From contig JAJCXN010000044.1 of the NCBI GenBank assembly GCA_029263415.1, positions 186,001 through 250,000 on the forward strand: DNA of 64,000 bases, written 5' to 3'. This DNA comes from Acidobacteriota bacterium. GTDB taxonomy: Bacteria; Acidobacteriota; Thermoanaerobaculia; Multivoradales; Multivoraceae. The position numbers were made by a program, and so were the translations under genes. This document shows positions 1 through 64,000 of the stretch, piece by piece. The notes below the pieces were generated by a model. It searched no databases. It saw only the letters and a program-made list of their open reading frames with translations, and was not told the DNA's origin. Numbering within the stretch: position 1 is the stretch's first letter; the number at the start of each line of letters is the position of its first letter.

Positions 1-2624
1 GGAGAGTCGTCGTCGAAGCCCGCCTGCTGCACGAAGCTGGTGACCAGCTGCACGCGTGGCCCGTAGCGCTCGGTGGGCGACACGCCGCTGTCCACCCTGA
101 GTGCCTCCTCAATCGAGGAGCGAAAGATCCCTACGGCACGCTCATGCAGCGCATGACCCACGGGATAGGCCCGAACCAGAGCGTCGAGCACAGCAGCTTG
201 CTCATAGGCATCGATCCGGTCGAACCGATCGAGCACCGCGTCGAGCTGATCCACCGGCCAGCCCTGAGGGTCGGCCTGAAGCCACTCCACCACGCCCGCA
301 ACATGAGAATGCTCTTCGCGCGCGTCAAGACCTGCGTTGAGGGCTTCGAGCAGGAGCTGCTTACCCACATCTCCAAGTCCCTTAGCGACCGCCAGAAGAG
401 CCGTGTGGAATACCATTGGAACCGGATCGTACCGGCCGCTGAACGGTTCGCGCGAGGTCTTGTGCTCCGCTTGCCCGCGAGTGAGCAGCGCCTTCGCCAC
501 TTCCACCGGAACACCAATTTCGACGACGGTCGCACCGAACCGTGACTCACCACGATGAAGCGCTCTCCCGGTCGCAAGAACCGCCCACTTCCACTGATCG
601 CTGTCGCCTGCGAGCGCTCGACGCAACAGCGACTCGATCTTCACTGAGCTGAGAACCTTTCCTTGGTTGCCGTTGGCGAAGGTCATCCATGCTCCGATGT
701 CGCCCAGCGTTGCATTCTCCGACGTCACCCATTCGCTTGCAGCTTCCACCAAAGCAACGTGCATCGAGAGCCAGTCTCCCGGAACATACCCGGCGTCGTA
801 CAGCTCCAGAGTCCGAAGCAGTATTTGAGCGACAGCTCCCCCTTCCGGCCCCGGTACTTGTAGGCGACGCTCGAACTCTGTGCGTTGTGACGCAAACAGC
901 CGAAGTAGCCGATCAACAGGAGGTGGTTGTGCTCGCCCGCTCCTCGAGCCTGGCTGCAGGTCCCGGCCCAGCTGCTGGTCGAGGGCTGCTTGCCATAGCG
1001 CAGAGCTTTCGCCGTTTGGCAATGGCCACCTAGCGAGCGCCCGCTCGGCGCTCTCACGCCGCTCTGAGTTGCGCTTGGCGCGCAGCCCTTCTGCATACTC
1101 GCGCACGCCCGAGGGCGGCTCCGCAAAGCAGTCGGGCAAGACCTCGAGCCACTTCACCTTGGCCTCGACGCTCGCGGCCTCAAAGCGCGCCAGTGCAACT
1201 CTCGGAGCAACCTCAGGGTGCCGGCGACAAAACTTGGAAGCAAGTTCGACCCAAAGCAAATCATCCACCAACCGATCGACGTCGACCCAGCCCTCAACAA
1301 TCAATCGATGAGCAAGCTGAAGCTGTTGTGACGGCGTCTCGAAATCGCGGGGATGGTGTTTGGGTACGCCGTGATACTGCACAACCCAATCCTTAAGCGG
1401 CGAGTCGGCATTGAGGGCCGCGATCCTTTGCGCGCGCTCTTTGTGAATCGACTCCCACTCCGCGGGCTCTCGATCGGTATTCCGTATCAAGCGGCCACCG
1501 ACATCGTAGACATCCATCGTTTCACCGCCGACCCACAACTGGTCGCGGTCGTCAAACGCGAGCCCCCACACTTCGCCTCTATAGTCGGCCGCGTGGACGT
1601 CAGCGACTACCTTGCCTTCGCGATCAAAAAGCACGAAGCCTGCAGGCCTATCTTTAGAGCAGTCTGCGTTGATTTGCCAGCCACCCACTGCGAGCTCACC
1701 TTGATCTGACAACGCCATGAAACCGGGCTGAGCCAAAGCAAACTCACCATCTACGGTGGTCGCTTGCCCGCCGGCGGCGCGCGGGAAGGATCGTCGATAG
1801 CGTTGCTCCAGGTGGGCGGTGGAACCGCGGCTCAAGTCGAACACGGCGACATCGATCTGGCCCGCAGCAAAGTCGTCATGCAGCACCGCCAGCACCTCGC
1901 CTCGCAAGTGAAAACGCGCCTTGCCGCTGCTGGGCCCGCCCGCCCAGGGGAGCACAACGGTCCACACATGCTGCCATCCGTCTCGCGAGCGCTTCGCCTG
2001 GCGCGCCTTGTAGTCATCGTCCCAGAACGCGAGATCGGCGGGCTCATCAAAGGCTCCGAAAGGGAGCGGGCTCCCATGCCATAGCTCAACTGACTTCGGT
2101 ACCAGCATGCGCGGATCCCGTTGGAATCGAGCCCGCGCTGGTGCACTCAATGCGAGACCCAAAACGGTGCCATCCAGGTTGAACTGGATCGGTGTGTGAA
2201 CGCGAGGAAGACGACCCAATGGCGAACCGTCGGCCGCAATCAACAAGAACGAATCACACGCGATCGTGGCTGGCGGATCCCAGTCATCGCACAGAACCCG
2301 CCACCACGACGAGCCGTCGGGCAGGACTCCGATCAGGTTCGCCCGACCTTCGAGAAGCGGCGGACTCGGCAACGAAAGAGCCGCCGGTGCGCCACTGGTG
2401 CCGGTCAACCAGTCGTTGCCATCGACCACACCACCACCGTCGATGACCCAGTGAACGTCCCCGTCTTGAACAAGACTCAGCGATCGAAGGCCTGAAGAGA
2501 CTCTTGAGCAAGCGTCAAGAGCAGGGCCTTGGTGTAGAACAACAATTAGCCACCAAGCGACAGCGATCCAACGAGGGAACGTTGCACCGCCAACCGACCG
2601 GCGATTCTCGATGGTGCTCAGCAT
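1..2624 (-). CDS. Large secreted or membrane-anchored protein, function unknown (3' end outside window)
   Basis: Reading the minus strand from an ATG at 2624 gives 874 codons without a stop up to the left edge of the window, so the gene is real but incomplete at its C-terminus. Residues about 17-32 form a hydrophobic segment after a basic start, consistent with a signal peptide or anchor. The next part, to about residue 400, is rich in short Gly/Asp/Trp beta-strand patterns such as VWGLAFDDRDQLWVGG, which resemble NHL or beta-propeller blades. The second half (from about residue 420) looks alpha-helical with many Ala/Leu/Glu residues, as in a helical-repeat region. I do not recognise a family and assign no function. 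Open frames on the plus strand across this region are shadows. Confidence that this is a gene is high; the domain reading is inference. Confidence 0.85.
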   Translation of the reverse strand, partial: MLSTIENRRSVGGATFPRWIAVAWWLIVVLHQGPALDACSRVSSGLRSLSLVQDGDVHWVIDGGGVVDGNDWLTGTSGAPAALSLPSPPLLEGRANLIGVLPDGSSWWRVLCDDWDPPATIACDSFLLIAADGSPLGRLPRVHTPIQFNLDGTVLGLALSAPARARFQRDPRMLVPKSVELWHGSPLPFGAFDEPADLAFWDDDYKARQAKRSRDGWQHVWTVVLPWAGGPSSGKARFHLRGEVLAVLHDDFAAGQIDVAVFDLSRGSTAHLEQRYRRSFPRAAGGQATTVDGEFALAQPGFMALSDQGELAVGGWQINADCSKDRPAGFVLFDREGKVVADVHAADYRGEVWGLAFDDRDQLWVGGETMDVYDVGGRLIRNTDREPAEWESIHKERAQRIAALNADSPLKDWVVQYHGVPKHHPRDFETPSQQLQLAHRLIVEGWVDVDRLVDDLLWVELASKFCRRHPEVAPRVALARFEAASVEAKVKWLEVLPDCFAEPPSGVREYAEGLRAKRNSERRESAERALARWPLPNGESSALWQAALDQQLGRDLQPGSRSGRAQPPPVDRLLRLFASQRTEFERRLQVPGPEGGAVAQILLRTLELYDAGYVPGDWLSMHVALVEAASEWVTSENATLGDIGAWMTFANGNQGKVLSSVKIESLLRRALAGDSDQWKWAVLATGRALHRGESRFGATVVEIGVPVEVAKALLTRGQAEHKTSREPFSGRYDPVPMVFHTALLAVAKGLGDVGKQLLLEALNAGLDAREEHSHVAGVVEWLQADPQGWPVDQLDAVLDRFDRIDAYEQAAVLDALVRAYPVGHALHERAVGIFRSSIEEALRVDSGVSPTERYGPRVQLVTSFVQQAGFDDDS

Positions 2625-2693
2625 CTGTGTCCCCTCTATCCGGACCCCTCTGACTTGCGAACCAAGTTAACTTGAAAGCGGCGTTCGAGTGCG

Positions 2694-4220
2694 CTAGAAA
2701 CCCTTGCGCTGCAGGGTCCGCCGATCCACTCCCAACAACCGAGCGGCGGCGGTCTTATTCCCGTGCGTCATCGCCAAGATACGGCGGATATGTCGACGTT
2801 CGAGACTGAGCAAATCAAGCGCCTCGGGCCCTTGCGGAGCGTCCTCGCGACTGCGAACCAACGGCGCTAGCAACTCGCGATCAAGCACCCCGTCCGATAG
2901 CGCGGCTGCACCCTCGACAACACTCTGCAGCTCACGCACGTTGCCGGCATAGTCTGCAGCCAGCAACAGGTCGAGGGCTTCGCGCTCCACTCGGGGTACT
3001 GGGATCCCCTCCCGACTGCAGAATCGCTCGAGGAAGTGCCGCACCAGCCGCGGGATATCTTCGCGACGCTCGCTGAGCAACGGCAGATCGATCTGCACGC
3101 CCTTCAAGCGGTAATAGAGGTCGCCACGGAAGTCAGACTTCGTAACCAAGTCTTCTAGGTCACGATGGGTTGCGGCCACAATTCGCACATCAACTTTCTT
3201 GGTGCGGTTACCACCGACACGCACAATCTCCCGTTCTTGCAACACGCGGAGCAACTTGACTTGCAGACTGAGCTCCATGTCACCGATTTCGTCGAGAAAC
3301 AAGGTGCCGCCATCTGCCAGTTCAAACTTGCCGATGCGCGCTTGCACACCGGTCGCAACACCGCCCTCGATACCAAAAAGCTCGGACTCAAGAAGCGCCT
3401 CAGGCATTGCACCGCAGTTGACCACCACCATGGACCCGGTACGGCCCGATTGCTCGTGGAGCAACCGTGCGACCAGCTCCTTGCCGGTGCCACTGTCACC
3501 GCGAATGAGGACATTGACGTTGCGCGGAGCAATGCGCTCGGCCAGACCCAGTGCGCGCCGCATGGGAGCAGCTCCGGCAATGATGCGTTGACCAGCGACT
3601 TCGTGCACCAACTGTTCTTTTAGGAGTTGATTCTCTTGCTCGAGCTGCTCGCTGCGGTGCACTAGCGTCTCGCGCTCGCGCAAGCCGTCGATCGTCACCG
3701 CACCCACCGCTGCCACGGTTTCCAAGAAACGAAGGTCTTGCCGGGAGAAGCTTGCCCCCGCGCCACGGCGATCTTCCTTATCCAACACTGCGATATAGCC
3801 CAAGAGAAGGCCCCGGTATTCGAGCGGCATCGCAACTAACTCGGCGTACTCTTGCCCGCACAACTCGCCGTCGGTGCGGCGCAGAAGAGCACCACCACTC
3901 AAGACGTCACGCCACAGTTGCTGGCGAAGCAGTTCTTCTGCACTCGGCGCGGCGAGCGACCAACCCACGGTAGCTGCGGCCTGGCCAAGATCCGCAGCGT
4001 CGCGGGTCACCGCAACCGCATGCGCAGGATCCACCACTGAGCACACGCGTTGGAGAAGATCGTCGATCAACTCCTGTTCGGTGTGGTGCGCATGCAAGGC
4101 CACCAATAGGTCGTAGATCGTCTCAAGTTGGAGTTCGAGACGCAGCCCATCGATAGCTCCGATACGTTCGCTCGGAGTACTCAACTCAGTAGGTGTGGCG
4201 GGTCCGGTAGACACTGCCAT
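2694..4220 (-). CDS. Sigma-54-type transcriptional activator (GAF - AAA+ - Fis HTH) with altered GAFTGA loop
   Basis: A 508-residue bacterial enhancer-binding protein. Residues about 30-185 look like a GAF sensory domain, followed by a short coiled coil (about 185-205). The AAA+ domain has Walker A GDSGTGKE at 241-248 and Walker B LFLDEIGD at 307-314, plus the expected R-finger region. The C-terminus ends in a Fis-type helix-turn-helix (NKTAAARLLGVDRRTLQRKG). The loop that contacts sigma-54, normally GAFTGA, reads GVATGV at 287-292, so dependence on sigma-54 is uncertain. There is no receiver domain, so the signal is probably sensed by the GAF domain. The ATG start overlaps the upstream cupredoxin gene by 35 bp; a TTG at 4184, directly after that gene's stop, is an alternative start. 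Either way the two genes look co-transcribed and translationally coupled. Confidence 0.9.
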   Translation of the reverse strand: MAVSTGPATPTELSTPSERIGAIDGLRLELQLETIYDLLVALHAHHTEQELIDDLLQRVCSVVDPAHAVAVTRDAADLGQAAATVGWSLAAPSAEELLRQQLWRDVLSGGALLRRTDGELCGQEYAELVAMPLEYRGLLLGYIAVLDKEDRRGAGASFSRQDLRFLETVAAVGAVTIDGLRERETLVHRSEQLEQENQLLKEQLVHEVAGQRIIAGAAPMRRALGLAERIAPRNVNVLIRGDSGTGKELVARLLHEQSGRTGSMVVVNCGAMPEALLESELFGIEGGVATGVQARIGKFELADGGTLFLDEIGDMELSLQVKLLRVLQEREIVRVGGNRTKKVDVRIVAATHRDLEDLVTKSDFRGDLYYRLKGVQIDLPLLSERREDIPRLVRHFLERFCSREGIPVPRVEREALDLLLAADYAGNVRELQSVVEGAAALSDGVLDRELLAPLVRSREDAPQGPEALDLLSLERRHIRRILAMTHGNKTAAARLLGVDRRTLQRKGF

Positions 4221-4977
4221 CCTTGCGTGTGTGACTGGGCAAGCGCGGTCGCGTGATGCGCAAGTCGATTGGGCCCTGCATCGCCTGCTCGCTCGATGAG
4301 ATCGAAACGTCCACTTCGTAGGGTTCGGCTCGTTCGTGCCAAACCGTCAACTTGCCTGGCCCAAGCGGCAGCCCCTCCAGCGAGAATGTGCCGTCATTGG
4401 CCGGCCGCGCTGAAAACCGAGTGTCGAGCACCCATAGAAAGCCGACCATGTCGCGATGCACATTACAAAAAACCCGAACCAGACCGCTCTCATCGAACGA
4501 GTGACTCCGACTCTCTCCGTCACCGTAGAGGTCCAGATCAAACCGATTCTTGCCCGACACCGAGAACACGTTGTGCAAGATGCGGTCCTGGTTCGGGAAA
4601 TGCACCTCTGCGCCCTTGGGTATCGCGAGCACCCGCGGTGTATATGCCTTGTTCACGGTCGCCATCTGATACTTGGGCGCCGCACCATGAGATGCGCTCG
4701 CGGCACTCTTATCGTCGGACACGAAGAACACCAGCACATCCTCAGTCGAAACCGAGCGCGCCGGCTTAGTGCCACGCCGATTCATCAGTTGCACCCGTCC
4801 TTGTAACTGACCGGTCGCCGCTGCCTGGCGGATAGCGGTCACGCCCACACTCGGCGAAGGAGGCGCGGAGAGGCTCGCGGAAGTGAGCACGAAGCTACAC
4901 GTCAACAGCATGACAATTGGAAGGCGCTTAAGGTTGAGGGGTTTGATCATCTGTGTCGTCACTCTTTTGCTAGTCAT
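4186..4977 (-). CDS. Exported cupredoxin-domain protein (plastocyanin-like / methylamine-utilization-protein-like)
   Basis: A 263-residue protein with a Sec signal peptide (hydrophobic segment about residues 20-38). Residues 110-187 form a cupredoxin fold with a complete type 1 copper ligand set in the usual spacing: His135, Cys171, His174 and Met177. A small carboxypeptidase-regulatory-like or SpaA-like beta domain follows (GTFSLEGLPLGPGKLTVWHE). Such proteins are often labelled methylamine utilization protein but usually act as periplasmic electron carriers of unknown partner. It is the first gene of a unit with the downstream sigma-54-type regulator, which it overlaps, and it is divergent from the luxE-like gene across about 215 bp. 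In-frame ATGs at codons 10 and 23 are alternative starts; the first was kept because it precedes the basic n-region. Confidence 0.85.
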   Translation of the reverse strand: MTSKRVTTQMIKPLNLKRLPIVMLLTCSFVLTSASLSAPPSPSVGVTAIRQAAATGQLQGRVQLMNRRGTKPARSVSTEDVLVFFVSDDKSAASASHGAAPKYQMATVNKAYTPRVLAIPKGAEVHFPNQDRILHNVFSVSGKNRFDLDLYGDGESRSHSFDESGLVRVFCNVHRDMVGFLWVLDTRFSARPANDGTFSLEGLPLGPGKLTVWHERAEPYEVDVSISSSEQAMQGPIDLRITRPRLPSHTRKDGSVYRTRHTY

Positions 4978-5192
4978 TGTGCCCTCTTTACGATACTCCT
5001 GTTGCAGCGGACTCCTGGACGAGGATTCGGGTCCGGCAGGCTCGATTCCACCTTAACCCTCACGAACAGGCTCGCCCAAGTTGGTGCGCTCGCCACCAGA
5101 TTTGTTTTCGAAGCGGCTACAGTTCCAAGTGTAGCGATCCGCCATCAATTCCGGCGTTCAGAACCTCCACCTACCTACGCCCAGGGGACCCG

Positions 5193-6314
5193 ATGCGGGC
5201 CACAACAACCAGAATCTCGCACGCACGCCACAAAAATCTGAGCACGCGGGTTCAAGCATTTGTCGAGGACTCGAGCGCGGCTAGCTTCGCAGACCTCGCG
5301 CTCGAGACCATCCGAATCCAGGCCGATCTTCTACCCGGCTACCGGCGCTTGTTCGACGCCCGCTGCATCGACCCAGAAACCATCGACAGCTGGCAACAAG
5401 CGCCGCCTATCCCCACATCTGCCTTTCAGCAACAAGTGTTCAATATTGGCGGAGTCGAGCAGGTCTTCCGTAGTTCTGGCACTAGCACCAGCGGGCAGCA
5501 ACGCAGTGAGCATCATCACGGCAACCTCGATCTCTATCGCCACATCATCGACACGTCCTTCCCCGAGCCGGTACTGGGAACATTCCTAGGTTCAGCCCCC
5601 GTGCGCCGCCCGATCCTGTCGCTGATCGCGCCGGTGGCCTTGATCCCCGACTCAAGTCTAGGCTTCATGATCGCGCATGTGATCGATCGCTACGGCACCC
5701 CGGACGCGGCCTACGCCTTTGAGGACGGCGTGCTCGCCCCTCAGATCGCGCTCGACTGGATCGCTGTTCAGCCTCAAGATTCGAAGCCCGTGATCCTCGC
5801 CACCGCGCTGGCACTGTGGACTGTTCTCGAACACATCAAGACGACGGAACCCGCGGTCGGCTGGCCAAGCTCGACGGTGGTAATGGAAACCGGAGGTTTC
5901 AAGACAAGACGATTCGAGATTGATCGCGAACGACTGTTGCGCCGACTCCGCGAATCCACCGGCGTACCAGAGCTTCGTGTGGTTCGCGAGTACGGCATGA
6001 CCGAACTCAGCTCGCAGGCCTACGCCTCGACGGCCCTAAGCTTGGGAGACAACGACCTCTTCAAGCTTCCGCATTGGGTTCGAGCGCGAGCACTCGACCC
6101 TGTGACGATGCAAGAAAGGACCGACGCTGAACCAGGATTGCTCGCGTTCTTAGATCTGGGCAATATCGCCAGCGCGGCATCGATCGTCACTGAAGACCTA
6201 GGCATCATCGAACCCGAAGGCCGGGCGTTCAGGCTCCTTGGACGCGCTGCTGACGCCGAGCTACGCGGCTGCTCGTTGAGCACAGAAGCACTGCTCGGAT
6301 CGACAGCGCGATGA
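5193..6314 (+). CDS. LuxE-like acyl-protein synthetase
   Basis: A 373-residue member of the LuxE family, which in luminous bacteria activates a fatty acid with ATP and carries it as an acyl-enzyme to the LuxC reductase. The family signature is visible: FRSSGTSTSGQQRSEHHHG (nucleotide-binding region), ILATALALWTVLEH, and VREYGMTELSSQAY. The frame is open further upstream to 4977, but that extension would overlap the divergent cupredoxin gene and is low in family similarity; the ATG at 5193 has AGGGGA just upstream and gives a family-typical length. It overlaps the next gene by 4 bp (ATGA), so the two are translationally coupled. No luciferase (luxAB) is near, so a role in making a fatty aldehyde or alcohol, or loading another acyl acceptor, is more likely than light production. 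Confidence 0.85.
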   Translation: MRATTTRISHARHKNLSTRVQAFVEDSSAASFADLALETIRIQADLLPGYRRLFDARCIDPETIDSWQQAPPIPTSAFQQQVFNIGGVEQVFRSSGTSTSGQQRSEHHHGNLDLYRHIIDTSFPEPVLGTFLGSAPVRRPILSLIAPVALIPDSSLGFMIAHVIDRYGTPDAAYAFEDGVLAPQIALDWIAVQPQDSKPVILATALALWTVLEHIKTTEPAVGWPSSTVVMETGGFKTRRFEIDRERLLRRLRESTGVPELRVVREYGMTELSSQAYASTALSLGDNDLFKLPHWVRARALDPVTMQERTDAEPGLLAFLDLGNIASAASIVTEDLGIIEPEGRAFRLLGRAADAELRGCSLSTEALLGSTAR

Positions 6315-7597
6315 ACGGCGAGCCAGCGACGACTGCGCTGAACCTCGTGGTCTGTCCGCCGAACCTGCACATCGACGAAGACAATCCGTTCGACTCGCTG
6401 AGTCAACATCTGTTCGAGAACCGTGTGCTCGCCTTCGAACGACTCAACGACCGCAGCCTCGGTCAGTCCTGGAACACGCTCATCGCCGACCTCAGCTCGC
6501 CAACTTCGCGCTTTTGGAGCACCAGAGCCTGTGTCGAACAAACAGCTCAGAGCTTTGGTCTTCACCCACGCTCTCTGCAAGTTGCACTGGAGGTATCCCT
6601 GCGGGGAATGCAAGTTGAACAGGAACTAGATCGAGACCAAAGTGGAGCAATCTCTAGAGCCTGCGCAGCGGCACTCGTGGTGCTCGCGGGCAATGTACCG
6701 GCCTTAGTCCCACAAATTCTTCTGCCAGCCCTGATCGCGCGCCGTCCGCTGATCTTCAAACTGCCAGACGCCTCCGCGCCCTTTCACCGAGCTGTACTCG
6801 CACACTTGATCGCGCTCGAGCCCAGCCTGCAACACGTCTTAGCTGCCGCCTCTTGGGATTCAACCGAAAGTAGCGGAAGATTCGAGCGCCAACTGCAAGC
6901 AGCGCGACCAGCCCTTGACCCGGTCTTGGTCTACGGCGGAAAAGCGGCGGTTGAATCCTACGAGCAGCGATTCGCAAACCGCACGTTCCACGCCTTTGGC
7001 CCCAAGTTCAGTGCGGCCTTAGTATTCGACGATGGCCAGCAAGACCCACGGTGGCCTCACCAGATCGCCAGAGACATCGCCCTGTTCGAACAGCAAGGTT
7101 GCCTTTCGGTGGCCTCGGTTCTCCTGGTCAGCCCTGAGCCCGCGCTCATCGAACGACGCGCGAGTCAACTCGCAGCCTCGCTCGAGGAACTCACTACGAG
7201 CCTTCCACTCCCGAGATCGCCGGCGAATGCTGTGGCCGCTCGACACTGGCTGGATGGCGAAATCTTGGCAGGCCGGACCGTCGCAGGCGACCTCAGCACC
7301 GGAGGCGCGGTAGTCGTCACTGACGCCTTCCAACCGGCGCCGGGAGCGCGAACCGTGACTCTGGTGCCTTGCGACAACCTCGAGACCGCCATCGACACGA
7401 TCGAACAACTCCAGAGCCGCTCTCAATCCATTCAGGGCCTCTCGCTCGCGGGCGTACCGCCTCAGGCTGCGGCCGCAATCGGCTCACAGCTCGCAACGAT
7501 CGGCATCGAACGCATTGCTCCCGCCGGGTCGCTGCAAGCGACCGATCTCTCTTGGAGGAACGGCGGAATCGATCTGACGGAGGCTCTAGCGCCCTGA
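6311..7597 (+). CDS. LuxC-like fatty acyl-CoA / acyl-protein reductase
   Basis: A 428-residue member of the LuxC family (aldehyde-dehydrogenase superfamily). LuxC reduces an activated fatty acyl group to the aldehyde with NADPH through a cysteine thioester. The region VLAGNVPALVPQILLPALIA matches the LuxC cofactor-binding part, and DIALFEQQGCLSV holds the expected catalytic cysteine in the same context as characterised LuxC proteins. It starts inside the stop of the luxE-like gene (ATGA overlap), which fits the known LuxC-LuxE complex. The pair stands alone, without luxA, luxB or luxD. Products could feed wax ester, alkane-like or ether lipid synthesis, or an acyl aldehyde intermediate; the sequence does not decide. 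Confidence 0.85.
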   Translation: MNGEPATTALNLVVCPPNLHIDEDNPFDSLSQHLFENRVLAFERLNDRSLGQSWNTLIADLSSPTSRFWSTRACVEQTAQSFGLHPRSLQVALEVSLRGMQVEQELDRDQSGAISRACAAALVVLAGNVPALVPQILLPALIARRPLIFKLPDASAPFHRAVLAHLIALEPSLQHVLAAASWDSTESSGRFERQLQAARPALDPVLVYGGKAAVESYEQRFANRTFHAFGPKFSAALVFDDGQQDPRWPHQIARDIALFEQQGCLSVASVLLVSPEPALIERRASQLAASLEELTTSLPLPRSPANAVAARHWLDGEILAGRTVAGDLSTGGAVVVTDAFQPAPGARTVTLVPCDNLETAIDTIEQLQSRSQSIQGLSLAGVPPQAAAAIGSQLATIGIERIAPAGSLQATDLSWRNGGIDLTEALAP

Positions 7598-7667
7598 TGC
7601 CTCCACCAGCGACCAGCGACCACAGGTTCCCGCGCTCAGCTGCAACTGCCTGATCGGATCGGGGCTG

Positions 7668-8495
7668 CTATTGCCCCTTGAGGATCTTAGCGATCGACTT
7701 CTCAGGAGACGTCCAGTCGTTCTGAGTCAACCGCCCTACCTCCTTGCCATCGAGGAAGACCACGCCAGTGGGCACTGAATTCACTCGGGCTTGATTGGCA
7801 ACTGGATCAGAACTAATGCCCTTCGGCAGACCGTAGAAATCGATGGTGATGTTCGATTCCTGGATCTCTTTCGCCACCCGCACCATGCCCGGCACATAAC
7901 GCTTGCAGAAGGGGCACCATGAACCAAAGTATGTGCGAACCTGCACCTTGCCCTTAACTGCCCGGATCGCAGCCATCGATTCGGCGTCTGGCTCATACGA
8001 CGCAGCTCCATTGAGATAGCCGGCGCCATAGTCCTCAAGCATCTTGGCGCTGGCAAGACCTTCAAAGACGGGCTTTTCGACCAATTCGTAGTGCTTACCA
8101 TCGACCAGAAAACTAATCTCGCCCTGTTTCTGCTCCAGCGTCCCTTTGGAGCCGGTGATCGCATCTGCAGCGAGGTCCATCATCCCCGATGGTTGCAGAG
8201 TCATCTTCATTAGGCTCACGGACTGAACCGCACGGCTGCGAATCGACACCAACAAGGGCGTGTTACTGCCCGCAGGCAGAACCAAGAACGCGGGCAAACG
8301 CCGCTGCAGGAAAAGCTGAGCCTTTGTGTCTATCGTGCCGTCTACTTCTAGCTGGAACTCGTCGTTCGGTTCAAAACCCGAGTAAGTCGATTGCTGCGCG
8401 GCGGCTGGTGCCAGCGCCATCAAGATCAAGCAAACAAGCGCTAGGCAAGAAGTGGCGCAGGCTGAAACTGGGTGGCGGAATGAGGTCGTTTTCAT
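7668..8495 (-). CDS. Exported thioredoxin-fold protein with WCPFC active site
   Basis: A 275-residue protein with a clear Sec signal peptide (hydrophobic to about residue 33, AxA-type cleavage near APAAAQQ). The C-terminal 100 residues are a thioredoxin fold with active site CPFC at 194-197 and the conserved cis-proline region NSVPTGVVF. The middle (about 40-170) is an extra N-terminal domain I do not recognise. It should act on disulfides in the periplasm; SoxW/TlpA-like roles are possible. The MauE/DoxX-like membrane gene lies 182 bp upstream on the same strand, and such proteins often supply electrons to periplasmic thiol proteins, so the two may work together. That partnership is inference from context. 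Confidence 0.8.
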   Translation of the reverse strand: MKTTSFRHPVSACATSCLALVCLILMALAPAAAQQSTYSGFEPNDEFQLEVDGTIDTKAQLFLQRRLPAFLVLPAGSNTPLLVSIRSRAVQSVSLMKMTLQPSGMMDLAADAITGSKGTLEQKQGEISFLVDGKHYELVEKPVFEGLASAKMLEDYGAGYLNGAASYEPDAESMAAIRAVKGKVQVRTYFGSWCPFCKRYVPGMVRVAKEIQESNITIDFYGLPKGISSDPVANQARVNSVPTGVVFLDGKEVGRLTQNDWTSPEKSIAKILKGQ

Positions 8496-8677
8496 ATCAA
8501 CTGTCTCTTAGTTCAATGACTGCCTCGCGAAGTGCCGCAGAGGCTCTCTTAACTGTGCAACTTAACTGGTGCAACGCCGATCGGTCAGTGGACCCTTCCC
8601 GACCCCACGTTCTGATCTCCCGATTCTATTCCCCAGTCGACTGCCCCGCACACTCGCGGACGCGACCAGTGCAGATA

Positions 8678-9709
8678 CTACTGTCCCTGGCTACCGACGC
8701 TTGGCTCCGCCGGGGGCGCGAAGGGATCAACAAACGGCTCCGCTTCAGGCATTTCCGGTAAGCCTACATAGGTCCGTGTGATCACCCCATCGACCACTTC
8801 GAACGAGCGCGGCAACGTCCGGTACATCGGTTTGAGTAACGAGGCCGGCGCCTCCCGAATCTCGAACGATGGTCCGTAGGTCCAGAAAAACGTTTGGCTG
8901 GCCTCGAGAGTTGCGTCGGCAAGAACCATTAACCCCTCCCCCCGCATGGCCTTAGCGTTGAGCCGATCCACCCCAGCAAGAAAACCCTCGGTGTCGAGTT
9001 CGGTGACCACCACTAGATGATGTCCCTCTCTCAATTCAGGCGCCACCGTATCGAGGCACAACCGATCATCCTCGGCCCCCGTGCACAACGTTGTCACTTC
9101 AACGCCCTTGCCTATCCGAGTCGCGAGATCATCTAGCGGTAACCGTGGAGAGAGCAGAGCGACCACCAGACCTGCCGCGGTCACCGACCCTACTACCGCC
9201 ACTCTAGCGAACCCGTACTTCAGCGCACCAGTGGCCCGGCCCCACACAGCCAGAATCCAAGTCGGCACCAGCAACACCATGTCCTGCCAGAACGCCTCAG
9301 CCGGTGTCCGTTCGACCAAGTTGCCAAAGCAACCGCATCCTGGTTCGTCGCTGACAATGCCATTTGCGAATCGGTAGTAAGCCCGACCGGTGAGGAACAA
9401 GAAGAACAGCACCAAGAGCCCGCTGGCGGCAAGGACCGAGCGCTTACGCAGGCCAATTAGCAATGAGACTCCGAGACCGATTTCCAAAGCCAATGCGATC
9501 AGCGCCACCCAGTTGGCAGGCACTAAGAAGTCGAGACCCTCCGAACTGATCTGCTGCGCAAACGCGGATGGATCGAGAATCTTGGCCCAGGCGCCAAACA
9601 ACAGGACGGCCCCCAGAATCACACCACCGACCCAGCCCAGTGTTGTTCTTGCGATGCCGGGCTCGGAGCCCTCGGCGCCCACTTTTCCGCGATTTTGGTC
9701 CACTTTCAT
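8678..9709 (-). CDS. MauE/DoxX-like integral membrane protein
   Basis: A 343-residue protein whose N-terminal half has four hydrophobic helices typical of the MauE/DoxX superfamily (VILGAVLLFGAWAKILDPSA, then LIALALEIGLGVSLLIGL, LLVLFFLFLTGRAYY and a fourth near residue 140). A DEPGCGCFG motif follows helix 3, as in MauE-like proteins linked to periplasmic disulfide chemistry. A fifth hydrophobic segment lies near 175-190, and the last 150 residues are probably periplasmic, Pro-rich at the end, and of unknown function. The start chosen is the second of two adjacent ATGs because AAGGA sits 7 bp before it; an upstream ATG at 9736 is possible but has a poorly spaced ribosome-binding site. It lies directly upstream of the exported thioredoxin-like gene. 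Confidence 0.75.
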   Translation of the reverse strand: MKVDQNRGKVGAEGSEPGIARTTLGWVGGVILGAVLLFGAWAKILDPSAFAQQISSEGLDFLVPANWVALIALALEIGLGVSLLIGLRKRSVLAASGLLVLFFLFLTGRAYYRFANGIVSDEPGCGCFGNLVERTPAEAFWQDMVLLVPTWILAVWGRATGALKYGFARVAVVGSVTAAGLVVALLSPRLPLDDLATRIGKGVEVTTLCTGAEDDRLCLDTVAPELREGHHLVVVTELDTEGFLAGVDRLNAKAMRGEGLMVLADATLEASQTFFWTYGPSFEIREAPASLLKPMYRTLPRSFEVVDGVITRTYVGLPEMPEAEPFVDPFAPPAEPSVGSQGQ

Positions 9710-9879
9710 CATATTTTCCTTCGATTCCTGTTTCATTCTCTTGGGAACAAAGCCAATACCTCTTGAAAGAGACTATGCCGCTCCCCTGAAGCCCTCGCAG
9801 CCCCAACCCACAAAGTGGAAAGTACAGGCCGTTTTTTGCCCGAATTCCGAGCCGAGTGGACTCACGTCGCAGACTGCTG

Positions 9880-12312
9880 TCAAACACTGTCTCCTCGACG
9901 CTTGAACATCCTTCGCCAAAATCCTTGCCGACGCTGTCCTCGGGCATCATCGTGAAGCCAACACAACTCCTCCGGCACGTCGTCGGCGAGATACGTTTCA
10001 ACGATGTAGTTGTAGCAACGTTCCGTTGCCAGCGCGCCAGTTTCTGGATCGATCGTCCGCGTAGTGACTTCGGGCGGCTGTCGGAAGATTCCGTAACCTC
10101 CGGCTGGAATCACTGCACCCAGGAAGTCCGCAAAGATCGGCAGCGCGCCCGAAGTGCCCGAAAGGCCTGTGCGCGCGGGCTCATCGTAGCCGACCCAGAC
10201 CACACCGACAGAGGATGGTGTGTAGCCCGCGAACCATGCATCGCGACGCTCGTTGGTAGTGCCGGTCTTAGCAGCAACCGCGCCTTGATAGCCGGACGCT
10301 CGAACCCCACGCCCCGTGCCTCGCTCAACCACACCTTCTAGGATGGACGTCACCAAGTGAGCCACACCACGCTCTAAAACGAGTTCAGGAATCGGTACTG
10401 CCTCTCCTGCAACCGGTTCACCTCTGCGATCCAGCACACCCTCCACCAGGTGCAGCGATGGTCGTCTCCCCTCATTAGCCAAGGTCGAGTACACCCCGAG
10501 CAGCTCGAGGGGCGTCATCTCAAAGGCTCCGAGAGCGAGCGACGGCAGCGGCCTCAAAGGAGAGGTAACGCCCATGCGCTTGCCCCACGCCACTACTCGT
10601 TCGAGCCCCACAGCCAGCGCCAGCTTCACCGTGGGGATATTGAGGCTGCGCTCGACCGTCTCGCGCACCGAAACCTCGCCGTGAAACTGGTTGTCCGCGT
10701 TGCTCGGGGTCCACAGCTTGCCATCTAGGTCGAGCGTCAACGGCTCATCGGTGATGCGGTCACTCGGTTTGGCCGCTCGCTCGGCGAATGCCGCGGCCAA
10801 GATCACTGGCTTGAAAGCGCTTCCAACCTGGCGTCGAGCCTGCCGTACGCGATCGAACTGAGACGCTCCATAGTCGCGACCACCAACCCAGGCGCGGATC
10901 GCACCATCGCGGGGATCTGCGGCAACCAGGGCGCCCTGGAGCGATTGTGTACCGCTCTTGCGCACCGAAGCATCGAGCTTCTCGAGGCCTCCTCGCAGGG
11001 CCTTCTGAGCGGCCCGCTGCTCCTCGCTGTCGAGGGTCGACAGGACCACATATCCCGAACGCGCCAGCGGTTCCAGCTCGTAGCGACCGCGCAGCTCCTC
11101 GAGGATCGCGTCAGCGGCATAGCGCGCCCCGAGCGAAGCACGCGCCTCGCGAGTGCTCATCTCAGCGGCCTTCGCCAACTCAGTGTGCTCAGGTGTGATC
11201 CACCCCAACGCGAGCATCCGATCAAGGACCCAATTGCGCCTGCGGGTCGCACCTTCTTGATGACGGTCTGGAGTGAAATTGGCAGGCGATTGGATCATGC
11301 CGGCGACGGTTGCGGCTTGCGCTAAATCCAACTCTTCTGGGGGAACACCGAAGAATGCACGCGACGCCGCTCCGATGCCCAGCAGGTTGGCCCCCGAACG
11401 ACGCCCAAGATAGATCTCGTTGAGGTAGGCCTGAAGGATCTCGGTCTTCTCGTAACGCAGCTCAAGATAGACAGCGAGGAATGCCTCACGAACCTTCCTC
11501 GACATCACACGGTCGTGGGTGAGGTACAGGTTCTTCACCAGCTGCTGAGTCAGCGTGCTGCCACCCTGCATGTTCCCCTCGCCCTTCAGGTTGGACAGAA
11601 AAGCACGCACGATGCCGCGAATCGACACCCCTCTATGGTCAAAGAAGCGGCGGTCTTCGGCAGCAAGAATCGCATTGACCACGTGATCCGGTAGCTCCTC
11701 AACTCGTAGCGGCCAGCGATCACCACCCTCTTGCCCGAAGTAGGAGCGAATGAGCAGCGGGTCAAGCCACGCCGCCTCGATCCGTTGACCCTCGAGCACG
11801 CCGTCACCTCCGTCACCGGAGGACCGCAGAAGCTCCAGTTCGGCCAAGCGCGCTCCCCTAAACCGGAAGTCCACTTCGAGCGGTACAGTCCAACCGGACT
11901 GGGTAGGAAAACTGCGCAGATGAACGGAAACCCGGCCGCGACTCCGCCGATACTCGCCAACCTTCAAAGCGGCCTCGGCCATCTCCGGACCCTCCGACAG
12001 CGAGCGATAGCCGCGGCCTGCGAGCAGTCGCTCGAGCTCGCGACTCGATAGACGCTGGCCGCGAACCAACCTAGGCGGGCGCTCATACACGCGCGAAGGC
12101 ACCGCTACCGAGTCGGAAAACTGACCCAGAACCTGCCAATAGGGCACAAACACCCATAGCCCGAAGCCAATACCCGAGACCAAAAGCACGCTGAATACCC
12201 ACGGCCACTTGGCCACGGCTACCCTGAAGGCCCCTTGGATCAAGCCGGGAGGCGCCTTAGCCTTCGGGCTGAAACGCCGCGTGGTCTTGGTAATGAAGGT
12301 CTTCTTTGTCAT
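9880..12312 (-). CDS. mrcB: Bifunctional class A penicillin-binding protein (PBP1b-like)
   Basis: An 810-residue peptidoglycan glycosyltransferase/transpeptidase. After a basic cytoplasmic start there is one membrane helix (about residues 35-55). A PBP1B-type UB2H-like linker region follows (VYERPPRLVRGQRLSSRELE). The GT51 domain has its catalytic motifs EDRRFFDHRGV, QGGSTLTQQLVKN and RKVREAFLAVYLE. The transpeptidase domain carries the active-site serine motif SAFK in RQVGSAFKPV, the SLN motif, and KTG in AAKTGTTNERRDAWFAG. All key residues of both activities are present, so it should be functional. The UB2H-like segment and overall length favour PBP1b over PBP1a. It is transcribed divergently from the ABC-F gene. 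The gene symbol reflects family similarity. Confidence 0.93.
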   Translation of the reverse strand: MTKKTFITKTTRRFSPKAKAPPGLIQGAFRVAVAKWPWVFSVLLVSGIGFGLWVFVPYWQVLGQFSDSVAVPSRVYERPPRLVRGQRLSSRELERLLAGRGYRSLSEGPEMAEAALKVGEYRRSRGRVSVHLRSFPTQSGWTVPLEVDFRFRGARLAELELLRSSGDGGDGVLEGQRIEAAWLDPLLIRSYFGQEGGDRWPLRVEELPDHVVNAILAAEDRRFFDHRGVSIRGIVRAFLSNLKGEGNMQGGSTLTQQLVKNLYLTHDRVMSRKVREAFLAVYLELRYEKTEILQAYLNEIYLGRRSGANLLGIGAASRAFFGVPPEELDLAQAATVAGMIQSPANFTPDRHQEGATRRRNWVLDRMLALGWITPEHTELAKAAEMSTREARASLGARYAADAILEELRGRYELEPLARSGYVVLSTLDSEEQRAAQKALRGGLEKLDASVRKSGTQSLQGALVAADPRDGAIRAWVGGRDYGASQFDRVRQARRQVGSAFKPVILAAAFAERAAKPSDRITDEPLTLDLDGKLWTPSNADNQFHGEVSVRETVERSLNIPTVKLALAVGLERVVAWGKRMGVTSPLRPLPSLALGAFEMTPLELLGVYSTLANEGRRPSLHLVEGVLDRRGEPVAGEAVPIPELVLERGVAHLVTSILEGVVERGTGRGVRASGYQGAVAAKTGTTNERRDAWFAGYTPSSVGVVWVGYDEPARTGLSGTSGALPIFADFLGAVIPAGGYGIFRQPPEVTTRTIDPETGALATERCYNYIVETYLADDVPEELCWLHDDARGQRRQGFWRRMFKRRGDSV

Positions 12313-12457
12313 CGATCCAGCGGCCCAATTCAGCTCAGCACTCTAGTATGAGTTCCATCTTGCCGGCCGTGATGGCCCCATCATGGCAATGCACAAGGCA
12401 GTACAGTTGTTCCGCTTCCGAGCGTTTGTTCCCAAACCGCTGATATCGTCCGCCGCC

Positions 12458-14419
12458 ATGCTCGTCGTATCCAACCTAGCCAAGTTCTATGGTGAACAAC
12501 TCCTGTTCGAGGGAGTCTCCGTCCAGTTCAACGACGGCCAACGCTACGGCATCGTCGGCGCTAACGGTTCCGGCAAGTCAACCTTCCTCCGGATTCTGGC
12601 GGGCCAAGAGATTCCCAGCGACGGGACCTGGTCGATGCCCAAGCGTGCTCGCGTAGGGGTCTTGGAGCAAGACCACTTCCAATACGAGCACAATCGTATT
12701 GTCGACGTGGTGATGATGGGCAACGCCGAACTGTGGGCGGCGATGGAGGAAAAGGACGCTCTGCTCGAAAACTCCGCGGTCGAATTCGACGCCGATCGCT
12801 ACGCCGAGCTCGAAGACATAGTGGTCAGGCACGACGGCTACACGCTCGAAGCGCGGGCGGCGGAAGTGCTCGAAGGCCTCGGCATTCCTGCCGAGCGGCA
12901 CACCGAACCGCTATCCGTCCTCTCCGGTGGTTTCAAGCTTCGCGTGCTGCTAGCAAAGACACTGGCCTCGACGCCCGAGATCTTGATGCTCGACGAGCCC
13001 ACCAACCATCTCGACATTCTCTCCATCCGCTGGCTCGAGAAGTTCCTAGAGAACTACCCCGGCTGCTCCTTGGTGATCTCCCACGACCACCGGTTCCTCG
13101 ACAACGTGTGCACCTCCATCCTCGACGTCGACTACGGCACCGCGGTGCTCTACAAGGGCAACTACTCGGCCTTCAAGCGCGCCAAAGTGGAAGATCGCGA
13201 ACGACGCGAAGCAGAAATCACCAAACAAGAAAAGAAGATCGAAGAACACAAGGCGTTCGTCGATCGGTTCCGCGCCAAGGCAAGCAAGGCTCGACAAGCG
13301 CAGAGTAAGGTCAAGCAGATCGAGAAGATCGAGATCGAGGAGCTGGCTCCCAGTTCGCGCCGCTACCCGAAGTTCAATTTTTTGCAACGCCGACCCAGCG
13401 GAAAAGTGGTGGTCGAGGGCGAGGGAATCTCCAAGAGCTACGACAATAACCAGGTGTTGGAGTCGGTCGACCTCGAGTTCAGGCGGGGAGAGCGGATCGC
13501 GGTTATCGGCCCCAACGGTATCGGCAAGTCCACTCTGCTCAAGATTCTCGTCGGCGCAGCCGAGGCTGACGAGGGCGAGGTCGAATGGGGTTACGAAACT
13601 CACGTCGGCTACTTCGCCCAGGATCACAAAGAGCAGCTGGCCGAGTCTCGCAACTCAAAAGCGGTTGGCCCAACCTCCCCCGGGGCCCTCAAACGCACCG
13701 TCGAAGAGTGGCTATGGGACTACTGCGCCGCTGAACCAATCGGTTTTGTGCGCGGAAAGCTCGGCGCGGTGTTGTTCTCAGGCGATGACGTCAAGAAGAA
13801 GATCGGATCGCTTTCGGGCGGAGAGGCTGCTCGCCTGATCTTCGCCAAGCAAATCGTTGAAAAGCCCAACGTCCTGGTCCTCGACGAGCCCACCAACCAC
13901 CTCGATATTGAAGCCATCGAAGCACTGGTGCATGGACTCAAGAGGTTCGAAGGCACTCTGATCTTCGTCTCGCATGACCGCTGGTTTGTTGGCGAACTCG
14001 CGACTCGCATCCTCGAGATCCGTAAGGACAGCATCAACGACTTCCATGGCTCTTACGACGAGTACATCGACAAGCTCGGCGACGATCATCTTGACTCGGA
14101 TGCCGTCCTACGCAAGGCCAGAGCCAAGAAGCGCAAGGACCGCAAGGAACGCGAGCGTCCTGAAAGCGATCACAAAGAGAAAGCCAAGCAACGCACCAAG
14201 CTCGACAAAGAACTCGAGCACGTTGCAGACCAAATGGAATCGGCCGAAGCCCGCATGGGTGAAATCAACGAGAAGTTCTGCGATCCGTCGTTCTTCGACG
14301 CTGCCAACCAGAAGCAAGCGCGCAAGGTCGAGGCCGAACAGAAAGACCTGCGAAGTAAGCTAGCCGAACTTGAGGAGCGCTTCGAGGACATCGGCGCGGA
14401 GCTCGAAGAACTTGGCTAG
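12458..14419 (+). CDS. ABC-F family ATPase, YbiT-like
   Basis: A 653-residue soluble ABC-F protein with two nucleotide-binding domains in one chain and no membrane segments; this family acts on the ribosome as a translation factor. NBD1 has Walker A GANGSGKST and signature LSGGFKLRV; NBD2 has GPNGIGKST and LSGGEAARL; both have LDEPTNHLD Walker B motifs. The linker is charged and helical (P-site-tRNA-interaction type). A lysine- and glutamate-rich coiled-coil tail of about 100 residues follows NBD2. Wording around both NBDs (VVMMGNAELWAAMEEKDALL, DYGTAVLYKGNYSAF) is closest to YbiT. The ATG at 12458 matches the conserved family N-terminus MLVVSNL; an upstream in-frame ATG at 12383 would add 25 atypical residues. 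Confidence 0.92.
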   Translation: MLVVSNLAKFYGEQLLFEGVSVQFNDGQRYGIVGANGSGKSTFLRILAGQEIPSDGTWSMPKRARVGVLEQDHFQYEHNRIVDVVMMGNAELWAAMEEKDALLENSAVEFDADRYAELEDIVVRHDGYTLEARAAEVLEGLGIPAERHTEPLSVLSGGFKLRVLLAKTLASTPEILMLDEPTNHLDILSIRWLEKFLENYPGCSLVISHDHRFLDNVCTSILDVDYGTAVLYKGNYSAFKRAKVEDRERREAEITKQEKKIEEHKAFVDRFRAKASKARQAQSKVKQIEKIEIEELAPSSRRYPKFNFLQRRPSGKVVVEGEGISKSYDNNQVLESVDLEFRRGERIAVIGPNGIGKSTLLKILVGAAEADEGEVEWGYETHVGYFAQDHKEQLAESRNSKAVGPTSPGALKRTVEEWLWDYCAAEPIGFVRGKLGAVLFSGDDVKKKIGSLSGGEAARLIFAKQIVEKPNVLVLDEPTNHLDIEAIEALVHGLKRFEGTLIFVSHDRWFVGELATRILEIRKDSINDFHGSYDEYIDKLGDDHLDSDAVLRKARAKKRKDRKERERPESDHKEKAKQRTKLDKELEHVADQMESAEARMGEINEKFCDPSFFDAANQKQARKVEAEQKDLRSKLAELEERFEDIGAELEELG

Positions 14420-14475
14420 GAGCTTGCGGAGAACCCAGCACCACCGGTAGCTTTGGCACTGGAGGAACTCTCGCG

Positions 14476-15324
14476 ATGAACAGACAGTCACCGTCTCTGC
14501 CCCAAACGGCAAGACTCAGTCGCCGCCGAGTCATTTCGGGAGCGCCGGTCAGCGTCGGCGCGCTCTTAGGACTCGGCAGCCTTGTCGCCCAGACCTCGGC
14601 CGCCCAGACCTCGGCTGCCAAGCCTGCGACCGATGCCGCCGATGGTTTTCCCAAGACCCACTTCCAACGGGTCTACAACACCGTGCTCAAGGCACACAGC
14701 GATGCTGAGGCCGTCAAGGCGCTGGTTGAGCACACACCGAGCCTGTCCAACGCAGCGATGGACTGGGCTTTTGGCGACTGGGAGACCGCAATCGGTGCTG
14801 CCGCGCACATGGGCCGCGCGGACATCGCCGAGATTCTGCTCAAAAACGGCGCCCGACCCGACATCTTTGCTCACGCAATGCTCGGCCACACCCAGGCGGT
14901 CGAAGCCGCGGTGACCGCCATGCCGGGTATCCAGAGCACCTTGGGGCCGCACGGCCTGACCCTGCTGTTCCACGCTAAGGCGGGCGGCGATGTCGCAGAA
15001 GGCACGGTCGCTTTTCTAGAGAAGCTCGGCGATGCTGATCCGAAGCACACCGACCAACCCGGCGCCGAACCTTTCGCGCGCTACATCGGGAAGTACCGTC
15101 ATGCACCGGGCGAGTACGGCATCATCGAGATCGCCGAACGACGCGGCAGACTGACGCTCAAGGCTGGCGAGAGCTTTCCTCAGGGCTTGTTCCATCTCGG
15201 TGATCACACTTTTCACCCGAATGGCGTCCCGTCGATCAACGTCCGCTTTCAGATGATCAAGGACAAAGCGGCAACGCTGATCATCGCCGACGCCGCAACC
15301 CTCGTCGAGGGGGCACGCATCTGA
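14476..15324 (+). CDS. Tat-exported ankyrin-repeat protein with C-terminal lipocalin/DUF3471-like domain
   Basis: A 282-residue protein with a twin-arginine signal (SRRRVISG followed by a hydrophobic stretch and an Ala-rich cleavage region), so it is probably exported folded. Residues about 60-190 contain ankyrin-like helices (AAHMGRADIAEILLKNGARPDIF is the clearest unit). The last 75 residues (ARYIGKYRHAPGEYGIIEIAERRGRLTLKAGESF) resemble the small beta domain often found after serine hydrolases (DUF3471-like). The signal peptide region carries a short duplicated block encoding QTSAA twice. It follows the ABC-F gene on the same strand by 56 bp and may share its transcript. Function is unknown; periplasmic ankyrin proteins can protect or scaffold partners. 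Confidence 0.75.
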   Translation: MNRQSPSLPQTARLSRRRVISGAPVSVGALLGLGSLVAQTSAAQTSAAKPATDAADGFPKTHFQRVYNTVLKAHSDAEAVKALVEHTPSLSNAAMDWAFGDWETAIGAAAHMGRADIAEILLKNGARPDIFAHAMLGHTQAVEAAVTAMPGIQSTLGPHGLTLLFHAKAGGDVAEGTVAFLEKLGDADPKHTDQPGAEPFARYIGKYRHAPGEYGIIEIAERRGRLTLKAGESFPQGLFHLGDHTFHPNGVPSINVRFQMIKDKAATLIIADAATLVEGARI

Positions 15325-15330
15325 GCACGC

Positions 15331-15918
15331 CTAGCGCGGAGTGTCCGCGCGCATTTCCTTGGTCACACCAAAGAACCCAAAGACATTCAAGCTGACAACG
15401 ACTTCAGCGGGATTGTCATTGCGCCAGAACCAACCGTGGTTGCCCCCGAACGGCGCGAGGATTGCCCCATGCGAGGTCGAGGTCGACAGATCTTCCTGGT
15501 AGCGGATGTCTTCGCCCTCAAAACCGCCGAATGGATCGGCGTGCAGATCGGAATAGAGCGGACCGCCAACAGAGGTCCACGAGAAAACAACGGTCTGCCC
15601 CTGCTGCATGACCAGCTTGAGTTCCATCTCCTCGCCTGGGGCAATCGCGATCTCCAACTGTTCACTACGTGGTTCTTGGTCGCTGATTAGGGACGACCCC
15701 GTCGGTGCTTCTGGGATCGCGCCTGAACTGCCGCTGGCCGCACCGCCGAGTCCATCGATGCCCAGCACTCCGCCGATCCCAGTCGGATCGATCCCGTACT
15801 CGGCCGGTAGCACAAAGAGAAGCAGAGCGATCAAGGCGACGATCAACGCCACTGCGGTGGTGCGCAGGATTCGAGACAGGTTCGGTTGTTCGGTACCGGA
15901 CGAATCTAGAGCTGCCAT
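15331..15918 (-). CDS. Membrane-anchored periplasmic protein (transmembrane anchor protein next to HupE/UreJ)
   Basis: A 195-residue protein with one N-terminal helix (TTAVALIVALIALLLFVLPA, about residues 22-41), a Gly/Ser/Pro linker, and a C-terminal beta-rich domain (IAIAPGEEMELKLVMQQGQT, GGNHGWFWRNDNPAEVVVSL). Proteins of this kind are commonly found beside HupE/UreJ-family membrane proteins and are labelled transmembrane anchor protein. Here the HupE/UreJ-like gene lies 42 bp upstream on the same strand, which supports the assignment. AAGGA is well placed before the ATG. The glycine-and-tryptophan-rich GGNHGWFWRN patch is conserved-looking and could be a ligand site. Biochemical role is unknown. 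Confidence 0.75.
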   Translation of the reverse strand: MAALDSSGTEQPNLSRILRTTAVALIVALIALLLFVLPAEYGIDPTGIGGVLGIDGLGGAASGSSGAIPEAPTGSSLISDQEPRSEQLEIAIAPGEEMELKLVMQQGQTVVFSWTSVGGPLYSDLHADPFGGFEGEDIRYQEDLSTSTSHGAILAPFGGNHGWFWRNDNPAEVVVSLNVFGFFGVTKEMRADTPR

Positions 15919-15960
15919 GCGGTCCTTCTTCCTGTGCGTTTCAAATTCGACTCTCTCACT

Positions 15961-16683
15961 CTAGGCCTGGGTCCAATACCCAGCTAGTTGAAACCCCGCG
16001 AGAACGAAACCGAGGACCATCAAAACCGTGTTGGCGAAATAGGCATGTCGATCAAACTTGCCGCTGGCTCGCCAGGCTTTGAAGGCAAGCAAGATCAACG
16101 CGAGCGCCGCAAACTGACCGATCTCGACACCAACGTTGAACGCCAGCATGTTGCCAACCAAACCATCAGAGGACAGCCCCAGCGGTTGGACCTTGGTGGC
16201 CAAGCCAAAGCCGTGAAACAGACCAAACGCCAACACTGCGTAGCGTTGATCGAAGTTCCAGTTAAGTGCCTTGAATCCACCCAGGTTGTCAAAGGCTTTG
16301 TACGCAACCGAGAATCCGATCACCGCATCGATCAAGAAGGCGTTGATACTGAGGTCTGCCAGCACACCAACGATCAGCGTGATGCTGTGGCCCAGCGCAA
16401 ACAAAGAGACATAGAGCGCCACGTCGCGCAGGCGAAACAAGAAGAAGATCACTCCAGCGAGGAACAGCAGGTGGTCGTAGCCGGTGAACATGTGCTTGGC
16501 ACCCAGGTACGCAAACGGTGCCAACGCAAGTCCGGTGTTGTTCGCTAGGAACGAGCTATCCTGCTCACCAACACCATGACCGAACACGGGGCCGACGCTG
16601 GTGAGCGCGAGCACACCTAGAAACAGGAGCACCAGCAGTGTCGTCGAGGGGTCGGTGCTTTTATTGGTCGGTCGGTTCAACAT
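15961..16683 (-). CDS. HupE/UreJ family (type 2) integral membrane protein
   Basis: A 240-residue polytopic membrane protein with about seven helices. The family signature is present: FAYLGAKHMFTGYDHLLFLAG, then FALGHSITLIVG, then GLFHGFGLA. The histidines in GxxHxxxGYDH and FxxGHS are the proposed metal-binding residues of HupE/UreJ proteins, which import nickel or cobalt in studied members. Hydrogenase or urease genes are not nearby, so nickel is not implied by context. It begins a two-gene unit with the downstream membrane-anchored periplasmic protein, and is divergent from the cytochrome lipoprotein gene. Confidence 0.85.
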   Translation of the reverse strand: MLNRPTNKSTDPSTTLLVLLFLGVLALTSVGPVFGHGVGEQDSSFLANNTGLALAPFAYLGAKHMFTGYDHLLFLAGVIFFLFRLRDVALYVSLFALGHSITLIVGVLADLSINAFLIDAVIGFSVAYKAFDNLGGFKALNWNFDQRYAVLAFGLFHGFGLATKVQPLGLSSDGLVGNMLAFNVGVEIGQFAALALILLAFKAWRASGKFDRHAYFANTVLMVLGFVLAGFQLAGYWTQA

Positions 16684-16802
16684 TGTTCGCTCGAACGGTA
16701 CGATAACGCTTCAATCGCCACAAGCAAGGCTTCGCCGCAATCAAACTACGCTTCATCGCGTCAGGCAGAGTCGCCTTATCCCCTCTTAGGATCGATCTAT
16801 CG

Positions 16803-17306
16803 ATGCTGCCTCACCACACGAAACTCACACAGCTGGGAGCCCGACTGGGCCTATCGACGCTCATGGCCCTTGCGTTGATCGGGTGCAGTACCGCAGCAGA
16901 TGACGCTCCCTTTCGCGAGATCGTCGGCACCAAGATGATGATGACCGCCGTGATCGACCCATCCGCAGACGTAGTGTGGGACTCGGTCAAGAGCATCATC
17001 ACCGCCGAGGGAATAGAGGAGATCCAGCCGCAGTCACAAGAGGAGTGGATCGCGGTGCGCAACGCGGCAGTGATCGTCGGCGAGGCCGGAAATCTGTTGA
17101 TGCTCGAACGTCGCGCCAAAGATCAAGGTGACTGGATCCTATGGTCGCTAGATCTCGTCGACGCTGGCAAAGCTGCCATGCTCGCAGCCGAAACGCGTGA
17201 TCCCCAAGCCTTGTTCGCGGCGGGCGGTGAAATCTACGAGGCTTGCCTCGGCTGCCATGAGCAATACTGGATCCAAGGCGACGGCAACGTCATGCCCGAA
17301 CGCTAG
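16803..17306 (+). CDS. Monohaem c-type cytochrome lipoprotein (cytochrome c'-like)
   Basis: A 167-residue protein with a lipoprotein signal; the lipobox is LIGC at residues 25-28, so Cys28 should be lipidated. A single haem-c motif CLGCH sits at residues 148-152 near the C-terminus, preceded by mostly alpha-helical sequence, which is the arrangement of cytochrome c'/c556-like four-helix proteins. It would be a periplasmic, membrane-tethered electron carrier. It is the first gene of a plus-strand unit with two DUF6644-like membrane proteins (57 bp to the next gene), suggesting a small membrane redox complex. The exact partner and substrate are not evident. Confidence 0.8.
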   Translation: MLPHHTKLTQLGARLGLSTLMALALIGCSTAADDAPFREIVGTKMMMTAVIDPSADVVWDSVKSIITAEGIEEIQPQSQEEWIAVRNAAVIVGEAGNLLMLERRAKDQGDWILWSLDLVDAGKAAMLAAETRDPQALFAAGGEIYEACLGCHEQYWIQGDGNVMPER

Positions 17307-17362
17307 AGCACACACCATCCTCAATTCCCCTGACCCTCGAACTACTAGGATCTGAACCAGCG

Positions 17363-17938
17363 ATGTCTTTGCTACCGCTCATGGAATGGCTCGACACCCA
17401 CGCGTGGAGCACCGCGCTGCACGAGTCGCTCTACATGTATCCCCTCACCGAGTCGATCCACGTGTGGGGCCTAGCCCTGTTCGCGGGCTTCGCCATGGCG
17501 CTGGACCTTCGCCTGCTCGGCGTCTTCCTGCCGAGTGTCCCAGTCTCCACCGTTGCCAACAAACTCCTTCCCTGGACCATTGCCGGATTCATTGTGATGG
17601 TCGTCTCGGGCGCCATGCTGCTCTACGCGATCCCGATTCGGACCTACCTCAGCGTGTGGTTCCGGCTCAAGGTAATCCTGCTGATTCTGGCCGGAATCAA
17701 CGTCTGGATTTTCCATTCCGGCATTTATCTCAAGGTCAAGGAGTGGGACCTCGCCAAACGACCGCCGGTCCGAGCGCGATTCGCCGGCGCAGCGTCTCTC
17801 CTGCTGTGGGCGATCATCATCTTTTCGGGTCGCATGATCGCTTACAACTGGTTCGACTGCGACCGCCAGCCGCAGTCCTCGTTCGTTAACTGGTTCGCTG
17901 GCTGTCCTGACGATCTCGAAGGAAACCTACACGGATGA
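17363..17938 (+). CDS. DUF6644-like polytopic membrane protein, copy 1
   Basis: A 191-residue membrane protein with about five helices. It is homologous to the next gene: both contain an ES-I-H-xxGLALFAG / EAFHLVAFAALGG helix followed by DLRLLGV and a later helix with VSGxxL. Conserved histidines (His34 in ESIHVWG and others in the helices) could coordinate b-type haem, which would fit the neighbouring cytochrome. It overlaps the following gene by 4 bp (ATGA), so the two are translationally coupled and likely form a heterodimer. This family is common near DUF6152-type genes in environmental bacteria; function is uncharacterised. Confidence 0.75.
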   Translation: MSLLPLMEWLDTHAWSTALHESLYMYPLTESIHVWGLALFAGFAMALDLRLLGVFLPSVPVSTVANKLLPWTIAGFIVMVVSGAMLLYAIPIRTYLSVWFRLKVILLILAGINVWIFHSGIYLKVKEWDLAKRPPVRARFAGAASLLLWAIIIFSGRMIAYNWFDCDRQPQSSFVNWFAGCPDDLEGNLHG

Positions 17939-18414
17939 AGGAAGCACTCCTCCCCTTCTTTGAATGGTGCGACGCCACCGCGCTGGCATCCTACATCCAG
18001 CAATCTCAATGGCTGTTCCCGTTTATCGAGGCATTCCACCTGGTCGCCTTTGCGGCGCTCGGTGGAGCGGCGTTGCTGGTCGATTTGAGGCTACTGGGCG
18101 TCTTGCTCAAGGATCAGCCTGTCGCCCAACTCGCCAAAGACGCACGCCCTTGGTTTTGGGGGGCCCTCGCGCTGATGTTTGTCAGCGGCGGCTTGCTCTT
18201 CGTTTCAGAGACCACCAAGCTCTACTACAACGACCCTTTTTGGTCGAAGATGCGTTTCTTGTTCCTTGGCATCCTGTTCACCATCACCATCCGTCGCAAG
18301 GTGATCAATATGGATTCCATCAAGGTCGGCCACTGGGCCAAAGTGGTGAGTTTGGTGAACATCGTCTTATGGAGTGGCGTCGCCTGGGGTGGCCGCTGGA
18401 TCGGCTTCTGGTAG
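17935..18414 (+). CDS. DUF6644-like polytopic membrane protein, copy 2
   Basis: A 159-residue membrane protein with four to five helices, paralogous to the preceding gene (shared EAFHL, DLRLLGV and VSGGLLF regions) but shorter at the C-terminus. Its start codon lies within the stop of copy 1, indicating tight coupling. Together with the cytochrome lipoprotein upstream they form a three-gene unit; a haem-containing membrane redox module is a reasonable guess from the conserved histidines, but no activity is known. The end of the gene (WGGRWIGFW) matches the end of the conserved part in copy 1 (SGRMIAYNWF). Confidence 0.75.
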   Translation: MKEALLPFFEWCDATALASYIQQSQWLFPFIEAFHLVAFAALGGAALLVDLRLLGVLLKDQPVAQLAKDARPWFWGALALMFVSGGLLFVSETTKLYYNDPFWSKMRFLFLGILFTITIRRKVINMDSIKVGHWAKVVSLVNIVLWSGVAWGGRWIGFW

Positions 18415-18715
18415 CGCACAGCGAGGCGCAAGGTCAAAGCACAAAGAGATCTCCAGCATCGAGACCAAGCGTCTGACCTCAACACCTGAGCCTCAATCGC
18501 TCCCAGCGGCCAAAGCCGGGGCTGGGCCTTAGACCCACTTAGATCCATCGGCCCTACATCCACATATAAGCGAGCCCTTGTCTCGCGCCGCCTTACCAAG
18601 CCTCAAGTTGGATTGAGGGCAAGTCGACCCGAGACCAAAGAGACTAAACAGGGCCCAAACGAAACAGCCGGCTTCATCAGCCGGCTGCTCTCTCGAAACT
18701 CTGAAGCTCGCGGTC
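18415..18715. other. Intergenic region between convergent genes
   Basis: About 300 bp between the DUF6644-like pair and the convergent DUF6152-like gene. I see no plausible gene. It contains the strong inverted repeat annotated separately at 18665-18687. Confidence 0.6.
18665..18687 (-). terminator. Probable intrinsic terminator of the DUF6152-like gene
   Basis: A perfect 8-bp inverted repeat (CAGCCGGC / GCCGGCTG) with a 7-base loop lies about 30 bp after the stop of the minus-strand DUF6152-like gene. Read on the minus strand it is followed by a T-rich stretch (TTTCGTTT). On the plus strand the following bases are not T-rich, so it acts best on the minus strand. Confidence 0.65.
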
Positions 18716-19177
18716 TTACCGCTGGTTCTTCGGCTTCTTCTTCTTCTCGGTTGGATCGCGTCCGTCGCGTGGTGCGCCGGTACCAGACGAACCCATGAAG
18801 ATCTTGCTGCCGTCCTTGAAGGTTACGTCGCGCCCGTTTGCACGGTTCGACCGATCCTTGGCTTGGTAGCCATCAACCACGATGTAGGTGCCTGCAACCA
18901 ACGACTTCTTGTTGAGGCCGTTACGCAAGAGTGTGTTGGGAGTACCACCCTCAACCATCCAAACTTCCTTGGTGCCATCTTCCATCTCGGCTTCGAGGTG
19001 GATCCAGGTGTGCGGGTTGACCCACTCAACCTTGACCACAGGTCCCTTGAGAATCAGTGGACGATTCGGGTCGAACTCAGCGCCGAACGCGTGATGTGCG
19101 ATCACCGGCACCGAGATCAAGAGTCCCAGGCCGACCACCACTGCCGCGGTCTTCTTCAACATGTTCATTTTCTTCAT
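18716..19177 (-). CDS. DUF6152-like exported protein
   Basis: A 153-residue protein with a signal peptide (MKKMNMLKK start, hydrophobic core to about residue 27, cleavage near VIAHHAFGAEF). The mature part begins with the HHAFGAEFD motif and a beta-rich fold (KGPVVKVEWVNPHTWIHLEAE), which is the DUF6152 family signature; it resembles an OB-fold. The C-terminus is a lysine-rich tail. GGAG lies well placed before the ATG. Such genes are often found with the secreted proteins located just upstream here (19267-21269), so the three probably form one minus-strand unit. Function is unknown. Confidence 0.8.
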   Translation of the reverse strand: MKKMNMLKKTAAVVVGLGLLISVPVIAHHAFGAEFDPNRPLILKGPVVKVEWVNPHTWIHLEAEMEDGTKEVWMVEGGTPNTLLRNGLNKKSLVAGTYIVVDGYQAKDRSNRANGRDVTFKDGSKIFMGSSGTGAPRDGRDPTEKKKKPKNQR

Positions 19178-19266
19178 TTCCGTCTCCGCTTCTAAATGGG
19201 TCGACTGCCGCTGCTGGCAATCCGTGTCTCAAAGTGAGCCTTCTAAAACTATCTTACCGGTCGTCG

Positions 19267-20403
19267 TTATCGGTCGTCGTCGCTGCTGGAAGCATCGGCG
19301 GCTTTCTCCATCGCCTCTCGCTCCAACAAACGCGCGCCCTTCAAGATGCCGGGCATCGCGTAGTTTCCTTCGTGACAACCGTACTCGTACACCTTGTCAT
19401 CAGTGGCTACCCAAGGGTACTCACCACTCCAAGGCTCGGTCCAAACGGTGGGATCATTCACCGTGAAGTTATAAACCAAGGTGCCCGTCTCCGAATAGGA
19501 GAACCGCTCGGTCACTTCTAGGTTCTCAGTGGCAAGGAACAACGACGGTGTGTCGCGGAAATTCTTGCTCTTCACTACCAAGGTATCGTCATCCCAGTAG
19601 GCAACTGAATCACCGAGCCACTGGCGCACGTCTTCAGGCCCGTGGGTGGCATCTTGATCAATCGGGATCACTCGTGCATCGTGATTCATCTCCACCATGA
19701 TCATCAGGTGATCATCCGTCTGCACGAGGCGTTTTAAGTTGTTGTACATCACCGGCAGGGACGGAGGACCACCGGTCGAACCGAAGCCCAGCAGGCAACG
19801 ATCGCCGAGCGGCCGGCTCTCTGGATCGTCGTACGGCCCTGCCCCGTCCAGCTCCAACCACCATGCAGTGCCTGTGTTCTCACGACGGAACTTCCTTCCT
19901 TCCCCAGCCTTCTTCATGGCTGCGGCTGTCAACGCCGGCATGCGACCATTCTTCGGCTCATAGATGATCGATGTGCGGTACTTGCCGTCGATCATCATGG
20001 CGTCGGTGCCGCGATCGACGTAGAAGGTGTTGTATCCACCGACTCCGCCCGCAGCGCCGCGGTACTCAGGCGGCACGTCTACGCCACCATCGCCACCGAC
20101 CGGTGGTGCCCCGCGATTAGGGTCACTGGCCTTCGATCCGCGATCGTTCCAGTACTGGACGCGCTCAGCGATCTTGTCTGCTTCTTCGGGCGTTAAGTAG
20201 AGGTTGTCGCCGTATGCGGCAGGCCGCATCAAGGGGGTCAACGTCTTGGTGTCATAAAACCCGGAAAAATCCGGTTTGCCCGCCGCGGTCTTTGGGATCT
20301 CAGAGCCTGCCGCGAGCAGTGGAGCGCCAGTGAGCAGCAACGCTGTGGCAACCAGGGCTCCAACCATCATCGTCGTCGACGGCCTACACATGGATAGTTT
20401 CAT
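19267..20403 (-). CDS. Secreted protein of a DUF6152-associated family (long paralogue)
   Basis: A 378-residue protein with a Sec signal peptide (cleavage around residue 32, LLAAGSEIPKTAAG). The mature start GKPDFSGFYD parallels GKPNFNGIWQ in the next gene, and the core GDSVAYWDDDTLVVKSKNF parallels GHSAGTWDGDTMVAVVTGQ, so the two genes are paralogues of one beta-rich family. It ends in an acidic tail. Met- and His-containing stretches are present but no catalytic motif I can name. A strong AAGGA precedes the ATG. It sits 17 bp after the shorter paralogue in the same minus-strand unit, with the DUF6152-like gene downstream. Confidence 0.7.
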   Translation of the reverse strand: MKLSMCRPSTTMMVGALVATALLLTGAPLLAAGSEIPKTAAGKPDFSGFYDTKTLTPLMRPAAYGDNLYLTPEEADKIAERVQYWNDRGSKASDPNRGAPPVGGDGGVDVPPEYRGAAGGVGGYNTFYVDRGTDAMMIDGKYRTSIIYEPKNGRMPALTAAAMKKAGEGRKFRRENTGTAWWLELDGAGPYDDPESRPLGDRCLLGFGSTGGPPSLPVMYNNLKRLVQTDDHLMIMVEMNHDARVIPIDQDATHGPEDVRQWLGDSVAYWDDDTLVVKSKNFRDTPSLFLATENLEVTERFSYSETGTLVYNFTVNDPTVWTEPWSGEYPWVATDDKVYEYGCHEGNYAMPGILKGARLLEREAMEKAADASSSDDDR

Positions 20404-20420
20404 CTTGAATTCCTTTCAGA

Positions 20421-21269
20421 CTAGTCGCTGAGTGGGTGGCGGCGATAAGCGCCGTACATCAGCTCTTCGACAAACTCCACGCACTTGAAGTCCATCAGGC
20501 GGGCGTTCTCTTCCATCCGCCGGTAGAGGGGCATCTTGATCTTGAACGGCTTGGTCAGCGTGCCCGGATCCTCGAGCGTTGCTTCATACTGAATGTGGTT
20601 GGCGGTCATCATCGTCCAGCGCTCGGTGACTTTGAGCTGATCGCTGTGGTGATTGCCGGCTCGGTCGTACCAGCTCGAGTCGAGCTGACCGGTGACGACC
20701 GCGACCATGGTGTCTCCATCCCAAGTTCCCGCCGAGTGGCCCATCCAAGAGTCGATCTGAGCCTCGCCTGCGTTCTCGAGGTAGATATCGCGCACCGCAC
20801 CGGCGTACTCATAGGCAATGAAGAACGAGTTGTCCGAGTGGAACACTTGAAACGGATACGGCATGTAGTTCGCGCGCGGCACACCGGGTAGGTAGCACTT
20901 GATCTCGGGATCGCGGTCAACCCAGTTCTCCCGGTTCTCGTCGCGCTTCTTCAGCGCGTCTGCGGTGTAGGGAATCTTGCCGCCTTCGACAATCCCCATG
21001 CCACCAGGAACCGAGCCAACAGCCCCCATCGGGAGAACTGCCTTTGCCGGCACTGGACCGTGTGGCCCCTCACGCAGCGCAAGGGCTGGCCGGGCCATGT
21101 GGCGCTCGATGTCGTAGTGAGCGCTACCAATGGCTTGCCAGATACCGTTGAAGTTGGGCTTACCGTTGGCGAGGCGCGGGATATCGCCGGACTGCGCGGC
21201 CAGAGGAGCGACAATCAGCGAGAGCATCACGAGGAAGGAGCAAAGCGTGAGGACGGAGGATCGTTTCAT
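20421..21269 (-). CDS. Secreted protein of a DUF6152-associated family (short paralogue)
   Basis: A 282-residue exported protein (signal peptide to about residue 25, ending APLAAQS). It shares the mature-start motif GKPNFNGIWQ and the core GHSAGTWDGDTMVAVVTG with the 378-residue neighbour. The sequence is beta-rich with conserved aromatic and charged positions (PYPFQVFHSDNSFFIAYEY). It is the first gene of a three-gene unit continuing through the longer paralogue and the DUF6152-like gene. No enzyme motif is recognisable. The family is widespread in environmental Gram-negative bacteria as hypothetical proteins; I infer a periplasmic or surface role only. Confidence 0.7.
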   Translation of the reverse strand: MKRSSVLTLCSFLVMLSLIVAPLAAQSGDIPRLANGKPNFNGIWQAIGSAHYDIERHMARPALALREGPHGPVPAKAVLPMGAVGSVPGGMGIVEGGKIPYTADALKKRDENRENWVDRDPEIKCYLPGVPRANYMPYPFQVFHSDNSFFIAYEYAGAVRDIYLENAGEAQIDSWMGHSAGTWDGDTMVAVVTGQLDSSWYDRAGNHHSDQLKVTERWTMMTANHIQYEATLEDPGTLTKPFKIKMPLYRRMEENARLMDFKCVEFVEELMYGAYRRHPLSD

Positions 21270-21475
21270 GGCTTGGGGGTTAACCTCAGGGTTACGTTCT
21301 CATGAATGGGTTCGGACGAAGAATGAGTTGTTGGAGAGCTAAGCATTGTACATCCTGGGCTGAGACTCGCCAGGGGTCGTGCTCGCCTACTGAACGCCTC
21401 TCTCCTGTCTACCCCTTGGACGGTGAGAGTGCTCACACCGTTTCCCTGCGGGTTCAAGAGCGACCAAATCCAACT

Positions 21476-24400
21476 CTAGAAGACGTGACCAAAGCCTAAA
21501 TAGAAGCGCTGAGCGTCATCACCGGACCTGCGATCCAAGGGAAAGGCCACATCAAAGCGCAGCAATCCGACCGGCGAACGGAACCGAATTCCAAACCCCG
21601 CCGAGGACAGAACGTCGTCGAAAAGCTCTCCTCGAGAAGACCAAACGTTGCCCGTGTCGAACAGCACAACCCCTTCGAAGGCTCCCCCAATCGGAAAGCG
21701 CAGTTCCTGATTCAGCACCAGCAACGCCTCGCCGCCAAGAGCTCGCAAGCCCCCGTCAACCGATTCCTGCGGACCGAGACTCTCTCTACGATAGCCCCGC
21801 ACCGAATACTCGCCACCGGCGAAGAAGCGCTGCTCGCGCGGCAGCGACATGCCTCGATTCTCGGTGACTCCGAGGCGTAAGCCTTGCGCCCATACCACCT
21901 GCCGCCCGAACAAGGAGAAACCTTCGCGTGAATGGAAGAACCGCACAAACCCTCGCAGATAGTTCAGATCTCCACCCAGGAACCCACTTGACGAACTGAG
22001 ATCAAGCGTGGCAAACGTACCTAACCCTCCATCGAGACCTCGCAACAATGAACTTGCAGAGCGGCTGGTGCCGCCCGCTTGGCGTGAACCAAACCGCCGC
22101 TCCTGACCGCTCGTGGCGTCAAAAACCAGCTGAGCGCCAACCACCGGACTGTGGGTTGTGCTTGCACCTACGTCGGGCAAGCTTTGATCCAACTCCTTGT
22201 CAATCTGATAGCTCAGATATGTCCGGCCCGTGAGCCGGTTCGACAGCGGCATCGAGAGCTGGAAAGTGCTCTCAGCAGAATCGTTCTCAAGCTCCCCTTC
22301 TTCGACCTGGCGGATCTCGCCGAAGATGTCCATTGAGACAGTAGACCCAAACAATCTCGGCACACCGGTGAATAGGCGGCCTGCCTTGCGGCGATCGGTC
22401 CACAATGCCCGACCACCCAGCTCAACCCCGCGACCCAAGAAGTTCCGGTCGCGCACGTCGACCACAGCCCCAAGACCTTCCTCGCTTTCCCAACGCAAGC
22501 CATACGCCAGCGACCATCGCGGCTGTTCCCTCAGTCGCACCGCCAGGTTGACCGATGCAGCAAATGCATCCTCTGGCGAGCGATCCTTCGCTTCGATCGG
22601 AGCCGGGGCCACAGAGACACTTGAGAACACTCCGGTTCCCAGCAGCCTCGAGCGCGCAGCCCTGGTCTTGGAGCGGTCGTAGGGTTCACCCTCCTCAACG
22701 ATCACGTGCCGCTTGACCCAAGCGGCCGAGCTCATGCCAGGGTTGTCAATAGTCACCCCGGAGATCTCAAAATAGGGACCCGCCTCAACCTCAACCTGGA
22801 CCACCGGATCACGCACCTCCCCCTCTCGGCCCTCAAGCTTGACTGCGCGCGCCCGCACGGAGGCCTCTGCGTAGCCGGAATTCCGCAGCAGGTCCTCGAT
22901 AGCGATCGCAGCGCGGGCCAATTCGCGCTCAATCACGGGATCGCCCGGCGCGATGAGGAGAGCGCCGCCAGCCAGTCGCTGGATCTCGAGCCCACGCGGT
23001 TCGGACTCGTCAACGCCGACCAGTCGGATGTCGGCAATCCGTGCTCGACGGCCGGGTTCAACGTCCACCTCTAGCGATTTGCCATCCTGAGACATTGCGA
23101 CGCGGGCAATCTCGGCTCTCAACCACCCCAACGCGCGCAGTGACGAGAGCACTCGTTCTCGCGATTCATCGGCGCCCAACGCCAGCGAAACTCTGTCGCC
23201 GCGCCCCTGCAACGCCTCCTCAATCGCGAGTGTCGCCTCGCGGTCCACACCCCCCAGATCGAGGCGGTCGAGAGTGACCTTTCGGCGCGCGGTTGAGCGC
23301 ACAGTGACTAGATCACCCAAACCGGGACGTTCGTGCGCTGGGACAAGCCCTATGACCACTCGCACTCCGATCCAACCTTCAGCCTCGAGCGCAGAAATGG
23401 TTTGCTTGTTCATCTCCAGTAGTGATGCTTCTTGGAAGAAGTCATTGCGATAGCTCAAGCGAATGGCCCGCCGAAAGACACGAGCAGGGACAAGGCCCTC
23501 GAACTCCACGGCGGCTGGTTCGCCGGGCGTCACCGTAATCTCAAGAGCGCGCGTGCGACCCTTGGCGGTGACCGCGACCGCGACTTCTGGGCTTGGAAAG
23601 AGATTCCCACGGAGACTTTCGCCAACGTCGATCTCAGCATCAAAAGCGACGTTATCGGTCCACTCGTCACCGGCCGATAACCCAAGATCTTGACGAAGCT
23701 TGCGTAGCGAAACGCGTCCTTGCGCGGCCTCCGAAAGCCCATCGAGCTTCCAGCGAATCTTGCCCACCCGAAGCGGGCCGCGCTGACCGCCGCCAAGCGT
23801 CAAGTTCTGCTGCAGCGTGGCTCCCTGATTTCCTTGCTCGTTGGTGAACGCCTGGCCAGAAAGGCTGCGCGCGACCGGCAAGTCGTGAACATCAATCAGA
23901 TAGAGACGTTCTTCAGCATTGCCTAGCCCCAGTGAGATTCCGATGTCGATGTGCTCGTCGATTTCTCGTGTGACGATCAACCGAGCACTCGGTTCAGCTT
24001 CGCCAAAGACCAGGACCGGCCGAACCGTGACCAAGTCGCCAAACGCCCGTTGGATGTTGCTGCCAACCTGGCTGCTGAAATGATCCGCGAGACCACCTGT
24101 GAACGCTTGGCTGGCCGACTGCTCGCTAGGAGCCGCTCCTATCGCGGTCGAGAAGCCACCGCCTGAAAACGGATCGAGGTCGTTCGACCGGCCGCGCCGG
24201 ATGGTCGGATCCTCGAGCGAGGACGTGGTGAGAAGTTCGATCTGCGGTGCAAGCCCAGGCTGTCCGAGAAAGCGAACCTCGCCGCGGTCTACTCGCACCA
24301 CTTGACCGTACGCGGTGACGATTCCGCCCGCCTCCGCTTCGACCACACCGGTGACTAGCGGCTCCGCCAGCGTCCCGCGAACGCGCAGGTTGTCCCAAGT

Positions 24401-27400
24401 GGCGCGCAGATCCGCGACGTTGTTGCGCACGCGAATACCATCCTTGGTCATCACATCAAGATCAACATCGATCAGGCCAGCCACCGGGTCCACCCCGCCG
24501 CGCGCGGCGGCCGGTGCAAACAGGATCGTTCTGAGTTCTCGATTGAGATCGATCTCGCGCCTCGCGAGTCCCCGGTCAATACTGATGCGGCCTGCCAATC
24601 GGCCTCGACTTGATAAGGACGTCCGATCAGCGCTCAACACGTCCAGGGGAACCTTCAATGACACTTGTCCTGAAAGCTGAGTGCTCAGTCCGTAGTCCAC
24701 CCGATAGCGCACCGCGTCGAGCGCGATATCGAAATCGGCGGTCTCGGTATCAACCTGACCCTTTGCAACGACTCGACCCTGATTGAGCCGTGCGGTCAAC
24801 GATTCGATCATCAAGACGCCTCTCTTGAGGGTCGCGGAAAGACTCAAGTCATCAAAGCGAGTGACATAAGGCTTGAGCAAGTTGATACTGGCGTCGTGAC
24901 CGGAAAGAGCGAGCGTGCCGCTTAGAGCGCCCGGTTTGCCGCGAACATCGAGCTCCAACTGTGCTACTCCTCTTGCCCTCGCTGGGGAGACGAAACGCTG
25001 GATCAAACCCAGTTCGATCGGACCGGAGAGCTTTGCGTCGACCATCTCGACTAGTCCGCTCACATCTTGTAGCGACGACAACTGCCCGAGCTGGACGGAG
25101 CCGCTGAAACTCACTTCCTCGGGGCCCTGCCCGCTGCCAAACGACGACCGCGGCCGCAACACAAGAGGATCCACTGTGACCACTCCTGCTTTCAACCGGG
25201 CACGAAGACTGCTTGAGCCAGCAATCGTGTACTCGGCATATCGAGCCTTCACGGAATCAGCAGTGATCACGAATTCCGAGTTGCTCAGCGAGTCGAGGTG
25301 TAGGGCTCCAATCAGATTGAGGTCGGTCAGGTCGATTGTGTTCTTCGTGCGGCTCGGTGGCAACGGACCATCATCGAGACCGGCTTCGTCGTTCGCCTGC
25401 ACCCGCAGGTATGCGAAGTCCGCATCGACCCGGATCGGGTCAGCGGTTGCAGGCACGTTGAACCGTTCCAGCAGGCTCTCGAACTCTTCAAGTTCTGCAA
25501 GCGCTCCTAACGGAACTTCGACTCGCATGCGACCAGGCTCACCGCGCGTGATCAGTCGAGTGCTCTCGAAGATCAGATTGGGACCGGCGCTGGATTCGAA
25601 CGTAGCGGTCCCAACCATCTCATCAAGCCCGTAACGACTCGCTGCAACCGAAACCTCCAGATCGACCCGCTGAGGCAACGCCGTCAGCGATGGCGAAAGA
25701 ACATCACCTTGGATGCGGGTGGTGGTCCCCGGCGCCACAATCTCGAACTCTGAGATTCTCCACACATCGCCCGGCGCGCCGGCGATCACCTGCTGCTCGC
25801 GCGCCAGCTCGAAGGCGATCCGATCGAACGGAAGATCGAAAACGCGCAACGATTCACCGACGAACTTGCCGCCACCGATCACCCCGTCTGCGGCCAGCTC
25901 AAGTTCTGCTCTCGCCGCTAGCGACCCCGCCGAAGGCCACCACGGAACATCGGCAAGAGCAGCGTCCGGACCGTTCAACAGCTGGCCAACCAAGGTTCGC
26001 AGCGGGGTCATCGCCACGTTGTCAATTTGCACGCCGAGCTCCAGGCGGCGTCCCGTTCCGGTCCAGGAGAGCGTAGTGGCGTCGCTACCAGCAATCGCCA
26101 GCGAGTCCAACGATTCTCCCGCGACCTCGATTGCACCAGAGTGTTCGACCACTAGCGCCGAGAGCGGCCCCGCCACGACGGCGTTAGCCACCGCCCGGGT
26201 CTCATTGCCCGCTCCGCGCAGCGCTCGGAGGCCGTCCTCGATCCACATGGAATCACCCACCAAATCACGTGCACGAGTGAGTAGCGGCAGCAATCGCCCT
26301 TCGATCGAAGTCGCCCCGTCGATGGTGGACTCAGCAAATGCCGTGACTTGGTCTGCAAGTTGCAGCGAACCCTTGAACTCTCGGCGTCCACCCATTCCAG
26401 GCAAGACTTCAACGAAGACGGCCACGTCGGTAGCTTGGCCATCCACCGGGCCAAAATCGACGCGTGCCAGCACCTCAGACAGCAAACCAACAGATCGCCA
26501 TTCTGCTTTTCCGGACAAGCCCTCGCCGAGCAGGCGGCCCTCTTTCACGATTGTGCTCAGTGACAGGTCCACGGTGTCGGGCCCAGGGGCAAACTGATCG
26601 ATCCGTCGCGCGAGTTCAGGGTCGCGCAGTAGACCTACCAGGGCATCAGCGTTGATACCTCGAACCACCGTCTCCGCAGTAGCTGCGAGCGTGGTCCAAT
26701 CAAGGACACCTTCGGTCGCGGCGACTCGGACATTGCGAGCCTCGACTCGAGCCCGACATTCGTTCTTAGCTTCGGTGCCGCAATCCGTCCCCACCGTTGC
26801 ATTCAAGCTCCCTTGAGCGCCGCTACGTGGTTCATAGTGCAACGCCGTCTCAAGCGCGAAGGGTAAGTCGGCGAATCCGCTCTCGACCACCACATCCCGA
26901 ACGCCTCGGGGCACCAGCGGTAGCACCGCATCAAGCGTGGCCGCCCTTGATCGAAGCGAACCCTCCAGCGCCACCTGCCAGGGATCGACGCGGCCGTTCC
27001 GGTCCAGTCCGTTGCTGCTCAACCTCGAGCCAGGAGACATGCCTGCCTTGAGATCCAGCACCACCGCACCGTCAGGCGCCGTCGCCACGAGGTCGATATC
27101 GCCCACGACAACTGCCCTCTGCTCCGACATCTGAGCCGAGTAAGTGACGGTTCCATCCAGCGATAACTGACGGAACCACACTTCAGACTGCTGCTCGGGC
27201 TGCTGTGGCGCTGTTGGTTCCGGGGCTGCACCCATGACCACAGACATCGGTAGCTGCCGAACCTCCACATCGACCGCACCCAACCAGCTCAAAACGTCCA
27301 ATGTGCCGTCCGCCCGAGCGGTCGAGCGCGCGAGTTCTTGCCCCCCGACGAACAGCTGTGTCCCATCCAGCTCGGCCGAGCCAGTCAATGCGCATGGGCC

Positions 27401-28231
27401 AACAACCATCGACCGACAGTCGAATTCGCCAGCGAGATGTAGGCCTTCGGCTTCAACAACCAGATCCTCGAGCCGCAGCTTGTGCGTGCCATCGATCACC
27501 AAGCGCGTCACCACTGACGCAGTCTCTGGGACAAGACCGCTTGCTACCCAGCGAACCCGACCGTCGATGAGACCTGCAAGTTCGATCTCAGAGCCGACCT
27601 GTACTCGTCCTCGCCAATTCAACGCTTCAGCACCCCAGCGCGAGATCTCAATCGGCTCGACTCCAATCGGCAGCACCACGGCCTCGTCCAGGGGTTGCAT
27701 CGCAACCGCGGCATCAATCAAAACCAACTCGTCGACGTCGAGACGCCAGGCTGCCGGGGCCGAATCACTGTCGCTCAGCGTCTGGTCCTGAGGCAACGCC
27801 GCCAGGTCAAGCCACAACCCTTCGACCCGTGCGCTGGTCAGGCGCATCGACTCGGGCGCACCTCGCAGCATGCTCAGAGGAGCAAGGGCACTGAATCGAT
27901 CCACCTTCGCCACCGTCTTCCCGCTCGGAGCTACGACCTCGAGCCCCTCCCCAGTGACCACCACACCGAGTCTGATGCGCACCCAGTCAGCTGTGACCAG
28001 CCAGCCACTGGCGCTCTCGATCCGACTTGACACCATCTTCCACAGGACTCGGTTTCCGGGTTCCGTTGCCAGAACGAACCAAATCAGAACCAGGGGGCCC
28101 AGCAAGACCACACCGGCAAACCAGCGCCAGCCCCAACGCCAGCGCCTCAGGCTGCCGGTTCTGGTGGGCGCGGGTCCCCCATCAGCGTCTGGGTCTTGTC
28201 CGTTTGGGAGTGGATCGTGGAAGGAGCTCAT
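21476..28231 (-). CDS. TamB-TamA fusion: inner-membrane-anchored TamB region joined to POTRA domains and an Omp85 barrel
   Basis: A single uninterrupted 2251-residue reading frame. Residues about 35-55 are one membrane helix after a basic, Pro-rich cytoplasmic tail. Residues about 60-1460 are long, beta-rich AsmA/TamB-type repeats (VRVEGLWLDLAALPQD, GRVRWVASGLVPE) ending in a DUF490/TamB C-terminal region (TGVVEAEAGGIVTAYGQVVR, GEAEPSARLIVTREIDEHID). Residues about 1480-1900 contain several POTRA-like units. Residues about 1905-2251 form an Omp85/TamA-type beta-barrel (NFLGRGVELGGRALW, FFAGGEYSVRGYRRESLG) that ends with a terminal Phe. TamA and TamB are normally separate, interacting proteins that span the periplasm for outer-membrane biogenesis or lipid transport; here one chain would do so. 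The order IM anchor, TamB, POTRA, barrel fits the known topology. Confidence 0.85.
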   Translation of the reverse strand: MSSFHDPLPNGQDPDADGGPAPTRTGSLRRWRWGWRWFAGVVLLGPLVLIWFVLATEPGNRVLWKMVSSRIESASGWLVTADWVRIRLGVVVTGEGLEVVAPSGKTVAKVDRFSALAPLSMLRGAPESMRLTSARVEGLWLDLAALPQDQTLSDSDSAPAAWRLDVDELVLIDAAVAMQPLDEAVVLPIGVEPIEISRWGAEALNWRGRVQVGSEIELAGLIDGRVRWVASGLVPETASVVTRLVIDGTHKLRLEDLVVEAEGLHLAGEFDCRSMVVGPCALTGSAELDGTQLFVGGQELARSTARADGTLDVLSWLGAVDVEVRQLPMSVVMGAAPEPTAPQQPEQQSEVWFRQLSLDGTVTYSAQMSEQRAVVVGDIDLVATAPDGAVVLDLKAGMSPGSRLSSNGLDRNGRVDPWQVALEGSLRSRAATLDAVLPLVPRGVRDVVVESGFADLPFALETALHYEPRSGAQGSLNATVGTDCGTEAKNECRARVEARNVRVAATEGVLDWTTLAATAETVVRGINADALVGLLRDPELARRIDQFAPGPDTVDLSLSTIVKEGRLLGEGLSGKAEWRSVGLLSEVLARVDFGPVDGQATDVAVFVEVLPGMGGRREFKGSLQLADQVTAFAESTIDGATSIEGRLLPLLTRARDLVGDSMWIEDGLRALRGAGNETRAVANAVVAGPLSALVVEHSGAIEVAGESLDSLAIAGSDATTLSWTGTGRRLELGVQIDNVAMTPLRTLVGQLLNGPDAALADVPWWPSAGSLAARAELELAADGVIGGGKFVGESLRVFDLPFDRIAFELAREQQVIAGAPGDVWRISEFEIVAPGTTTRIQGDVLSPSLTALPQRVDLEVSVAASRYGLDEMVGTATFESSAGPNLIFESTRLITRGEPGRMRVEVPLGALAELEEFESLLERFNVPATADPIRVDADFAYLRVQANDEAGLDDGPLPPSRTKNTIDLTDLNLIGALHLDSLSNSEFVITADSVKARYAEYTIAGSSSLRARLKAGVVTVDPLVLRPRSSFGSGQGPEEVSFSGSVQLGQLSSLQDVSGLVEMVDAKLSGPIELGLIQRFVSPARARGVAQLELDVRGKPGALSGTLALSGHDASINLLKPYVTRFDDLSLSATLKRGVLMIESLTARLNQGRVVAKGQVDTETADFDIALDAVRYRVDYGLSTQLSGQVSLKVPLDVLSADRTSLSSRGRLAGRISIDRGLARREIDLNRELRTILFAPAAARGGVDPVAGLIDVDLDVMTKDGIRVRNNVADLRATWDNLRVRGTLAEPLVTGVVEAEAGGIVTAYGQVVRVDRGEVRFLGQPGLAPQIELLTTSSLEDPTIRRGRSNDLDPFSGGGFSTAIGAAPSEQSASQAFTGGLADHFSSQVGSNIQRAFGDLVTVRPVLVFGEAEPSARLIVTREIDEHIDIGISLGLGNAEERLYLIDVHDLPVARSLSGQAFTNEQGNQGATLQQNLTLGGGQRGPLRVGKIRWKLDGLSEAAQGRVSLRKLRQDLGLSAGDEWTDNVAFDAEIDVGESLRGNLFPSPEVAVAVTAKGRTRALEITVTPGEPAAVEFEGLVPARVFRRAIRLSYRNDFFQEASLLEMNKQTISALEAEGWIGVRVVIGLVPAHERPGLGDLVTVRSTARRKVTLDRLDLGGVDREATLAIEEALQGRGDRVSLALGADESRERVLSSLRALGWLRAEIARVAMSQDGKSLEVDVEPGRRARIADIRLVGVDESEPRGLEIQRLAGGALLIAPGDPVIERELARAAIAIEDLLRNSGYAEASVRARAVKLEGREGEVRDPVVQVEVEAGPYFEISGVTIDNPGMSSAAWVKRHVIVEEGEPYDRSKTRAARSRLLGTGVFSSVSVAPAPIEAKDRSPEDAFAASVNLAVRLREQPRWSLAYGLRWESEEGLGAVVDVRDRNFLGRGVELGGRALWTDRRKAGRLFTGVPRLFGSTVSMDIFGEIRQVEEGELENDSAESTFQLSMPLSNRLTGRTYLSYQIDKELDQSLPDVGASTTHSPVVGAQLVFDATSGQERRFGSRQAGGTSRSASSLLRGLDGGLGTFATLDLSSSSGFLGGDLNYLRGFVRFFHSREGFSLFGRQVVWAQGLRLGVTENRGMSLPREQRFFAGGEYSVRGYRRESLGPQESVDGGLRALGGEALLVLNQELRFPIGGAFEGVVLFDTGNVWSSRGELFDDVLSSAGFGIRFRSPVGLLRFDVAFPLDRRSGDDAQRFYLGFGHVF

Positions 28232-28307
28232 GAGCGATCAAGTTGAGGACTGGGGGCAAGCGCCGACATCAGCAGCCCACCCAACTCTATGGTCCCACCG
28301 GCAACCG

Positions 28308-29381
28308 CTACCGATCCAGCATCACTTGATTGCTTTTGCTGGCGGTCACGATCGCGGCACCATCTGTAGCAACCACACCGACCCTTGTTCCTATTCTCCA
28401 CCCAGCCCGTGAAAGCTCCAGCGCTCGCACGACGACTCCCTGATCGAGCTCGACCTCCACGGTGGTGGCGCCCTGATGCGGTTCGAGACCGACGATGACA
28501 CCGTCGTCTCCATCTTCCTCAAGCCTGAGATCGTCCGCGCGCACCAACACTTGCACCGCGGCACCGTCCTCGAAGCCAGCGGTTCCAATCTCTCCGATCG
28601 GCAGATCGACGCGGCCTCCAGCGACCCGAGCGGTGAACGAGTTGACCGACCCGAACACCTCCGCCACCTCGAGGCTCACGGAGTGGCGGTAGATCTCCTC
28701 CGGCGTTCCTGTTTGCAGCACTCGGCCCGCATCGAGCACGGTGACGCGATCGCCAACCAGCAGTGCCTCTCGAGGGTCGTGGGTCACGATCACAGTGGCA
28801 ATCCCTGAAGACCGCAGGACATCGACCGTGCGCTCGCGCACTTCAGCGCGCAACCGGCCATCGAGTCCTGAGAACGGCTCATCCAGCAGCATCACTGCCG
28901 GGCGCCTGGCGAGAGCCCGAGCCAAAGCTACCCGCTGTTGTTGGCCACCGCTCAAGGTGTGAGGCATGGCGTCCGCGAAGTCGGCCATGTCGACCTCGGC
29001 CAACAGTTCAACCGCCCTACTCTTGCGATCGCGCCGTGCCCGCTGCGACTGCGCCATCCCAAAAGTGACGTTGCTCAAAACATTGAGGTGCGGAAACAGC
29101 GCATAGTCCTGAAAGACAAAACCTACCGGTCGCGCCTCGGGCGGTTGCGACGCGATACCTGGCCCGGCTACAGCCTGCCCTGCGATCTCGATCGCACCGA
29201 CCTGCAGCTCCTCGAGACCAGCAACCAGCCGCAGAAGCGTCGACTTGCCGGAGCCTGATGGTCCAAGCACACAGTGCACCTCGGTTGCGGTGATCGTAAG
29301 TTCGACATCGCTGAGAACAGACACCGCACCGAACTGATGACACAAGCCGCGCACCACAAGTGCTGGTGAAACTTCGTTCAT
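28308..29381 (-). CDS. fbpC: Ferric-iron ABC transporter ATP-binding protein (FbpC-like)
   Basis: A 357-residue ABC ATPase of the CUT/FbpC type. Walker A is GPSGSGKST, the signature is LSGGQQQRVALARAL, Walker B is VMLLDEPFSGLD, and the switch histidine is in VIVTHDPREA. About 110 C-terminal residues form a TOBE-like regulatory domain. Its ATG overlaps the stop of the permease gene by 4 bp (ATGA), so it is the last gene of a coupled three-gene operon with the substrate-binding protein and the permease. The substrate is assigned as Fe(III) because of the binding protein; spermidine or thiamine transporters have similar ATPases. Confidence 0.88.
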   Translation of the reverse strand: MNEVSPALVVRGLCHQFGAVSVLSDVELTITATEVHCVLGPSGSGKSTLLRLVAGLEELQVGAIEIAGQAVAGPGIASQPPEARPVGFVFQDYALFPHLNVLSNVTFGMAQSQRARRDRKSRAVELLAEVDMADFADAMPHTLSGGQQQRVALARALARRPAVMLLDEPFSGLDGRLRAEVRERTVDVLRSSGIATVIVTHDPREALLVGDRVTVLDAGRVLQTGTPEEIYRHSVSLEVAEVFGSVNSFTARVAGGRVDLPIGEIGTAGFEDGAAVQVLVRADDLRLEEDGDDGVIVGLEPHQGATTVEVELDQGVVVRALELSRAGWRIGTRVGVVATDGAAIVTASKSNQVMLDR

Positions 29382-31012
29382 GACTTGGAGATTACCGAGC
29401 GATCCACTACCCAGGACAGCACAATCACCGGCAAAAGCCCCACCAAGATGATCGCCAGAGCACCGGACGAGGCTTCGCTCAGCCGTTCATCGGACGCAAG
29501 TTGATACACCCGAACCGAGAGTGTTTCTAGACCAAACGGTCGCAGCATCAAGGTCGCCGGCAGCTCTTTGACCACGTCGACGAAAACCAGGATCAGAGCA
29601 GCCAGCAAGGTCCCGCGCAACATCGGCACGTGCACGCGGAACAGAGTCATCATCGGTGTCGCACCCAGTGTTCGCGCGGCGCCGTCGAGCGAGGGTTCGA
29701 TCCTGGTGAGCCCGGCGCGGATGAAGTTGAGCGACACCGCAAGAAAGCGGCTTTGATAACCATAGAGCAACGCTACGGCGGTACCACTCAGGAGCAAACC
29801 GGTGGGCGTTCCCACCACGCTCTGCACCAGTCCGCGCAGCCGATGATCAGTCCATGCCACCACGATCAGCACACCTATCGCGAGCACCGCGCCCGGAACC
29901 GCGTAGCCCATCCCGGCAACTCCGATGAGAAACCTGACCCAGGGGGTGTCGCGAAACCGGACCGCGAACGCAAGCCCTAGCCCCAACAGAACCGCCAGAA
30001 CGCTAGCAATGCCTGCCAACACAAACGTGTTGCGACCCATCTCCAAGAACATCTCTCGAGCCCGTGCGTCGCCCGCCTTAATGGTCAAATGCACAAACAA
30101 GGCGGTGGGAATGACGAATCCCAAGGCTACTGGCAGCGCGCACACCGCGGTCGCCAACCAGGCGTTTCCGCCCTTGAGCGGCCACGCCCTCAACTGACGG
30201 CGACGGCCGCTGGTCTCAAAGAACCGCGCCGACTTGCGCAGCCGAGTCTCGACCACTACGAGCACCACAACAACAACCAACAGCAGCGCAGACAGCTGCG
30301 CGGCCGCGGTCAGCGCATACTGGTTCGGCAAGGTGAAGGTGCGAACGATTCCAGTCGCGAAGGTATCCACCGCGCAATACTGGACCGCGCCAAACTCAGC
30401 CAGCGTCTCCATCAGAACCAACGCCACGCCGGCTGCAATCGACGGGCGAGCCAGCGGCAGCGCGACTCGCTTGAAACACCCCCAGGGGCCAAGCCCCAGT
30501 GTGCGCGCCGCCTCAAGCGAGCTCGCTGACTGCTCCAAGAACGCGGCTCGAGCAGCCATGTAGACATACGGATAGAGCGCCAGACTCAAAAGAACAATGG
30601 CTCCCGACAGGGATCTCACCTGCGGGAACCAATAGTCCCCGCGCGACCACGAGAAGACCTCGCGCAGCCAAGTTTGCACCGGCCCGGCAAACTGCAACAG
30701 ATCGGTGTAAGCGTAGGCGCCAAGATAAGCAGGAATCGCCAAAGGCAACAGCAAGGCCCAGCGCAGCAGGTTGCGACCTGGGAATCGGCACACCGTCACC
30801 AGCCACGCCGTCGACACCCCAAACAGAAGGGTCAGAGCGGCGACCCCCGCAGCCAGGGCGACTGTATTGCGTACGTAGCCAGGCAGAACGGTCGACACCA
30901 GGTGCTGCCAGAGACCTCCAGAGTCTGAACCAATGCTGGCTAAGACCACTGCAACAGGAGCCGCAATGATCGCCGCGATGACCAGGACGAACCCGGTCGA
31001 GAAGCTCCTCAC
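29378..31012 (-). CDS. fbpB: Ferric-iron ABC transporter permease (FbpB-like, fused two-half permease)
   Basis: A 544-residue permease with about twelve membrane helices arranged as two homologous halves, the size and layout of FbpB/AfuB-type iron permeases. Each half carries an EAA-loop type sequence for contact with the ATPase (LEAARTLGLGPWGCFKRVALP in the first half; LDGAARTLGATPMMTLFRVHVP in the second). It overlaps both neighbours by 4 bp, showing translational coupling. It should import iron delivered by the periplasmic binding protein. Confidence 0.88.
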   Translation of the reverse strand: MRSFSTGFVLVIAAIIAAPVAVVLASIGSDSGGLWQHLVSTVLPGYVRNTVALAAGVAALTLLFGVSTAWLVTVCRFPGRNLLRWALLLPLAIPAYLGAYAYTDLLQFAGPVQTWLREVFSWSRGDYWFPQVRSLSGAIVLLSLALYPYVYMAARAAFLEQSASSLEAARTLGLGPWGCFKRVALPLARPSIAAGVALVLMETLAEFGAVQYCAVDTFATGIVRTFTLPNQYALTAAAQLSALLLVVVVVLVVVETRLRKSARFFETSGRRRQLRAWPLKGGNAWLATAVCALPVALGFVIPTALFVHLTIKAGDARAREMFLEMGRNTFVLAGIASVLAVLLGLGLAFAVRFRDTPWVRFLIGVAGMGYAVPGAVLAIGVLIVVAWTDHRLRGLVQSVVGTPTGLLLSGTAVALLYGYQSRFLAVSLNFIRAGLTRIEPSLDGAARTLGATPMMTLFRVHVPMLRGTLLAALILVFVDVVKELPATLMLRPFGLETLSVRVYQLASDERLSEASSGALAIILVGLLPVIVLSWVVDRSVISKS

Positions 31013-32085
31013 CGCCAGCCGCAGCGGTCCATCACCATCAACGCGTTCTGGTTGTTTTGGCCGACCTCGGCCAAGCCCAAGGCATCTTCCTTGAATTCAC
31101 CGAAGGCCACCAGTTCTGGAGCGAGCTCATAGCCTGGGACCACCGGGTATTCCTTGTTGGAGGTGGCGAAGGCGGCTTGGGCTTCAGGCCCTGTCAAGAA
31201 CTCAATAAAGCGGATGGCCTCGGCCTTGTTTGCCGCCCCGCGCACGACACCGGCACCCGAGAGGTTCACGTGACTGCCCCGGTCATCTTGATTCGGGAAT
31301 ACCACACCGAGTTGGTCCATGACCGCTTGATCCTCTGGCGGGCCAGCAGCGAGCTTGGCCGCGTAGTAGGTATTTGCTACCGCGATATCCCCTTCGCCGG
31401 CTGCAACCCCCCGTAGCTGATCGCGGTCGCCACCTTGCGGTTCGCGGGCAAGGTTGGCAACCAAACCACGGCACCATTCTTCGGCTTGCTCTTCGCCCAA
31501 CGCCGAGATCATCGATCCCATCAACGATTGGTTGTAGATATTCGATGAGCTACGGATCAGAACCTTGCCCCTAAACTTCGGATCAGCGAGATCCTCATAG
31601 CTAGTGAGCTGATTCGCATCGATGCGATCCTTGGCGTAGAAGATCACACGCGCACGCTTGGTGATGCCGAACCACATGCCCTCAGGGTGGCGCAGGTTGG
31701 CGGGAATGCGTTCACTCAGAACGTCCGAGGTTGAAGGTTCGAAGATCCCATCCACTTCGGCTTGGTGAAGACGCCCAGCGTCGACCGCGATGAAGACATC
31801 CGCCGGGCTCGCCGCCTCTTCCCGGCGCAAACGTTCGAGCAGTCCAGCAGAGTCGCCCTCGAGCAGATTGACAGTGATGCCGGTGGCTTCGGTGAATTCA
31901 GCGTAGATCGCGGCGTCCACGTCGTAGTGGCGAGCCGAGTAGACGTTGACCACTGACTCCCCAGCGTCGTCAGCGACAGCGTCTTCAGCGACGGGGTCGC
32001 CGGCACATGCAGCGAACACAGTGACTAGAAGCGCACAGAGGACAAGGAGGAACAAAGCGGAAGGCACTGCACGAAAACGGCTCAT
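31009..32085 (-). CDS. Periplasmic Fe(III)-binding protein (FbpA/FutA-like)
   Basis: A 358-residue extracellular solute-binding protein with a lipoprotein-type signal (AACAG, lipidation Cys about residue 27). The mature start VVNVYSARHYD and the pair of tyrosines in VANTYYAAKL are the iron-ligand signature of FbpA/FutA-type ferric-binding proteins; the His in YSARHYD is the matching N-terminal ligand. It is the first gene of the operon with FbpB-like permease and FbpC-like ATPase. GAGAG precedes the ATG. Iron repression is expected for such systems, but I did not find a clear Fur box in the upstream 500 bp. Confidence 0.88.
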   Translation of the reverse strand: MSRFRAVPSALFLLVLCALLVTVFAACAGDPVAEDAVADDAGESVVNVYSARHYDVDAAIYAEFTEATGITVNLLEGDSAGLLERLRREEAASPADVFIAVDAGRLHQAEVDGIFEPSTSDVLSERIPANLRHPEGMWFGITKRARVIFYAKDRIDANQLTSYEDLADPKFRGKVLIRSSSNIYNQSLMGSMISALGEEQAEEWCRGLVANLAREPQGGDRDQLRGVAAGEGDIAVANTYYAAKLAAGPPEDQAVMDQLGVVFPNQDDRGSHVNLSGAGVVRGAANKAEAIRFIEFLTGPEAQAAFATSNKEYPVVPGYELAPELVAFGEFKEDALGLAEVGQNNQNALMVMDRCGWR

Positions 32086-32595
32086 AGCTAAAACTCTCTC
32101 AGGTTACGGCTGAAACGCATCGGTGATGGCCCAGCGAATGGTGTACGTCCGGCCTCGGTCCGGCCTCGGTCCGGCCTCGGTCCAAGAAGAGTTCTGGCTG
32201 CCGGCCGATGGAAGTTGAATCGAGGTTAGGGGCACCGCAGGTTTGCCGATGGTGTCTTCAAACGGCGTCACACTGTTCAGCTCCAATTCAATCAGGACCA
32301 GAACAGTACCAATTCACCGCCAGGATGGAAGTATCAGGCCTACTTCTGCATCGAACCACCTGTGGTTTACCGATACACTTGCGCTCTCAGCGGCAGGGAA
32401 CGTCGTATTGCAACTCGAAAAACGCCGATCTGCTTGGGTCGGCGCTGACTGATTCGGCGCAAACCGCACTCGCCACCAACAGCCTGAGTCTCAGCTGCTG
32501 GCGACCATGCGACCAACCCAAGGCGCAATCCGGGCGCCGCTCGGCAGCCGCTCAATATCCAAGAGGCCTAGCAGCCATGGCTGCCCACAAGTCCT
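32086..32595. other. Intergenic region between the iron transporter and the cyanophycin locus
   Basis: About 510 bp between divergent operons, so it should hold both promoters. It contains the 11-bp tandem repeat annotated below and a short minus-strand open frame (about 32104-32325) ending in RTYTIRWAITDAFQP, which looks protein-like and may be the remnant of the 3' end of a lost gene. No promoter was assigned with confidence. Confidence 0.45.
32149..32181. repeat. Three perfect copies of an 11-bp direct repeat
   Basis: The unit CCGGCCTCGGT occurs three times head to tail with no mismatch, followed by two more matching bases. Three units make 33 bp, so within the short minus-strand frame they add eleven codons without a shift. 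Confidence 0.9.
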
Positions 32596-33798
32596 GTGTT
32601 CACACTGCTCACCAACGCCCATCTGTACTCGCCTAAAGATCTCGGCATCCAGCACTTGCTGGTGGCTGGGTCAACGATCGTCTGGATTGGCGACCATGAG
32701 CCCCGCCTCGGTGACCTAGAGGGCTCCCTTGACCGCATCGATCTTGAGCAACGGCGCGTCATTCCGGGATTGATCGATCCGCACGTCCACCTCACCGGCG
32801 GCGGTGGCGAAGCCGGTGCCGCAACGCGCGTACCGCCAATACTGCTTGACCGGCTCACCGCCTGCGGCGTCACCAGTGCGGTCGGCGTCCTCGGCACCGA
32901 CGATCTGACCCGCACCCCGGCTGGCCTGTTGGCGCGAACACGCGGGCTTTGCGACCAAGGCTTCAACGCCTGGTGCTTGACTGGTGGCTATCACCTGCCC
33001 AGCGTCACCGTCACCGGCTCGGTGCGCTCTGACATCGTGCACATCGACCGCATGATCGGGGTCGGCGAGGTGGCCATCAGTGACCACCGTTCGAGCCAAC
33101 CCACCTTGCAGCAGATCCTCGAGGTAGCGGCGGAAGCTCACGTCGCAGAGCTGATGACCAACAAAGCCGGTGTGCTTCATCTTCACGTCGGCGACGGCGA
33201 ACGAGGCCTCGAACTCGTACGGCAAAGCCTCGATCAAAGCGAACTGCCAGCACGCACCTTCCATCCAACGCATGTCAACCGACGGCGCGCGCTCTTCGGT
33301 GAAGCGCTGGAGCTCGCAGACCGGGGCTGCACGATCGACATCACGACCTTTCCGCCTCTTTCAGATACGCAATCGGCAACCGACCCCGACGCCGAGATCA
33401 ACGCGGACCAAGCCCTGATCGAATTTCTCGACGCGAACCTTGACCCCACCCGGGTGACCATGAGTTCAGACGGGGGAGGTTGTCTGCCTTCGTTCGACCA
33501 AGAGCAACGGGTCGCCGGGTTCGAGATCGCGGAACCCTCCTCCATCGCTCGCTGCTTGGCACGCCTACTCCAAAGCGACCACGCTCTCGAACGAGTGCTG
33601 CCGGCGTTCACTTCGAACACCGCCAAGACTTTGCGTCTCCACAACAAGGGCTCGCTGGTCGTCGGTGGCGACGCAGACCTAGTGGTTCTCGATCAGCCCG
33701 GCGCACCCAACCTAGCCAGAGATGTCATGCTCGGCGGCGTCTGGCAACGTCGCAATCAGCAACAACTCGTTCGCGACGTCTTCGCGCAGCAGTCTTAA
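32596..33798 (+). CDS. iadA: Isoaspartyl dipeptidase (beta-aspartyl dipeptidase)
   Basis: A 400-residue amidohydrolase of the IadA type, which hydrolyses beta-Asp-X dipeptides. The metal-binding start PGLIDPHVHLTGGGGEAG is typical, followed by further conserved residues (VLHLHVGDG; THVNR; SSDGGGCLPSFD containing the catalytic Asp). It starts at GTG; the frame is closed by TAG just upstream and there is no ATG. The next gene, cyanophycinase, begins 9 bp after its stop. Cyanophycinase releases beta-Asp-Arg dipeptides and this enzyme would split them into aspartate and arginine, so the two genes make a complete degradation pathway. Confidence 0.9.
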   Translation: MFTLLTNAHLYSPKDLGIQHLLVAGSTIVWIGDHEPRLGDLEGSLDRIDLEQRRVIPGLIDPHVHLTGGGGEAGAATRVPPILLDRLTACGVTSAVGVLGTDDLTRTPAGLLARTRGLCDQGFNAWCLTGGYHLPSVTVTGSVRSDIVHIDRMIGVGEVAISDHRSSQPTLQQILEVAAEAHVAELMTNKAGVLHLHVGDGERGLELVRQSLDQSELPARTFHPTHVNRRRALFGEALELADRGCTIDITTFPPLSDTQSATDPDAEINADQALIEFLDANLDPTRVTMSSDGGGCLPSFDQEQRVAGFEIAEPSSIARCLARLLQSDHALERVLPAFTSNTAKTLRLHNKGSLVVGGDADLVVLDQPGAPNLARDVMLGGVWQRRNQQQLVRDVFAQQS

Positions 33799-33807
33799 GG
33801 AGCAGCC

Positions 33808-34638
33808 TTGTCATCACGCGGATATATTGTGCCCATCGGCGGCGCTGAAGACCGGTCAGCCGACAGCGCAGTCCTACAGCGCTTCGTCGAGATCTGCGGC
33901 GGTGAAGGCTGTCGTATCGCGATCATCCCCACCGCATCGCAACTCCCTGATACCGGCTCGACCTACCAAAAGATCTTCGCCGAACTCGGTGCTGACCGCC
34001 CCAAATCGCTACCCCTTTTTCGCCGTGAGGACGCTGAGAACCAAGAGTGGCTCGGTGTCTTACAACGCGCTGATGGCGTCTTCATCACCGGTGGCAATCA
34101 GCTCCGGCTGTCGACCATCCTTGGCGGCACTAGCACCGCTGCAATGGTGCGCGAACGCAATCTCCAAGGTCTGCACGTAGCCGGCACCTCAGCCGGCGCC
34201 GCAATCCTCTCCGAGCACATGATCGCCTACGGCAAAGAAGGCTCAACCCCGCGCGGGGAGTCGGTCGCACTGGCACCGGGCTTCGGCGTGATTGGCGAGG
34301 TGATCGTCGACCAACACTTCAGGCAACGTGACCGCTTGGGCCGACTGCTCACAGCACTCGCTTACAACCCGCGACTGATCGGCCTCGGCGTCGACGAAGA
34401 CACGGCTGCTGTCATCGGTCCGAGCGGCGACGTTGAAGCGATCGGCGCTGGTGCCGTGACCGTCGTTGATCCGACTCAGCTCTCATACTCATCGGCCGAT
34501 GAGGTGGGCCCGGGCCAAGCGTTGAGCATGCTCAACGTCCGCGTCCACATTCTGGTGAAGGGCGGCACCTTCAACCTCATTGACCGCCAAGCGGCTCAAC
34601 ATGGCACCGTGCCGAGCGAGACCGGCGCACCCAACTAG
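33808..34638 (+). CDS. cphB: Cyanophycinase
   Basis: A 276-residue serine peptidase of family S51 that cuts cyanophycin into beta-Asp-Arg. The start GYIVPIGGAED and the nucleophile motif GTSAGAAI are characteristic; DGVFITGGNQLRL and DQHFRQRDRLGRL also match. It starts with TTG, supported by AAGGAG eight bases upstream. It is coupled to iadA upstream and followed, after 158 bp, by cyanophycin synthetase, so storage and mobilisation genes are grouped. The enzyme is cytoplasmic here, since there is no signal peptide, in line with intracellular granule use. Confidence 0.92.
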   Translation: MSSRGYIVPIGGAEDRSADSAVLQRFVEICGGEGCRIAIIPTASQLPDTGSTYQKIFAELGADRPKSLPLFRREDAENQEWLGVLQRADGVFITGGNQLRLSTILGGTSTAAMVRERNLQGLHVAGTSAGAAILSEHMIAYGKEGSTPRGESVALAPGFGVIGEVIVDQHFRQRDRLGRLLTALAYNPRLIGLGVDEDTAAVIGPSGDVEAIGAGAVTVVDPTQLSYSSADEVGPGQALSMLNVRVHILVKGGTFNLIDRQAAQHGTVPSETGAPN

Positions 34639-34796
34639 GTGCCAGCCAAATTTGGAGGCGCCAGCTACAGAAAGTCTAAGGGTCGAGTTTCGCTAACAAC
34701 CCTTGCTCTGCAAGACTAAGAGGCCCTTGGTTTCAATGCACATCCTCGCGCCGAGGAGCTCACTGCCTACAGCGTCCTCCTTAAAGGAACTCTCCG

Positions 34797-37586
34797 ATGC
34801 GAATTCTTGATCGCAATGTCTATTTAGGCCCAAACCTATGGGCCAACTTTCGAGTCATCCGCCTAACGCTGGACCTCGGCGAACTCGAGAACTGGCCTTC
34901 CGCCAAGATCGGCGGCGGTTTCATCGACGGACTCATGCAGGCCTTGCCTGGTTTGAACGAACACGGCTGTTCGTACCGCGAGACCGGTGGCTTCTTACGA
35001 CGCCTCCGCGAGGACGACGGTACTTGGCTGGGACATGTACTCGAACACGTGGCGCTTGAGTTGCAGTGTGTCGCAGGCACCGACGTTACCTTCGGTCGCA
35101 CCCGCAGCCAGGAGCGGCCCGGCCACTACGATGTGGTGTTCGAGTACGAAGAAGAGTCGGTCGGGCTGGAGGCGGCTCAGCTCGCACTCAAGCTGCTCAT
35201 CAGCCTACTGCCCAAAGAGCTGGTTGATAAGGCCGACATCAATGTCGAGGACGACTTCGATTGGGACGACGAGCGCGACACGTTCATCCGCTACGCCCAG
35301 CGCAACGCGCTCGGTCCCAGTACCGCATCGCTGATCAAGGCGGCATCCGATCGCGATATCCCGTGGCTCCGGCTCAACCGCTACTCGCTGGTCCAGTTCG
35401 GCCATGGCAAGTTTCAAAAACGCATCCAGGCAACGGTGACCGGCGAAACCCGCCATATCGCCGTCGAACTCGCCTCTGACAAGGAAGAGACGAATCAGAT
35501 CCTCAGCGATCTAGGGCTTCCCGTACCTCGCCAGCGCCTGGTCTACAGCGCGCGCCAGGCTGCTCGCGCAGCGGACCGGATTGGATTTCCAGTGGTGGTG
35601 AAACCGCTGAACGCCAACCATGGGCGCGGGGTCTCAATCAACCTAGAGGACGCCGAGTCGGTGGCAACCGCCTTTGATCACGCCCGCGAACACTCACGCA
35701 GCGTGATCGTCGAATCCTTCATTGAAGGTCTCGACCATCGACTCTTGGTGATCAACGGCGAGCTGGTCGCCGCTTCGAAAAGAGTTCCAGGGCACGTTAA
35801 AGGCGACGGGGTCAAGACCATCGCCGAACTGGTCGAAGAAGTTAACTCGGACCCACGGCGCGGCGTTGGCCACGAGAAGGTTCTCACTCGGCTGGAGATG
35901 GATCATCAAGCGAAGCGCCTGCTACAAGACGCGGGGCTTACCGAACAGTCGGTACCCGCAAAGGGCGACGTCATCTACTTGCGTTCCACCGGCAACCTTT
36001 CCACCGGCGGCACCGCGGTCGACGTCACCGATGTGATCCATCCGGACAATCGAGCAATGGCCATCCGTTCGGCCAAGGCGATTGGGCTTGATGTCGCAGG
36101 CATCGACTTCCTCACTACCGACATCACCAAGTCGTACTCGGAAACCAATGGCGCCATTTGCGAAGTCAACGCGGCTCCTGGCTTCCGCATGCACGTGGCT
36201 CCCAGCGAAGGTACCCCGCGTGACGCTGCGGGACCAGTGATCGACATGCTGTTCCCCGAGGGTGCACCGTCGCGGGTACCGATCGCAACGATCACCGGCA
36301 CCAATGGCAAGACCACCGTCACCCGCATGGTCAGTCACATCCTGAAGATGGCCGGTAAGAGCGTTGGCATGACCACTACCGATGGAGTCTACGTCGACGG
36401 CAATCTCACCGTACCCGGCGACATGACCGGCCCGGTGGCAGCTCGTATCGTCATGCGCGACCCCTCCGTGGAAGTGGCCGTGCTCGAGACCGCGCGCGGC
36501 GGGCTGATCCGCGCTGGCATGGGCTACGGTAGCTGCAACGTTGGCGTGGTACTCAACGTGCAATCAGACCACCTCGGTTTGAAGGGTGTAAATACACTCG
36601 ACGAACTCGCCTTGATCAAACGCATCCCGATCGAAGTTGCGAAAGATTGCGCGGTGCTGAACGCCGACGATCGCCGTTGCCTCGAAATGGCGAGCCACAC
36701 CAAGGCCGACTCTCTGTGCTACGTCACGATGAACTCCAAGCATGAACTCGTGCGCGAACATATTCGTTCAGGCGGTCGCGCAATGGTGTTGGAAGAGGGA
36801 CTCAACGGTCACATGATCACGCTCTATGACGGCGTCCATCACATGCCGTTGCTGTGGACCCACCTGATCCCCGCAACGCTCGAGGGAAGGGCGATGCACA
36901 ATGTGCAGAACGCGATGTTTGCCGCAGCGACCGCCTTCGCAATGAACACCTCGCTGGATGAGATTCGGCACGGACTGCGCACCTTCGACACCAGCTTCTT
37001 CCAGGTGCCGGGCCGAATGAACGTGTTCGACGAGCATCCGTTCAAAGTGATCATGGACTACGGCCACAATCCTGCGGCTGTCACCGCAATGGTCAACCTC
37101 TCCGATCGATTGGACGTGCGCGGCCAGCGGACCGTGGTACTCGCCGCCCCGGGTGATCGGCGCGATGAAGACGTTCGTGAGATCGCTCAAGCCTGTGCGG
37201 GCCACTTCGACCACTACATCTGTCGCGAAGACGACACTCGACGCGGCCGCGAGGTTGGCGAGGTCGCTCAGATGCTGTGCTCAACCTTGATCGAGAACGG
37301 CGTAGGTGAAAACGCGATCCGCACGATTCCCGACGAGCAGGAATCGATTACCAGCGCGCTCAGCAACGCGAAGGCCGACGACCTTCTCTTGATTTTCGTC
37401 GACAACATCACGCGCTCATGGAAGCAAGTCATCCACTTCACCCCAGGCGAAGAACTGCAAGCAAAAACCGAGAGCAGCACCTTGATCACACCGATGATCG
37501 ATGACGCGGCATCGGTGATCAGCAAAGGCGACTCATTCATCAAGGATGAACGCGGTGTTCGTTTGGTCAGCGAGGACTCTGACTAG
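34797..37586 (+). CDS. cphA: Cyanophycin synthetase
   Basis: A 929-residue enzyme that builds cyanophycin (poly-Asp with Arg on each side chain). Three parts can be seen: an N-terminal domain (about 1-160), an ATP-grasp domain (about 215-470, with VVKPLNANHGRGVSINL and ICEVNAAPGFRMHVAP) that adds aspartate, and a Mur-ligase-like domain (about 490-890, with P-loop GTNGKTTVTRM) that adds arginine. Length is normal for CphA1. AAGGA precedes the ATG. It follows iadA and cphB and is followed 38 bp later by a second Mur-ligase-type homologue. Nitrogen or arginine availability usually controls such genes; no operator was recognised. Confidence 0.93.
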   Translation: MRILDRNVYLGPNLWANFRVIRLTLDLGELENWPSAKIGGGFIDGLMQALPGLNEHGCSYRETGGFLRRLREDDGTWLGHVLEHVALELQCVAGTDVTFGRTRSQERPGHYDVVFEYEEESVGLEAAQLALKLLISLLPKELVDKADINVEDDFDWDDERDTFIRYAQRNALGPSTASLIKAASDRDIPWLRLNRYSLVQFGHGKFQKRIQATVTGETRHIAVELASDKEETNQILSDLGLPVPRQRLVYSARQAARAADRIGFPVVVKPLNANHGRGVSINLEDAESVATAFDHAREHSRSVIVESFIEGLDHRLLVINGELVAASKRVPGHVKGDGVKTIAELVEEVNSDPRRGVGHEKVLTRLEMDHQAKRLLQDAGLTEQSVPAKGDVIYLRSTGNLSTGGTAVDVTDVIHPDNRAMAIRSAKAIGLDVAGIDFLTTDITKSYSETNGAICEVNAAPGFRMHVAPSEGTPRDAAGPVIDMLFPEGAPSRVPIATITGTNGKTTVTRMVSHILKMAGKSVGMTTTDGVYVDGNLTVPGDMTGPVAARIVMRDPSVEVAVLETARGGLIRAGMGYGSCNVGVVLNVQSDHLGLKGVNTLDELALIKRIPIEVAKDCAVLNADDRRCLEMASHTKADSLCYVTMNSKHELVREHIRSGGRAMVLEEGLNGHMITLYDGVHHMPLLWTHLIPATLEGRAMHNVQNAMFAAATAFAMNTSLDEIRHGLRTFDTSFFQVPGRMNVFDEHPFKVIMDYGHNPAAVTAMVNLSDRLDVRGQRTVVLAAPGDRRDEDVREIAQACAGHFDHYICREDDTRRGREVGEVAQMLCSTLIENGVGENAIRTIPDEQESITSALSNAKADDLLLIFVDNITRSWKQVIHFTPGEELQAKTESSTLITPMIDDAASVISKGDSFIKDERGVRLVSEDSD

Positions 37587-37624
37587 CTCGGCACCCTTCG
37601 GGCCGCAGCACCTCAAGAAGACCT

Positions 37625-39556
37625 ATGACTCTCGTCCTTCACATCCGCGACTCCAGGAGGCTGACCGGGCCGTCGCGCTTCTGGGATCTGCCTTCAGCAA
37701 TCCTCGATGTCGGCGCACCTGTTCTCGAGTTCCAGCCTACTGTCCCGAGTTCACCCGACCTCGAGCCAGAGCTCTATTTCGAGTGCCCAGCGGAGCAATT
37801 GGTCACCTGCTGGGAGCTTTGGGCTCGACGTGTTCTCGACGGCGTCGGATGGCAGTCGCAAGACCTAACCTCGCGAGTCTTCGCAGACGGCGCCAGCCTG
37901 CTGATCTCCGCTCCGATTGATGCGCTCTACGCCGCGACCGAAGTCAACGAGTTCGTCTTCAACGCTGCACTCGCGGACCTCCTGCGCGGCCAGGTTCCAA
38001 ACCTCGATCAGGAGGCTGCCCGCCTGCGCAGACTGATCGCCGAAGAAGCGAACCCACGGCTGCTGCATCTTGAGGATGGCGCCCGCGCACGCAAGCTCTT
38101 GTTCTTAAGCGATGACGACCACGCCTCGATCGGTGCCGGGCGCGGCTCCCAGACTTGGCCGGTCTCCGCGTTGCCGAGCCCTGAGTCGTTGCCCTTAGAT
38201 GAGTGCCACAACATCAAGACCGTAGCCATCAGCGGCACCAACGGCAAGTCGACGACTGTACGTCTTCTAAGTTTCATGGCTGCCTCAACGACCCTTGAGG
38301 GACGCCCTGTGGTGCCCGGCACCACCTCGACCGACTGGATTCGCGTCGGCACCGACGTCGTGGACGAAGGGGACTACTCCGGACCAAACGGCGCACGCAC
38401 CGTCTTGCGCGATACCCGGGTCGACATCGCGATGCTCGAGGCGGCGCGCGGTGGCCTCAATCGGCGCGGATTGGGCGTGCCGTCGCTCGACGTGGCAGTA
38501 CTGACCAATATCGGCACCGACCACCTTGGAGAGCACGGATCAAACAGTCTTGATGACCTGCTCGACGTCAAGTGGACGATTGCGCGAGTGGCTCAACACG
38601 TCGTACTCAATGCGGACGATCCGCTACTGACGGTTCGTGGTCAGGCGCACTACGCACCGGGGAGCCCTGACGTGACCTGGTTCTCGCTCGACAGCAGGAA
38701 CCGGATCGTTGGCCGCCACGCAGAAGGAGGTGGCTCAGCGGTGGTCTTGGAGGGCAAGAATCTCATAGCCGTTGCCGGAAGCCACCAAGAGCAGATCGCG
38801 AACGTGGACGACATACCCATCGCAATGGAAGGGGTCGCGCGACACAACATCGCTAATGCACTCGCAGCAGCTGCAGCAGCTCGTGCACTGGGGTTCAACA
38901 CCAAGGATATTGAGGGTGGGCTGCGTACCTTCGGACGCAGCCACGCTGACAATCCGGGCCGTTTGAGCCTGTTCACCTTCACCTCAAAGCATTCGAACTC
39001 ACTCATCAGTTCCGGCCTCGCGCCGCTCGAAGGCGACCGCTCACAATCGGACCGCGGCGACCTCAAAGTGCTGATTGACTTTGCTCACAACCCGGAAGGC
39101 TTTGAACAGCTACTGGCTGTTGCCGAGAGTTTGACTCCCGAGCGCATGCTGGTGAGCTTGGGACAAGCTGGCGATCGCAGTGACGCAGAGATTCAACAAT
39201 TGGCAGAAGTGGCATCGCGCTACCGGCCCGACCGGGTGTTGATCAAGGAGCTCGATGCGTACCGGCGCGGTCGAGAACCCGGTGCGATTCCGGCGCTGCT
39301 GGAAGAACGACTCATCAAACGTGGAACCCCGGCTACTTCGATCTCCCAGACCGCGAACGAAATGGACACCGTCGCTACCGCCCTACGCTGGGCCCGGGGC
39401 GGCGATCTATTGGTTCTTGCGGTGCACGCCGATCGCGACCAAGTGGTTGATGCGCTAACCAAACTCGAGACGGTCGGATGGAGAGCAGAGACCGACCTGC
39501 CCGGCTGGTTTCCAGTTGGTGTCGAAAGCCCGCAGACGAAACCCAGCCCGTCGTAG
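37625..39556 (+). CDS. CphA-like Mur ligase without ATP-grasp domain (second cyanophycin synthetase homologue)
   Basis: A 643-residue protein. Residues about 195-620 are a Mur-ligase module that aligns with the C-terminal part of the neighbouring CphA (P-loop AISGTNGKSTTVRLL; LEAARGGLNRRGLG matches LETARGGLIRAGMG; LIDFAHNPEGFEQLL matches the CphA HNPAAV region). The N-terminal 190 residues are not an ATP-grasp fold and are unlike the CphA N-domain at first sight. Proteins of this type are often found next to cphA in Proteobacteria. It could add the arginine side chain or another residue, or act in a heteromeric synthetase. The location right after cphA supports a role in cyanophycin-like polymer synthesis. 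Confidence 0.85.
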   Translation: MTLVLHIRDSRRLTGPSRFWDLPSAILDVGAPVLEFQPTVPSSPDLEPELYFECPAEQLVTCWELWARRVLDGVGWQSQDLTSRVFADGASLLISAPIDALYAATEVNEFVFNAALADLLRGQVPNLDQEAARLRRLIAEEANPRLLHLEDGARARKLLFLSDDDHASIGAGRGSQTWPVSALPSPESLPLDECHNIKTVAISGTNGKSTTVRLLSFMAASTTLEGRPVVPGTTSTDWIRVGTDVVDEGDYSGPNGARTVLRDTRVDIAMLEAARGGLNRRGLGVPSLDVAVLTNIGTDHLGEHGSNSLDDLLDVKWTIARVAQHVVLNADDPLLTVRGQAHYAPGSPDVTWFSLDSRNRIVGRHAEGGGSAVVLEGKNLIAVAGSHQEQIANVDDIPIAMEGVARHNIANALAAAAAARALGFNTKDIEGGLRTFGRSHADNPGRLSLFTFTSKHSNSLISSGLAPLEGDRSQSDRGDLKVLIDFAHNPEGFEQLLAVAESLTPERMLVSLGQAGDRSDAEIQQLAEVASRYRPDRVLIKELDAYRRGREPGAIPALLEERLIKRGTPATSISQTANEMDTVATALRWARGGDLLVLAVHADRDQVVDALTKLETVGWRAETDLPGWFPVGVESPQTKPSPS

Positions 39557-39611
39557 TCCTTGCAAGGGACGTCGCAAGGGACGGTTACCCCTACCGAGTA
39601 CTGGACCCGCA

Positions 39612-41339
39612 ATGCCGTTTCGACCGACATCGCCCGTCGCGACCATCCTCTTCTTAGCAGCGACAGCGTCTTTAGATGCCCAGCAGGTCGCCACCCGAGA
39701 AGACCCCGTGCCCGGTCGCCCAGATCCTACTGATCCCTCGATCGGAAGAGCTCAACAAGACGGCTGCGACAAGGATCTCAACGGACTCAAGAATCCGTTC
39801 ATCAACTGCGGTTTCGAAGACGGATTCGCCCATTGGGTGATCGCTGACATCAACGAGCCATTCCTCGCGTTGCAGACCGCCAGCAGCGGAAAGGGAGCAG
39901 AGCCATTACTCGACTTTTTCGTGGTCGAGCCGGCCGACGGCAAGTACGCTGCGATCACCGGCTTCGACGGTGACGGGCCGGGAACGGTCAAGATCTCTCA
40001 GGATGTCGAACTGCCATTCTGGGCCACGAACCTGCAATTCGACTATCGAGCGGCTTGGGATTTCGCCTTTGGCGCCACACCCGAAACCGACCGCGCCTTT
40101 CGCGTGCTCATCGAACCCTCCGGCGGTGGTCCGCCACTTGCAATCGTGCCAGTCCTCTTCACCGAGGGGTCTAACCTCCAGCTTGATACTGGCCCGCGCA
40201 AAGGCGGTGTGCCAATCGACCGCTTCGCCGGGCAGGCGGTGCGAGTCAGTTTCGAATGGGTGATTCCCGAGTCCCGTACGGGGCCCGGCCTCTTTCAGCT
40301 CGACAAGGTGCAAGTCACACCACCGATTCGCGCAGTCTGCGGTGACACCATTCGCGGGCACCTGACATCTGACGACATTCCCCGTTGGCACCGGATCAAT
40401 CTAGCCCCCCAGCCCTACCGACAAACTCTGCGCCTCACCAGCAGCCTGCCAGATCACGCCGACGGCGACGGGACTCTGTCAATCGAGCTCTTCGATACCG
40501 CTAGCCAGCCAGTCAAGACCCGCGTGCGCGCTGAAGCAGTCGAGTTCGCGATCGATAAGCAGACCGTCGCGACCAAGGGCGTTCCAGGCCCGCAGGCAAT
40601 CTTGATCGCGGTGCGCGGCACGCCAGCTCGAACCGTCGCACCACTCCAGTCCACGTTGCCAAGCCCGCAGGGCTACAACTTGGAGGTCACTTGTATGCTG
40701 GGCGCGGTCGATCATTCTGCTTTTGAGACAGCAGGTTGGATGAACAATGATCGGGTGGGCTCAGCAGGCTGGCATCGCTCCAATGATTGTCCAGAGGATC
40801 CCTCGGCAAACCAGTCAAGGAACGGAATTGCCCGGTGGGGAAACCCGGGATCCTGCACGGACTACGCAACCAGTGGGCCCACCACCGACGTCATGTTCGA
40901 ACGATTCGCACTCCCCCGACCCCGGGCAGGGCCTACCTGTCCCGGCTCACGCCGACAGCTCGCGTTTAGCTACCGCCTGGAGTTTGAGGACGACGCCGAA
41001 TTCGATCGAGCGCGGGTGGATCTCGCAGCCAACGGCGACGGTTTCATCACCGTCCTCGACAACGGCCCAACGGTCGGCGGCCTGATGATCGGGGGCGATG
41101 ATTGGCAACAGGCCACAGTCGACCTCCCCGAAACACCAGACGCAGCCGCGGTGTACGCCGTCCGTTTCATCGGCGAGACCACTGACGATCTCAACAACTT
41201 TGGTCGCGGTTTTCTCATCGACGACGTGCGCATCGAGTGCAGGACCAACCTGGTGGCCCGCAACGACTTCGAGCTCGGCAAGTCGACCTGGGCGTCCGGA
41301 CCCACCACCATTCCGGAAACGACACCGCCACAACGCTAG
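39612..41339 (+). CDS. Secreted beta-rich protein with possible carbohydrate-binding/MAM-like domains
   Basis: A 575-residue exported protein; the ATG at 39612 opens a proper signal peptide (TSPVATILFLAATASLDAQ), whereas an upstream in-frame start at 39516 would overlap the previous gene. Two similar beta-sandwich stretches are visible, one near the start (NCGFEDGFAHWVIADINEPF) and one near the middle to end (FSYRLEFEDDAEFDRARVDL), resembling jelly-roll or MAM-like domains. A cysteine pattern (DGCDKDLNG, CGDTIRG, CTDYATSG, CPGSRR) suggests disulfides. The end, DFELGKSTWASG, resembles the 'FESG..W' C-terminal tag of another protein in this window (45372-48206). Function unknown; probably cell surface or released. 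Confidence 0.7.
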   Translation: MPFRPTSPVATILFLAATASLDAQQVATREDPVPGRPDPTDPSIGRAQQDGCDKDLNGLKNPFINCGFEDGFAHWVIADINEPFLALQTASSGKGAEPLLDFFVVEPADGKYAAITGFDGDGPGTVKISQDVELPFWATNLQFDYRAAWDFAFGATPETDRAFRVLIEPSGGGPPLAIVPVLFTEGSNLQLDTGPRKGGVPIDRFAGQAVRVSFEWVIPESRTGPGLFQLDKVQVTPPIRAVCGDTIRGHLTSDDIPRWHRINLAPQPYRQTLRLTSSLPDHADGDGTLSIELFDTASQPVKTRVRAEAVEFAIDKQTVATKGVPGPQAILIAVRGTPARTVAPLQSTLPSPQGYNLEVTCMLGAVDHSAFETAGWMNNDRVGSAGWHRSNDCPEDPSANQSRNGIARWGNPGSCTDYATSGPTTDVMFERFALPRPRAGPTCPGSRRQLAFSYRLEFEDDAEFDRARVDLAANGDGFITVLDNGPTVGGLMIGGDDWQQATVDLPETPDAAAVYAVRFIGETTDDLNNFGRGFLIDDVRIECRTNLVARNDFELGKSTWASGPTTIPETTPPQR

Positions 41340-41566
41340 GATTTTGCTGAACGGTCCCGTGGTGCTTGTCTCATCAACGCTTGAATGCTGTCCTAGCACT
41401 TCTGTCGACATACCTGCGCCGGGTGTTGGACCGGCGCTCCAAAGCGATCTGTTCTTAGAACGTTAGCGCGGCACAGTCTGCGAACCGGTAGCCTCTGTTC
41501 GCTGCCGTGAAGGCTGACTCTTGCCACGAGACTTCGACGGGTCCACCACGCATCAATGGAGCTCCT

Positions 41567-42370
41567 ATGAAACTGACAGAGATCAACATCTACCCGCTCA
41601 AGTCAGGGGCGGGCAACGCCGTGCAAAGCAGCACGGTCGAACCCAGGGGGCTCAAGGGCGATCGCAGATGGATGGCTACCGATGAAGATGGTGGATTCAT
41701 TACGGCGCGGCGGTTTCCCAAGCTCGTCTTGGTCCGCCTCGACATTGGTGCTGACTGGAGTCTTCGACTCAGCGCTCCAGGAATGCCCACGCTTCAAGTC
41801 GCAGCTGCTTCGGCGGAACCACGCGAGGTGGTCGTGTGGCAATCCCAAACCACTGCCAGCGACGCCGGAGACCAGGCAGCTCGCTGGATGAGCGACTACC
41901 TAGAAACCGCTTGCCGAATCGTCTTTCAAGGAAACAACGACCGCAGAACCATCGAGGAGTGGCCTAGCGTGCAAGCCGATGACACGGTCAGCTTCGCGGA
42001 CGGCTATCCGGTCCTCATCATCGGCACAGCGTCGCTCGCAGCTCTCAACGATCGGCTCGTAGAACCCGTGAAGATGGATCGCTTCCGCCCGAACATCGTG
42101 GTCGAAACTCAGATTCCCTTCGTCGAAGACAGCTGGCGCCAAGTGCGCATTGGCGACTGTGTCTTCGACGCAGTCAAGCGGTGCGCTCGCTGCGTGCTCA
42201 CCACAATCGACCCGCAGACCGGAACTAAGAACCCAGAAGGGGAACCGCTATCGACCTTGCACGCAATGCGGTTTGATGCCGACGCCAAAGGCATTCTCTT
42301 CGGTATGAACTTGATTCCCCGATCAGGAGGCACCATCAACCTGAGCGATCGCCTCAGCTTCGACGACTGA
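41567..42370 (+). CDS. MOSC domain protein (YcbX/mARC-like)
   Basis: A 267-residue protein with an N-terminal beta-barrel MOSC_N domain (MKLTEINIYPLKSG) and a C-terminal MOSC domain. The cysteine in RCARCVLTTIDP is the conserved residue that binds molybdenum cofactor in YcbX/mARC proteins, which reduce N-hydroxylated compounds with an electron-transfer partner. The ATG at 41567 has GGAG at the right distance and gives the family N-terminus; an earlier frame opening at 41507 adds unrelated residues. No [2Fe-2S] domain is fused, unlike E. coli YcbX, so it would need a separate electron donor. The gene stands alone on its strand. Confidence 0.88.
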   Translation: MKLTEINIYPLKSGAGNAVQSSTVEPRGLKGDRRWMATDEDGGFITARRFPKLVLVRLDIGADWSLRLSAPGMPTLQVAAASAEPREVVVWQSQTTASDAGDQAARWMSDYLETACRIVFQGNNDRRTIEEWPSVQADDTVSFADGYPVLIIGTASLAALNDRLVEPVKMDRFRPNIVVETQIPFVEDSWRQVRIGDCVFDAVKRCARCVLTTIDPQTGTKNPEGEPLSTLHAMRFDADAKGILFGMNLIPRSGGTINLSDRLSFDD

Positions 42371-42562
42371 CCAGCGGGCCCATCGGCAGCGCCTTCAATG
42401 CAAGCGAAAAGAACTCGTTGGCCGAAGGCGCTGGGCGGACCACTCCGGCATTGGAAGCTCCGCCCTCATCTGGGGCCGTTCCAAACCCCAACCTCCGAAG
42501 GGAGACCCAAACGCAGACAGGGGAGCGAGAGAGACCTGCACAGTGAGCCGCCTGCAAGGCGA

Positions 42563-43756
42563 TCACGGAGTCGCCGTCCAATCGGGACACAAATCGCATC
42601 TGGGTTGCGGATGAAAGTCTGAGCAGTCCTTGGTGATCGGCTTGATGCGCTGATCGAATCCACCATCACCGTCAGGGACCACCAGTTTCAGACCTCGATA
42701 GTAGCCACAGGTGTGCTGGCAGCCCACCTGCTCGAGAAACTTCGGGACTCCAGCGAAGACGCTGCCGGCGATAGCCGGCGCCTCCTGCAACTGCTGTCGA
42801 TAGTGATGGTGGCGAGTGACGTCGACTGCTAGGGAGACCAGTTGCCGCAGACCGAAGGGAGGGTTGGCGTGCGGTCTGTAGAGTCCCGAAATCGTCTCCA
42901 TTTGATTCGCTTGCCAGGAGAGCGGAACCACATCGTAGGGGTTGTGAATTCGATGCGAAGTAGTGCTCAAGCGCTGGTCGTAGTAGGCCGCAAAGTCGGC
43001 ATCGCCAGGAGTCGGGCCGGCAAATCCCCATACCGAGACCGTCGCTCTGGCATCCGGATCCCAGACCTTGCGGGTGTCCTCGAGATAGAGGCCCAAGGCC
43101 GGGGCGAGGGCTCCGCCGAGACTGTGGCCGGCAACCGTGACCGAAATCGCACCGACCTTCTCTACACGGGCCGCAAGAAACGTCTGGAGGTCGAGACCGT
43201 CGCCGGGAATGCCGGCGCTGGGAATCATCTCGCGCAGGATGCGCAACCCCTCCGAGGTTCCCTCTGAGATCCTCGGCTTGAGGTCGGGAGCGTCCTGCTT
43301 CCAGGCCCAGGCCTCGGTTCGCAAGACCGATAAATCCTCGGCAAGCCAGTCCAAGATGGCCTTGCTGTTGGTCCCCCTCACACCGACCACCATTTGCGAG
43401 GGATCGCTGCTCCGCTGGACCACGTACATCATGTTGTCGTCGAGATCGGCGCCGGCGAACTTGTAGACCCCGGGTCCCCACACCAGCTGCCACTCACTGC
43501 CCACCAGGGGTTGCAACGAGAGCTCCTCGACCAAGCAGGGAGCGAGCTTTGCCTCGACCTCGTCGTCGGTGCCTTCGAGCAGCTCCCCGGCGTAGGAGAC
43601 GAATGCCAGCACCGCTATCTCCTGCTCGGTCGCGGTCACCGGAAGCGTCGGTCTGGCCAGGACCTCGGGAGCGGGACCTTGAAAGCGTGGCAGAGAGCAC
43701 GCCGCCAGAAAGGAGACGGTGGCAATTGCCGTTACAAGAACGCGGGCTTCGGTCAT
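42563..43756 (-). CDS. Lipoprotein lipase (class 3 lipase-like)
   Basis: A 397-residue alpha/beta hydrolase with a lipoprotein signal; lipobox LAAC puts the lipidated Cys at residue 20. The nucleophile elbow is GHSLGG in VTVAGHSLGGALAPALG, and a later Asp (HNPYDVVPLSW) is a plausible catalytic acid, as in class 3 (fungal-type) lipases. Four cysteines near the C-terminus (VGCQHTCGYY, DCSDFHPQPRCDLC) suggest disulfides. The start at 43756 was chosen because GAGAGG precedes it at a good distance; an ATG seven codons earlier lacks such a site. Substrate not determined; anchored at the outer or inner membrane face. Confidence 0.85.
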   Translation of the reverse strand: MTEARVLVTAIATVSFLAACSLPRFQGPAPEVLARPTLPVTATEQEIAVLAFVSYAGELLEGTDDEVEAKLAPCLVEELSLQPLVGSEWQLVWGPGVYKFAGADLDDNMMYVVQRSSDPSQMVVGVRGTNSKAILDWLAEDLSVLRTEAWAWKQDAPDLKPRISEGTSEGLRILREMIPSAGIPGDGLDLQTFLAARVEKVGAISVTVAGHSLGGALAPALGLYLEDTRKVWDPDARATVSVWGFAGPTPGDADFAAYYDQRLSTTSHRIHNPYDVVPLSWQANQMETISGLYRPHANPPFGLRQLVSLAVDVTRHHHYRQQLQEAPAIAGSVFAGVPKFLEQVGCQHTCGYYRGLKLVVPDGDGGFDQRIKPITKDCSDFHPQPRCDLCPDWTATP

Positions 43757-43897
43757 GGCGCAACCCTCTCTATGCATGGGTGACTCGATCAGAGTTGTAG
43801 GGCCAAAGTTTCACCCGTCGCCGCGGGGAACAGGCGGGTTGGGCAGATCGGCAGAACTCCGAGGGCGGCAGTTGCTGAGCCAGGAACTTTACGGCGA

Positions 43898-44497
43898 TCA
43901 CTGCGGCGCGGGATCGCTGGGTGTTCTGCGGCCGCGCATAGCGGAGCCTTGACCAATCGCGTTGTTATCGAACGTGAGCATACGGATCTTGTAGTAAACG
44001 GAGGGCAAGTACTTGACGCCTAGGAGATTCATCAAGTGCCCCAAGCCCTCCAGATCGAGACTGATCAACTCGAGGGTCAGTTTGTCAACGACGCCGTCCA
44101 ACTCAGGCATATTGTCGGAATTGAAAAAGGGTGTTTGTTGAAAGAAACTGATCGTTCGCGAAACAGCGCTCAATCCCTGGGCATAGTTCTCACCGGAGAA
44201 GTTGGCATAGAACAAGACCGACAGGTTGATGTAAATCGGTGTGGCACTCACGGAGAAAAGATCGTCTACGACCGGCTTTGCGTGGTTGTACGTGCCGACC
44301 GCTGTCTCGTGCTGAATGTTCGTCAAGCACATCACCAACCGGTTCTCGGTTCCCGGCGTCATTGCCCCAGTATTGTCGGCAAGGTTCGAAACAACAACAT
44401 CCTCGCCCGTTGCATCAACACCAGGAAAGGCTCTATTGAGCTGCGCCTGAATGCCCTCCAAGGCCGTCCTAATCAAGTACTTGGTGCCTGCTTCCAT
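43898..44497 (-). CDS. DUF4255 (Pvc16-type) protein, orphan
   Basis: A 199-residue protein with the pattern of the DUF4255 family: EDVVVSNLADNTG near the start, ENRLVMCLTNIQHE, then PIYINLSVLFYANFSGENYA, SRTISFFQQTPFFN, and LMNLLGVKYLPSVYYKIRML. In extracellular contractile injection systems (Photorhabdus virulence cassette type) a member of this family is the tube-cap or terminator-like subunit Pvc16. No sheath, tube, baseplate or ATPase genes are in the window, so this copy is isolated. The ATG at 44497 fits the family N-terminus (KYLIRTALEGIQAQLN); an earlier in-frame start at 44584 adds Arg-rich residues unlike the family. Confidence 0.75.
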   Translation of the reverse strand: MEAGTKYLIRTALEGIQAQLNRAFPGVDATGEDVVVSNLADNTGAMTPGTENRLVMCLTNIQHETAVGTYNHAKPVVDDLFSVSATPIYINLSVLFYANFSGENYAQGLSAVSRTISFFQQTPFFNSDNMPELDGVVDKLTLELISLDLEGLGHLMNLLGVKYLPSVYYKIRMLTFDNNAIGQGSAMRGRRTPSDPAPQ

Positions 44498-44777
44498 TCG
44501 CTGTGTCCCGCTCAGCAATCCACGTCTGGGGTCGCCGGCCCGGTTTGGGCGCGCCCTGTTTCGAGCACTTTCAAGGTTGCGCAAAAAGGTACTCTTACAA
44601 TGCGCGACAGCTTACTCAGGGAAGTGTTTATCATGATTGCGGCCCGTTCACGCAGCGGGAGATACTGCTTCGTCACTAGAAGAATGCGCGAGGCAGAAGC
44701 GAAGAGCGCGATTCGCAGGATGCAAGCCATGACCGGAGGCAAGCCTATTGGCCTTCGCAAGGCCGAAGACCACTCAA

Positions 44778-45146
44778 CTATCGGCGACCAAGTCGTGCAG
44801 ACCATCGGTTCCAGGACAGCTCAATCACCAAAGCGCCAAGGGCGCCAGCGAGATATCGCACGAGATCGACCCAGAGGAAGTCCGTGCCCAGCAACAGCCG
44901 GCCGACCTGAGTGCCTCGAAGAACAACGAGCCAGGCCACGTCGAGCAGTTGCGAAAACTCGACCAAGACACTGATGAAGAAGGCGAGTACTGCAAGCACC
45001 GCTGGCCGGGCTTTGGGTACGGCAAAGCCAAGACTGAGGTAGACCGCCACCGTCCATAGAGTGTCGCCGCCGTTCTCGACGAGAAATGGAGGTAGCCCAA
45101 GGCCGGCTCGGCGGCTGATGAGGCCCAGCGCAATGGTGAGTGCCAA
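44778..45146 (-). CDS. DUF2809-like small membrane protein
   Basis: A 122-residue protein with four predicted helices. The pattern GLISRR, GDTLWTVAVYL, VEFSQLLDVAWL, and LLGTDFLWVDLVRYLAGALGA matches DUF2809, a family of uncharacterised membrane proteins. The frame starts at TTG; no in-frame ATG exists between this codon and the upstream stop about 75 bp away, so the TTG is the likely start. It stands alone between the DUF4255 gene and the FG-GAP gene. Function unknown. Confidence 0.7.
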   Translation of the reverse strand: MALTIALGLISRRAGLGLPPFLVENGGDTLWTVAVYLSLGFAVPKARPAVLAVLAFFISVLVEFSQLLDVAWLVVLRGTQVGRLLLGTDFLWVDLVRYLAGALGALVIELSWNRWSARLGRR

Positions 45147-45371
45147 AGCGACCGCGACACGACTTGGGTCCCGTTGTCTGTTGCGTTCGGTCTTGCTATT
45201 GATGCTGACGTCCTATCTGGTCACTGCGGTGTGGACTCCGAGTCGCGATCAGAACCAGCGCCAAGCGCTCCGATCCGTTGATGATGTCGCACACCCCCGC
45301 GACTCGGACTCAAGGCAAGGACCAATTAGACCTCAACCCTCGACCCTCGACCTGCCGACGAGTCTCCTATC

Positions 45372-48206
45372 TCAACCGGTGGCCGAGCTCCAAGAGCCTA
45401 CGCCGCCCGACTCGAAACCATCGGAAAAGACGGCTGCGCAGACGACGTCGACGCCGATGATCGCATCGAACGACTCGGAGCCACGTTCCAGGGCCACGTG
45501 CAGAAAGACCGAGCGATCGTCGGTCGACTGCATACCCGCCGAACTCGACGGCGGGTGGATGCCGAGAACAATGGCGGGCGGACCACCATCGATGTTGAGC
45601 GCTTGGCCACGGGCCAGGACCACATCGGACTCAACAATCGCTCCCTCGCAGGTTGCCAGCAACAGCTGACCGCTGGGCGACGAGCTGGAAAGTCCGCGGC
45701 TTACAGTCTCCATGCCCCAAAGATGAAGGCCGACATCGTCGTTGATCGAGAGCGCCTGTGGCCGCAAACCCGCAAGAGATCGACCCCCGACGCTCATCTG
45801 TTCGCCTAACGCGCTCAGCAATACGCCGCTAGCACCATAGGTCACCCAACTGTTACCACCCTGGTCATCGGTGACAGACACCAGATGCCGACCACCATCG
45901 TCAACCGCGACGCCCAGGAAGCTAAAGATGCGCAGTACCGATCCTCTTCGGGCAGTCGGAGGCTGAGGAATCAGAGAGTTCCAGGTCAGGACACGCACAC
46001 CGTCCAGAACCACGCTGCCGACATCGGCAATGTTGCCGGTGACTCCAGAGTGAATGAGGTGACCACCTGAATCGGAAACGTCAAAACCATCAATGAACTT
46101 GATGAAAACCCCCGCCCCCAGACTATCTCCGGCAGATACAACAGTTGTTATCGGCCCAACGGCTCCCGGGGCGGTTCGGATAACTCGATCGGTATCCAAG
46201 AAGTCTCTCCCGCGAAAGTACAGACGCCCTTCTGAGGTACTCACGAGGCCCTCTGCAGTCCCGACAGCGCCGCCGGGCTGAACCGTGCTTGCGGTCGCGA
46301 TGAAGCCGCTAGGTCCCACGACACCGCGCTCGAACGGCGGCAATGAGGCGCAACTCGCCGTCGTCTGGTCGAGGTATCCGAAGGCCGACGCAGAGTCCAG
46401 TGCAAATCCGTCTCCGACGTTGCCACCCTCGGCGCACTCCACGCCCTCATCACTGAACACCTGAACGCCGTCGACGAAGACCCGCGATTCAACATCCATC
46501 AAGTCAGGGGCCAGGAACTGCGCTCGATAGGCGGGACTCCCGCCAGAACTGGCAGTGGCATCCGAGAACCCCACCAACGTCGAGCCATCAGGTTGACCAT
46601 CGGTGCGATCGATGAGTGTGACCTCAAGCACGGGCGCCGTACCCCGATACAGGTACAACGCGCCGTGATCGTCGTTCTCGCTAAAGCCGCGGCCAGCTGG
46701 TCGATCCGTACTCGGCCCCCCCACCGAGAGACTCGATGAGCCACTCCCGTCGAAGTTTCCGGCCGCCAACGAACGGCCAAAGTCTCGATACTCGAGTGAC
46801 ACATCCTCACCAAACCTGTTCAGGTGCGGGTCATTGCCCGAGCCACCGACAATGACGTGGATCGAGCCGGCCAGGATCGGCCCCGAGCCGCGAACAGTCG
46901 CTGTTTGGTCACTCGGGGCGCTGATCACAATCTCGTCCCAACCGTCTCGGTTCAAATCGACTGCCAGAACGACGTCACCAAATTTCTCGTTTGTAAAAGG
47001 CGCACTCTCGAATCCGCTCTGGCTCTGATCGAAACGAGCGAAGGAGGGTGTCGACTGGCCAAACTCGTCGAGCGGCACCACCAGCACGGCGCCGGCCGCG
47101 AGTCCTCCAACTTTTGCCCCTGGAGCACCGATGACCGCGTGGTGCGCGGCGGACTCCAAGATTGAGTTCGCGACGTCTTCGCCGAACCGTTCCGACCCGG
47201 TGGCGATACCGGTGTCGGCGAACTCAACGAACGAACTCGCTTGTAGCGCCTGGTCGTTGAAATCGATCAACCAAACTCGACCCGCTTGGTCCACACCGCC
47301 GTCGTCCTTGCCAGGAACTCCCACCAGCAAGCGAGTTTCGTCAACACCATCGCCTGGCACCGCAGCAAGCGCATACCCGAAGTTGTCGAAGGCCCGCGCA
47401 AGCCCGCTTGTTTGGCCGGTAGGAACATCCGGTTCCTGAAAGCTGAGCACAGCAGAGGTACTCAGAGAACCGTTGCCTAGCCCGTAGACAATGCTCACCA
47501 AACCCACATCCGGCGTGTCACCCCGACCGCTTGCTTCGTCTTCCTCCGGGGATCCGATGGCAAGATCACAGGTGCCGTTGGAATCAAAGTCGCCGGCGGC
47601 GAGCGCGAATCCGAACCCCTCATCGCTACCGGGGCTCAACGACAAGTCGTCCTGCGTGAGAACCTGCTCAAGAACCAACCCTGACTCACTTCCGCGGTAG
47701 ACAAACACGGCCCCAGCGTCCCCGAGCCCATCGATCTCGGCCCCCGGTGCACCAACCATCAGGTCATCCAGCGCGTCGCCATCCAGATCGCAGGTGGTCA
47801 AGCTAGCGCCGAAGTCCAACGTGACAAGGCCAACAATCTGAGGTGGCGCGAGCGTTTGCCAGTGCGTGAGTCCCAAGGCGCCGCCGCGGAGTACATGGAC
47901 GAGACCTCCATCGCCCTCAAACGAATCTTTGCTGCGCGAAACGGCAAGATCATCGTAGCCGTCGCCGTCAAAGTCGGCCGCAAGTTGCGCCCGCCCAAAC
48001 TCGCCTTGAGTTACTGAAGGACCAAACGGCCCCACCGAGTCTTCGCTGAGTTCCACCGCGTTCGACGCGAGCTGGCCCTGTGCGAGGCCGGGCGCCAACG
48101 CGGCCAGACCGACCAGCAACCGGATCGTGTTGCAATGCTTCGCGATTCGTCTTCCGCAGCAAAGTCCTGGAGTGTGAGCCTCTAACCCACGGAGCGAACT
48201 GTTCAT
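45372..48206 (-). CDS. Secreted FG-GAP / integrin-alpha-type repeat protein with C-terminal FESG tag
   Basis: A 944-residue protein with a signal-like N-terminus (about residues 20-45, ending LAPGLAQGQ). The first half is made of FG-GAP beta-propeller repeats, each with a calcium-loop motif such as DFDGDGYDDLAV, DLDGDALDDLMV, DFDSNGTCDLAI and DLNRDGWDEIVI. The second half is a different beta-rich domain (RLYFRGRDFLDTDRVIRTAPG). The C-terminus ends FSDGFESGGVGSWSSATG, a tag seen on many secreted proteins of some environmental Gram-negatives and possibly an export or sorting signal. The ATG at 48206 follows a GAGG; an upstream in-frame start at 48287 gives no signal peptide context. Probably a cell-surface or released adhesion-type protein. 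Confidence 0.8.
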   Translation of the reverse strand: MNSSLRGLEAHTPGLCCGRRIAKHCNTIRLLVGLAALAPGLAQGQLASNAVELSEDSVGPFGPSVTQGEFGRAQLAADFDGDGYDDLAVSRSKDSFEGDGGLVHVLRGGALGLTHWQTLAPPQIVGLVTLDFGASLTTCDLDGDALDDLMVGAPGAEIDGLGDAGAVFVYRGSESGLVLEQVLTQDDLSLSPGSDEGFGFALAAGDFDSNGTCDLAIGSPEEDEASGRGDTPDVGLVSIVYGLGNGSLSTSAVLSFQEPDVPTGQTSGLARAFDNFGYALAAVPGDGVDETRLLVGVPGKDDGGVDQAGRVWLIDFNDQALQASSFVEFADTGIATGSERFGEDVANSILESAAHHAVIGAPGAKVGGLAAGAVLVVPLDEFGQSTPSFARFDQSQSGFESAPFTNEKFGDVVLAVDLNRDGWDEIVISAPSDQTATVRGSGPILAGSIHVIVGGSGNDPHLNRFGEDVSLEYRDFGRSLAAGNFDGSGSSSLSVGGPSTDRPAGRGFSENDDHGALYLYRGTAPVLEVTLIDRTDGQPDGSTLVGFSDATASSGGSPAYRAQFLAPDLMDVESRVFVDGVQVFSDEGVECAEGGNVGDGFALDSASAFGYLDQTTASCASLPPFERGVVGPSGFIATASTVQPGGAVGTAEGLVSTSEGRLYFRGRDFLDTDRVIRTAPGAVGPITTVVSAGDSLGAGVFIKFIDGFDVSDSGGHLIHSGVTGNIADVGSVVLDGVRVLTWNSLIPQPPTARRGSVLRIFSFLGVAVDDGGRHLVSVTDDQGGNSWVTYGASGVLLSALGEQMSVGGRSLAGLRPQALSINDDVGLHLWGMETVSRGLSSSSPSGQLLLATCEGAIVESDVVLARGQALNIDGGPPAIVLGIHPPSSSAGMQSTDDRSVFLHVALERGSESFDAIIGVDVVCAAVFSDGFESGGVGSWSSATG

Positions 48207-48399
48207 GTTCTTAGGGGTCCTCAGTCGATCTGATCCGTCGGCCAAGACAAATGGCCTCTGGAGTACAGACGCAGCCGAGACACTCAACCCGTCACCCGTT
48301 GCAGCACCGGTTGCAGCACTCGTTACGGCAAGGTGTGCGGCACAAGCTACGGGGCCACCTGCTGCAGGTCGAGCGAGCCGTCTACAGGCCCGTTCAACG

Positions 48400-48789
48400 G
48401 TCAGCCTACGCGCCCAGACTGCAATAGGTAGAGGCCGACGACGTCTACCTGGGGCGACCGTCTAGGGCTGCCGGGCAGTCCGAGCCGCGCAGTTCCTGCC
48501 ATGCGAAACGCCAGTCCCCCGCAAGGGCAACCGGATCATCCTGCTCGGGATCCTACGAACGCAGATCAAGCACACCGGCCACAGCCCGCGGAGACAACGG
48601 CTCGGCGCTCATCGCCGGGCGAGCGAGAGCCGCCAGCAACAGACTCGAACACAGCGACAGACTCACGCCAGCGTGTACCGAATCACGCACACGCACATGC
48701 GCCCGCCCGGGGCGACGCGACGCGCGGACGGTTGCTAGAGGTCGAGGATTGAACAAGCGCTTTGGCCGATCGGAAGGGGCGGAAATCAA
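48400..48789 (-). pseudogene. Decayed N-terminal fragment of a 7TMR-DISM-type signalling gene
   Basis: On the minus strand a signal-peptide-like start (VSLSLCSSLLLAALARPAMS) leads into SPRAVAGVLDLRS, then TAG at 48555-48553, then in the same frame DPEQDDPVALAGDWRFAWQE. Joined, this reads as the LDLRxW-D-x-x-x-D-x-x-V-x-LxGxWxFxW start of 7TMR-DISMED2 sensor domains, with the expected Trp codon (TGG) changed to TAG. After a second stop (48447-48445) the similarity continues one base out of frame as QVDVVGLYLLQSGRVG, then fades. So there is one nonsense change, one frameshift and loss of the rest (membrane and kinase/cyclase part). Confidence 0.65.
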
Positions 48790-49164
48790 GTATCCACCGA
48801 CCCTAGCGAAACAGGGTCGATGCGCACGATCTCCAGATCGCAGGGATCTCTCAAGAAGGCGCAGCGGTAGGCGCTGCGGGCAGCCGATGCGCAGTTGACG
48901 GCTCCCTTATCCCCTCGAAGAGGGCAGCAACCTCACACGCCAGCCGGCATTGAGCCGGAGAAATAGCGACTACTGAGCAGTTTTCTTTCAAGAGCGGCGA
49001 AGGATTTCGCGTCGACGTGCAACCTACGTGGCAGTAGCCGTCTGCGTCTGAGCCTTGCGATCCTCTCGCAACGGACGCAGCTCACCTCCGGCCAGGCGCC
49101 CAGCAGGCTCTCGCGTTATGTACGGCGGTCCTCAAAGGACGCTAACGCTCAGCCAATACTCAGC
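48790..49164. other. Non-coding stretch with two small hairpins
   Basis: About 375 bp with no convincing gene. Two short inverted repeats lie close together: CCCTC-GAA-GAGGG at 48912-48924 and CCGGC-ATTGA-GCCGG at 48944-48958. They could belong to an RNA leader of the glycosyltransferase operon; I do not recognise a known riboswitch. Confidence 0.4.
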
Positions 49165-49185
49165 TTGCTAGTCGAGAATCGGAAC

Positions 49186-50037
49186 ATGGAAGAAAGTAGG
49201 TCAATGCCCCCTCCTCGACCAACATCGATCAACGTGTCGGTAGTTGCCCCGTTCTACAACGAGCGCGACAATCTCGAAGAGTTGATCCACGCGACTAGAG
49301 CCGCAATGGACTCTCAGAACCAGACCTGGGAGTTCCTGCTCGTGGACGATGGGAGCACAGACGGTGGCGGTCAACTGGTCACCAATCTTTGCTACAACGA
49401 CCCTCGAACGAGGCTGGTCTCACTGGCCCGGCGCGCTGGCCAATCGGGCGCACTCTGGGCAGGCCTTCAGGAATGTCGTGGTTCAGTAGTCGTAACGCTC
49501 GACGCTGACCTTCAGAATCCTCCTGGTGAGATTCCTCGGCTCGTGCAAACGCTACTGGACAATTCAGTCGAGCTGGTAGCAGGAGTCCGTGCAAAGCGGC
49601 GCGACTCTCTCGCTCGTCGATTGGCTTCGCGCATAGCGAACGCGATTCGACGCGCGGCGCTCGGCGACCCCTTCACGGACTCCGGCTGTTCGTTGCGGGC
49701 CTATCGCAGAGAAGTTCTCCGAGGCATCCCTTGCTTCTCTAGCATGCATCGCTTCTTGCCCATACTCGCGGTATGGAACGGAGCTCAAGCGATGCAGATC
49801 GAAGTGGAGCATTCGCCGCGCCAGCACGGCATCAGCAAGTACAGCGCGCTCCGTGGCCGAGCCGCCACCGGCGCCTTCGATCTCCTGGGCATGCTCTGGC
49901 TATCTCGCCGTTGGGTACGCAGCCCAACCGCGCGCCGAGAGAAGGCGCCTGAGACTACAAATAGACCTCCGTCCAAAGATCCCAACGTCTTAGCGCAGCT
50001 GATCGGCGCAGACGCGCGACTGCGCAACCCGACCTAA
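49186..50037 (+). CDS. Family 2 glycosyltransferase (polyprenyl-phosphate sugar transferase-like)
   Basis: A 283-residue GT-A glycosyltransferase. Motifs: VVAPFYNERDNLEEL, VDDGSTDGG, TLDADLQNPP, GCSLRAYRREVL, RFLPIL and RQHGISKYSALRG, the set seen in dolichol-phosphate mannosyltransferase/ArnC-like enzymes. No membrane helices follow the catalytic domain. It likely transfers a sugar from a nucleotide donor to a polyprenyl phosphate carrier, which the ArnT-like protein two genes downstream could use. The start is uncertain: ATG at 49186 is chosen; a TTG at 49165 and an ATG at 49204 are alternatives. Four bases separate it from the asparagine synthetase gene. Confidence 0.83.
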   Translation: MEESRSMPPPRPTSINVSVVAPFYNERDNLEELIHATRAAMDSQNQTWEFLLVDDGSTDGGGQLVTNLCYNDPRTRLVSLARRAGQSGALWAGLQECRGSVVVTLDADLQNPPGEIPRLVQTLLDNSVELVAGVRAKRRDSLARRLASRIANAIRRAALGDPFTDSGCSLRAYRREVLRGIPCFSSMHRFLPILAVWNGAQAMQIEVEHSPRQHGISKYSALRGRAATGAFDLLGMLWLSRRWVRSPTARREKAPETTNRPPSKDPNVLAQLIGADARLRNPT

Positions 50038-50041
50038 CCTC

Positions 50042-51916
50042 ATGTGTGGCATCTATGGGGCAATAGGCCTCGATCAACTCCCCGCCACGCGTGGGGAGAT
50101 CGAGCGCATGGGCGGGCTTTTGACCCACCGTGGTCCGCACTCTCAGAAGACGCTGGTTCAAGGTAGTGCCAGCCTGGGCTGCACGCGCCTGCGCATCGTT
50201 GACCTAACGCTGGTTGCAGACGGCCCACTGCGAAGCGAGGTCGGCAATCTCTCGCTGACCTGCAACGGAGAAATCTACAACTCAGCGCAGCTGCGCGCCC
50301 GTTACCCGGACTATCCGTACACAACCCGTTCGGACCTAGAAGCGATCTTTCCCCTCTACTTGGACAAGGGGCTTGAGGGTCTTTCTGAAATCAACGGCAT
50401 GTTCGCATTGGCTCTGTGGGATGAGAATCACGGCCGCTTTCTACTGATGCGCGATCGCAGCGGTGAGAAGCCACTCTTCTACGCTGGGACACCAACCAAT
50501 TTTCTGTTCGCTTCCGAAATGCAATCGCTGCTCGGGACGCAAAGCGTGTCGAACGAGCTGGACCCCGCGAGCCTCCAGGACTATCTTTGCTTGGGATACG
50601 TGCGCAGTCCCAGGACCATTTTTCGCGATATCCGCCAGGTGCCCGCCGGTTCGATGCTGATCCTCGAGAACGACGCTCTGACCATCTCCAACTACTGGGA
50701 GCCGCAAAACATCGCGCGCTTTGAGCGAGACCGAAGGACTCTTCGACCTACGCCTACCGAACTACTGGAGTTGCTAAGAAGCTCGGTACTAAGGCAAGCG
50801 ACCGCCGACGTCAAACGAGGCGTGTACCTGAGCGGCGGCCTTGACTCGAGCCTGCTGGCTGCCCTCCTCTGCGAGATCATCGACCCGGCTGAGCTCACCG
50901 GGTTCACAGTGGCCTTCACAGCAAGCTCATTCGACGAGAGTCACTGGGCTAGCTATGTCGCCAAGCGTCTTGGCATCCAGCTAAACCGCGTCACCCTCGA
51001 TGAGCCTAGGCTGGAAAGAGCTTGGCGAAGAGCGATCACCGAGATCGCCGATCCGATCTCTGATCCGGCCCTCTTGCCCACCATCGCCCTCGGAGAATTG
51101 GCCGGCCAAAGCGTGAACGTGGTGTTCTCCGGTGAAGGTGCCGACGAGCTGTTTGGTGGCTATCCCACGTATCTTGGACACACCCTGGCCCATCGCGTGG
51201 TCGGACTACCGAGCATCCTCAGGAAAGCCCTGGCGGCCGGAATCCAGCGCCTGCCGACATCGCATCAGAAGGTCACGGTCTCTTTTCTGGCAAAGCGGTT
51301 CATCAAGGATGTAGACAGCCCTTGGGTCGAGAGACACCTGCGCTGGTTCGGCCCTGGAGCCGGCAAACTGTCACTAGACAACGACAACGCCATCGAAGAC
51401 TTGGCACGAGGCTTCGCCGAGGATCAAGACACCCTTCCAGTTGCTGAAGCGGCCATGCTGCTTGACTATTCAACATACCTCCGCGACAACCTTCTAGTGA
51501 AGTTGGATCGCGGGACAATGCTAAGCAGTGTCGAATCCAGGGCTCCGTTCTTGGACCCGGACGTGCTTCGCCATGCATGGTCGCTGCCGATGTCAAGCAA
51601 GATCAAAGGTACGCAAACCAAGGTCCTGCTGAAGCGCGCCGCCGCTGAGGTTCTCCCGCGCGACGTGATTCATCGCCGAAAGCGAGGCTTGAGCCTACCG
51701 ATCGCTTCCTGGCTCAACTGCGGGTTGGCCGCAGAAGTGGACCGCCTCTTAGACCCGGGCAGACTACGGCGGCAAGGCCTGTTCGATGCCTCCGGTGTCG
51801 CCGAGCACCTCAAAGAACACCGAGAACACCGAGCGGACCATTCTCGGATGCTCTGGAACGTTGTTCACTTGCAAAGCTGGCTCGAAACCTGGGCGCCATC
51901 CCAGGCCGGCGCTTGA
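50042..51916 (+). CDS. asnB: Asparagine synthetase, glutamine-hydrolysing
   Basis: A 624-residue two-domain enzyme. The N-terminal class II glutaminase starts directly with MCGIYG, giving the catalytic Cys2; RLRIVDL and CNGEIYN follow. The synthetase domain has the PP-loop SGGLDSSLLAALL and GEGADELFGGYPTY. The family includes asparagine synthetase B and related amidotransferases that modify glycans. Its position between a glycosyltransferase and an ArnT-like gene, overlapping the latter by 4 bp, suggests it may amidate a sugar or lipid carboxyl group in the same pathway rather than make free asparagine; this is inference. Confidence 0.88.
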   Translation: MCGIYGAIGLDQLPATRGEIERMGGLLTHRGPHSQKTLVQGSASLGCTRLRIVDLTLVADGPLRSEVGNLSLTCNGEIYNSAQLRARYPDYPYTTRSDLEAIFPLYLDKGLEGLSEINGMFALALWDENHGRFLLMRDRSGEKPLFYAGTPTNFLFASEMQSLLGTQSVSNELDPASLQDYLCLGYVRSPRTIFRDIRQVPAGSMLILENDALTISNYWEPQNIARFERDRRTLRPTPTELLELLRSSVLRQATADVKRGVYLSGGLDSSLLAALLCEIIDPAELTGFTVAFTASSFDESHWASYVAKRLGIQLNRVTLDEPRLERAWRRAITEIADPISDPALLPTIALGELAGQSVNVVFSGEGADELFGGYPTYLGHTLAHRVVGLPSILRKALAAGIQRLPTSHQKVTVSFLAKRFIKDVDSPWVERHLRWFGPGAGKLSLDNDNAIEDLARGFAEDQDTLPVAEAAMLLDYSTYLRDNLLVKLDRGTMLSSVESRAPFLDPDVLRHAWSLPMSSKIKGTQTKVLLKRAAAEVLPRDVIHRRKRGLSLPIASWLNCGLAAEVDRLLDPGRLRRQGLFDASGVAEHLKEHREHRADHSRMLWNVVHLQSWLETWAPSQAGA

Positions 51917-53616
51917 CGGCTCGAACGCAATTGAAAGCCGATCATCGCATCGAACTGCTGATGCACAGCCGAGTGCCTTGGCTCATCTTCGGTCTCGCCT
52001 TGGTGCTCTTCACCTGGAAACTCGGGGCCAACGATCTTTGGGCACCAGACGAACCCTACTTCGCTGAAGGCGCTCGGGAGATGCTCGCGGACGGGAACTG
52101 GTTGGTGCCACACATCAACGGCGATCTCGACAACCACAAGCCGCCTTTCTTCTTTTGGCTCATTGCCTGGTTTGGTTGGTTAGCCGGAGGCATCACACCT
52201 CTAATCGCGCGCATTCCGTCAGTGCTCGCTGGCCTGGGGGCCCTGTGGCTGACGATCCGGCTTGGGTCCCGCACAGATCCAGTCGCAGGCCGCCTTGCGG
52301 GCTTAGTGCTGGTGACCACCTATATGTTCTGGGACAAGGCGAGATGGGCGCAGACTGACGCGGTCCTGTGCTTCTTCATCCTCAGCGCGCTGTACTTGTT
52401 TGATCGGCAATACCGCCCAGTACCCAGCCCCAACCCCAATGGCTGGCTATTTCGCAGCGAACTACGCATCGCCATACTGTTCTGGATTTCGATCTCGCTC
52501 GCGTTTCTCACCAAAGGTCCAATTGGCCTGGTGCTCCCCTCGGGCATCATCTTGACTGTCGCGATCTGGGACCGTAGAGCCAAGGAACTGCTCAAGCTAC
52601 ACCCCCTGCTCGGCTTCTTAATTCTGCTCGCGATTGTGGGCACTTGGGCCTACCTCGCCACCACTCGGGTTGAGGGCTACCACGCGCTTGCGAGCGTCAA
52701 GGAGCACTTCTTCGAACGAGCAAGTCAGGGTATGCATCACCATCAGCCCTTCTGGTACTACGGCGAGGTGTGGACATACTCTTTGTTGCCGTGGAGCTTT
52801 CTGTTTCCTGGGATGTTGTTCTTTGGTTGGCGATCGCGGAATGAGCCTCAAACCCGGTTCACCTTGGTCTGGGTGGTGTTCACTTTCCTTCTGTTCTCAT
52901 TGAGCACCGAAAAGCGCGATCTGTACATTCTCCCGTCACTGCCAGCAATCGCTCTGTTGATGTCGTCATGGCTGGCTAGGGTCTGCCGAACGCCTGGTGA
53001 CAAGAGCAGCCTTGGGCAATGGGCGCGCGCGGGCTTCCACGTGATCGCCGGTGTTCTTACCATCGCCGCAGTCGTCCTACCCTTCGTCGCCAACGAACTC
53101 ACCCCGGCCGCCTTCTGGCCCGCCACCGCTTCCGCAGCTTTGCTGCTGATTTCAGGGCTCGCCATCTGGTGGTCACTCAGCCGACCCTTGACCTTCACAC
53201 TTGCCACCGTTGTCATTGTTGGTTCGGTGATGGTGCTAGGCGCCGTGACACTCCTCTACCCGCAGATGGAGCCGGACAAGTCCGCTCGTCCGCTGGCAAC
53301 CGCAATCCTCCGAGAACTTGATCCGGCAACAAGATCCAAGGCAGACAATACCGAGCAACGCATACTGCTCGGTTTTGATCTGGCCAACGTCACTCGCGGG
53401 ATTAACTTCCACACCGAGGGACTCTACCTCCACTTCCCACCGACCCCACAAGCGGCGCTCGAACTGCTGGCCACACCGCAATACCGACTGCTGCTCGCGA
53501 ACGAAGAAGCCCTCCGAGCGGGGGTAGCTCCGGACCAGTGGCGCCAGCTGGACATCGTGCTGAAGACGCGGATCAACCGACGAAGCCTCGTGCTGATCAG
53601 GTCCCCTTCGCCTTAG
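51913..53616 (+). CDS. ArnT-like GT83 / PMT-family membrane glycosyltransferase
   Basis: A 567-residue polytopic membrane protein with about twelve helices. The first periplasmic loop has the family signature LWAPDEPYFAEGAREML with the catalytic-type Asp-Glu, then NGDLDNHKPPFFFWLIAW. Such enzymes use polyprenyl-phosphate sugars to modify lipid A or other acceptors at the outer face of the inner membrane. The frame can start at TTG 51913, overlapping the previous stop by 4 bp, or at ATG 51961; the first is kept because of the tight coupling, with low certainty. It is the last gene of the GT2-asnB-ArnT unit. Acceptor unknown. Confidence 0.82.
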   Translation: MTARTQLKADHRIELLMHSRVPWLIFGLALVLFTWKLGANDLWAPDEPYFAEGAREMLADGNWLVPHINGDLDNHKPPFFFWLIAWFGWLAGGITPLIARIPSVLAGLGALWLTIRLGSRTDPVAGRLAGLVLVTTYMFWDKARWAQTDAVLCFFILSALYLFDRQYRPVPSPNPNGWLFRSELRIAILFWISISLAFLTKGPIGLVLPSGIILTVAIWDRRAKELLKLHPLLGFLILLAIVGTWAYLATTRVEGYHALASVKEHFFERASQGMHHHQPFWYYGEVWTYSLLPWSFLFPGMLFFGWRSRNEPQTRFTLVWVVFTFLLFSLSTEKRDLYILPSLPAIALLMSSWLARVCRTPGDKSSLGQWARAGFHVIAGVLTIAAVVLPFVANELTPAAFWPATASAALLLISGLAIWWSLSRPLTFTLATVVIVGSVMVLGAVTLLYPQMEPDKSARPLATAILRELDPATRSKADNTEQRILLGFDLANVTRGINFHTEGLYLHFPPTPQAALELLATPQYRLLLANEEALRAGVAPDQWRQLDIVLKTRINRRSLVLIRSPSP

Positions 53617-53941
53617 CCTCCACGAGCCCAGATTCGCCTAAACGCTCGCCAAAGACGGTTAGCCCGAAGGCGTGAGGTTTAAACGGAGACCGTCCCAGAT
53701 CGCTCCGCCGTCGGCCACAACCACCCGGCCCCGAGCAGAAGATGGAGCCAGATCGCATGAGCAGCCATTTCCCAAGTCTACCGGCGCTTGGGGCGAACCG
53801 TCTGCTCGTGATCAGGGCAGCAACATGCGACCAAGCAGTCGCAGTGCTAGCGGACTACGAACGCCTTTAGGGGAACGGCGACCGAAAGAACCGGTTTGGC
53901 CGTGCACCATCAGATCTCCAGCGTCAGCAAGGAGGGGCTCG
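53617..53941. other. Intergenic region between convergent genes
   Basis: About 325 bp between the ArnT-like gene and the convergent small membrane gene. No gene, clear terminator or repeat was seen. Confidence 0.5.
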
Positions 53942-54418
53942 CTAGCTATCACCAACTTCCAGCCCCTCGTCCATCGCATCAACCGCGCAGAACGCGATGC
54001 AGGCGAGGTGGGTGCGCTCACCAAAGATAAGGCCGGGAATGGCCATCACTTCACATCCGGAGTCCCCCCGCAGGACGTCGATAACAAGCGAAACGGCGAC
54101 ATAGGTGATCGCCGCCGTCCCTCCCTCCCCTTGACCGAAGAGTAGTCCCCCTCCCTGTCCGAGGAACCAAACCAAGAAGACTGGCCCAACGGCGAGAATG
54201 GCTCCCAACCAGCGGTCAAGGTTACTCAGGTACCGAGAGACCAGCCAGTGCACGAACATATAGAAGATCGTCAGTGAGACGACAAGTCCGAGCGTGCGCA
54301 GGTTGTACGCGCTGCCAGCTTCAAGAAGTACTGGCACATCAATCGCCAAAAGGCCGACGGCGACGAGGAGTCGGGTCATCCGACCAATGGTTCCGGCCTT
54401 CCTGAGCTTCGCTGACAT
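53942..54418 (-). CDS. Small polytopic membrane protein next to merR
   Basis: A 158-residue membrane protein with four helices. The start GTIGRMTRLLVAVGLLA resembles DUF2892-type small membrane proteins, and the end GCEVMAIPGLIFGERTHLACIAF carries a conserved-looking Cys pair (one in GCEVM, one in HLACIAF). It lies downstream of merR on the same strand, 216 bp away, so it may be part of the mercury region. The ATG at 54418 was chosen over an in-frame start at 54481 because the upstream residues are unlike the family. Function unknown; a metal-related role is inference from position only. Confidence 0.6.
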   Translation of the reverse strand: MSAKLRKAGTIGRMTRLLVAVGLLAIDVPVLLEAGSAYNLRTLGLVVSLTIFYMFVHWLVSRYLSNLDRWLGAILAVGPVFLVWFLGQGGGLLFGQGEGGTAAITYVAVSLVIDVLRGDSGCEVMAIPGLIFGERTHLACIAFCAVDAMDEGLEVGDS

Positions 54419-54634
54419 CACTACGACCCGTAGCCTTGAGTTGGGCTTGGCCGCCGAGCAGCAACCGCCCAAGTCCGCCACCTGGCTACATCCCGTTCGC
54501 CGGGCACGCTCTGCGTGCCCACCATTGGACTCTCATCGGCCGGAGCGTGGTTCATGCCTTTCATCAAACATCGAGATGCCGCGGAGGCAGAGCGTTGGTA
54601 TCCACAACTTGTACGAGTGGAGAGATCTCTGTGC

Positions 54635-55054
54635 TCAAACATCGGGTTCCTGCTCGTCGAGGAGATCGAGGATCGGACACTCGGTTCGAGGATCCGTGAT
54701 TTCACAGAGGTCGTGAAGCTCTGTTAGAGCTCGACTCATTTGCTGAAGAGCGCGTGTGCGGCGCTCGATGTTCTCGAGCTTGTTGGCGATCTGTTCACGG
54801 ACCTCGCCGCACAATGCCGCTGATCCCGTCCGCAAGGCAAGAAGTTCTCCGATCTCTTGCAGCGAGAAACCGAGGTTCTTAGCACGACGGATGAACTTCA
54901 AACGGCGAACGGTCTCCTGCGGGTAGTCCCGATAGCCTGACGAAGGTCTGCGTGGAGGATCCGCGATCAAGCCACGCCGCTCGTAGAAACGGATGGTCTC
55001 AACACCAACACCCGCCTCGCTGGCCAACTGTCCTATTGTCAGGCTCTGCGACAT
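54635..55054 (-). CDS. merR: MerR mercury-responsive regulator
   Basis: A 139-residue MerR-family regulator. The N-terminal winged helix has LTIGQLASEAGVGVETIRFY followed by ERRGLI, typical of MerR. Three cysteines fall at residues 82, 117 and 126, which are exactly the Hg(II)-binding positions of Tn501 MerR; the dimerisation helix lies between. This is strong evidence for mercury sensing rather than copper or zinc. The promoter in front has a mer-type operator (55061-55092), and its -10 element ends only 6 bases before the ATG, so the mRNA is probably leaderless. It is divergent in position from, but also seems to control, the operon beginning at 57234. Confidence 0.93.
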   Translation of the reverse strand: MSQSLTIGQLASEAGVGVETIRFYERRGLIADPPRRPSSGYRDYPQETVRRLKFIRRAKNLGFSLQEIGELLALRTGSAALCGEVREQIANKLENIERRTRALQQMSRALTELHDLCEITDPRTECPILDLLDEQEPDV

Positions 55055-55060
55055 AGGAGC

Positions 55061-55092
55061 ACTCTAAACCCTGTACCACCGTACGGAGTCAA
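55061..55092 (-). promoter_or_regulatory. mer-type operator/promoter of merR
   Basis: On the minus strand: -35 TTGACT (55092-55087), then CC GTAC GGTG GTAC, and a -10-like TAGAGT (55066-55061) after a long spacer of 19-20 bp. The GTAC-N4-GTAC dyad and long spacer are hallmarks of mercury MerR promoters, and the first part (TTGACTCCGTAC) equals that at 57102. Confidence 0.85.
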
Positions 55093-55169
55093 GCCACCTG
55101 CCGAGTCTCTTAAGGTCCAGCGGCTGGAGGGCCTTCGAAAGGAGAGCGTTCGGTCCGTCGAGACGAGAT

Positions 55170-56021
55170 CTAGTCTTGGTTCGCGGGACTCTCTGGATTC
55201 AAGAACTCGGCAAGCTCCTTGTGACCCTCATGTGCCGCCCAACCCGCAGGAGTGCGCCGGATCGTGAGATCCTCGCTAGCGGGATCCGCGCCCCGCTCCA
55301 GTAACAGCTCACACATGGCTTGGTGCCCGCGGATGGCAGCCCAGTGCAGGGCCGTACCCCTGAAGTGAAACCCAACTGGAAATGTCCCCACGTTGGCGCC
55401 CCTGTCGAGCAGGAACTCAGCCGCACCCGAGCAGCCGCTCATCGCAGCATAGGCCAAGGCGTTGTCGACGATCTGCTGATCGCCTTGCTGACATCGATCA
55501 TCTTCGAGCACTCCGAACGGGGAGTTGATGCCGCCAGCGCCTGCACGAAGAGACCCTGTCTCATCGAAGAAGCTGAGCATCTCGTCGACGCGCCCCAAAC
55601 CCGCAGCTGCTCGGAGACTAGGAATCGCTGCGCCCCGACCGAGCAGTAGCTCCGCGATGTCGTTGGACCCCCAGTACAAGGATTCTTCCAGCGGTGTCCA
55701 GCCGCCAAGGACGGCCGGGTCTCCGTCGATGGCAGCGCCCTCGGCCATAAGAATCTGCGCGACGACAAGGTTCCCCACGCTCGCTGTGGCAACTAGGGGC
55801 TCATTGACCGGTGAGCCTCGCTCTAGAAGCGCAACCGCCATCCGTGTCTGGACCTCTGAGGAATGACGCAATCCGTCGAGTGCAAGACACTGCATCAAGG
55901 TCGGGTGGCCGCATGATGACCGAGCTGCGGCCAACTGCGGCGCGAGCCTCAGTGCGGCCTCCAGCAACCCTGGACTGCCCTTGCGAATTGCCAGAGCAGC
56001 AGGAAGAAACTTCAAGTCCAT
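55170..56021 (-). CDS. Ankyrin-repeat protein
   Basis: A 283-residue protein made of about eight ankyrin-like repeats (clear units include GWTPLEESLYWGSNDIAELL and GTALHWAAIRGHQAMCELLL). No signal peptide or membrane helix, so it should be cytoplasmic and mediate protein contacts. It is just downstream of the metallopeptidase-like gene (9 bp), suggesting co-transcription, and upstream of merR with a gap of 115 bp. No direct link to metal resistance is evident. Confidence 0.8.
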   Translation of the reverse strand: MDLKFLPAALAIRKGSPGLLEAALRLAPQLAAARSSCGHPTLMQCLALDGLRHSSEVQTRMAVALLERGSPVNEPLVATASVGNLVVAQILMAEGAAIDGDPAVLGGWTPLEESLYWGSNDIAELLLGRGAAIPSLRAAAGLGRVDEMLSFFDETGSLRAGAGGINSPFGVLEDDRCQQGDQQIVDNALAYAAMSGCSGAAEFLLDRGANVGTFPVGFHFRGTALHWAAIRGHQAMCELLLERGADPASEDLTIRRTPAGWAAHEGHKELAEFLNPESPANQD

Positions 56022-56030
56022 CGCTCCGAC

Positions 56031-56843
56031 CTACACTTTGAGGCTTCGCTCAGTGGCGAGACTAGCCGTCCAGCCCTGAAGGCGGCCATACACCGTAGCG
56101 GCTGAAAGGTCGGTGCTCATTAGTTGATCAAAGGTCAATCCCTCAACGCTCATCAAGTACTCCACTAGTAGCTGAGCGCGCAGGTACTGCATCCGGACGG
56201 CGCCAACGTCTTCGGAGCGCAGCTCTTCAAAACGCTTAAGTCGCTGCCTGAGATCGTCGTCGGGGTCGGCTAAAAGAGCCGCCGCGATCGAAGCGTACTC
56301 AGCGTAGCCTTCGCGCTTCCAATGGGGTAAGCGGCGACTCTCGAAGAAACCGAGACGCCGAGTGACCAAAGTGTGGACGATCTCGTGGGTCGCGACATGC
56401 ACAAGATCGCCTTCGAGCAGTGAGTACTTGTAGCGACTCCCGAACCGCGAACGCATCTCATCCAGAAAGGGCTGCGACAGGAAGACCGAATGCACCAAAG
56501 GCGCGTTCACTCCTTGAGAGCTAGGCGACACGCCAAGGACACGAGCAAAGAAGGCGTAGCGCCGCGCGCTCCTACACAGAAACAACCGATGGCGCAGGTT
56601 GGGGCTGTCAATCTCAAGCAGCTCGACTCGCGATTGCACTTGCAAAAGTATGGCCGCGACCTCTGCCTCGATCGGCGCGTCGGAGTAAAGCGACAGATTG
56701 CCCACCTCGATCTCATGCGGGAACATTGGATTGGGGTAGCGAACAATCGCTAGTGGTGCAAGGGCGAGAGCGACGAGAAAGCTACCGGCAACAAAGAGCA
56801 GCCTTCTCGAACTCGGCCAACGATGGCGACTAGCTTCGGTCAT
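56031..56843 (-). CDS. Membrane-anchored gluzincin-type metallopeptidase-like protein
   Basis: A 270-residue protein with an N-terminal helix (LLFVAGSFLVALALAPLAIV) and a peptidase_MA/M61-like domain. HEIVH in HVATHEIVHTLV is the zinc motif HExxH, and the Glu in WKREGYAEYAS is a plausible third ligand, as in gluzincins. The domain is probably periplasmic. The start at 56843 is chosen because GGGGAGGAG lies just before it; a start 20 codons upstream lacks a site. It sits 9 bp upstream of the ankyrin gene on the same strand. Substrate unknown. Confidence 0.75.
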   Translation of the reverse strand: MTEASRHRWPSSRRLLFVAGSFLVALALAPLAIVRYPNPMFPHEIEVGNLSLYSDAPIEAEVAAILLQVQSRVELLEIDSPNLRHRLFLCRSARRYAFFARVLGVSPSSQGVNAPLVHSVFLSQPFLDEMRSRFGSRYKYSLLEGDLVHVATHEIVHTLVTRRLGFFESRRLPHWKREGYAEYASIAAALLADPDDDLRQRLKRFEELRSEDVGAVRMQYLRAQLLVEYLMSVEGLTFDQLMSTDLSAATVYGRLQGWTASLATERSLKV

Positions 56844-57233
56844 TCCGTCTCCTCCCCAATCGTACTCGACGGTAACACCGCGGGCGAGTGCCGCAAGGGT
56901 CACCGCACTTCGGGAGATCTATCAACCTAAGAACGCATGCCTGCCCCCCCAAGAAGTCGATGTCGGCGTGGCCTGACACGGTCGAGCAGCGATGCGAAGA
57001 ACTGCTGCGACCTTGGAGCGCAAGAAGCTCCCCACGAGTGTCTTGTGGGTACTCGGACTGTCAATCACGGCGTCCAGCGGGTCGCGGAGCACAACCGTTC
57101 CTTGACTCCGTACCATGGTACGAGGTTTACGATGGGCCCATGGCATGTCTAACCACTTCGTCTCACCGCGTAACCACCAGCAACGGCCGAACCTCGCCGT
57201 GGGCTCTGGGGTCTGGCCTGCGAAAGGCATCGG
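56844..57233. other. Divergent intergenic region holding the mer operator
   Basis: About 390 bp between the metallopeptidase-like gene (minus) and the CopZ-like gene (plus). The mer-type operator/promoter at 57102-57133 lies here. Very short frames downstream of it (about 57141-57241) lack ribosome-binding sites and are not called. Confidence 0.6.
57102..57133 (+). promoter_or_regulatory. mer-type operator/promoter of the copZ-like / merT-like / selenoprotein operon
   Basis: -35 TTGACT at 57102-57107, then a perfect 14-bp palindrome CGTACCATGGTACG (57109-57122) containing GTAC-N4-GTAC, then a -10-like TTACGA or TACGAT after a 19-20-bp spacer. This is the layout of Tn501-type mer promoters and closely matches the one in front of merR, so the merR product should control this operon. 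Confidence 0.88.
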
Positions 57234-57692
57234 ATGAGTGACGACTGCTGCGACGTCCCAGCGACCAACGGCACTGGATGTTGCCCTGTATCCGGAACAG
57301 CCGGCCAGTCAGTGAAGTGGACCACCGTGTCAGCAATGACTTCGGGGCCAGTGCCGCCGCGTCAAGACTTGGCGCTTTGCTGCGATGCCGAGTGCGAAGT
57401 CGTTTACTTCGGCGAACACGGACTCACGCTTCGAACGAATGAGGTCCGTGTGGTTCCTGGCTTCAAACTCGGAGCCGAAGACCTGGTCTGTTACTGCTTT
57501 CTGCACTCTCGAGAGGCCATCACCACGGAAGCAGAGATCCTCGGAGAGAGCCCGACGCTCGAATCCATCCGAGCCAGTGTGAAGAAGAAGGAGTGCGCGT
57601 GCGAGGTTCGCAATCCGGCCGGCAAGTGCTGCCTCCGCGACGTTCTACGAGTCGTCGACGCCGCAATCTCAAAAGAGGGAGTCACCGAATGA
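57234..57692 (+). CDS. CopZ-like iron-sulfur / zinc metallochaperone domain protein
   Basis: A 152-residue cysteine-rich protein without signal peptide. Cysteine clusters: CC at residues 5-6 and 16-17, CC and C in LALCCDAECEVVYF, CxC in LVCYCFLHSREAI, CAC in KKECACEV and CC in GKCCLRDV. This fits the N-terminal domain of Archaeoglobus-type CopZ, which holds a zinc and a [2Fe-2S] cluster (BFD-like); the usual C-terminal HMA domain is absent. Proteins of this family are often found with mercury or copper genes. It is the first gene after the mer operator and overlaps the next small gene by 4 bp. A role in handling or reducing the incoming metal is inferred. Confidence 0.8.
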   Translation: MSDDCCDVPATNGTGCCPVSGTAGQSVKWTTVSAMTSGPVPPRQDLALCCDAECEVVYFGEHGLTLRTNEVRVVPGFKLGAEDLVCYCFLHSREAITTEAEILGESPTLESIRASVKKKECACEVRNPAGKCCLRDVLRVVDAAISKEGVTE

Positions 57693-57790
57693 AACCGCTT
57701 TCCCTAGTTTGCAGGTGCACCTGTGGTTTCGGCTGTCTGGTTGGCTCTGTGATCTTCGCCGTCACCCTCTTCCAGCGGTTGAGCCTGTGA
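57689..57790 (+). CDS. 33-residue cysteine-rich single-span membrane peptide
   Basis: A very short gene, too small for standard callers. Its ATG lies inside the stop of the CopZ-like gene (ATGA) and its stop overlaps the GTG start of the MerT-like gene (GTGA), so it is the middle link in a chain of coupled genes. The peptide has four cysteines close together (CRCTCGFGC, residues 8-16) followed by a hydrophobic helix (LVGSVIFAVTLF). It could bind Hg(II) at the membrane and pass it between transporter and chaperone. I know no named family. That it is translated is inferred from the perfect overlaps. Confidence 0.65.
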   Translation: MKPLSLVCRCTCGFGCLVGSVIFAVTLFQRLSL

Positions 57791-58158
57791 CCACCAAACA
57801 CAACGTCGGCGCGTGGAGCGCGGCCACTACAGGAGCGGGAGCCGCGGTACTCGCCACCGCCGCCACAGCTTGCTGCGTACCCATCCTCGCACCCCTTTTG
57901 GTGAGCGTACTCGGAGTGTCAGGAGCGATCTGGGCGGCAAATCTAGAGCCTTACAGCCTTCTCATCCTGCTCGCATCAGCCCTTGTCCTAGCCTACGGTT
58001 TCTGGGCCGTATACCGGGTGAGGCCGGTTGCTGAGGGTGAGCTGTGCCCGACGAAGCGCCCATTGCCCATACGAACGATCCTTTTGTTCTCGGCTCTATT
58101 GTGGAGCGTCGCCCTGGTGGTGAATGTCCTCCGTCTCTTGAATGTGCAATTCAGATAG
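57787..58158 (+). CDS. merT: MerT-like mercuric ion transporter
   Basis: A 123-residue membrane protein with three helices. The first helix contains the adjacent Cys pair (Cys29-Cys30 in ATAATACCVPILAP), the Hg(II)-binding site of MerT; a single Cys87 lies in the loop after helix 2, where MerT usually has two. The start is GTG at 57787, overlapping the stop of the small upstream gene; longer frames to 57709 run through that gene in another frame. No MerP is present; the small Cys-rich peptide or the selenoprotein may fill that place. It should move mercuric ions to the cytoplasm. The symbol reflects similarity. Confidence 0.82.
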   Translation: MTTKHNVGAWSAATTGAGAAVLATAATACCVPILAPLLVSVLGVSGAIWAANLEPYSLLILLASALVLAYGFWAVYRVRPVAEGELCPTKRPLPIRTILLFSALLWSVALVVNVLRLLNVQFR

Positions 58159-58177
58159 AAAGCAGAAGGAAGTGGCC

Positions 58178-58756
58178 ATGAATCCCAACAGAACTCTCAA
58201 GGGCAAGAAGCGCTTACTCGCCGCAGGAGTGATCGCCTGCGCTTCTCTGGCAATGGCCCAGGCTGGAGCAAAACATGACGGGGTGATCAGTCAAGACTTC
58301 GAGCCATTCCGTTCGGCCTTCAACGCGGCCTCGGGTAACGTGCGCGCGGTGCTCTTGGTGGGCCCCACGTGAGGGGTTTGTCTTCGGGGGGTCTCCGAAG
58401 TCGACAAAGCATTCAAAGAAGCCGGCATTTCAAATCTGACCGTGCTGGTGATCAACTCCGATCAGCTCGGAGCAAAAGAGAAGCACGTTGCGAACGCCTC
58501 GAAGCTGATGAGCGGTGACAACGTCCACCACTACTGGGACGGCGAAAAGCACGTCGGGAAAGCGATCCAACCTATGATCGAAGGCCTGAGCCAACCGGCC
58601 TGGGACTTCTGGATGCTCTATGAGCCCGGTCGAACCTGGGGGGAGGCCGCCCCAGAACCGGATTGGTGGGAGCACCAACTCGGGGGCCTCCCTCAGAACA
58701 GGAAGCTAGACGCAGTACGCTTCGCTGAGAAAGCTAAGAAGCTCGCCAGACAGTAG
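58178..58756 (+). CDS. Exported thioredoxin-like selenoprotein (UxxC), UGA read as selenocysteine
   Basis: The frame from ATG 58178 (GAAGGA upstream) to TAG 58756 is 192 codons with one internal TGA at codon 65. Residues 1-33 form a signal peptide. The TGA lies exactly at the first Cys position of a thioredoxin-type active site: VLLVGPT-U-GVCLRGVSEV, giving UxxC (U65, C68). Sequence after it continues in the same frame without damage (VHHYWDGEKHVGKAI, WDFWMLYEPGRTW), matching a family of thioredoxin-like proteins with the HYWD motif. A SECIS-like hairpin follows immediately (58382-58400). It is 19 bp after merT in the mer-controlled operon. A periplasmic role in reducing or carrying mercury is inferred; known selenocysteine-assisted organometal systems use a comparable thioredoxin-like (seleno)protein. 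Confidence 0.88.
58370..58372 (+). other. In-frame UGA codon, predicted selenocysteine (residue 65)
   Basis: TGA sits in place of the first Cys codon of a CxxC-type motif, with intact coding sequence on both sides and a hairpin downstream at the distance used by bacterial SECIS elements. Confidence 0.85.
58382..58400 (+). promoter_or_regulatory. Predicted bacterial SECIS hairpin
   Basis: A perfect 6-bp stem CTTCGG / CCGAAG closes a 7-base loop GGGGTCT; outer bases can add a few more pairs (G80-C102 and neighbours). The loop contains GGTCT, the same core as the apical loop of the E. coli fdhF SECIS, and begins 15 bases after the UGA, within the usual range. It lies inside the coding region, as bacterial SECIS elements do. 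Confidence 0.8.
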
Positions 58757-58767
58757 AGCATGGCGCG

Positions 58768-58798
58768 CACACCAGCCGGACCTTGCCGGACTGGTGTG
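58768..58798 (+). terminator. Strong hairpin after the selenoprotein gene
   Basis: Inverted repeat CACACCAG ... CTGGTGTG (8 bp) with an inner CCGG/CCGG pairing and a one-base bulge, starting 12 bp after the stop. There is no T-run after it, so it may be a weak or factor-dependent terminator, or an mRNA-stabilising structure. Confidence 0.5.
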
Positions 58799-59032
58799 GC
58801 GGATCGTTGACAACGAGCCTCGGCTCTAAGAGTCGCTCAAAGCTCGGGCGCCAGTTTCCATACTCGCTGGCCTCACTCAAACGAAGACGACGGATCGGAA
58901 TCCAGTGGTGCCGAGGTTTCGTACCTTGATCAAACGGCGCGCAACTGCGTGAGCGAACAGGCGCTGCCACCCGAAACATGGCACTATTGTCCTGCGAGCG
59001 CAGTCCGTCACAGGCAACCTCGCCCAACCGCA

Positions 59033-59458
59033 ATGTACAAAAAGAACTCCATCGCCACCCTAGCCGCACTGGCTATGGCTCTGTTCGCACCCCTCTGGTG
59101 CGATTGTGCAGAGGCAAGCGTGGATCAGTCGGCAAGTGCCCAGGTGATGCCTGACGCCGACCTCGCTCGGCCAGGCAAAGAACACTGTGCGGAGACGGAC
59201 TCAGAGGGTCCAGCGGAGCTGCCTGACAAGGATCAATGCTGCGACTCAGCAGCAGCGACCTGCCCCACCCTTGAGCGCGCAGACGCTCAAGAGCCTGCTC
59301 CAGAAGCAACGGAGTGGCCTTCAGCACGTCTTGCTGCGCTGATCCCAAGCGCCGAGGAAGGGGGCTTGGCACCGCCAAGAGCCTCTATGCCACCACGGTG
59401 GGAGCCTCAGCTCTCTCTCCCGCCGCTCTTCACACTTCATGGCGCCTTTCTAATCTAA
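59033..59458 (+). CDS. CopL-like cysteine-rich exported metal-binding protein
   Basis: A 141-residue protein with a signal peptide (IATLAALAMALFAPLWC). Cysteines cluster in the mature part (WCDCAEAS, EHCAETD, DQCCDSAAATCPT), then a Pro-rich tail ends with PPLFTLHGAFLI, the typical closing pattern of small CopL/DUF2946-like proteins that precede metal efflux operons. The ATG at 59033 gives a proper signal peptide; a longer frame from 58949 does not. It lies 70 bp upstream of the cusC-like gene. It may bind copper or mercury in the periplasm; exact metal unknown. Confidence 0.7.
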   Translation: MYKKNSIATLAALAMALFAPLWCDCAEASVDQSASAQVMPDADLARPGKEHCAETDSEGPAELPDKDQCCDSAAATCPTLERADAQEPAPEATEWPSARLAALIPSAEEGGLAPPRASMPPRWEPQLSLPPLFTLHGAFLI

Positions 59459-59528
59459 TTCTCCTTTCGGCTGAGTGCGTGCTGCGTCCCCCGACGCGCA
59501 CAACACCCTTAAACCGGAAGGACGAATC

Positions 59529-60947
59529 ATGGATTTCAGAAAGAAGACGACCTGGCTGGTCCTAGCCCAGGGACTAGCGCTCTGCACTGTTGTGCAGGCA
59601 CGACAGGACAGCACGCGGACTGCTTCGGAGGAGACCGAGACCTCGGCACCTCCGGTTGCAGATCGAACACGTGCTGGTGCCAGTCGCTCCGCCTCGCAGC
59701 TCACCGTTGAGTCGACAGGCATTGGGCAGCCTAGATCGCTGTTCGATGAGGTGCTCGAGCGCAACCCAGAGATCGCAAGAGCCCTGTACCTAGCAGCAGC
59801 GGCTGAGGCACTTGCTCCACAGCTGCGAGCCCTGCCAGACCCAACCGCGGCACTCTCGCTGTTTGTGTTGCCACCAGAAACACGCTCTGGGCCGCAACAG
59901 TTCAGTGTCTCCGTTCAGCAGAAGCTGCCCTGGTTCGGGAAGCTCTCACTCAAGGAGAAGGCGGCCACCTACGCAGCAGCTGCTGCTGCTGCTCGCGTTG
60001 AAACAATGCGCCTCGACATGTTGGCGGAGGCTCGCCGTGCTGTTTCAGAGCTGGCCTTCCTAGACGCTAGAGAATCGATCCTCCTCGAGGAGCGGGACGC
60101 TCTGGTCCGCTACGAACGAGCGGCGCAAGCGCGCTACGCCTCTGGCTCTGGACTGCAGCAAGAAATCGTGCGCATCCAGGCGCAGATCACCAGAACTGAT
60201 ACCCGCCTCCTGGGGATTTCTGAACGACGCTGGACGCTCCGTTCGGCACTGAACGCTTTGCGGGATCGACCGGCCGACCACCCTCTCGAAAGCTCCTCAC
60301 TGCCAGAGGCTCACGAGCCAACGTTTGATCTCGCAGCACTCAGGAGCCACGCGCGTTCGCGCCGCCCAGAGATCAATGAAGCGAACGCGGAGATCGCGGC
60401 AGGGCAGGCCCTGGTAGCGCTGGCACAAAAGGGCTACCGACCCGACGTCGCCTTGGGGCTCTCCTACACCGCCGTTGGCCGGCGCGATGATGCTCCAGGA
60501 CTCCTGATACCGCCACCCGACAACGGCGACGACATCCTGGCTCTGAGCGCTTCGCTCAACCTTCCAGTCCGCAAACGCAAACTCGCTGCGGGTGTCGAAC
60601 AAGCACAGGCCCTTCGCAGGGCGGCCGAAGAGAAGAAGCGACAAACCCTCGCCCAAATCGAGGGCTCCATCGGTGATCTTGTCTCCCGTATGCCGCTGCT
60701 CTACCAACACCTTCAACTCCTTGAGAACGTTCTGCTCAAGCAGGCGCGAGAAGCCCTCCGCTCAGCAGAAACGGCGTACGCCACCGGCAAGCTCAACGCC
60801 GTTGACCTCCTGGACTCAGAGATTGTGATGTTCGAGGTCCAAGTGGCAGCTGAACGAACCAGAACCGACCTGGCCGTGGCCTGGATCCAACTCGAACGCA
60901 CGATCGCAGGACCCGCAATGCAGTCAACCGAGAGTCTCAGCCCATGA
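59529..60947 (+). CDS. cusC: Outer-membrane efflux channel of a Cus-type RND pump (TolC family)
   Basis: A 472-residue TolC-family protein. It has a signal peptide (LVLAQGLALCTVVQA), then two copies of the long helical OEP domain (QKLPWFGKLSLKEKAATYAA in the first; ASLNLPVRKRKLAAGVEQAQ in the second), typical of CusC/CzcC. GGAAGGA precedes the ATG at 59529. It overlaps the adaptor gene by 4 bp (ATGA). It would form the exit duct for the CusB/CusA-like pump that follows. The run of GCA/GCT codons near 59976 is a plain Ala stretch. Confidence 0.87.
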   Translation: MDFRKKTTWLVLAQGLALCTVVQARQDSTRTASEETETSAPPVADRTRAGASRSASQLTVESTGIGQPRSLFDEVLERNPEIARALYLAAAAEALAPQLRALPDPTAALSLFVLPPETRSGPQQFSVSVQQKLPWFGKLSLKEKAATYAAAAAAARVETMRLDMLAEARRAVSELAFLDARESILLEERDALVRYERAAQARYASGSGLQQEIVRIQAQITRTDTRLLGISERRWTLRSALNALRDRPADHPLESSSLPEAHEPTFDLAALRSHARSRRPEINEANAEIAAGQALVALAQKGYRPDVALGLSYTAVGRRDDAPGLLIPPPDNGDDILALSASLNLPVRKRKLAAGVEQAQALRRAAEEKKRQTLAQIEGSIGDLVSRMPLLYQHLQLLENVLLKQAREALRSAETAYATGKLNAVDLLDSEIVMFEVQVAAERTRTDLAVAWIQLERTIAGPAMQSTESLSP

Positions 60948-62557
60948 CCAAAACAACCCTCTTTCGAGCTGCCCTCCTAGCGGTTGCAGTCCTCCTCGGC
61001 GTAGTTCTCGCACAACTTCTGCCAACAAACCTCTTGGGCCTTCGAGGGCTACCCACTCCGCCCAGTGCCACCGAAGAAATGCACATCGACAGTGGTCTTT
61101 GGACCTGCGGAATGCATCCACACGTGCTTGAAGAAGAGCCCGGGCAGTGCCCCATTTGCGGAATGAACCTGGTCCCCATGAAAGGCACAGCAGACTTAGC
61201 GACAGTCGAAGGCAGCGCCGGTGAGAACCCAACCTGGGTCTGTCTGGACCATCCCAGCATCGTCGAGAGCGAGCCTGGCACCTGCCCGATCGACGGCACT
61301 CCGCTCATTCGAACGAACGCAGCAGAGCCGAGCGCAAACGCTACAGACGAAATCCTCTTCTACCGCAACCCGATGGACCCAACCATCACCTCTGCTGTCC
61401 CGGCCAAAGACAGCATGGGCATGGACTATGTGCCGGTGTACCAGAACCAAGCCGGCAACACCGGCGCCCTTGTCAGCATTGATCCAACAGTGGTCCAGAA
61501 CATGAACGTGCGGACCGAAACGGTACAGCGCCGGGACCTGAGCGACTCCATCCGGACCGTGGGATATCTCGAGTTCGACCAGCAGCGCATGGTGACGGTG
61601 GCCACCAAATACTCAGGCTGGGTCGAGAAGGTGTACGTCAACTATGTCGGCGAGACGGTCCGCCGGGGCCAGGCCCTGTTCGAGATCTACTCACCAGAGC
61701 TGGTCCAGACCCAACAAGAGCTGCTGTCCGCCCTCGACTTCGCCAAGGACATGGCTGATGCACCTGCCGACACCCGTCAGCGAACCCAGTCCCTGGTGGA
61801 ATCGGCTCGTCAACGTCTGGGCTACTGGGACATCTCTTCGGAACAGATCCGCCAGCTCGAGGCAACGGGAGAACTGTTCCGATCGCTCACAGTCTCTGCG
61901 CCTGCCGGTGGCGTGGTGATGAAGCGGATGGCAGGGCTTGAAGGGATGGCGGTGAAGCCTGGAATGGAACTGTTCCATCTGGCCGACTTGTCTAGCCTTT
62001 GGCTGTCCGTTGAGCTGTTCGAGAGCCAGGTAGCGACCGTCCGCCCCGGAACAAGAGCCGAGATTGCACTGTCGTACTTCCCTGGCGAAGCCTTCAGCGG
62101 CAGAGTTCGTTTTCTCGAACCAGAGGTGTCCGCGCAGACCCGCACTATTCGGGCGATGGTCGAGGTCCCGAACCCAGGTGGACGGCTACGCAAAGGCATG
62201 TACGCGACCGTGCGGCTGGAACCCGTCGCAGCTCGAAATGCCATCGCCGTGCCGGTGCAGGCGGTGTTGCGAACCGGCCAGCGGAACTTGGTGGTCTTAG
62301 CTCTCGGCGAGGGACGGTTCGTACCACAGGAGATCACTCTCGGCTTCGAGGCCGAGGGTTTCGTCGAGGTGCTCGATGGCCTCGAAGAAGGAAGCACTGT
62401 GGTGACCTCCGCTCAGTTCCTGCTCGACTCCGAGTCGCAGCTCCAAGAGGCCGTGCAGAAGGTGATCGATGGTCGAACCAAGGGTCAGCGGGACGACACG
62501 CCTGGCCTAGCAGAACCATCGACGTCTAGCTCAACCGATCACTCAGGTCACTCATAG
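60944..62557 (+). CDS. cusB: Cus-type RND periplasmic adaptor with three heavy-metal-binding domains
   Basis: A 537-residue membrane-fusion protein. After an N-terminal helix there are three heavy-metal-binding (HMBD/YHS-like) modules: the first is complete with CGMHPHV and CPICGMNLVP, the second reads CLDHPSI ... CPIDGTPL, and the third, FYRNPMDP ... DSMGMDYVPVY, lacks cysteines but keeps Met residues. The barrel, lipoyl and hairpin parts follow (TVGYLEFDQQRMVTVATKYS; GMYATVRLEP). The C-terminus is Ser/His-rich (STDHSGHS) and may bind metal. Three HMBDs is more than usual. It is coupled to cusC by a 4-bp overlap and precedes cusA by 11 bp. Confidence 0.88.
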   Translation: MTKTTLFRAALLAVAVLLGVVLAQLLPTNLLGLRGLPTPPSATEEMHIDSGLWTCGMHPHVLEEEPGQCPICGMNLVPMKGTADLATVEGSAGENPTWVCLDHPSIVESEPGTCPIDGTPLIRTNAAEPSANATDEILFYRNPMDPTITSAVPAKDSMGMDYVPVYQNQAGNTGALVSIDPTVVQNMNVRTETVQRRDLSDSIRTVGYLEFDQQRMVTVATKYSGWVEKVYVNYVGETVRRGQALFEIYSPELVQTQQELLSALDFAKDMADAPADTRQRTQSLVESARQRLGYWDISSEQIRQLEATGELFRSLTVSAPAGGVVMKRMAGLEGMAVKPGMELFHLADLSSLWLSVELFESQVATVRPGTRAEIALSYFPGEAFSGRVRFLEPEVSAQTRTIRAMVEVPNPGGRLRKGMYATVRLEPVAARNAIAVPVQAVLRTGQRNLVVLALGEGRFVPQEITLGFEAEGFVEVLDGLEEGSTVVTSAQFLLDSESQLQEAVQKVIDGRTKGQRDDTPGLAEPSTSSSTDHSGHS

Positions 62558-62568
62558 GACGCCGGGCA

Positions 62569-64000
62569 ATGTTGAACCGTCTCATTGAATGGTCTCTTAA
62601 GAACCAGCTGCTGGTTCTGGTTGGAGTGGCGCTCGTCGTCCTGGGCGGTGTCTGGTCCATTCGACAAACTCGCGTCGACGCGATCCCTGACCTCTCCGAC
62701 GTTCAAGTCATCATCTTCTCTGAGTTTGCTGGACAAGCACCGCAAGTCATTGAAGACCAGGTCACCTACCCCATCACCTCGAAGATGCTGGCCGTGCCCT
62801 TTGCCAAAACCGTGCGCGGTTACTCTTTCTTCGGCCTGTCTTTCGTGTACGTCATCTTCGAGGACGGAACTGATCTCTACTGGGCTCGCTCCCGGGTGCT
62901 GGAGTACCTCTCGGGGCTCTCGAGTGATCTCCCAGACGGCGTCACGCCTCAGCTTGGACCGGACGCCACCGGAGTCGGCTGGGCTTTTGTGTATGTGCTC
63001 AACTCGCCGGAGCGCTCCTTAGCCGAGCTGCGTAGCTATCAGGATTGGTACCTCAAGTACGGACTTTCTTCTGTTGAGGGTGTCGCCGAGGTGGCGTCTA
63101 TCGGTGGCTTCGTTCGGCAGTATCAAGTCGAGATCGACCCAGTTCGCTTGCGCGCGTACGGTGTTTCGTTGAAGGTGGTCAAGCAGGCCATCCAAGAATC
63201 CAATCTCGACGTCGGCGGACGCTTGGTTGAGCTTGCCGAGCGCGAATACATGGTGCGCGGACGAGGCTACATCGAGAGCGTTTCTGATCTCGAGGCGATC
63301 GTTCTCAACGCAGCCCCTGGCGGTGTGCCCGTGCTTCTCAAGGATGTCGCCACCGTCACCATTGGACCCGACATCAGGCGCGGGCTCGCTGACTGGAATG
63401 GTGAGGGTGAAACCGTCGGTGGCATCGTCGTGGTGCGCGCCGGCGCGGACACGCGCTCGACCATCGAACGGGTGAAGGCCCAGCTCAAAGAACTCGAGGC
63501 GGGACTGCCCGATGACGTAACCATTGAAGTGGCCTACGACCGAACCGGCCTGATCGAACGCTCGATCGAGACCTTGACCAACACCCTGCTCGAAGAGCTG
63601 ATCGTGGTCTCCTTGGTTTGCATCTTCTTCCTCTTCCACTTCAGGTCCGCGCTGGTCGCGATCATCTCGATTCCTTTATCGATCTTGCTGGCCTTCATCA
63701 TCATGAACCTGCAAGGCCTCGGCGCCAACATCATGTCGCTGGGCGGGATCGCGATCTCGATCGGAGTTCTTGTCGACGCGGCCATCATCATGGTGGAGAA
63801 CGCGCACAAGCACTACGAGAAGTGGCAAGGCAAGCGCTCGCACTTCGAGATCATCCTGAAGTCAGCCCAAGAGGTGGGGCCGACCCTCTTCTTTACGCTG
63901 TTGATCATCACGGTCTCCTTCTTGCCCGTCTTTACGCTGCAGGCCCAAGAAGGAAGGTTGTTCAAGCCTCTGGCCTTCACCAAGACCTATGCCATGGGCA
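62569..64000 (+). CDS. cusA: Cus-type heavy-metal RND efflux pump (3' end outside window)
   Basis: 477 codons from ATG 62569 run to the window edge without a stop. The start (NRLIEWSLKNQLLVLVGVAL) with DAIPDLSDVQVIIFSEFAGQ, DQVTYPITSKML, DGTDLYWARSRVLEYL and LGPDATGVGWAF matches CusA/SilA, the copper/silver subgroup of HME-RND pumps, more closely than CzcA. Membrane helices TM1-TM4 are visible, including GGIAISIGVLVDAAIIMVEN with the proton-relay Asp. It completes a CusCBA export system with the two genes upstream. The metal-binding methionines lie beyond the window, so copper versus silver cannot be judged. Confidence 0.93.
   Translation, partial: MLNRLIEWSLKNQLLVLVGVALVVLGGVWSIRQTRVDAIPDLSDVQVIIFSEFAGQAPQVIEDQVTYPITSKMLAVPFAKTVRGYSFFGLSFVYVIFEDGTDLYWARSRVLEYLSGLSSDLPDGVTPQLGPDATGVGWAFVYVLNSPERSLAELRSYQDWYLKYGLSSVEGVAEVASIGGFVRQYQVEIDPVRLRAYGVSLKVVKQAIQESNLDVGGRLVELAEREYMVRGRGYIESVSDLEAIVLNAAPGGVPVLLKDVATVTIGPDIRRGLADWNGEGETVGGIVVVRAGADTRSTIERVKAQLKELEAGLPDDVTIEVAYDRTGLIERSIETLTNTLLEELIVVSLVCIFFLFHFRSALVAIISIPLSILLAFIIMNLQGLGANIMSLGGIAISIGVLVDAAIIMVENAHKHYEKWQGKRSHFEIILKSAQEVGPTLFFTLLIITVSFLPVFTLQAQEGRLFKPLAFTKTYAMG

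Follow-up and report, generated by a model that had tools for sequence, protein, structure and literature searches.

The stretch of DNA that was analyzed (the window) is 64,000 nucleotides long, and a small open reading frame (ORF) of 33 codons lies on its forward strand at 57689-57790, wedged between two genes for metal handling. The upstream gene (57234-57692, forward strand) encodes a 152-aa copZ-like metallochaperone of the zinc-ribbon plus 2Fe-2S type, which matched PF18423 (zf_CopZ) above the cut-off and scored 99.8 bits with NF047645, for which the cut-off is 100. The downstream gene (57787-58158, forward strand) encodes a 123-aa inner-membrane transporter with a GTG start and a CC pair in its first helix. 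It is called MerT-like here because its PF02411 score of 29.3 bits is below the cut-off of 32.9. The protein is 58-66% identical to four relatives. The start at 57787 is supported by relatives, since the corresponding position is where their proteins begin; a TTG at 57709 was therefore rejected as the start. No evident Shine-Dalgarno sequence precedes the GTG in the window.

Next on the forward strand is a gene for a 192-aa thioredoxin-like selenoprotein (58178-58756), with an in-frame TGA at 58370-58372 in the motif TUGVCLRGV; neither Pfam nor NCBIfam has a model that it matches above cut-off. The TGA is kept in six other genomes, all with full-length SelA, while one genome (G382) has a cysteine at this position and SelA matches that are only partial and borderline; across the relatives, the presence of SelA follows the TGA. 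Further downstream are TolC-, CusB- and CusA-like genes. Ahead of them, at 59036-59458, a Cys-rich protein with a hydrophobic start and no Pfam match is encoded.

A divergent regulator gene of the MerR type is located at 54635-55054 on the reverse strand, and its product is most similar to two structures of Hg MerR, 4ua1 and 5crl. The alignment with them shows that each of the three cysteines that bind Hg in MerR is present, whereas in CueR the first of these positions is not a cysteine; the TIGR02051 score (135.9 bits) is below the cut-off of 150.85. A mer-type promoter/operator, TTGACT-19 bp-TTACGA with the dyad CGTACCATGGTACG, is present ahead of the copZ-like gene at 57102-57132 on the forward strand, and a 19-bp spacer is typical of MerR-type promoters. 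No occurrence of the operator sequence TTGACTCCGTACCATGGTACG, which lies at 57102, would be expected by chance. A near copy precedes merR at 55072-55092 on the reverse strand, and similar sites were found at a paralogous locus and in three other genomes (G002, G041 and G069). There is no merA among the window operon genes described here; in the paralogous operon, at a distance of 49 kb, the first gene encodes a MerA above cut-off. Because of the Hg-type regulator and the MerA of the paralogous operon, the window operon is most likely mercury-responsive, with mercury as the metal, and copper or silver may be the metal for the downstream efflux genes.

The small ORF and its predicted peptide

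The small ORF encodes the 33-residue peptide MKPLSLVCRCTCGFGCLVGSVIFAVTLFQRLSL. One membrane helix is predicted, and the cysteines, at positions 8, 10, 12 and 16, are in its N-terminal portion. Its ATG overlaps the stop codon of the copZ-like gene (ATGA, 57689-57692), and its TGA (57788-57790) overlaps the merT-like GTG (GTGA, 57787-57790). An earlier sequence-only reading had drawn attention to these overlaps and to the length of the peptide, and its coordinates proved exact when the sequence was read again. A Shine-Dalgarno-like GAGGGAG, recognized from the sequence, lies on the forward strand at 57675-57681, within the 3′ end of the copZ-like gene and 7 nt 5′ of the small-ORF ATG.

AlphaFold2, run without an alignment, predicted a single helix from residue 4 to residue 31 with a mean pLDDT of 88, and the top 19-residue hydropathy segment spans residues 10-28, with a value of 2.05. 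By both results, the cysteines belong to the helix itself, at its N-terminal end and over its first stretch. The sequence-only reading had described CRCTCGFGC followed by a membrane helix; a single helix is predicted here too, but with the cysteines inside it and not in a separate segment before it.

Searches of Pfam, NCBIfam and PDB sequences gave no match for the window peptide, searches of Pfam and NCBIfam gave none for its relatives, and the window had no Rfam match. In the literature covered by our searches, no description of such a peptide was seen. The small ORF is probably a previously unnamed gene.

Copies of the small ORF and operons that lack it

Searched with the window peptide, the whole genome gave one weak match (E 0.7). 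It is located on the same contig, at a distance of 49 kb, and occupies the corresponding slot in the second mer operon of the genome (L059, 4403-7801). The gene order there is merA, merT, an HMA gene of the MerP type, a copZ remnant, the small ORF and a broken merT-like gene. The merA product scored 530 bits with the equivalog model TIGR02053 (cut-off 454), and the merT product matched PF02411 above cut-off. The copZ remnant has 41 residues, and the last merT-like gene keeps only about 40 residues before it gives way to a reverse-transcriptase fragment; the small ORF between them is intact and is followed by a 14-nt gap.

The paralogue peptide, MKPLALICKGVCAVCCLLGCAVCALFTISLL, is 39% identical to the window peptide in the alignment, which scored 65 compared to 13 ± 7 for shuffled sequences. 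For this one pair, and over this short stretch, 18 of 23.5 synonymous sites and 24 of 69.5 nonsynonymous sites differ (pS 0.77, pN 0.35), and the signal is frame-specific (Fisher p 0.0007 in the ORF frame, compared to 0.63 and 0.81 for the two alternative frames). The sequence-only reading had proposed a synonymous-substitution analysis as a check on the frame, and the coding pattern it looked for is present in this frame only; the comparison points to purifying selection acting in the small-ORF frame and in no other.

A third copy was found in G002, a genome of the same GTDB family but of a different genus, where a syntenic Cys-rich ORF of 32 residues (MRTNCRTLCRTTCVLCSATCLGLLALFGGPAL) begins 4 nt past the copZ-like stop and ends in a stop that overlaps the merT TTG (TTGA). 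By itself, the similarity of its peptide to that of the window falls short of significance (shuffle p 0.16) and that to the paralogue peptide is modest (shuffle p 0.03), and the identity of this ORF rests mainly on its position, in addition to length, cysteines and hydrophobicity. Shine-Dalgarno-like sequences similar to that of the window precede both the G002 ORF (AAGGGAG) and the paralogue ORF (AAAGGA). In the alignment, the three copies share C8, C12 and C16 (window numbering), spaced approximately one helical turn apart, and one hydrophobic helix. The cysteines form a stripe on one helix face in G002 (p 0.003) and in the paralogue (p 0.016), whereas in the window peptide, in which C10 points away from the Cys face, the stripe is not significant (p 0.51).

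The search for relatives of the MerT-like protein covered the order (72 genomes), the class (148) and a sample of the phylum (396). In G041, which belongs to the same order, CopZ and MerT are directly joined by an ATGA overlap with no small ORF between them, and in G044, G051, G062 and G069 merT has other upstream neighbours and there is no such ORF. A profile of the three peptides, run against the class (148 genomes), brought out no clear match beyond the copies already known; the remaining matches (E above 0.01) were short, partial and mostly within longer open frames. At the inspected loci of the order and phylum samples, L073 left out, no comparable ORF was seen 3′ of the other readable copZ-like genes. 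The MerT-like protein had no match on plasmids and none in viral contigs. The plasmid relatives of the CopZ-like protein are distant, and in three of their neighbourhoods no gene like the small ORF is listed. One scan of genome contigs with this single protein as the query, the MerT-like one, gave one weak match, to an archaeal bin, which was judged spurious.

At some loci, other predicted membrane proteins follow the copZ-like stop. In G069 the slot holds a 128-residue membrane protein with no Pfam match; a Cys-bearing membrane protein of this length, NARRCGRRHCYLTGPFFL, likewise with no Pfam match, comes after the copZ-like stop at L069, and a similar protein occurs in L091. In L090, a 47-residue ORF with one hydrophobic stretch and no Pfam match starts 9 nt past the copZ-like stop and ends in GPGCGC. 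It is possibly another small Cys membrane peptide after copZ-like, with the layout reversed.

Within what was searched, the small ORF is thus confined to three copies in two genera of one family. Because G041 joins CopZ and MerT directly and no other inspected copZ-like locus has the ORF, it is a lineage-specific accessory gene and not a core part. The sequence-only reading had expected a conserved small frame between the copZ-like and merT-like genes, and had named direct CopZ-MerT spacing without the frame as the observation that would speak against it. The frame is conserved in the paralogous operon and in G002 and is missing from the five genomes named above, so that the general conservation implied by that reading is wrong; the direct spacing occurs in G041 and not in the lineage of the three copies. 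Absence elsewhere leaves the conservation within the lineage intact.

Possible function and significance of the peptide

The small ORF is probably real and a helper of mercury transport. We lean towards the view that it is translated, coupled to both neighbours, into a single-pass inner-membrane thiol-relay microprotein that assists the MerT-like transporter. Translation of the copZ-like gene would lead into the small ORF by translational coupling, and the merT-like gene would be coupled likewise. The basic N-terminus would be inside, which would place C8, C12 and C16 at the cytosolic entrance and in the first part of the helix. If the microprotein packs against the MerT-like transporter, then Hg(II) or another soft metal could be passed by thiol exchange from the intramembrane CC of MerT to the microprotein and on to the cytosolic CopZ-like chaperone. 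Published work shows that Hg(II) transport by MerT and MerE requires the vicinal cysteines of their first helix (PMC5715351). The relay is supported by the paralogue ORF, kept intact although copZ has shrunk there, by the syntenic ORF of G002, by the in-frame excess of pS over pN, by the conserved Cys positions, by the confident single helix and by the mer context. It is opposed by G041, according to which the transporter has no general need of the ORF, by the restriction to three copies in one family, by the non-significant similarity of the window and G002 peptides and by the non-significant Cys stripe of the window peptide. Of the metal-relay design put forward in the sequence-only reading, a real coding frame tied to metal handling is supported by conservation, substitutions, Shine-Dalgarno sequences and operon, and the relay itself is plausible.

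The main rival is that the ORF is a leader for translational coupling, which carries ribosomes from the copZ-like gene to a weak merT-like start while the peptide itself has little function. The stop/start overlaps on both sides fit such a leader, as does the window GTG with no evident Shine-Dalgarno sequence. It is weakened because the amino acids are under selection (pN well below pS), because G041 couples CopZ directly to MerT with no need of a linker, and because the G002 merT has its own ribosome site, CGGAGGG. The paralogue ORF is followed by a gap in place of an overlap, and folding of the region against shuffles, which was also used to look for an RNA attenuator, revealed no unusual structure (z -0.24). 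We consider the leader unlikely.

A small membrane peptide for metal buffering or redox, either a thiol sink or an electron donor or acceptor for the selenoprotein, would not be a relay subunit of MerT at all. The peptide is Cys-rich, and the selenoprotein gene lies 3′ of the ORF in both intact operons that have the ORF. Five operons have the selenoprotein without the ORF, however, a buffer would hardly be expected to be built as a hydrophobic helix and no CxxC is common to all copies, and this role seems rather improbable to us. A chance open frame with no function is very improbable. The frame is short and absent from most related operons, and a composition-matched simulation gave an open frame with at least 4 Cys and a hydrophobic stretch in 4% of trials. 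Chance would, however, have to account for the same slot, length, cysteines and hydrophobicity at three loci in two genera, for the frame-specific purifying selection and for a Shine-Dalgarno-like sequence before each copy. The earlier judgement that chance is unlikely agrees with the homologue in the same slot of the second operon, the frame-specific coding substitutions and the syntenic ORF in another genus.

In terms of known proteins, the peptide resembles MerE, MerF and MerT in its mer operon setting and its small, hydrophobic character, and in those proteins first-helix cysteines carry Hg(II). MerE and MerF are two-helix proteins of about 80 residues, whereas the window peptide, with 33 residues and one helix, cannot alone form such a two-helix unit and has no detectable sequence similarity to them. 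No MerT (PF02411), MerE or MerF profile matched it, and it has one predicted helix where members of these families have two or more, with a vicinal Cys pair in the first. The small ORF would encode a small mer membrane protein of a different, minimal architecture, known so far from three copies.

KdpF and CydX are single-helix microproteins of about 30 residues that are bound to transporters and encoded inside operons of membrane complexes. The window peptide shares their size, single helix and gene position but has a row of thiols that they are not known to have, and the likeness seen is one of architecture. Another family of very small Cys-rich single-helix ORFs, coupled to an iron transporter gene, is likewise only predicted to be translated (PMC8749426). 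The metal there is iron and not mercury; even at E 10 the window peptide gave no Pfam match to that family, and its neighbours are the copZ-like, merT-like and selenoprotein genes. In the iron-linked family the helix is N-terminal and the cysteines C-terminal, the reverse of the window peptide.

The thiol-relay microprotein may, as a tentative extension, represent a new family of microproteins in which a single helix serves as a metal relay. Its cysteines, roughly one to each helical turn, would be lined up from the cytosolic face of the membrane inwards, and along this row Hg(II) would be handed from a MerT-like transporter to a CopZ-like chaperone of the 2Fe-2S type, with a selenoprotein alongside. 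Provided that the peptide is produced and acts together with MerT, every other mer transport protein known to us would be much larger, and small frames between metal-resistance genes would be hiding functional subunits. The peptide would also provide a minimal system, a single helix carrying four to six cysteines, in which the movement of Hg(II) along membrane thiols could be studied, and would help to explain an operon type built on a CopZ-like chaperone and a selenoprotein and not on MerA.

Follow-up and report, generated by a model that had tools for sequence, protein, structure and literature searches.

We identified an unannotated selenoprotein gene of the thioredoxin fold (positions 58178-58756, forward strand) as the last gene of a mer-type operon in an Acidobacteriota bacterium, within a contiguous stretch of 64,000 nucleotides (hereafter the window). 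Its UGA codon, its SECIS element, the Sec pathway of its genome, and the mercury-type operators of its operon can be read directly, and relatives elsewhere in the phylum are linked to, and in some cases fused with, mer components. We think it fairly likely that the product is a periplasmic selenothioredoxin that captures Hg(II) and feeds MerT, and that it is made when MerR senses Hg(II). The family is missed by standard annotation because a stop codon splits the frame, and it has no Pfam or NCBIfam match over cut-off.

A Single In-Frame UGA Very Probably Encodes Selenocysteine

The frame at 58178-58756 runs from an ATG to a TAG (58754-58756), is open throughout save for one TGA (58370-58372), and encodes 192 residues. 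The TGA opens a U-G-V-C motif (U65 and C68, in the context VLLVGPT-U-GVC-LRGVSE). Under the standard code (table 11) the same stretch is read as two ORFs of 76 aa and 104 aa, and direct reading together with these ORFs bears out the initial annotation, which had proposed a single-TGA frame at U-G-V-C that standard callers would split in two. A random stop, a frameshift, and a reassigned code were dropped as explanations, given the lone TGA in the frame and the presence of the Sec pathway.

Relatives were sampled in 396 Acidobacteriota genomes, among which 46 encode the family, with 51 matches in all. In-frame TGA is found in 40 of these matches (two of them twice), TAA or TAG in none, and 11 have no stop. 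Detailed reading of 35 loci shows TGA in the Sec column of 26, a Cys codon in that of 9, and nothing else, and the tree of relatives requires no fewer than six U/C exchanges. In 35/35 loci, then, the homologues alternate cleanly between U and C at a single column, as opposed to showing random stops and frameshifts. Past the TGA, the window gene differs from one close relative (L018) by 18, 14, and 39 substitutions at first, second, and third codon positions, respectively, mostly third.

The source genome (6.9 Mb, 99% complete) encodes all four components of the Sec pathway that were sought, namely tRNA-Sec (selC, anticodon UCA), selA, selB, and selD, each over cut-off and with selB on the window's own contig. 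Across the Acidobacteriota sample, selB (E ≤ 1e-60) is present in 44/46 family-bearing genomes vs. 212/350 others (P = 3e-7, Fisher's exact test), and the one near-complete family-bearing genome that lacks selB (G340) carries the Cys form. The selD of the source genome (C23:163515-164576; loci L013 and L014) lies inside an open frame of 833 aa, far longer than SelD alone, which is possibly an oxidoreductase-SelD fusion.

The sequence past the UGA has the layout TGA-GGGGTTTGT-CTTCGGGG-GGT-CTCCGAAG, in which the upper stem-loop of a bacterial SECIS (CTTCGGGG-GGT-CTCCGAAG; 58382-58400, forward strand) has 8 bp and a 3-nt loop and starts nine bases past the TGA. A hairpin just after the TGA had been claimed from a 6-bp pairing with the loop GGGGTCT; the hairpin is indeed there, and the 8-bp pairing describes it better. 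It fits the published bSECIS model, with an apical loop of 3–9 nt, a G in the first two positions, and a distance of 16–37 nt from the UGA (PMC13188914). Among 24 TGA sequences, the helix has standard pairs in 91% of cells and 17 double-changed cells vs. 2.4 in shuffles, with compensatory changes at five pairs, and the pairing signal is destroyed when the partner strand is slid by one base. For the 45-nt SECIS stretch the computed folding energy is −15.2 kcal/mol (z = −2.0); the real support for the element rests on covariation across relatives rather than on fold energy. We conclude that UGA 58370 is very probably selenocysteine, and short of mass spectrometry the selenoprotein status of 58178-58756 is close to certain.

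A Thioredoxin-Fold Family in Acidobacteriota

The AlphaFold2 model of the window protein (pLDDT 87.6) has a thioredoxin fold, nearest to DsbF and ResA (VIA-align Z 12.9 and 12.4, respectively, at ~12% identity; best Foldseek E 2.5e-4). The thioredoxin-like domain has no Pfam or NCBIfam match over cut-off among the window protein and the members scanned, in a search that took in the NCBIfam selenoprotein models named in a 2026 review (PMC13188914). Below threshold, the window protein shows profile similarity to AhpC-TSA, Redoxin, and SelP_N; it has no match to the HMA domain (PF00403), and a PDB sequence search returned marginal matches only, mostly to disulfide isomerases and thioredoxins. An alignment of 34 members (A1) shows the following positions to be invariant or nearly so: F48-N49, R56, P63, U/C65, C68, W120, A141-W142-D143, Y148, W154, P159, and P161. 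The cis-proline position, as placed by alignment alone with a TlpA-like neighbor, has no proline and instead carries the almost invariant Ala-Trp-Asp. The N terminus, judged by eye, resembles a signal peptide, and the protein is probably exported to the periplasm.

Further relatives come from one genome of the same family as the source and from four acidobacterial MAGs in a separate collection. These four loci are the yield of a scan of all species, which detects close relatives only, and each bears the title Acidobacteria/Acidobacteriota or Thermoanaerobaculia. A tblastn search of plasmids with the window protein gave no match.

The Gene Closes an Operon Under a mer-Type Operator

The operon reads, in order, a mer operator/promoter, a CopZ-like gene, a 33-aa Cys-rich ORF, a MerT-like gene, and the selenoprotein gene, followed by a strong hairpin. 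The operator (TTGACTCCGTACCATGGTACG; 57102-57122, forward strand) has 0 mismatches to the pattern TTGACNNCGTACNNNNGTACG, and the same pattern stands in a plasmid mer operon and before the corresponding genes of two close relatives (L018 and L052). In the annotated plasmid operon (L097) the merT promoter reads TTGACTCCGTACATGAGTACGG, to which the window operator is identical at all specified bases. A second mer operator, with 1 mismatch, precedes merR (55072-55092, reverse strand). Allowing up to 2 mismatches, the scan yielded three matches in the window vs. 0.05 expected, the third being the first palindrome read on its opposite strand. The mer-type promoter claimed from the letters is thus present, and with it a further site. 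Scanning the operon region for sigma-70 promoters gave none; MerR-type promoters have a long spacer, so such a miss is expected.

The CopZ-like metallochaperone (57234-57692, forward strand; zf_CopZ and CopZ_Nterm_CC) matches PF18423 over cut-off (37.3 bits) and NF047645 at 99.8 bits vs. a cut-off of 100. It is followed by the 33-aa ORF (57689-57790, forward strand), which overlaps both neighbors and has a similar counterpart in L052, none being seen in L018, and by the MerT-like inner-membrane transporter (57787-58158, forward strand). The ends of these three ORFs overlap (ATGA, GTGA), and their translation is therefore probably coupled. The transporter scores 28.9 bits against PF02411, below the cut-off of 32.9, and its CC pair aligns with that of the plasmid MerT. 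This alignment and the MerT linkage of relatives support the MerT-like partner that had been proposed, and the fusions described below extend the picture. The hairpin past the selenoprotein gene (58764-58802, forward strand; −28.4 kcal/mol, z = −3.07) is a possible operon end; it has no T-run and is therefore not listed as an intrinsic terminator. An Rfam search of the whole window returned nothing at gathering score.

The regulator gene merR (54635-55054, reverse strand) has TIGR02051 as its best MerR-type model (135.9 bits vs. a cut-off of 150.85). Aligned with the plasmid MerR, it keeps three cysteines, the first after a small gap, which we take to be the Hg-binding ligands. This merR is not adjacent to the operon: ~2.1 kb and two minus-strand genes separate them, which corrects the initial annotation. 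One gene in this interval (55170-56021, reverse strand) is ankyrin-repeat-like and has a 53% identical homolog near the L052 operon, and it may therefore be part of the neighborhood.

The statement that no merA lies nearby holds for the window and fails for the contig, which carries merA ~46 kb downstream, in a locus that has a separate merR and merT as well as operators. At this second mer locus, a 209-aa protein without a family match lies between merR and merA (L091:4530-5159). Directly downstream of the selenoprotein operon is a Cus-type efflux set (59475-62557). Cus/Czc-type outer-membrane and adaptor genes fall within 59034-62557, where a Cys-rich hypothetical protein (59034-59458) precedes them, and this region is probably a separate Cu/Ag efflux operon.

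Linkage and Fusion to mer Components in Relatives

Proximity to mer genes recurs across the family. A search of 47 genomes gave 19 MerT matches, 10 of them ~2 kb or less from the family gene, and MerR-type regulators are found near it at 13/44 loci. The layout of merR, CopZ-like, MerT-like, and selenoprotein genes is kept in L018 and L052 and in part in L020 and L021, and a mer operator stands upstream in L018 and L052 and, in less exact form, in L079. On the family tree the mer label is clustered, requiring 5 changes vs. 11.9 in shuffles.

We also found fusions. In one genome (G109; L092:5610-6641) a Cys-form domain is fused to the C terminus of MerT; merR precedes this gene, and after it come a MerP-like gene and then a merA that scores over cut-off. 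Two further genes join an N-terminal MerP-type HMA domain, behind a signal-like leader, to the thioredoxin domain, one in Cys form (G065; L094:4326-5237, reverse strand) and one in Sec form (G232; L061:2018-2905, reverse strand). Sister operons encode additional unannotated selenoproteins of the HMA type. Those at L019:4269-4826 and L021:3885-4430 are HMA/MerP-type proteins with the motif GMTUPLU and a signal-like leader, located just upstream of the family gene in L019 and upstream of MerT in L021, and a neighboring HMA selenoprotein at L077:6131-6490 (reverse strand) carries GMTUGAC. For all three, NF041115 is the best or nearly the best match, below its cut-off. Given the membrane topology of MerT, the C-terminal MerT and MerP-type fusions, together with Sec in the place of metal-ligand cysteines, favor the capture of a soft metal on the outer side of the inner membrane. 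The proposed mercury regulation is thus supported by operators, MerR, and linkage, and the fusions in relatives extend it.

A distant, highly supported clade of 12 members (L031, L033, L034, L037, L038, L040-L045, and L049) has none of the mer neighbors that we looked for, and the basic activity of the family therefore need not be specific to mercury. Failure to find mer genes counts for little, because neighbors were called by BLAST plus a small set of profiles and because some of the contigs are short. Members of this clade have a Sec form, typically SPTUPxCLRxA, or Cys. In L073-L076, a PilM-like gene lies ~1 kb upstream.

A Probable Role in Periplasmic Mercury Capture

We propose that MerR, on sensing Hg(II), would switch on production of the selenoprotein, which would then be exported to the periplasm. 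There its selenolate/thiolate pair (U/C) would capture Hg(II) or organic mercury and deliver it to the paired cysteines of the neighboring MerT-like transporter, replacing or assisting MerP. The CopZ-like protein would be the cytosolic acceptor of the metal, whose reduction would fall to MerA from the locus 46 kb away. Specificity for mercury is suggested by the operator, MerR, and genomic linkage. We infer that mercury is the ligand, that the role is a relay rather than a redox one, and that transfer runs from selenoprotein to transporter. In favor of this reading we count the linkage and fusions to mer components, the MerP-type partners that carry Sec, and the lack of a proline at the cis position. 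Several observations count against capture: a UxxC thioredoxin fold would suit a reductase equally well, the MerT-like and MerR scores fall below curated cut-offs, and some members, those of the 12-member clade, have no mer neighbors. The Cus-type set directly downstream is a further one, and the true metal could therefore include Cu, Ag, or Au.

The chief rival to capture and delivery of Hg(II) is a dedicated reductase of mer thiols, that is, a Sec oxidoreductase that under mercury stress keeps the Cys pairs of MerT or MerP-type proteins reduced or strips mercury from periplasmic thiols. The closest folds are those of the ResA/DsbF thiol-disulfide oxidoreductases (Z 12–13), UxxC/CxxC is a redox motif, catalogued Sec proteins of thioredoxin fold are mostly thought to be redox enzymes (PMC13188914), and fusion to MerP or MerT would suit a dedicated reductase as well. 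This reading nevertheless seems rather unlikely to us in view of the cis-proline position, which has no proline, and of the sister operons, where Sec takes the place of HMA metal-ligand cysteines.

We consider it improbable that the protein is a general periplasmic selenoprotein of thiol or metal stress (copper, silver, gold, or peroxide) that stands in MerR-type operons by chance. The CopZ-like gene in the operon, the Cus-type genes beyond it, the clade without mer neighbors, and the weak AhpC/TSA and Redoxin similarity would all accord with such a role, but an operator equal to that of the plasmid at every specified base, a MerR with three Hg cysteines, and a recurrent association with MerT and MerP-type domains, through linkage as well as fusion, argue against it. 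Finally, a pseudogene, a sequencing error, or an ordinary stop between two short unrelated ORFs has nothing but the TGA itself in its favor and is refuted by the identical TGA column in 26 independent loci, with TGA the sole stop type and Cys elsewhere, and by SECIS covariation in a genome that has the Sec pathway.

Returning to mercury capture, ordinary mercury-resistance operons appear to have taken selenium into service. We see about an even chance that Acidobacteriota possess a selenium-based periplasmic half of the mer system in which a new thioredoxin-fold family binds Hg(II) through Sec or Cys and passes it to MerT, the MerP-type protein also carrying Sec in some operons.

Relation to Known Selenium and Mercury Systems

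Sec is already known in mer-type proteins (NF041115 and NF045683) and in the selenocysteine-assisted organometal (SAO) system. The SAO protein SaoT (NF040730) is, like the window protein, a thioredoxin-like UxxC selenoprotein with a link to mercury or organometals, and the initial annotation had regarded the operon as related to that system. We judged membership through NCBIfam models and gene neighbors, taking the description of SAO from a 2026 review (PMC13188914), and the results do not support it. The SaoT model matches neither the window protein (E ≤ 1) nor any of the 34 members (E ≤ 0.1), and no other SAO model matches. SAO has an ABC transporter, whereas the window family keeps company with the classical parts merR, MerT, MerP-type, and MerA; around the window gene stand MerT-like, CopZ-like, merR, and Cus-type genes, with no SAO ABC-transporter or SaoL gene among them. 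NF041115 (UxxU metal-binding) and NF045683 (MerT/CopZ-fusion-like selenoprotein) likewise place Sec in mercury-transport proteins, but these have HMA or MerT folds, whereas the window protein has a thioredoxin fold without HMA.

The periplasmic thioredoxins ResA, TlpA, and DsbF have the fold and the CxxC/UxxC position in common with the window protein. The family differs from them in its ~12% identity, the lack of a proline at the cis position, its own motifs (AWD and PxP...H), and the absence of a Pfam match over cut-off. The GOS Prx-like 2 and 3 and Redoxin-family UxxC selenoproteins (PMC2398784 and PMC13188914) are also distant Prx/Trx-like proteins with UxxC; we found no reported mer linkage for them, and they may be identical with part of the window family.

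The classical mer operon, as represented by the plasmid operon L097, shares with the window operon the operator, a MerR with three Hg cysteines, and the CC pair of the MerT-like transporter. The window operon differs in having neither MerP nor MerA and in placing a Sec thioredoxin in the position after merT. In the open-access literature searched, we did not find a Sec thioredoxin that serves a classical mer operon as its periplasmic component and has MerT and MerP-type fusions. The very high affinity of selenium for mercury is usually seen as a basis of toxicity; here Sec appears to be used for defense against mercury, and inside a classical MerR-controlled operon of a genome in which merA is present as well. 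This protein exists naturally with Cys and with Sec, on its own and joined to MerT or MerP-type domains, and these versions offer a direct route to asking what selenium contributes to metal capture.
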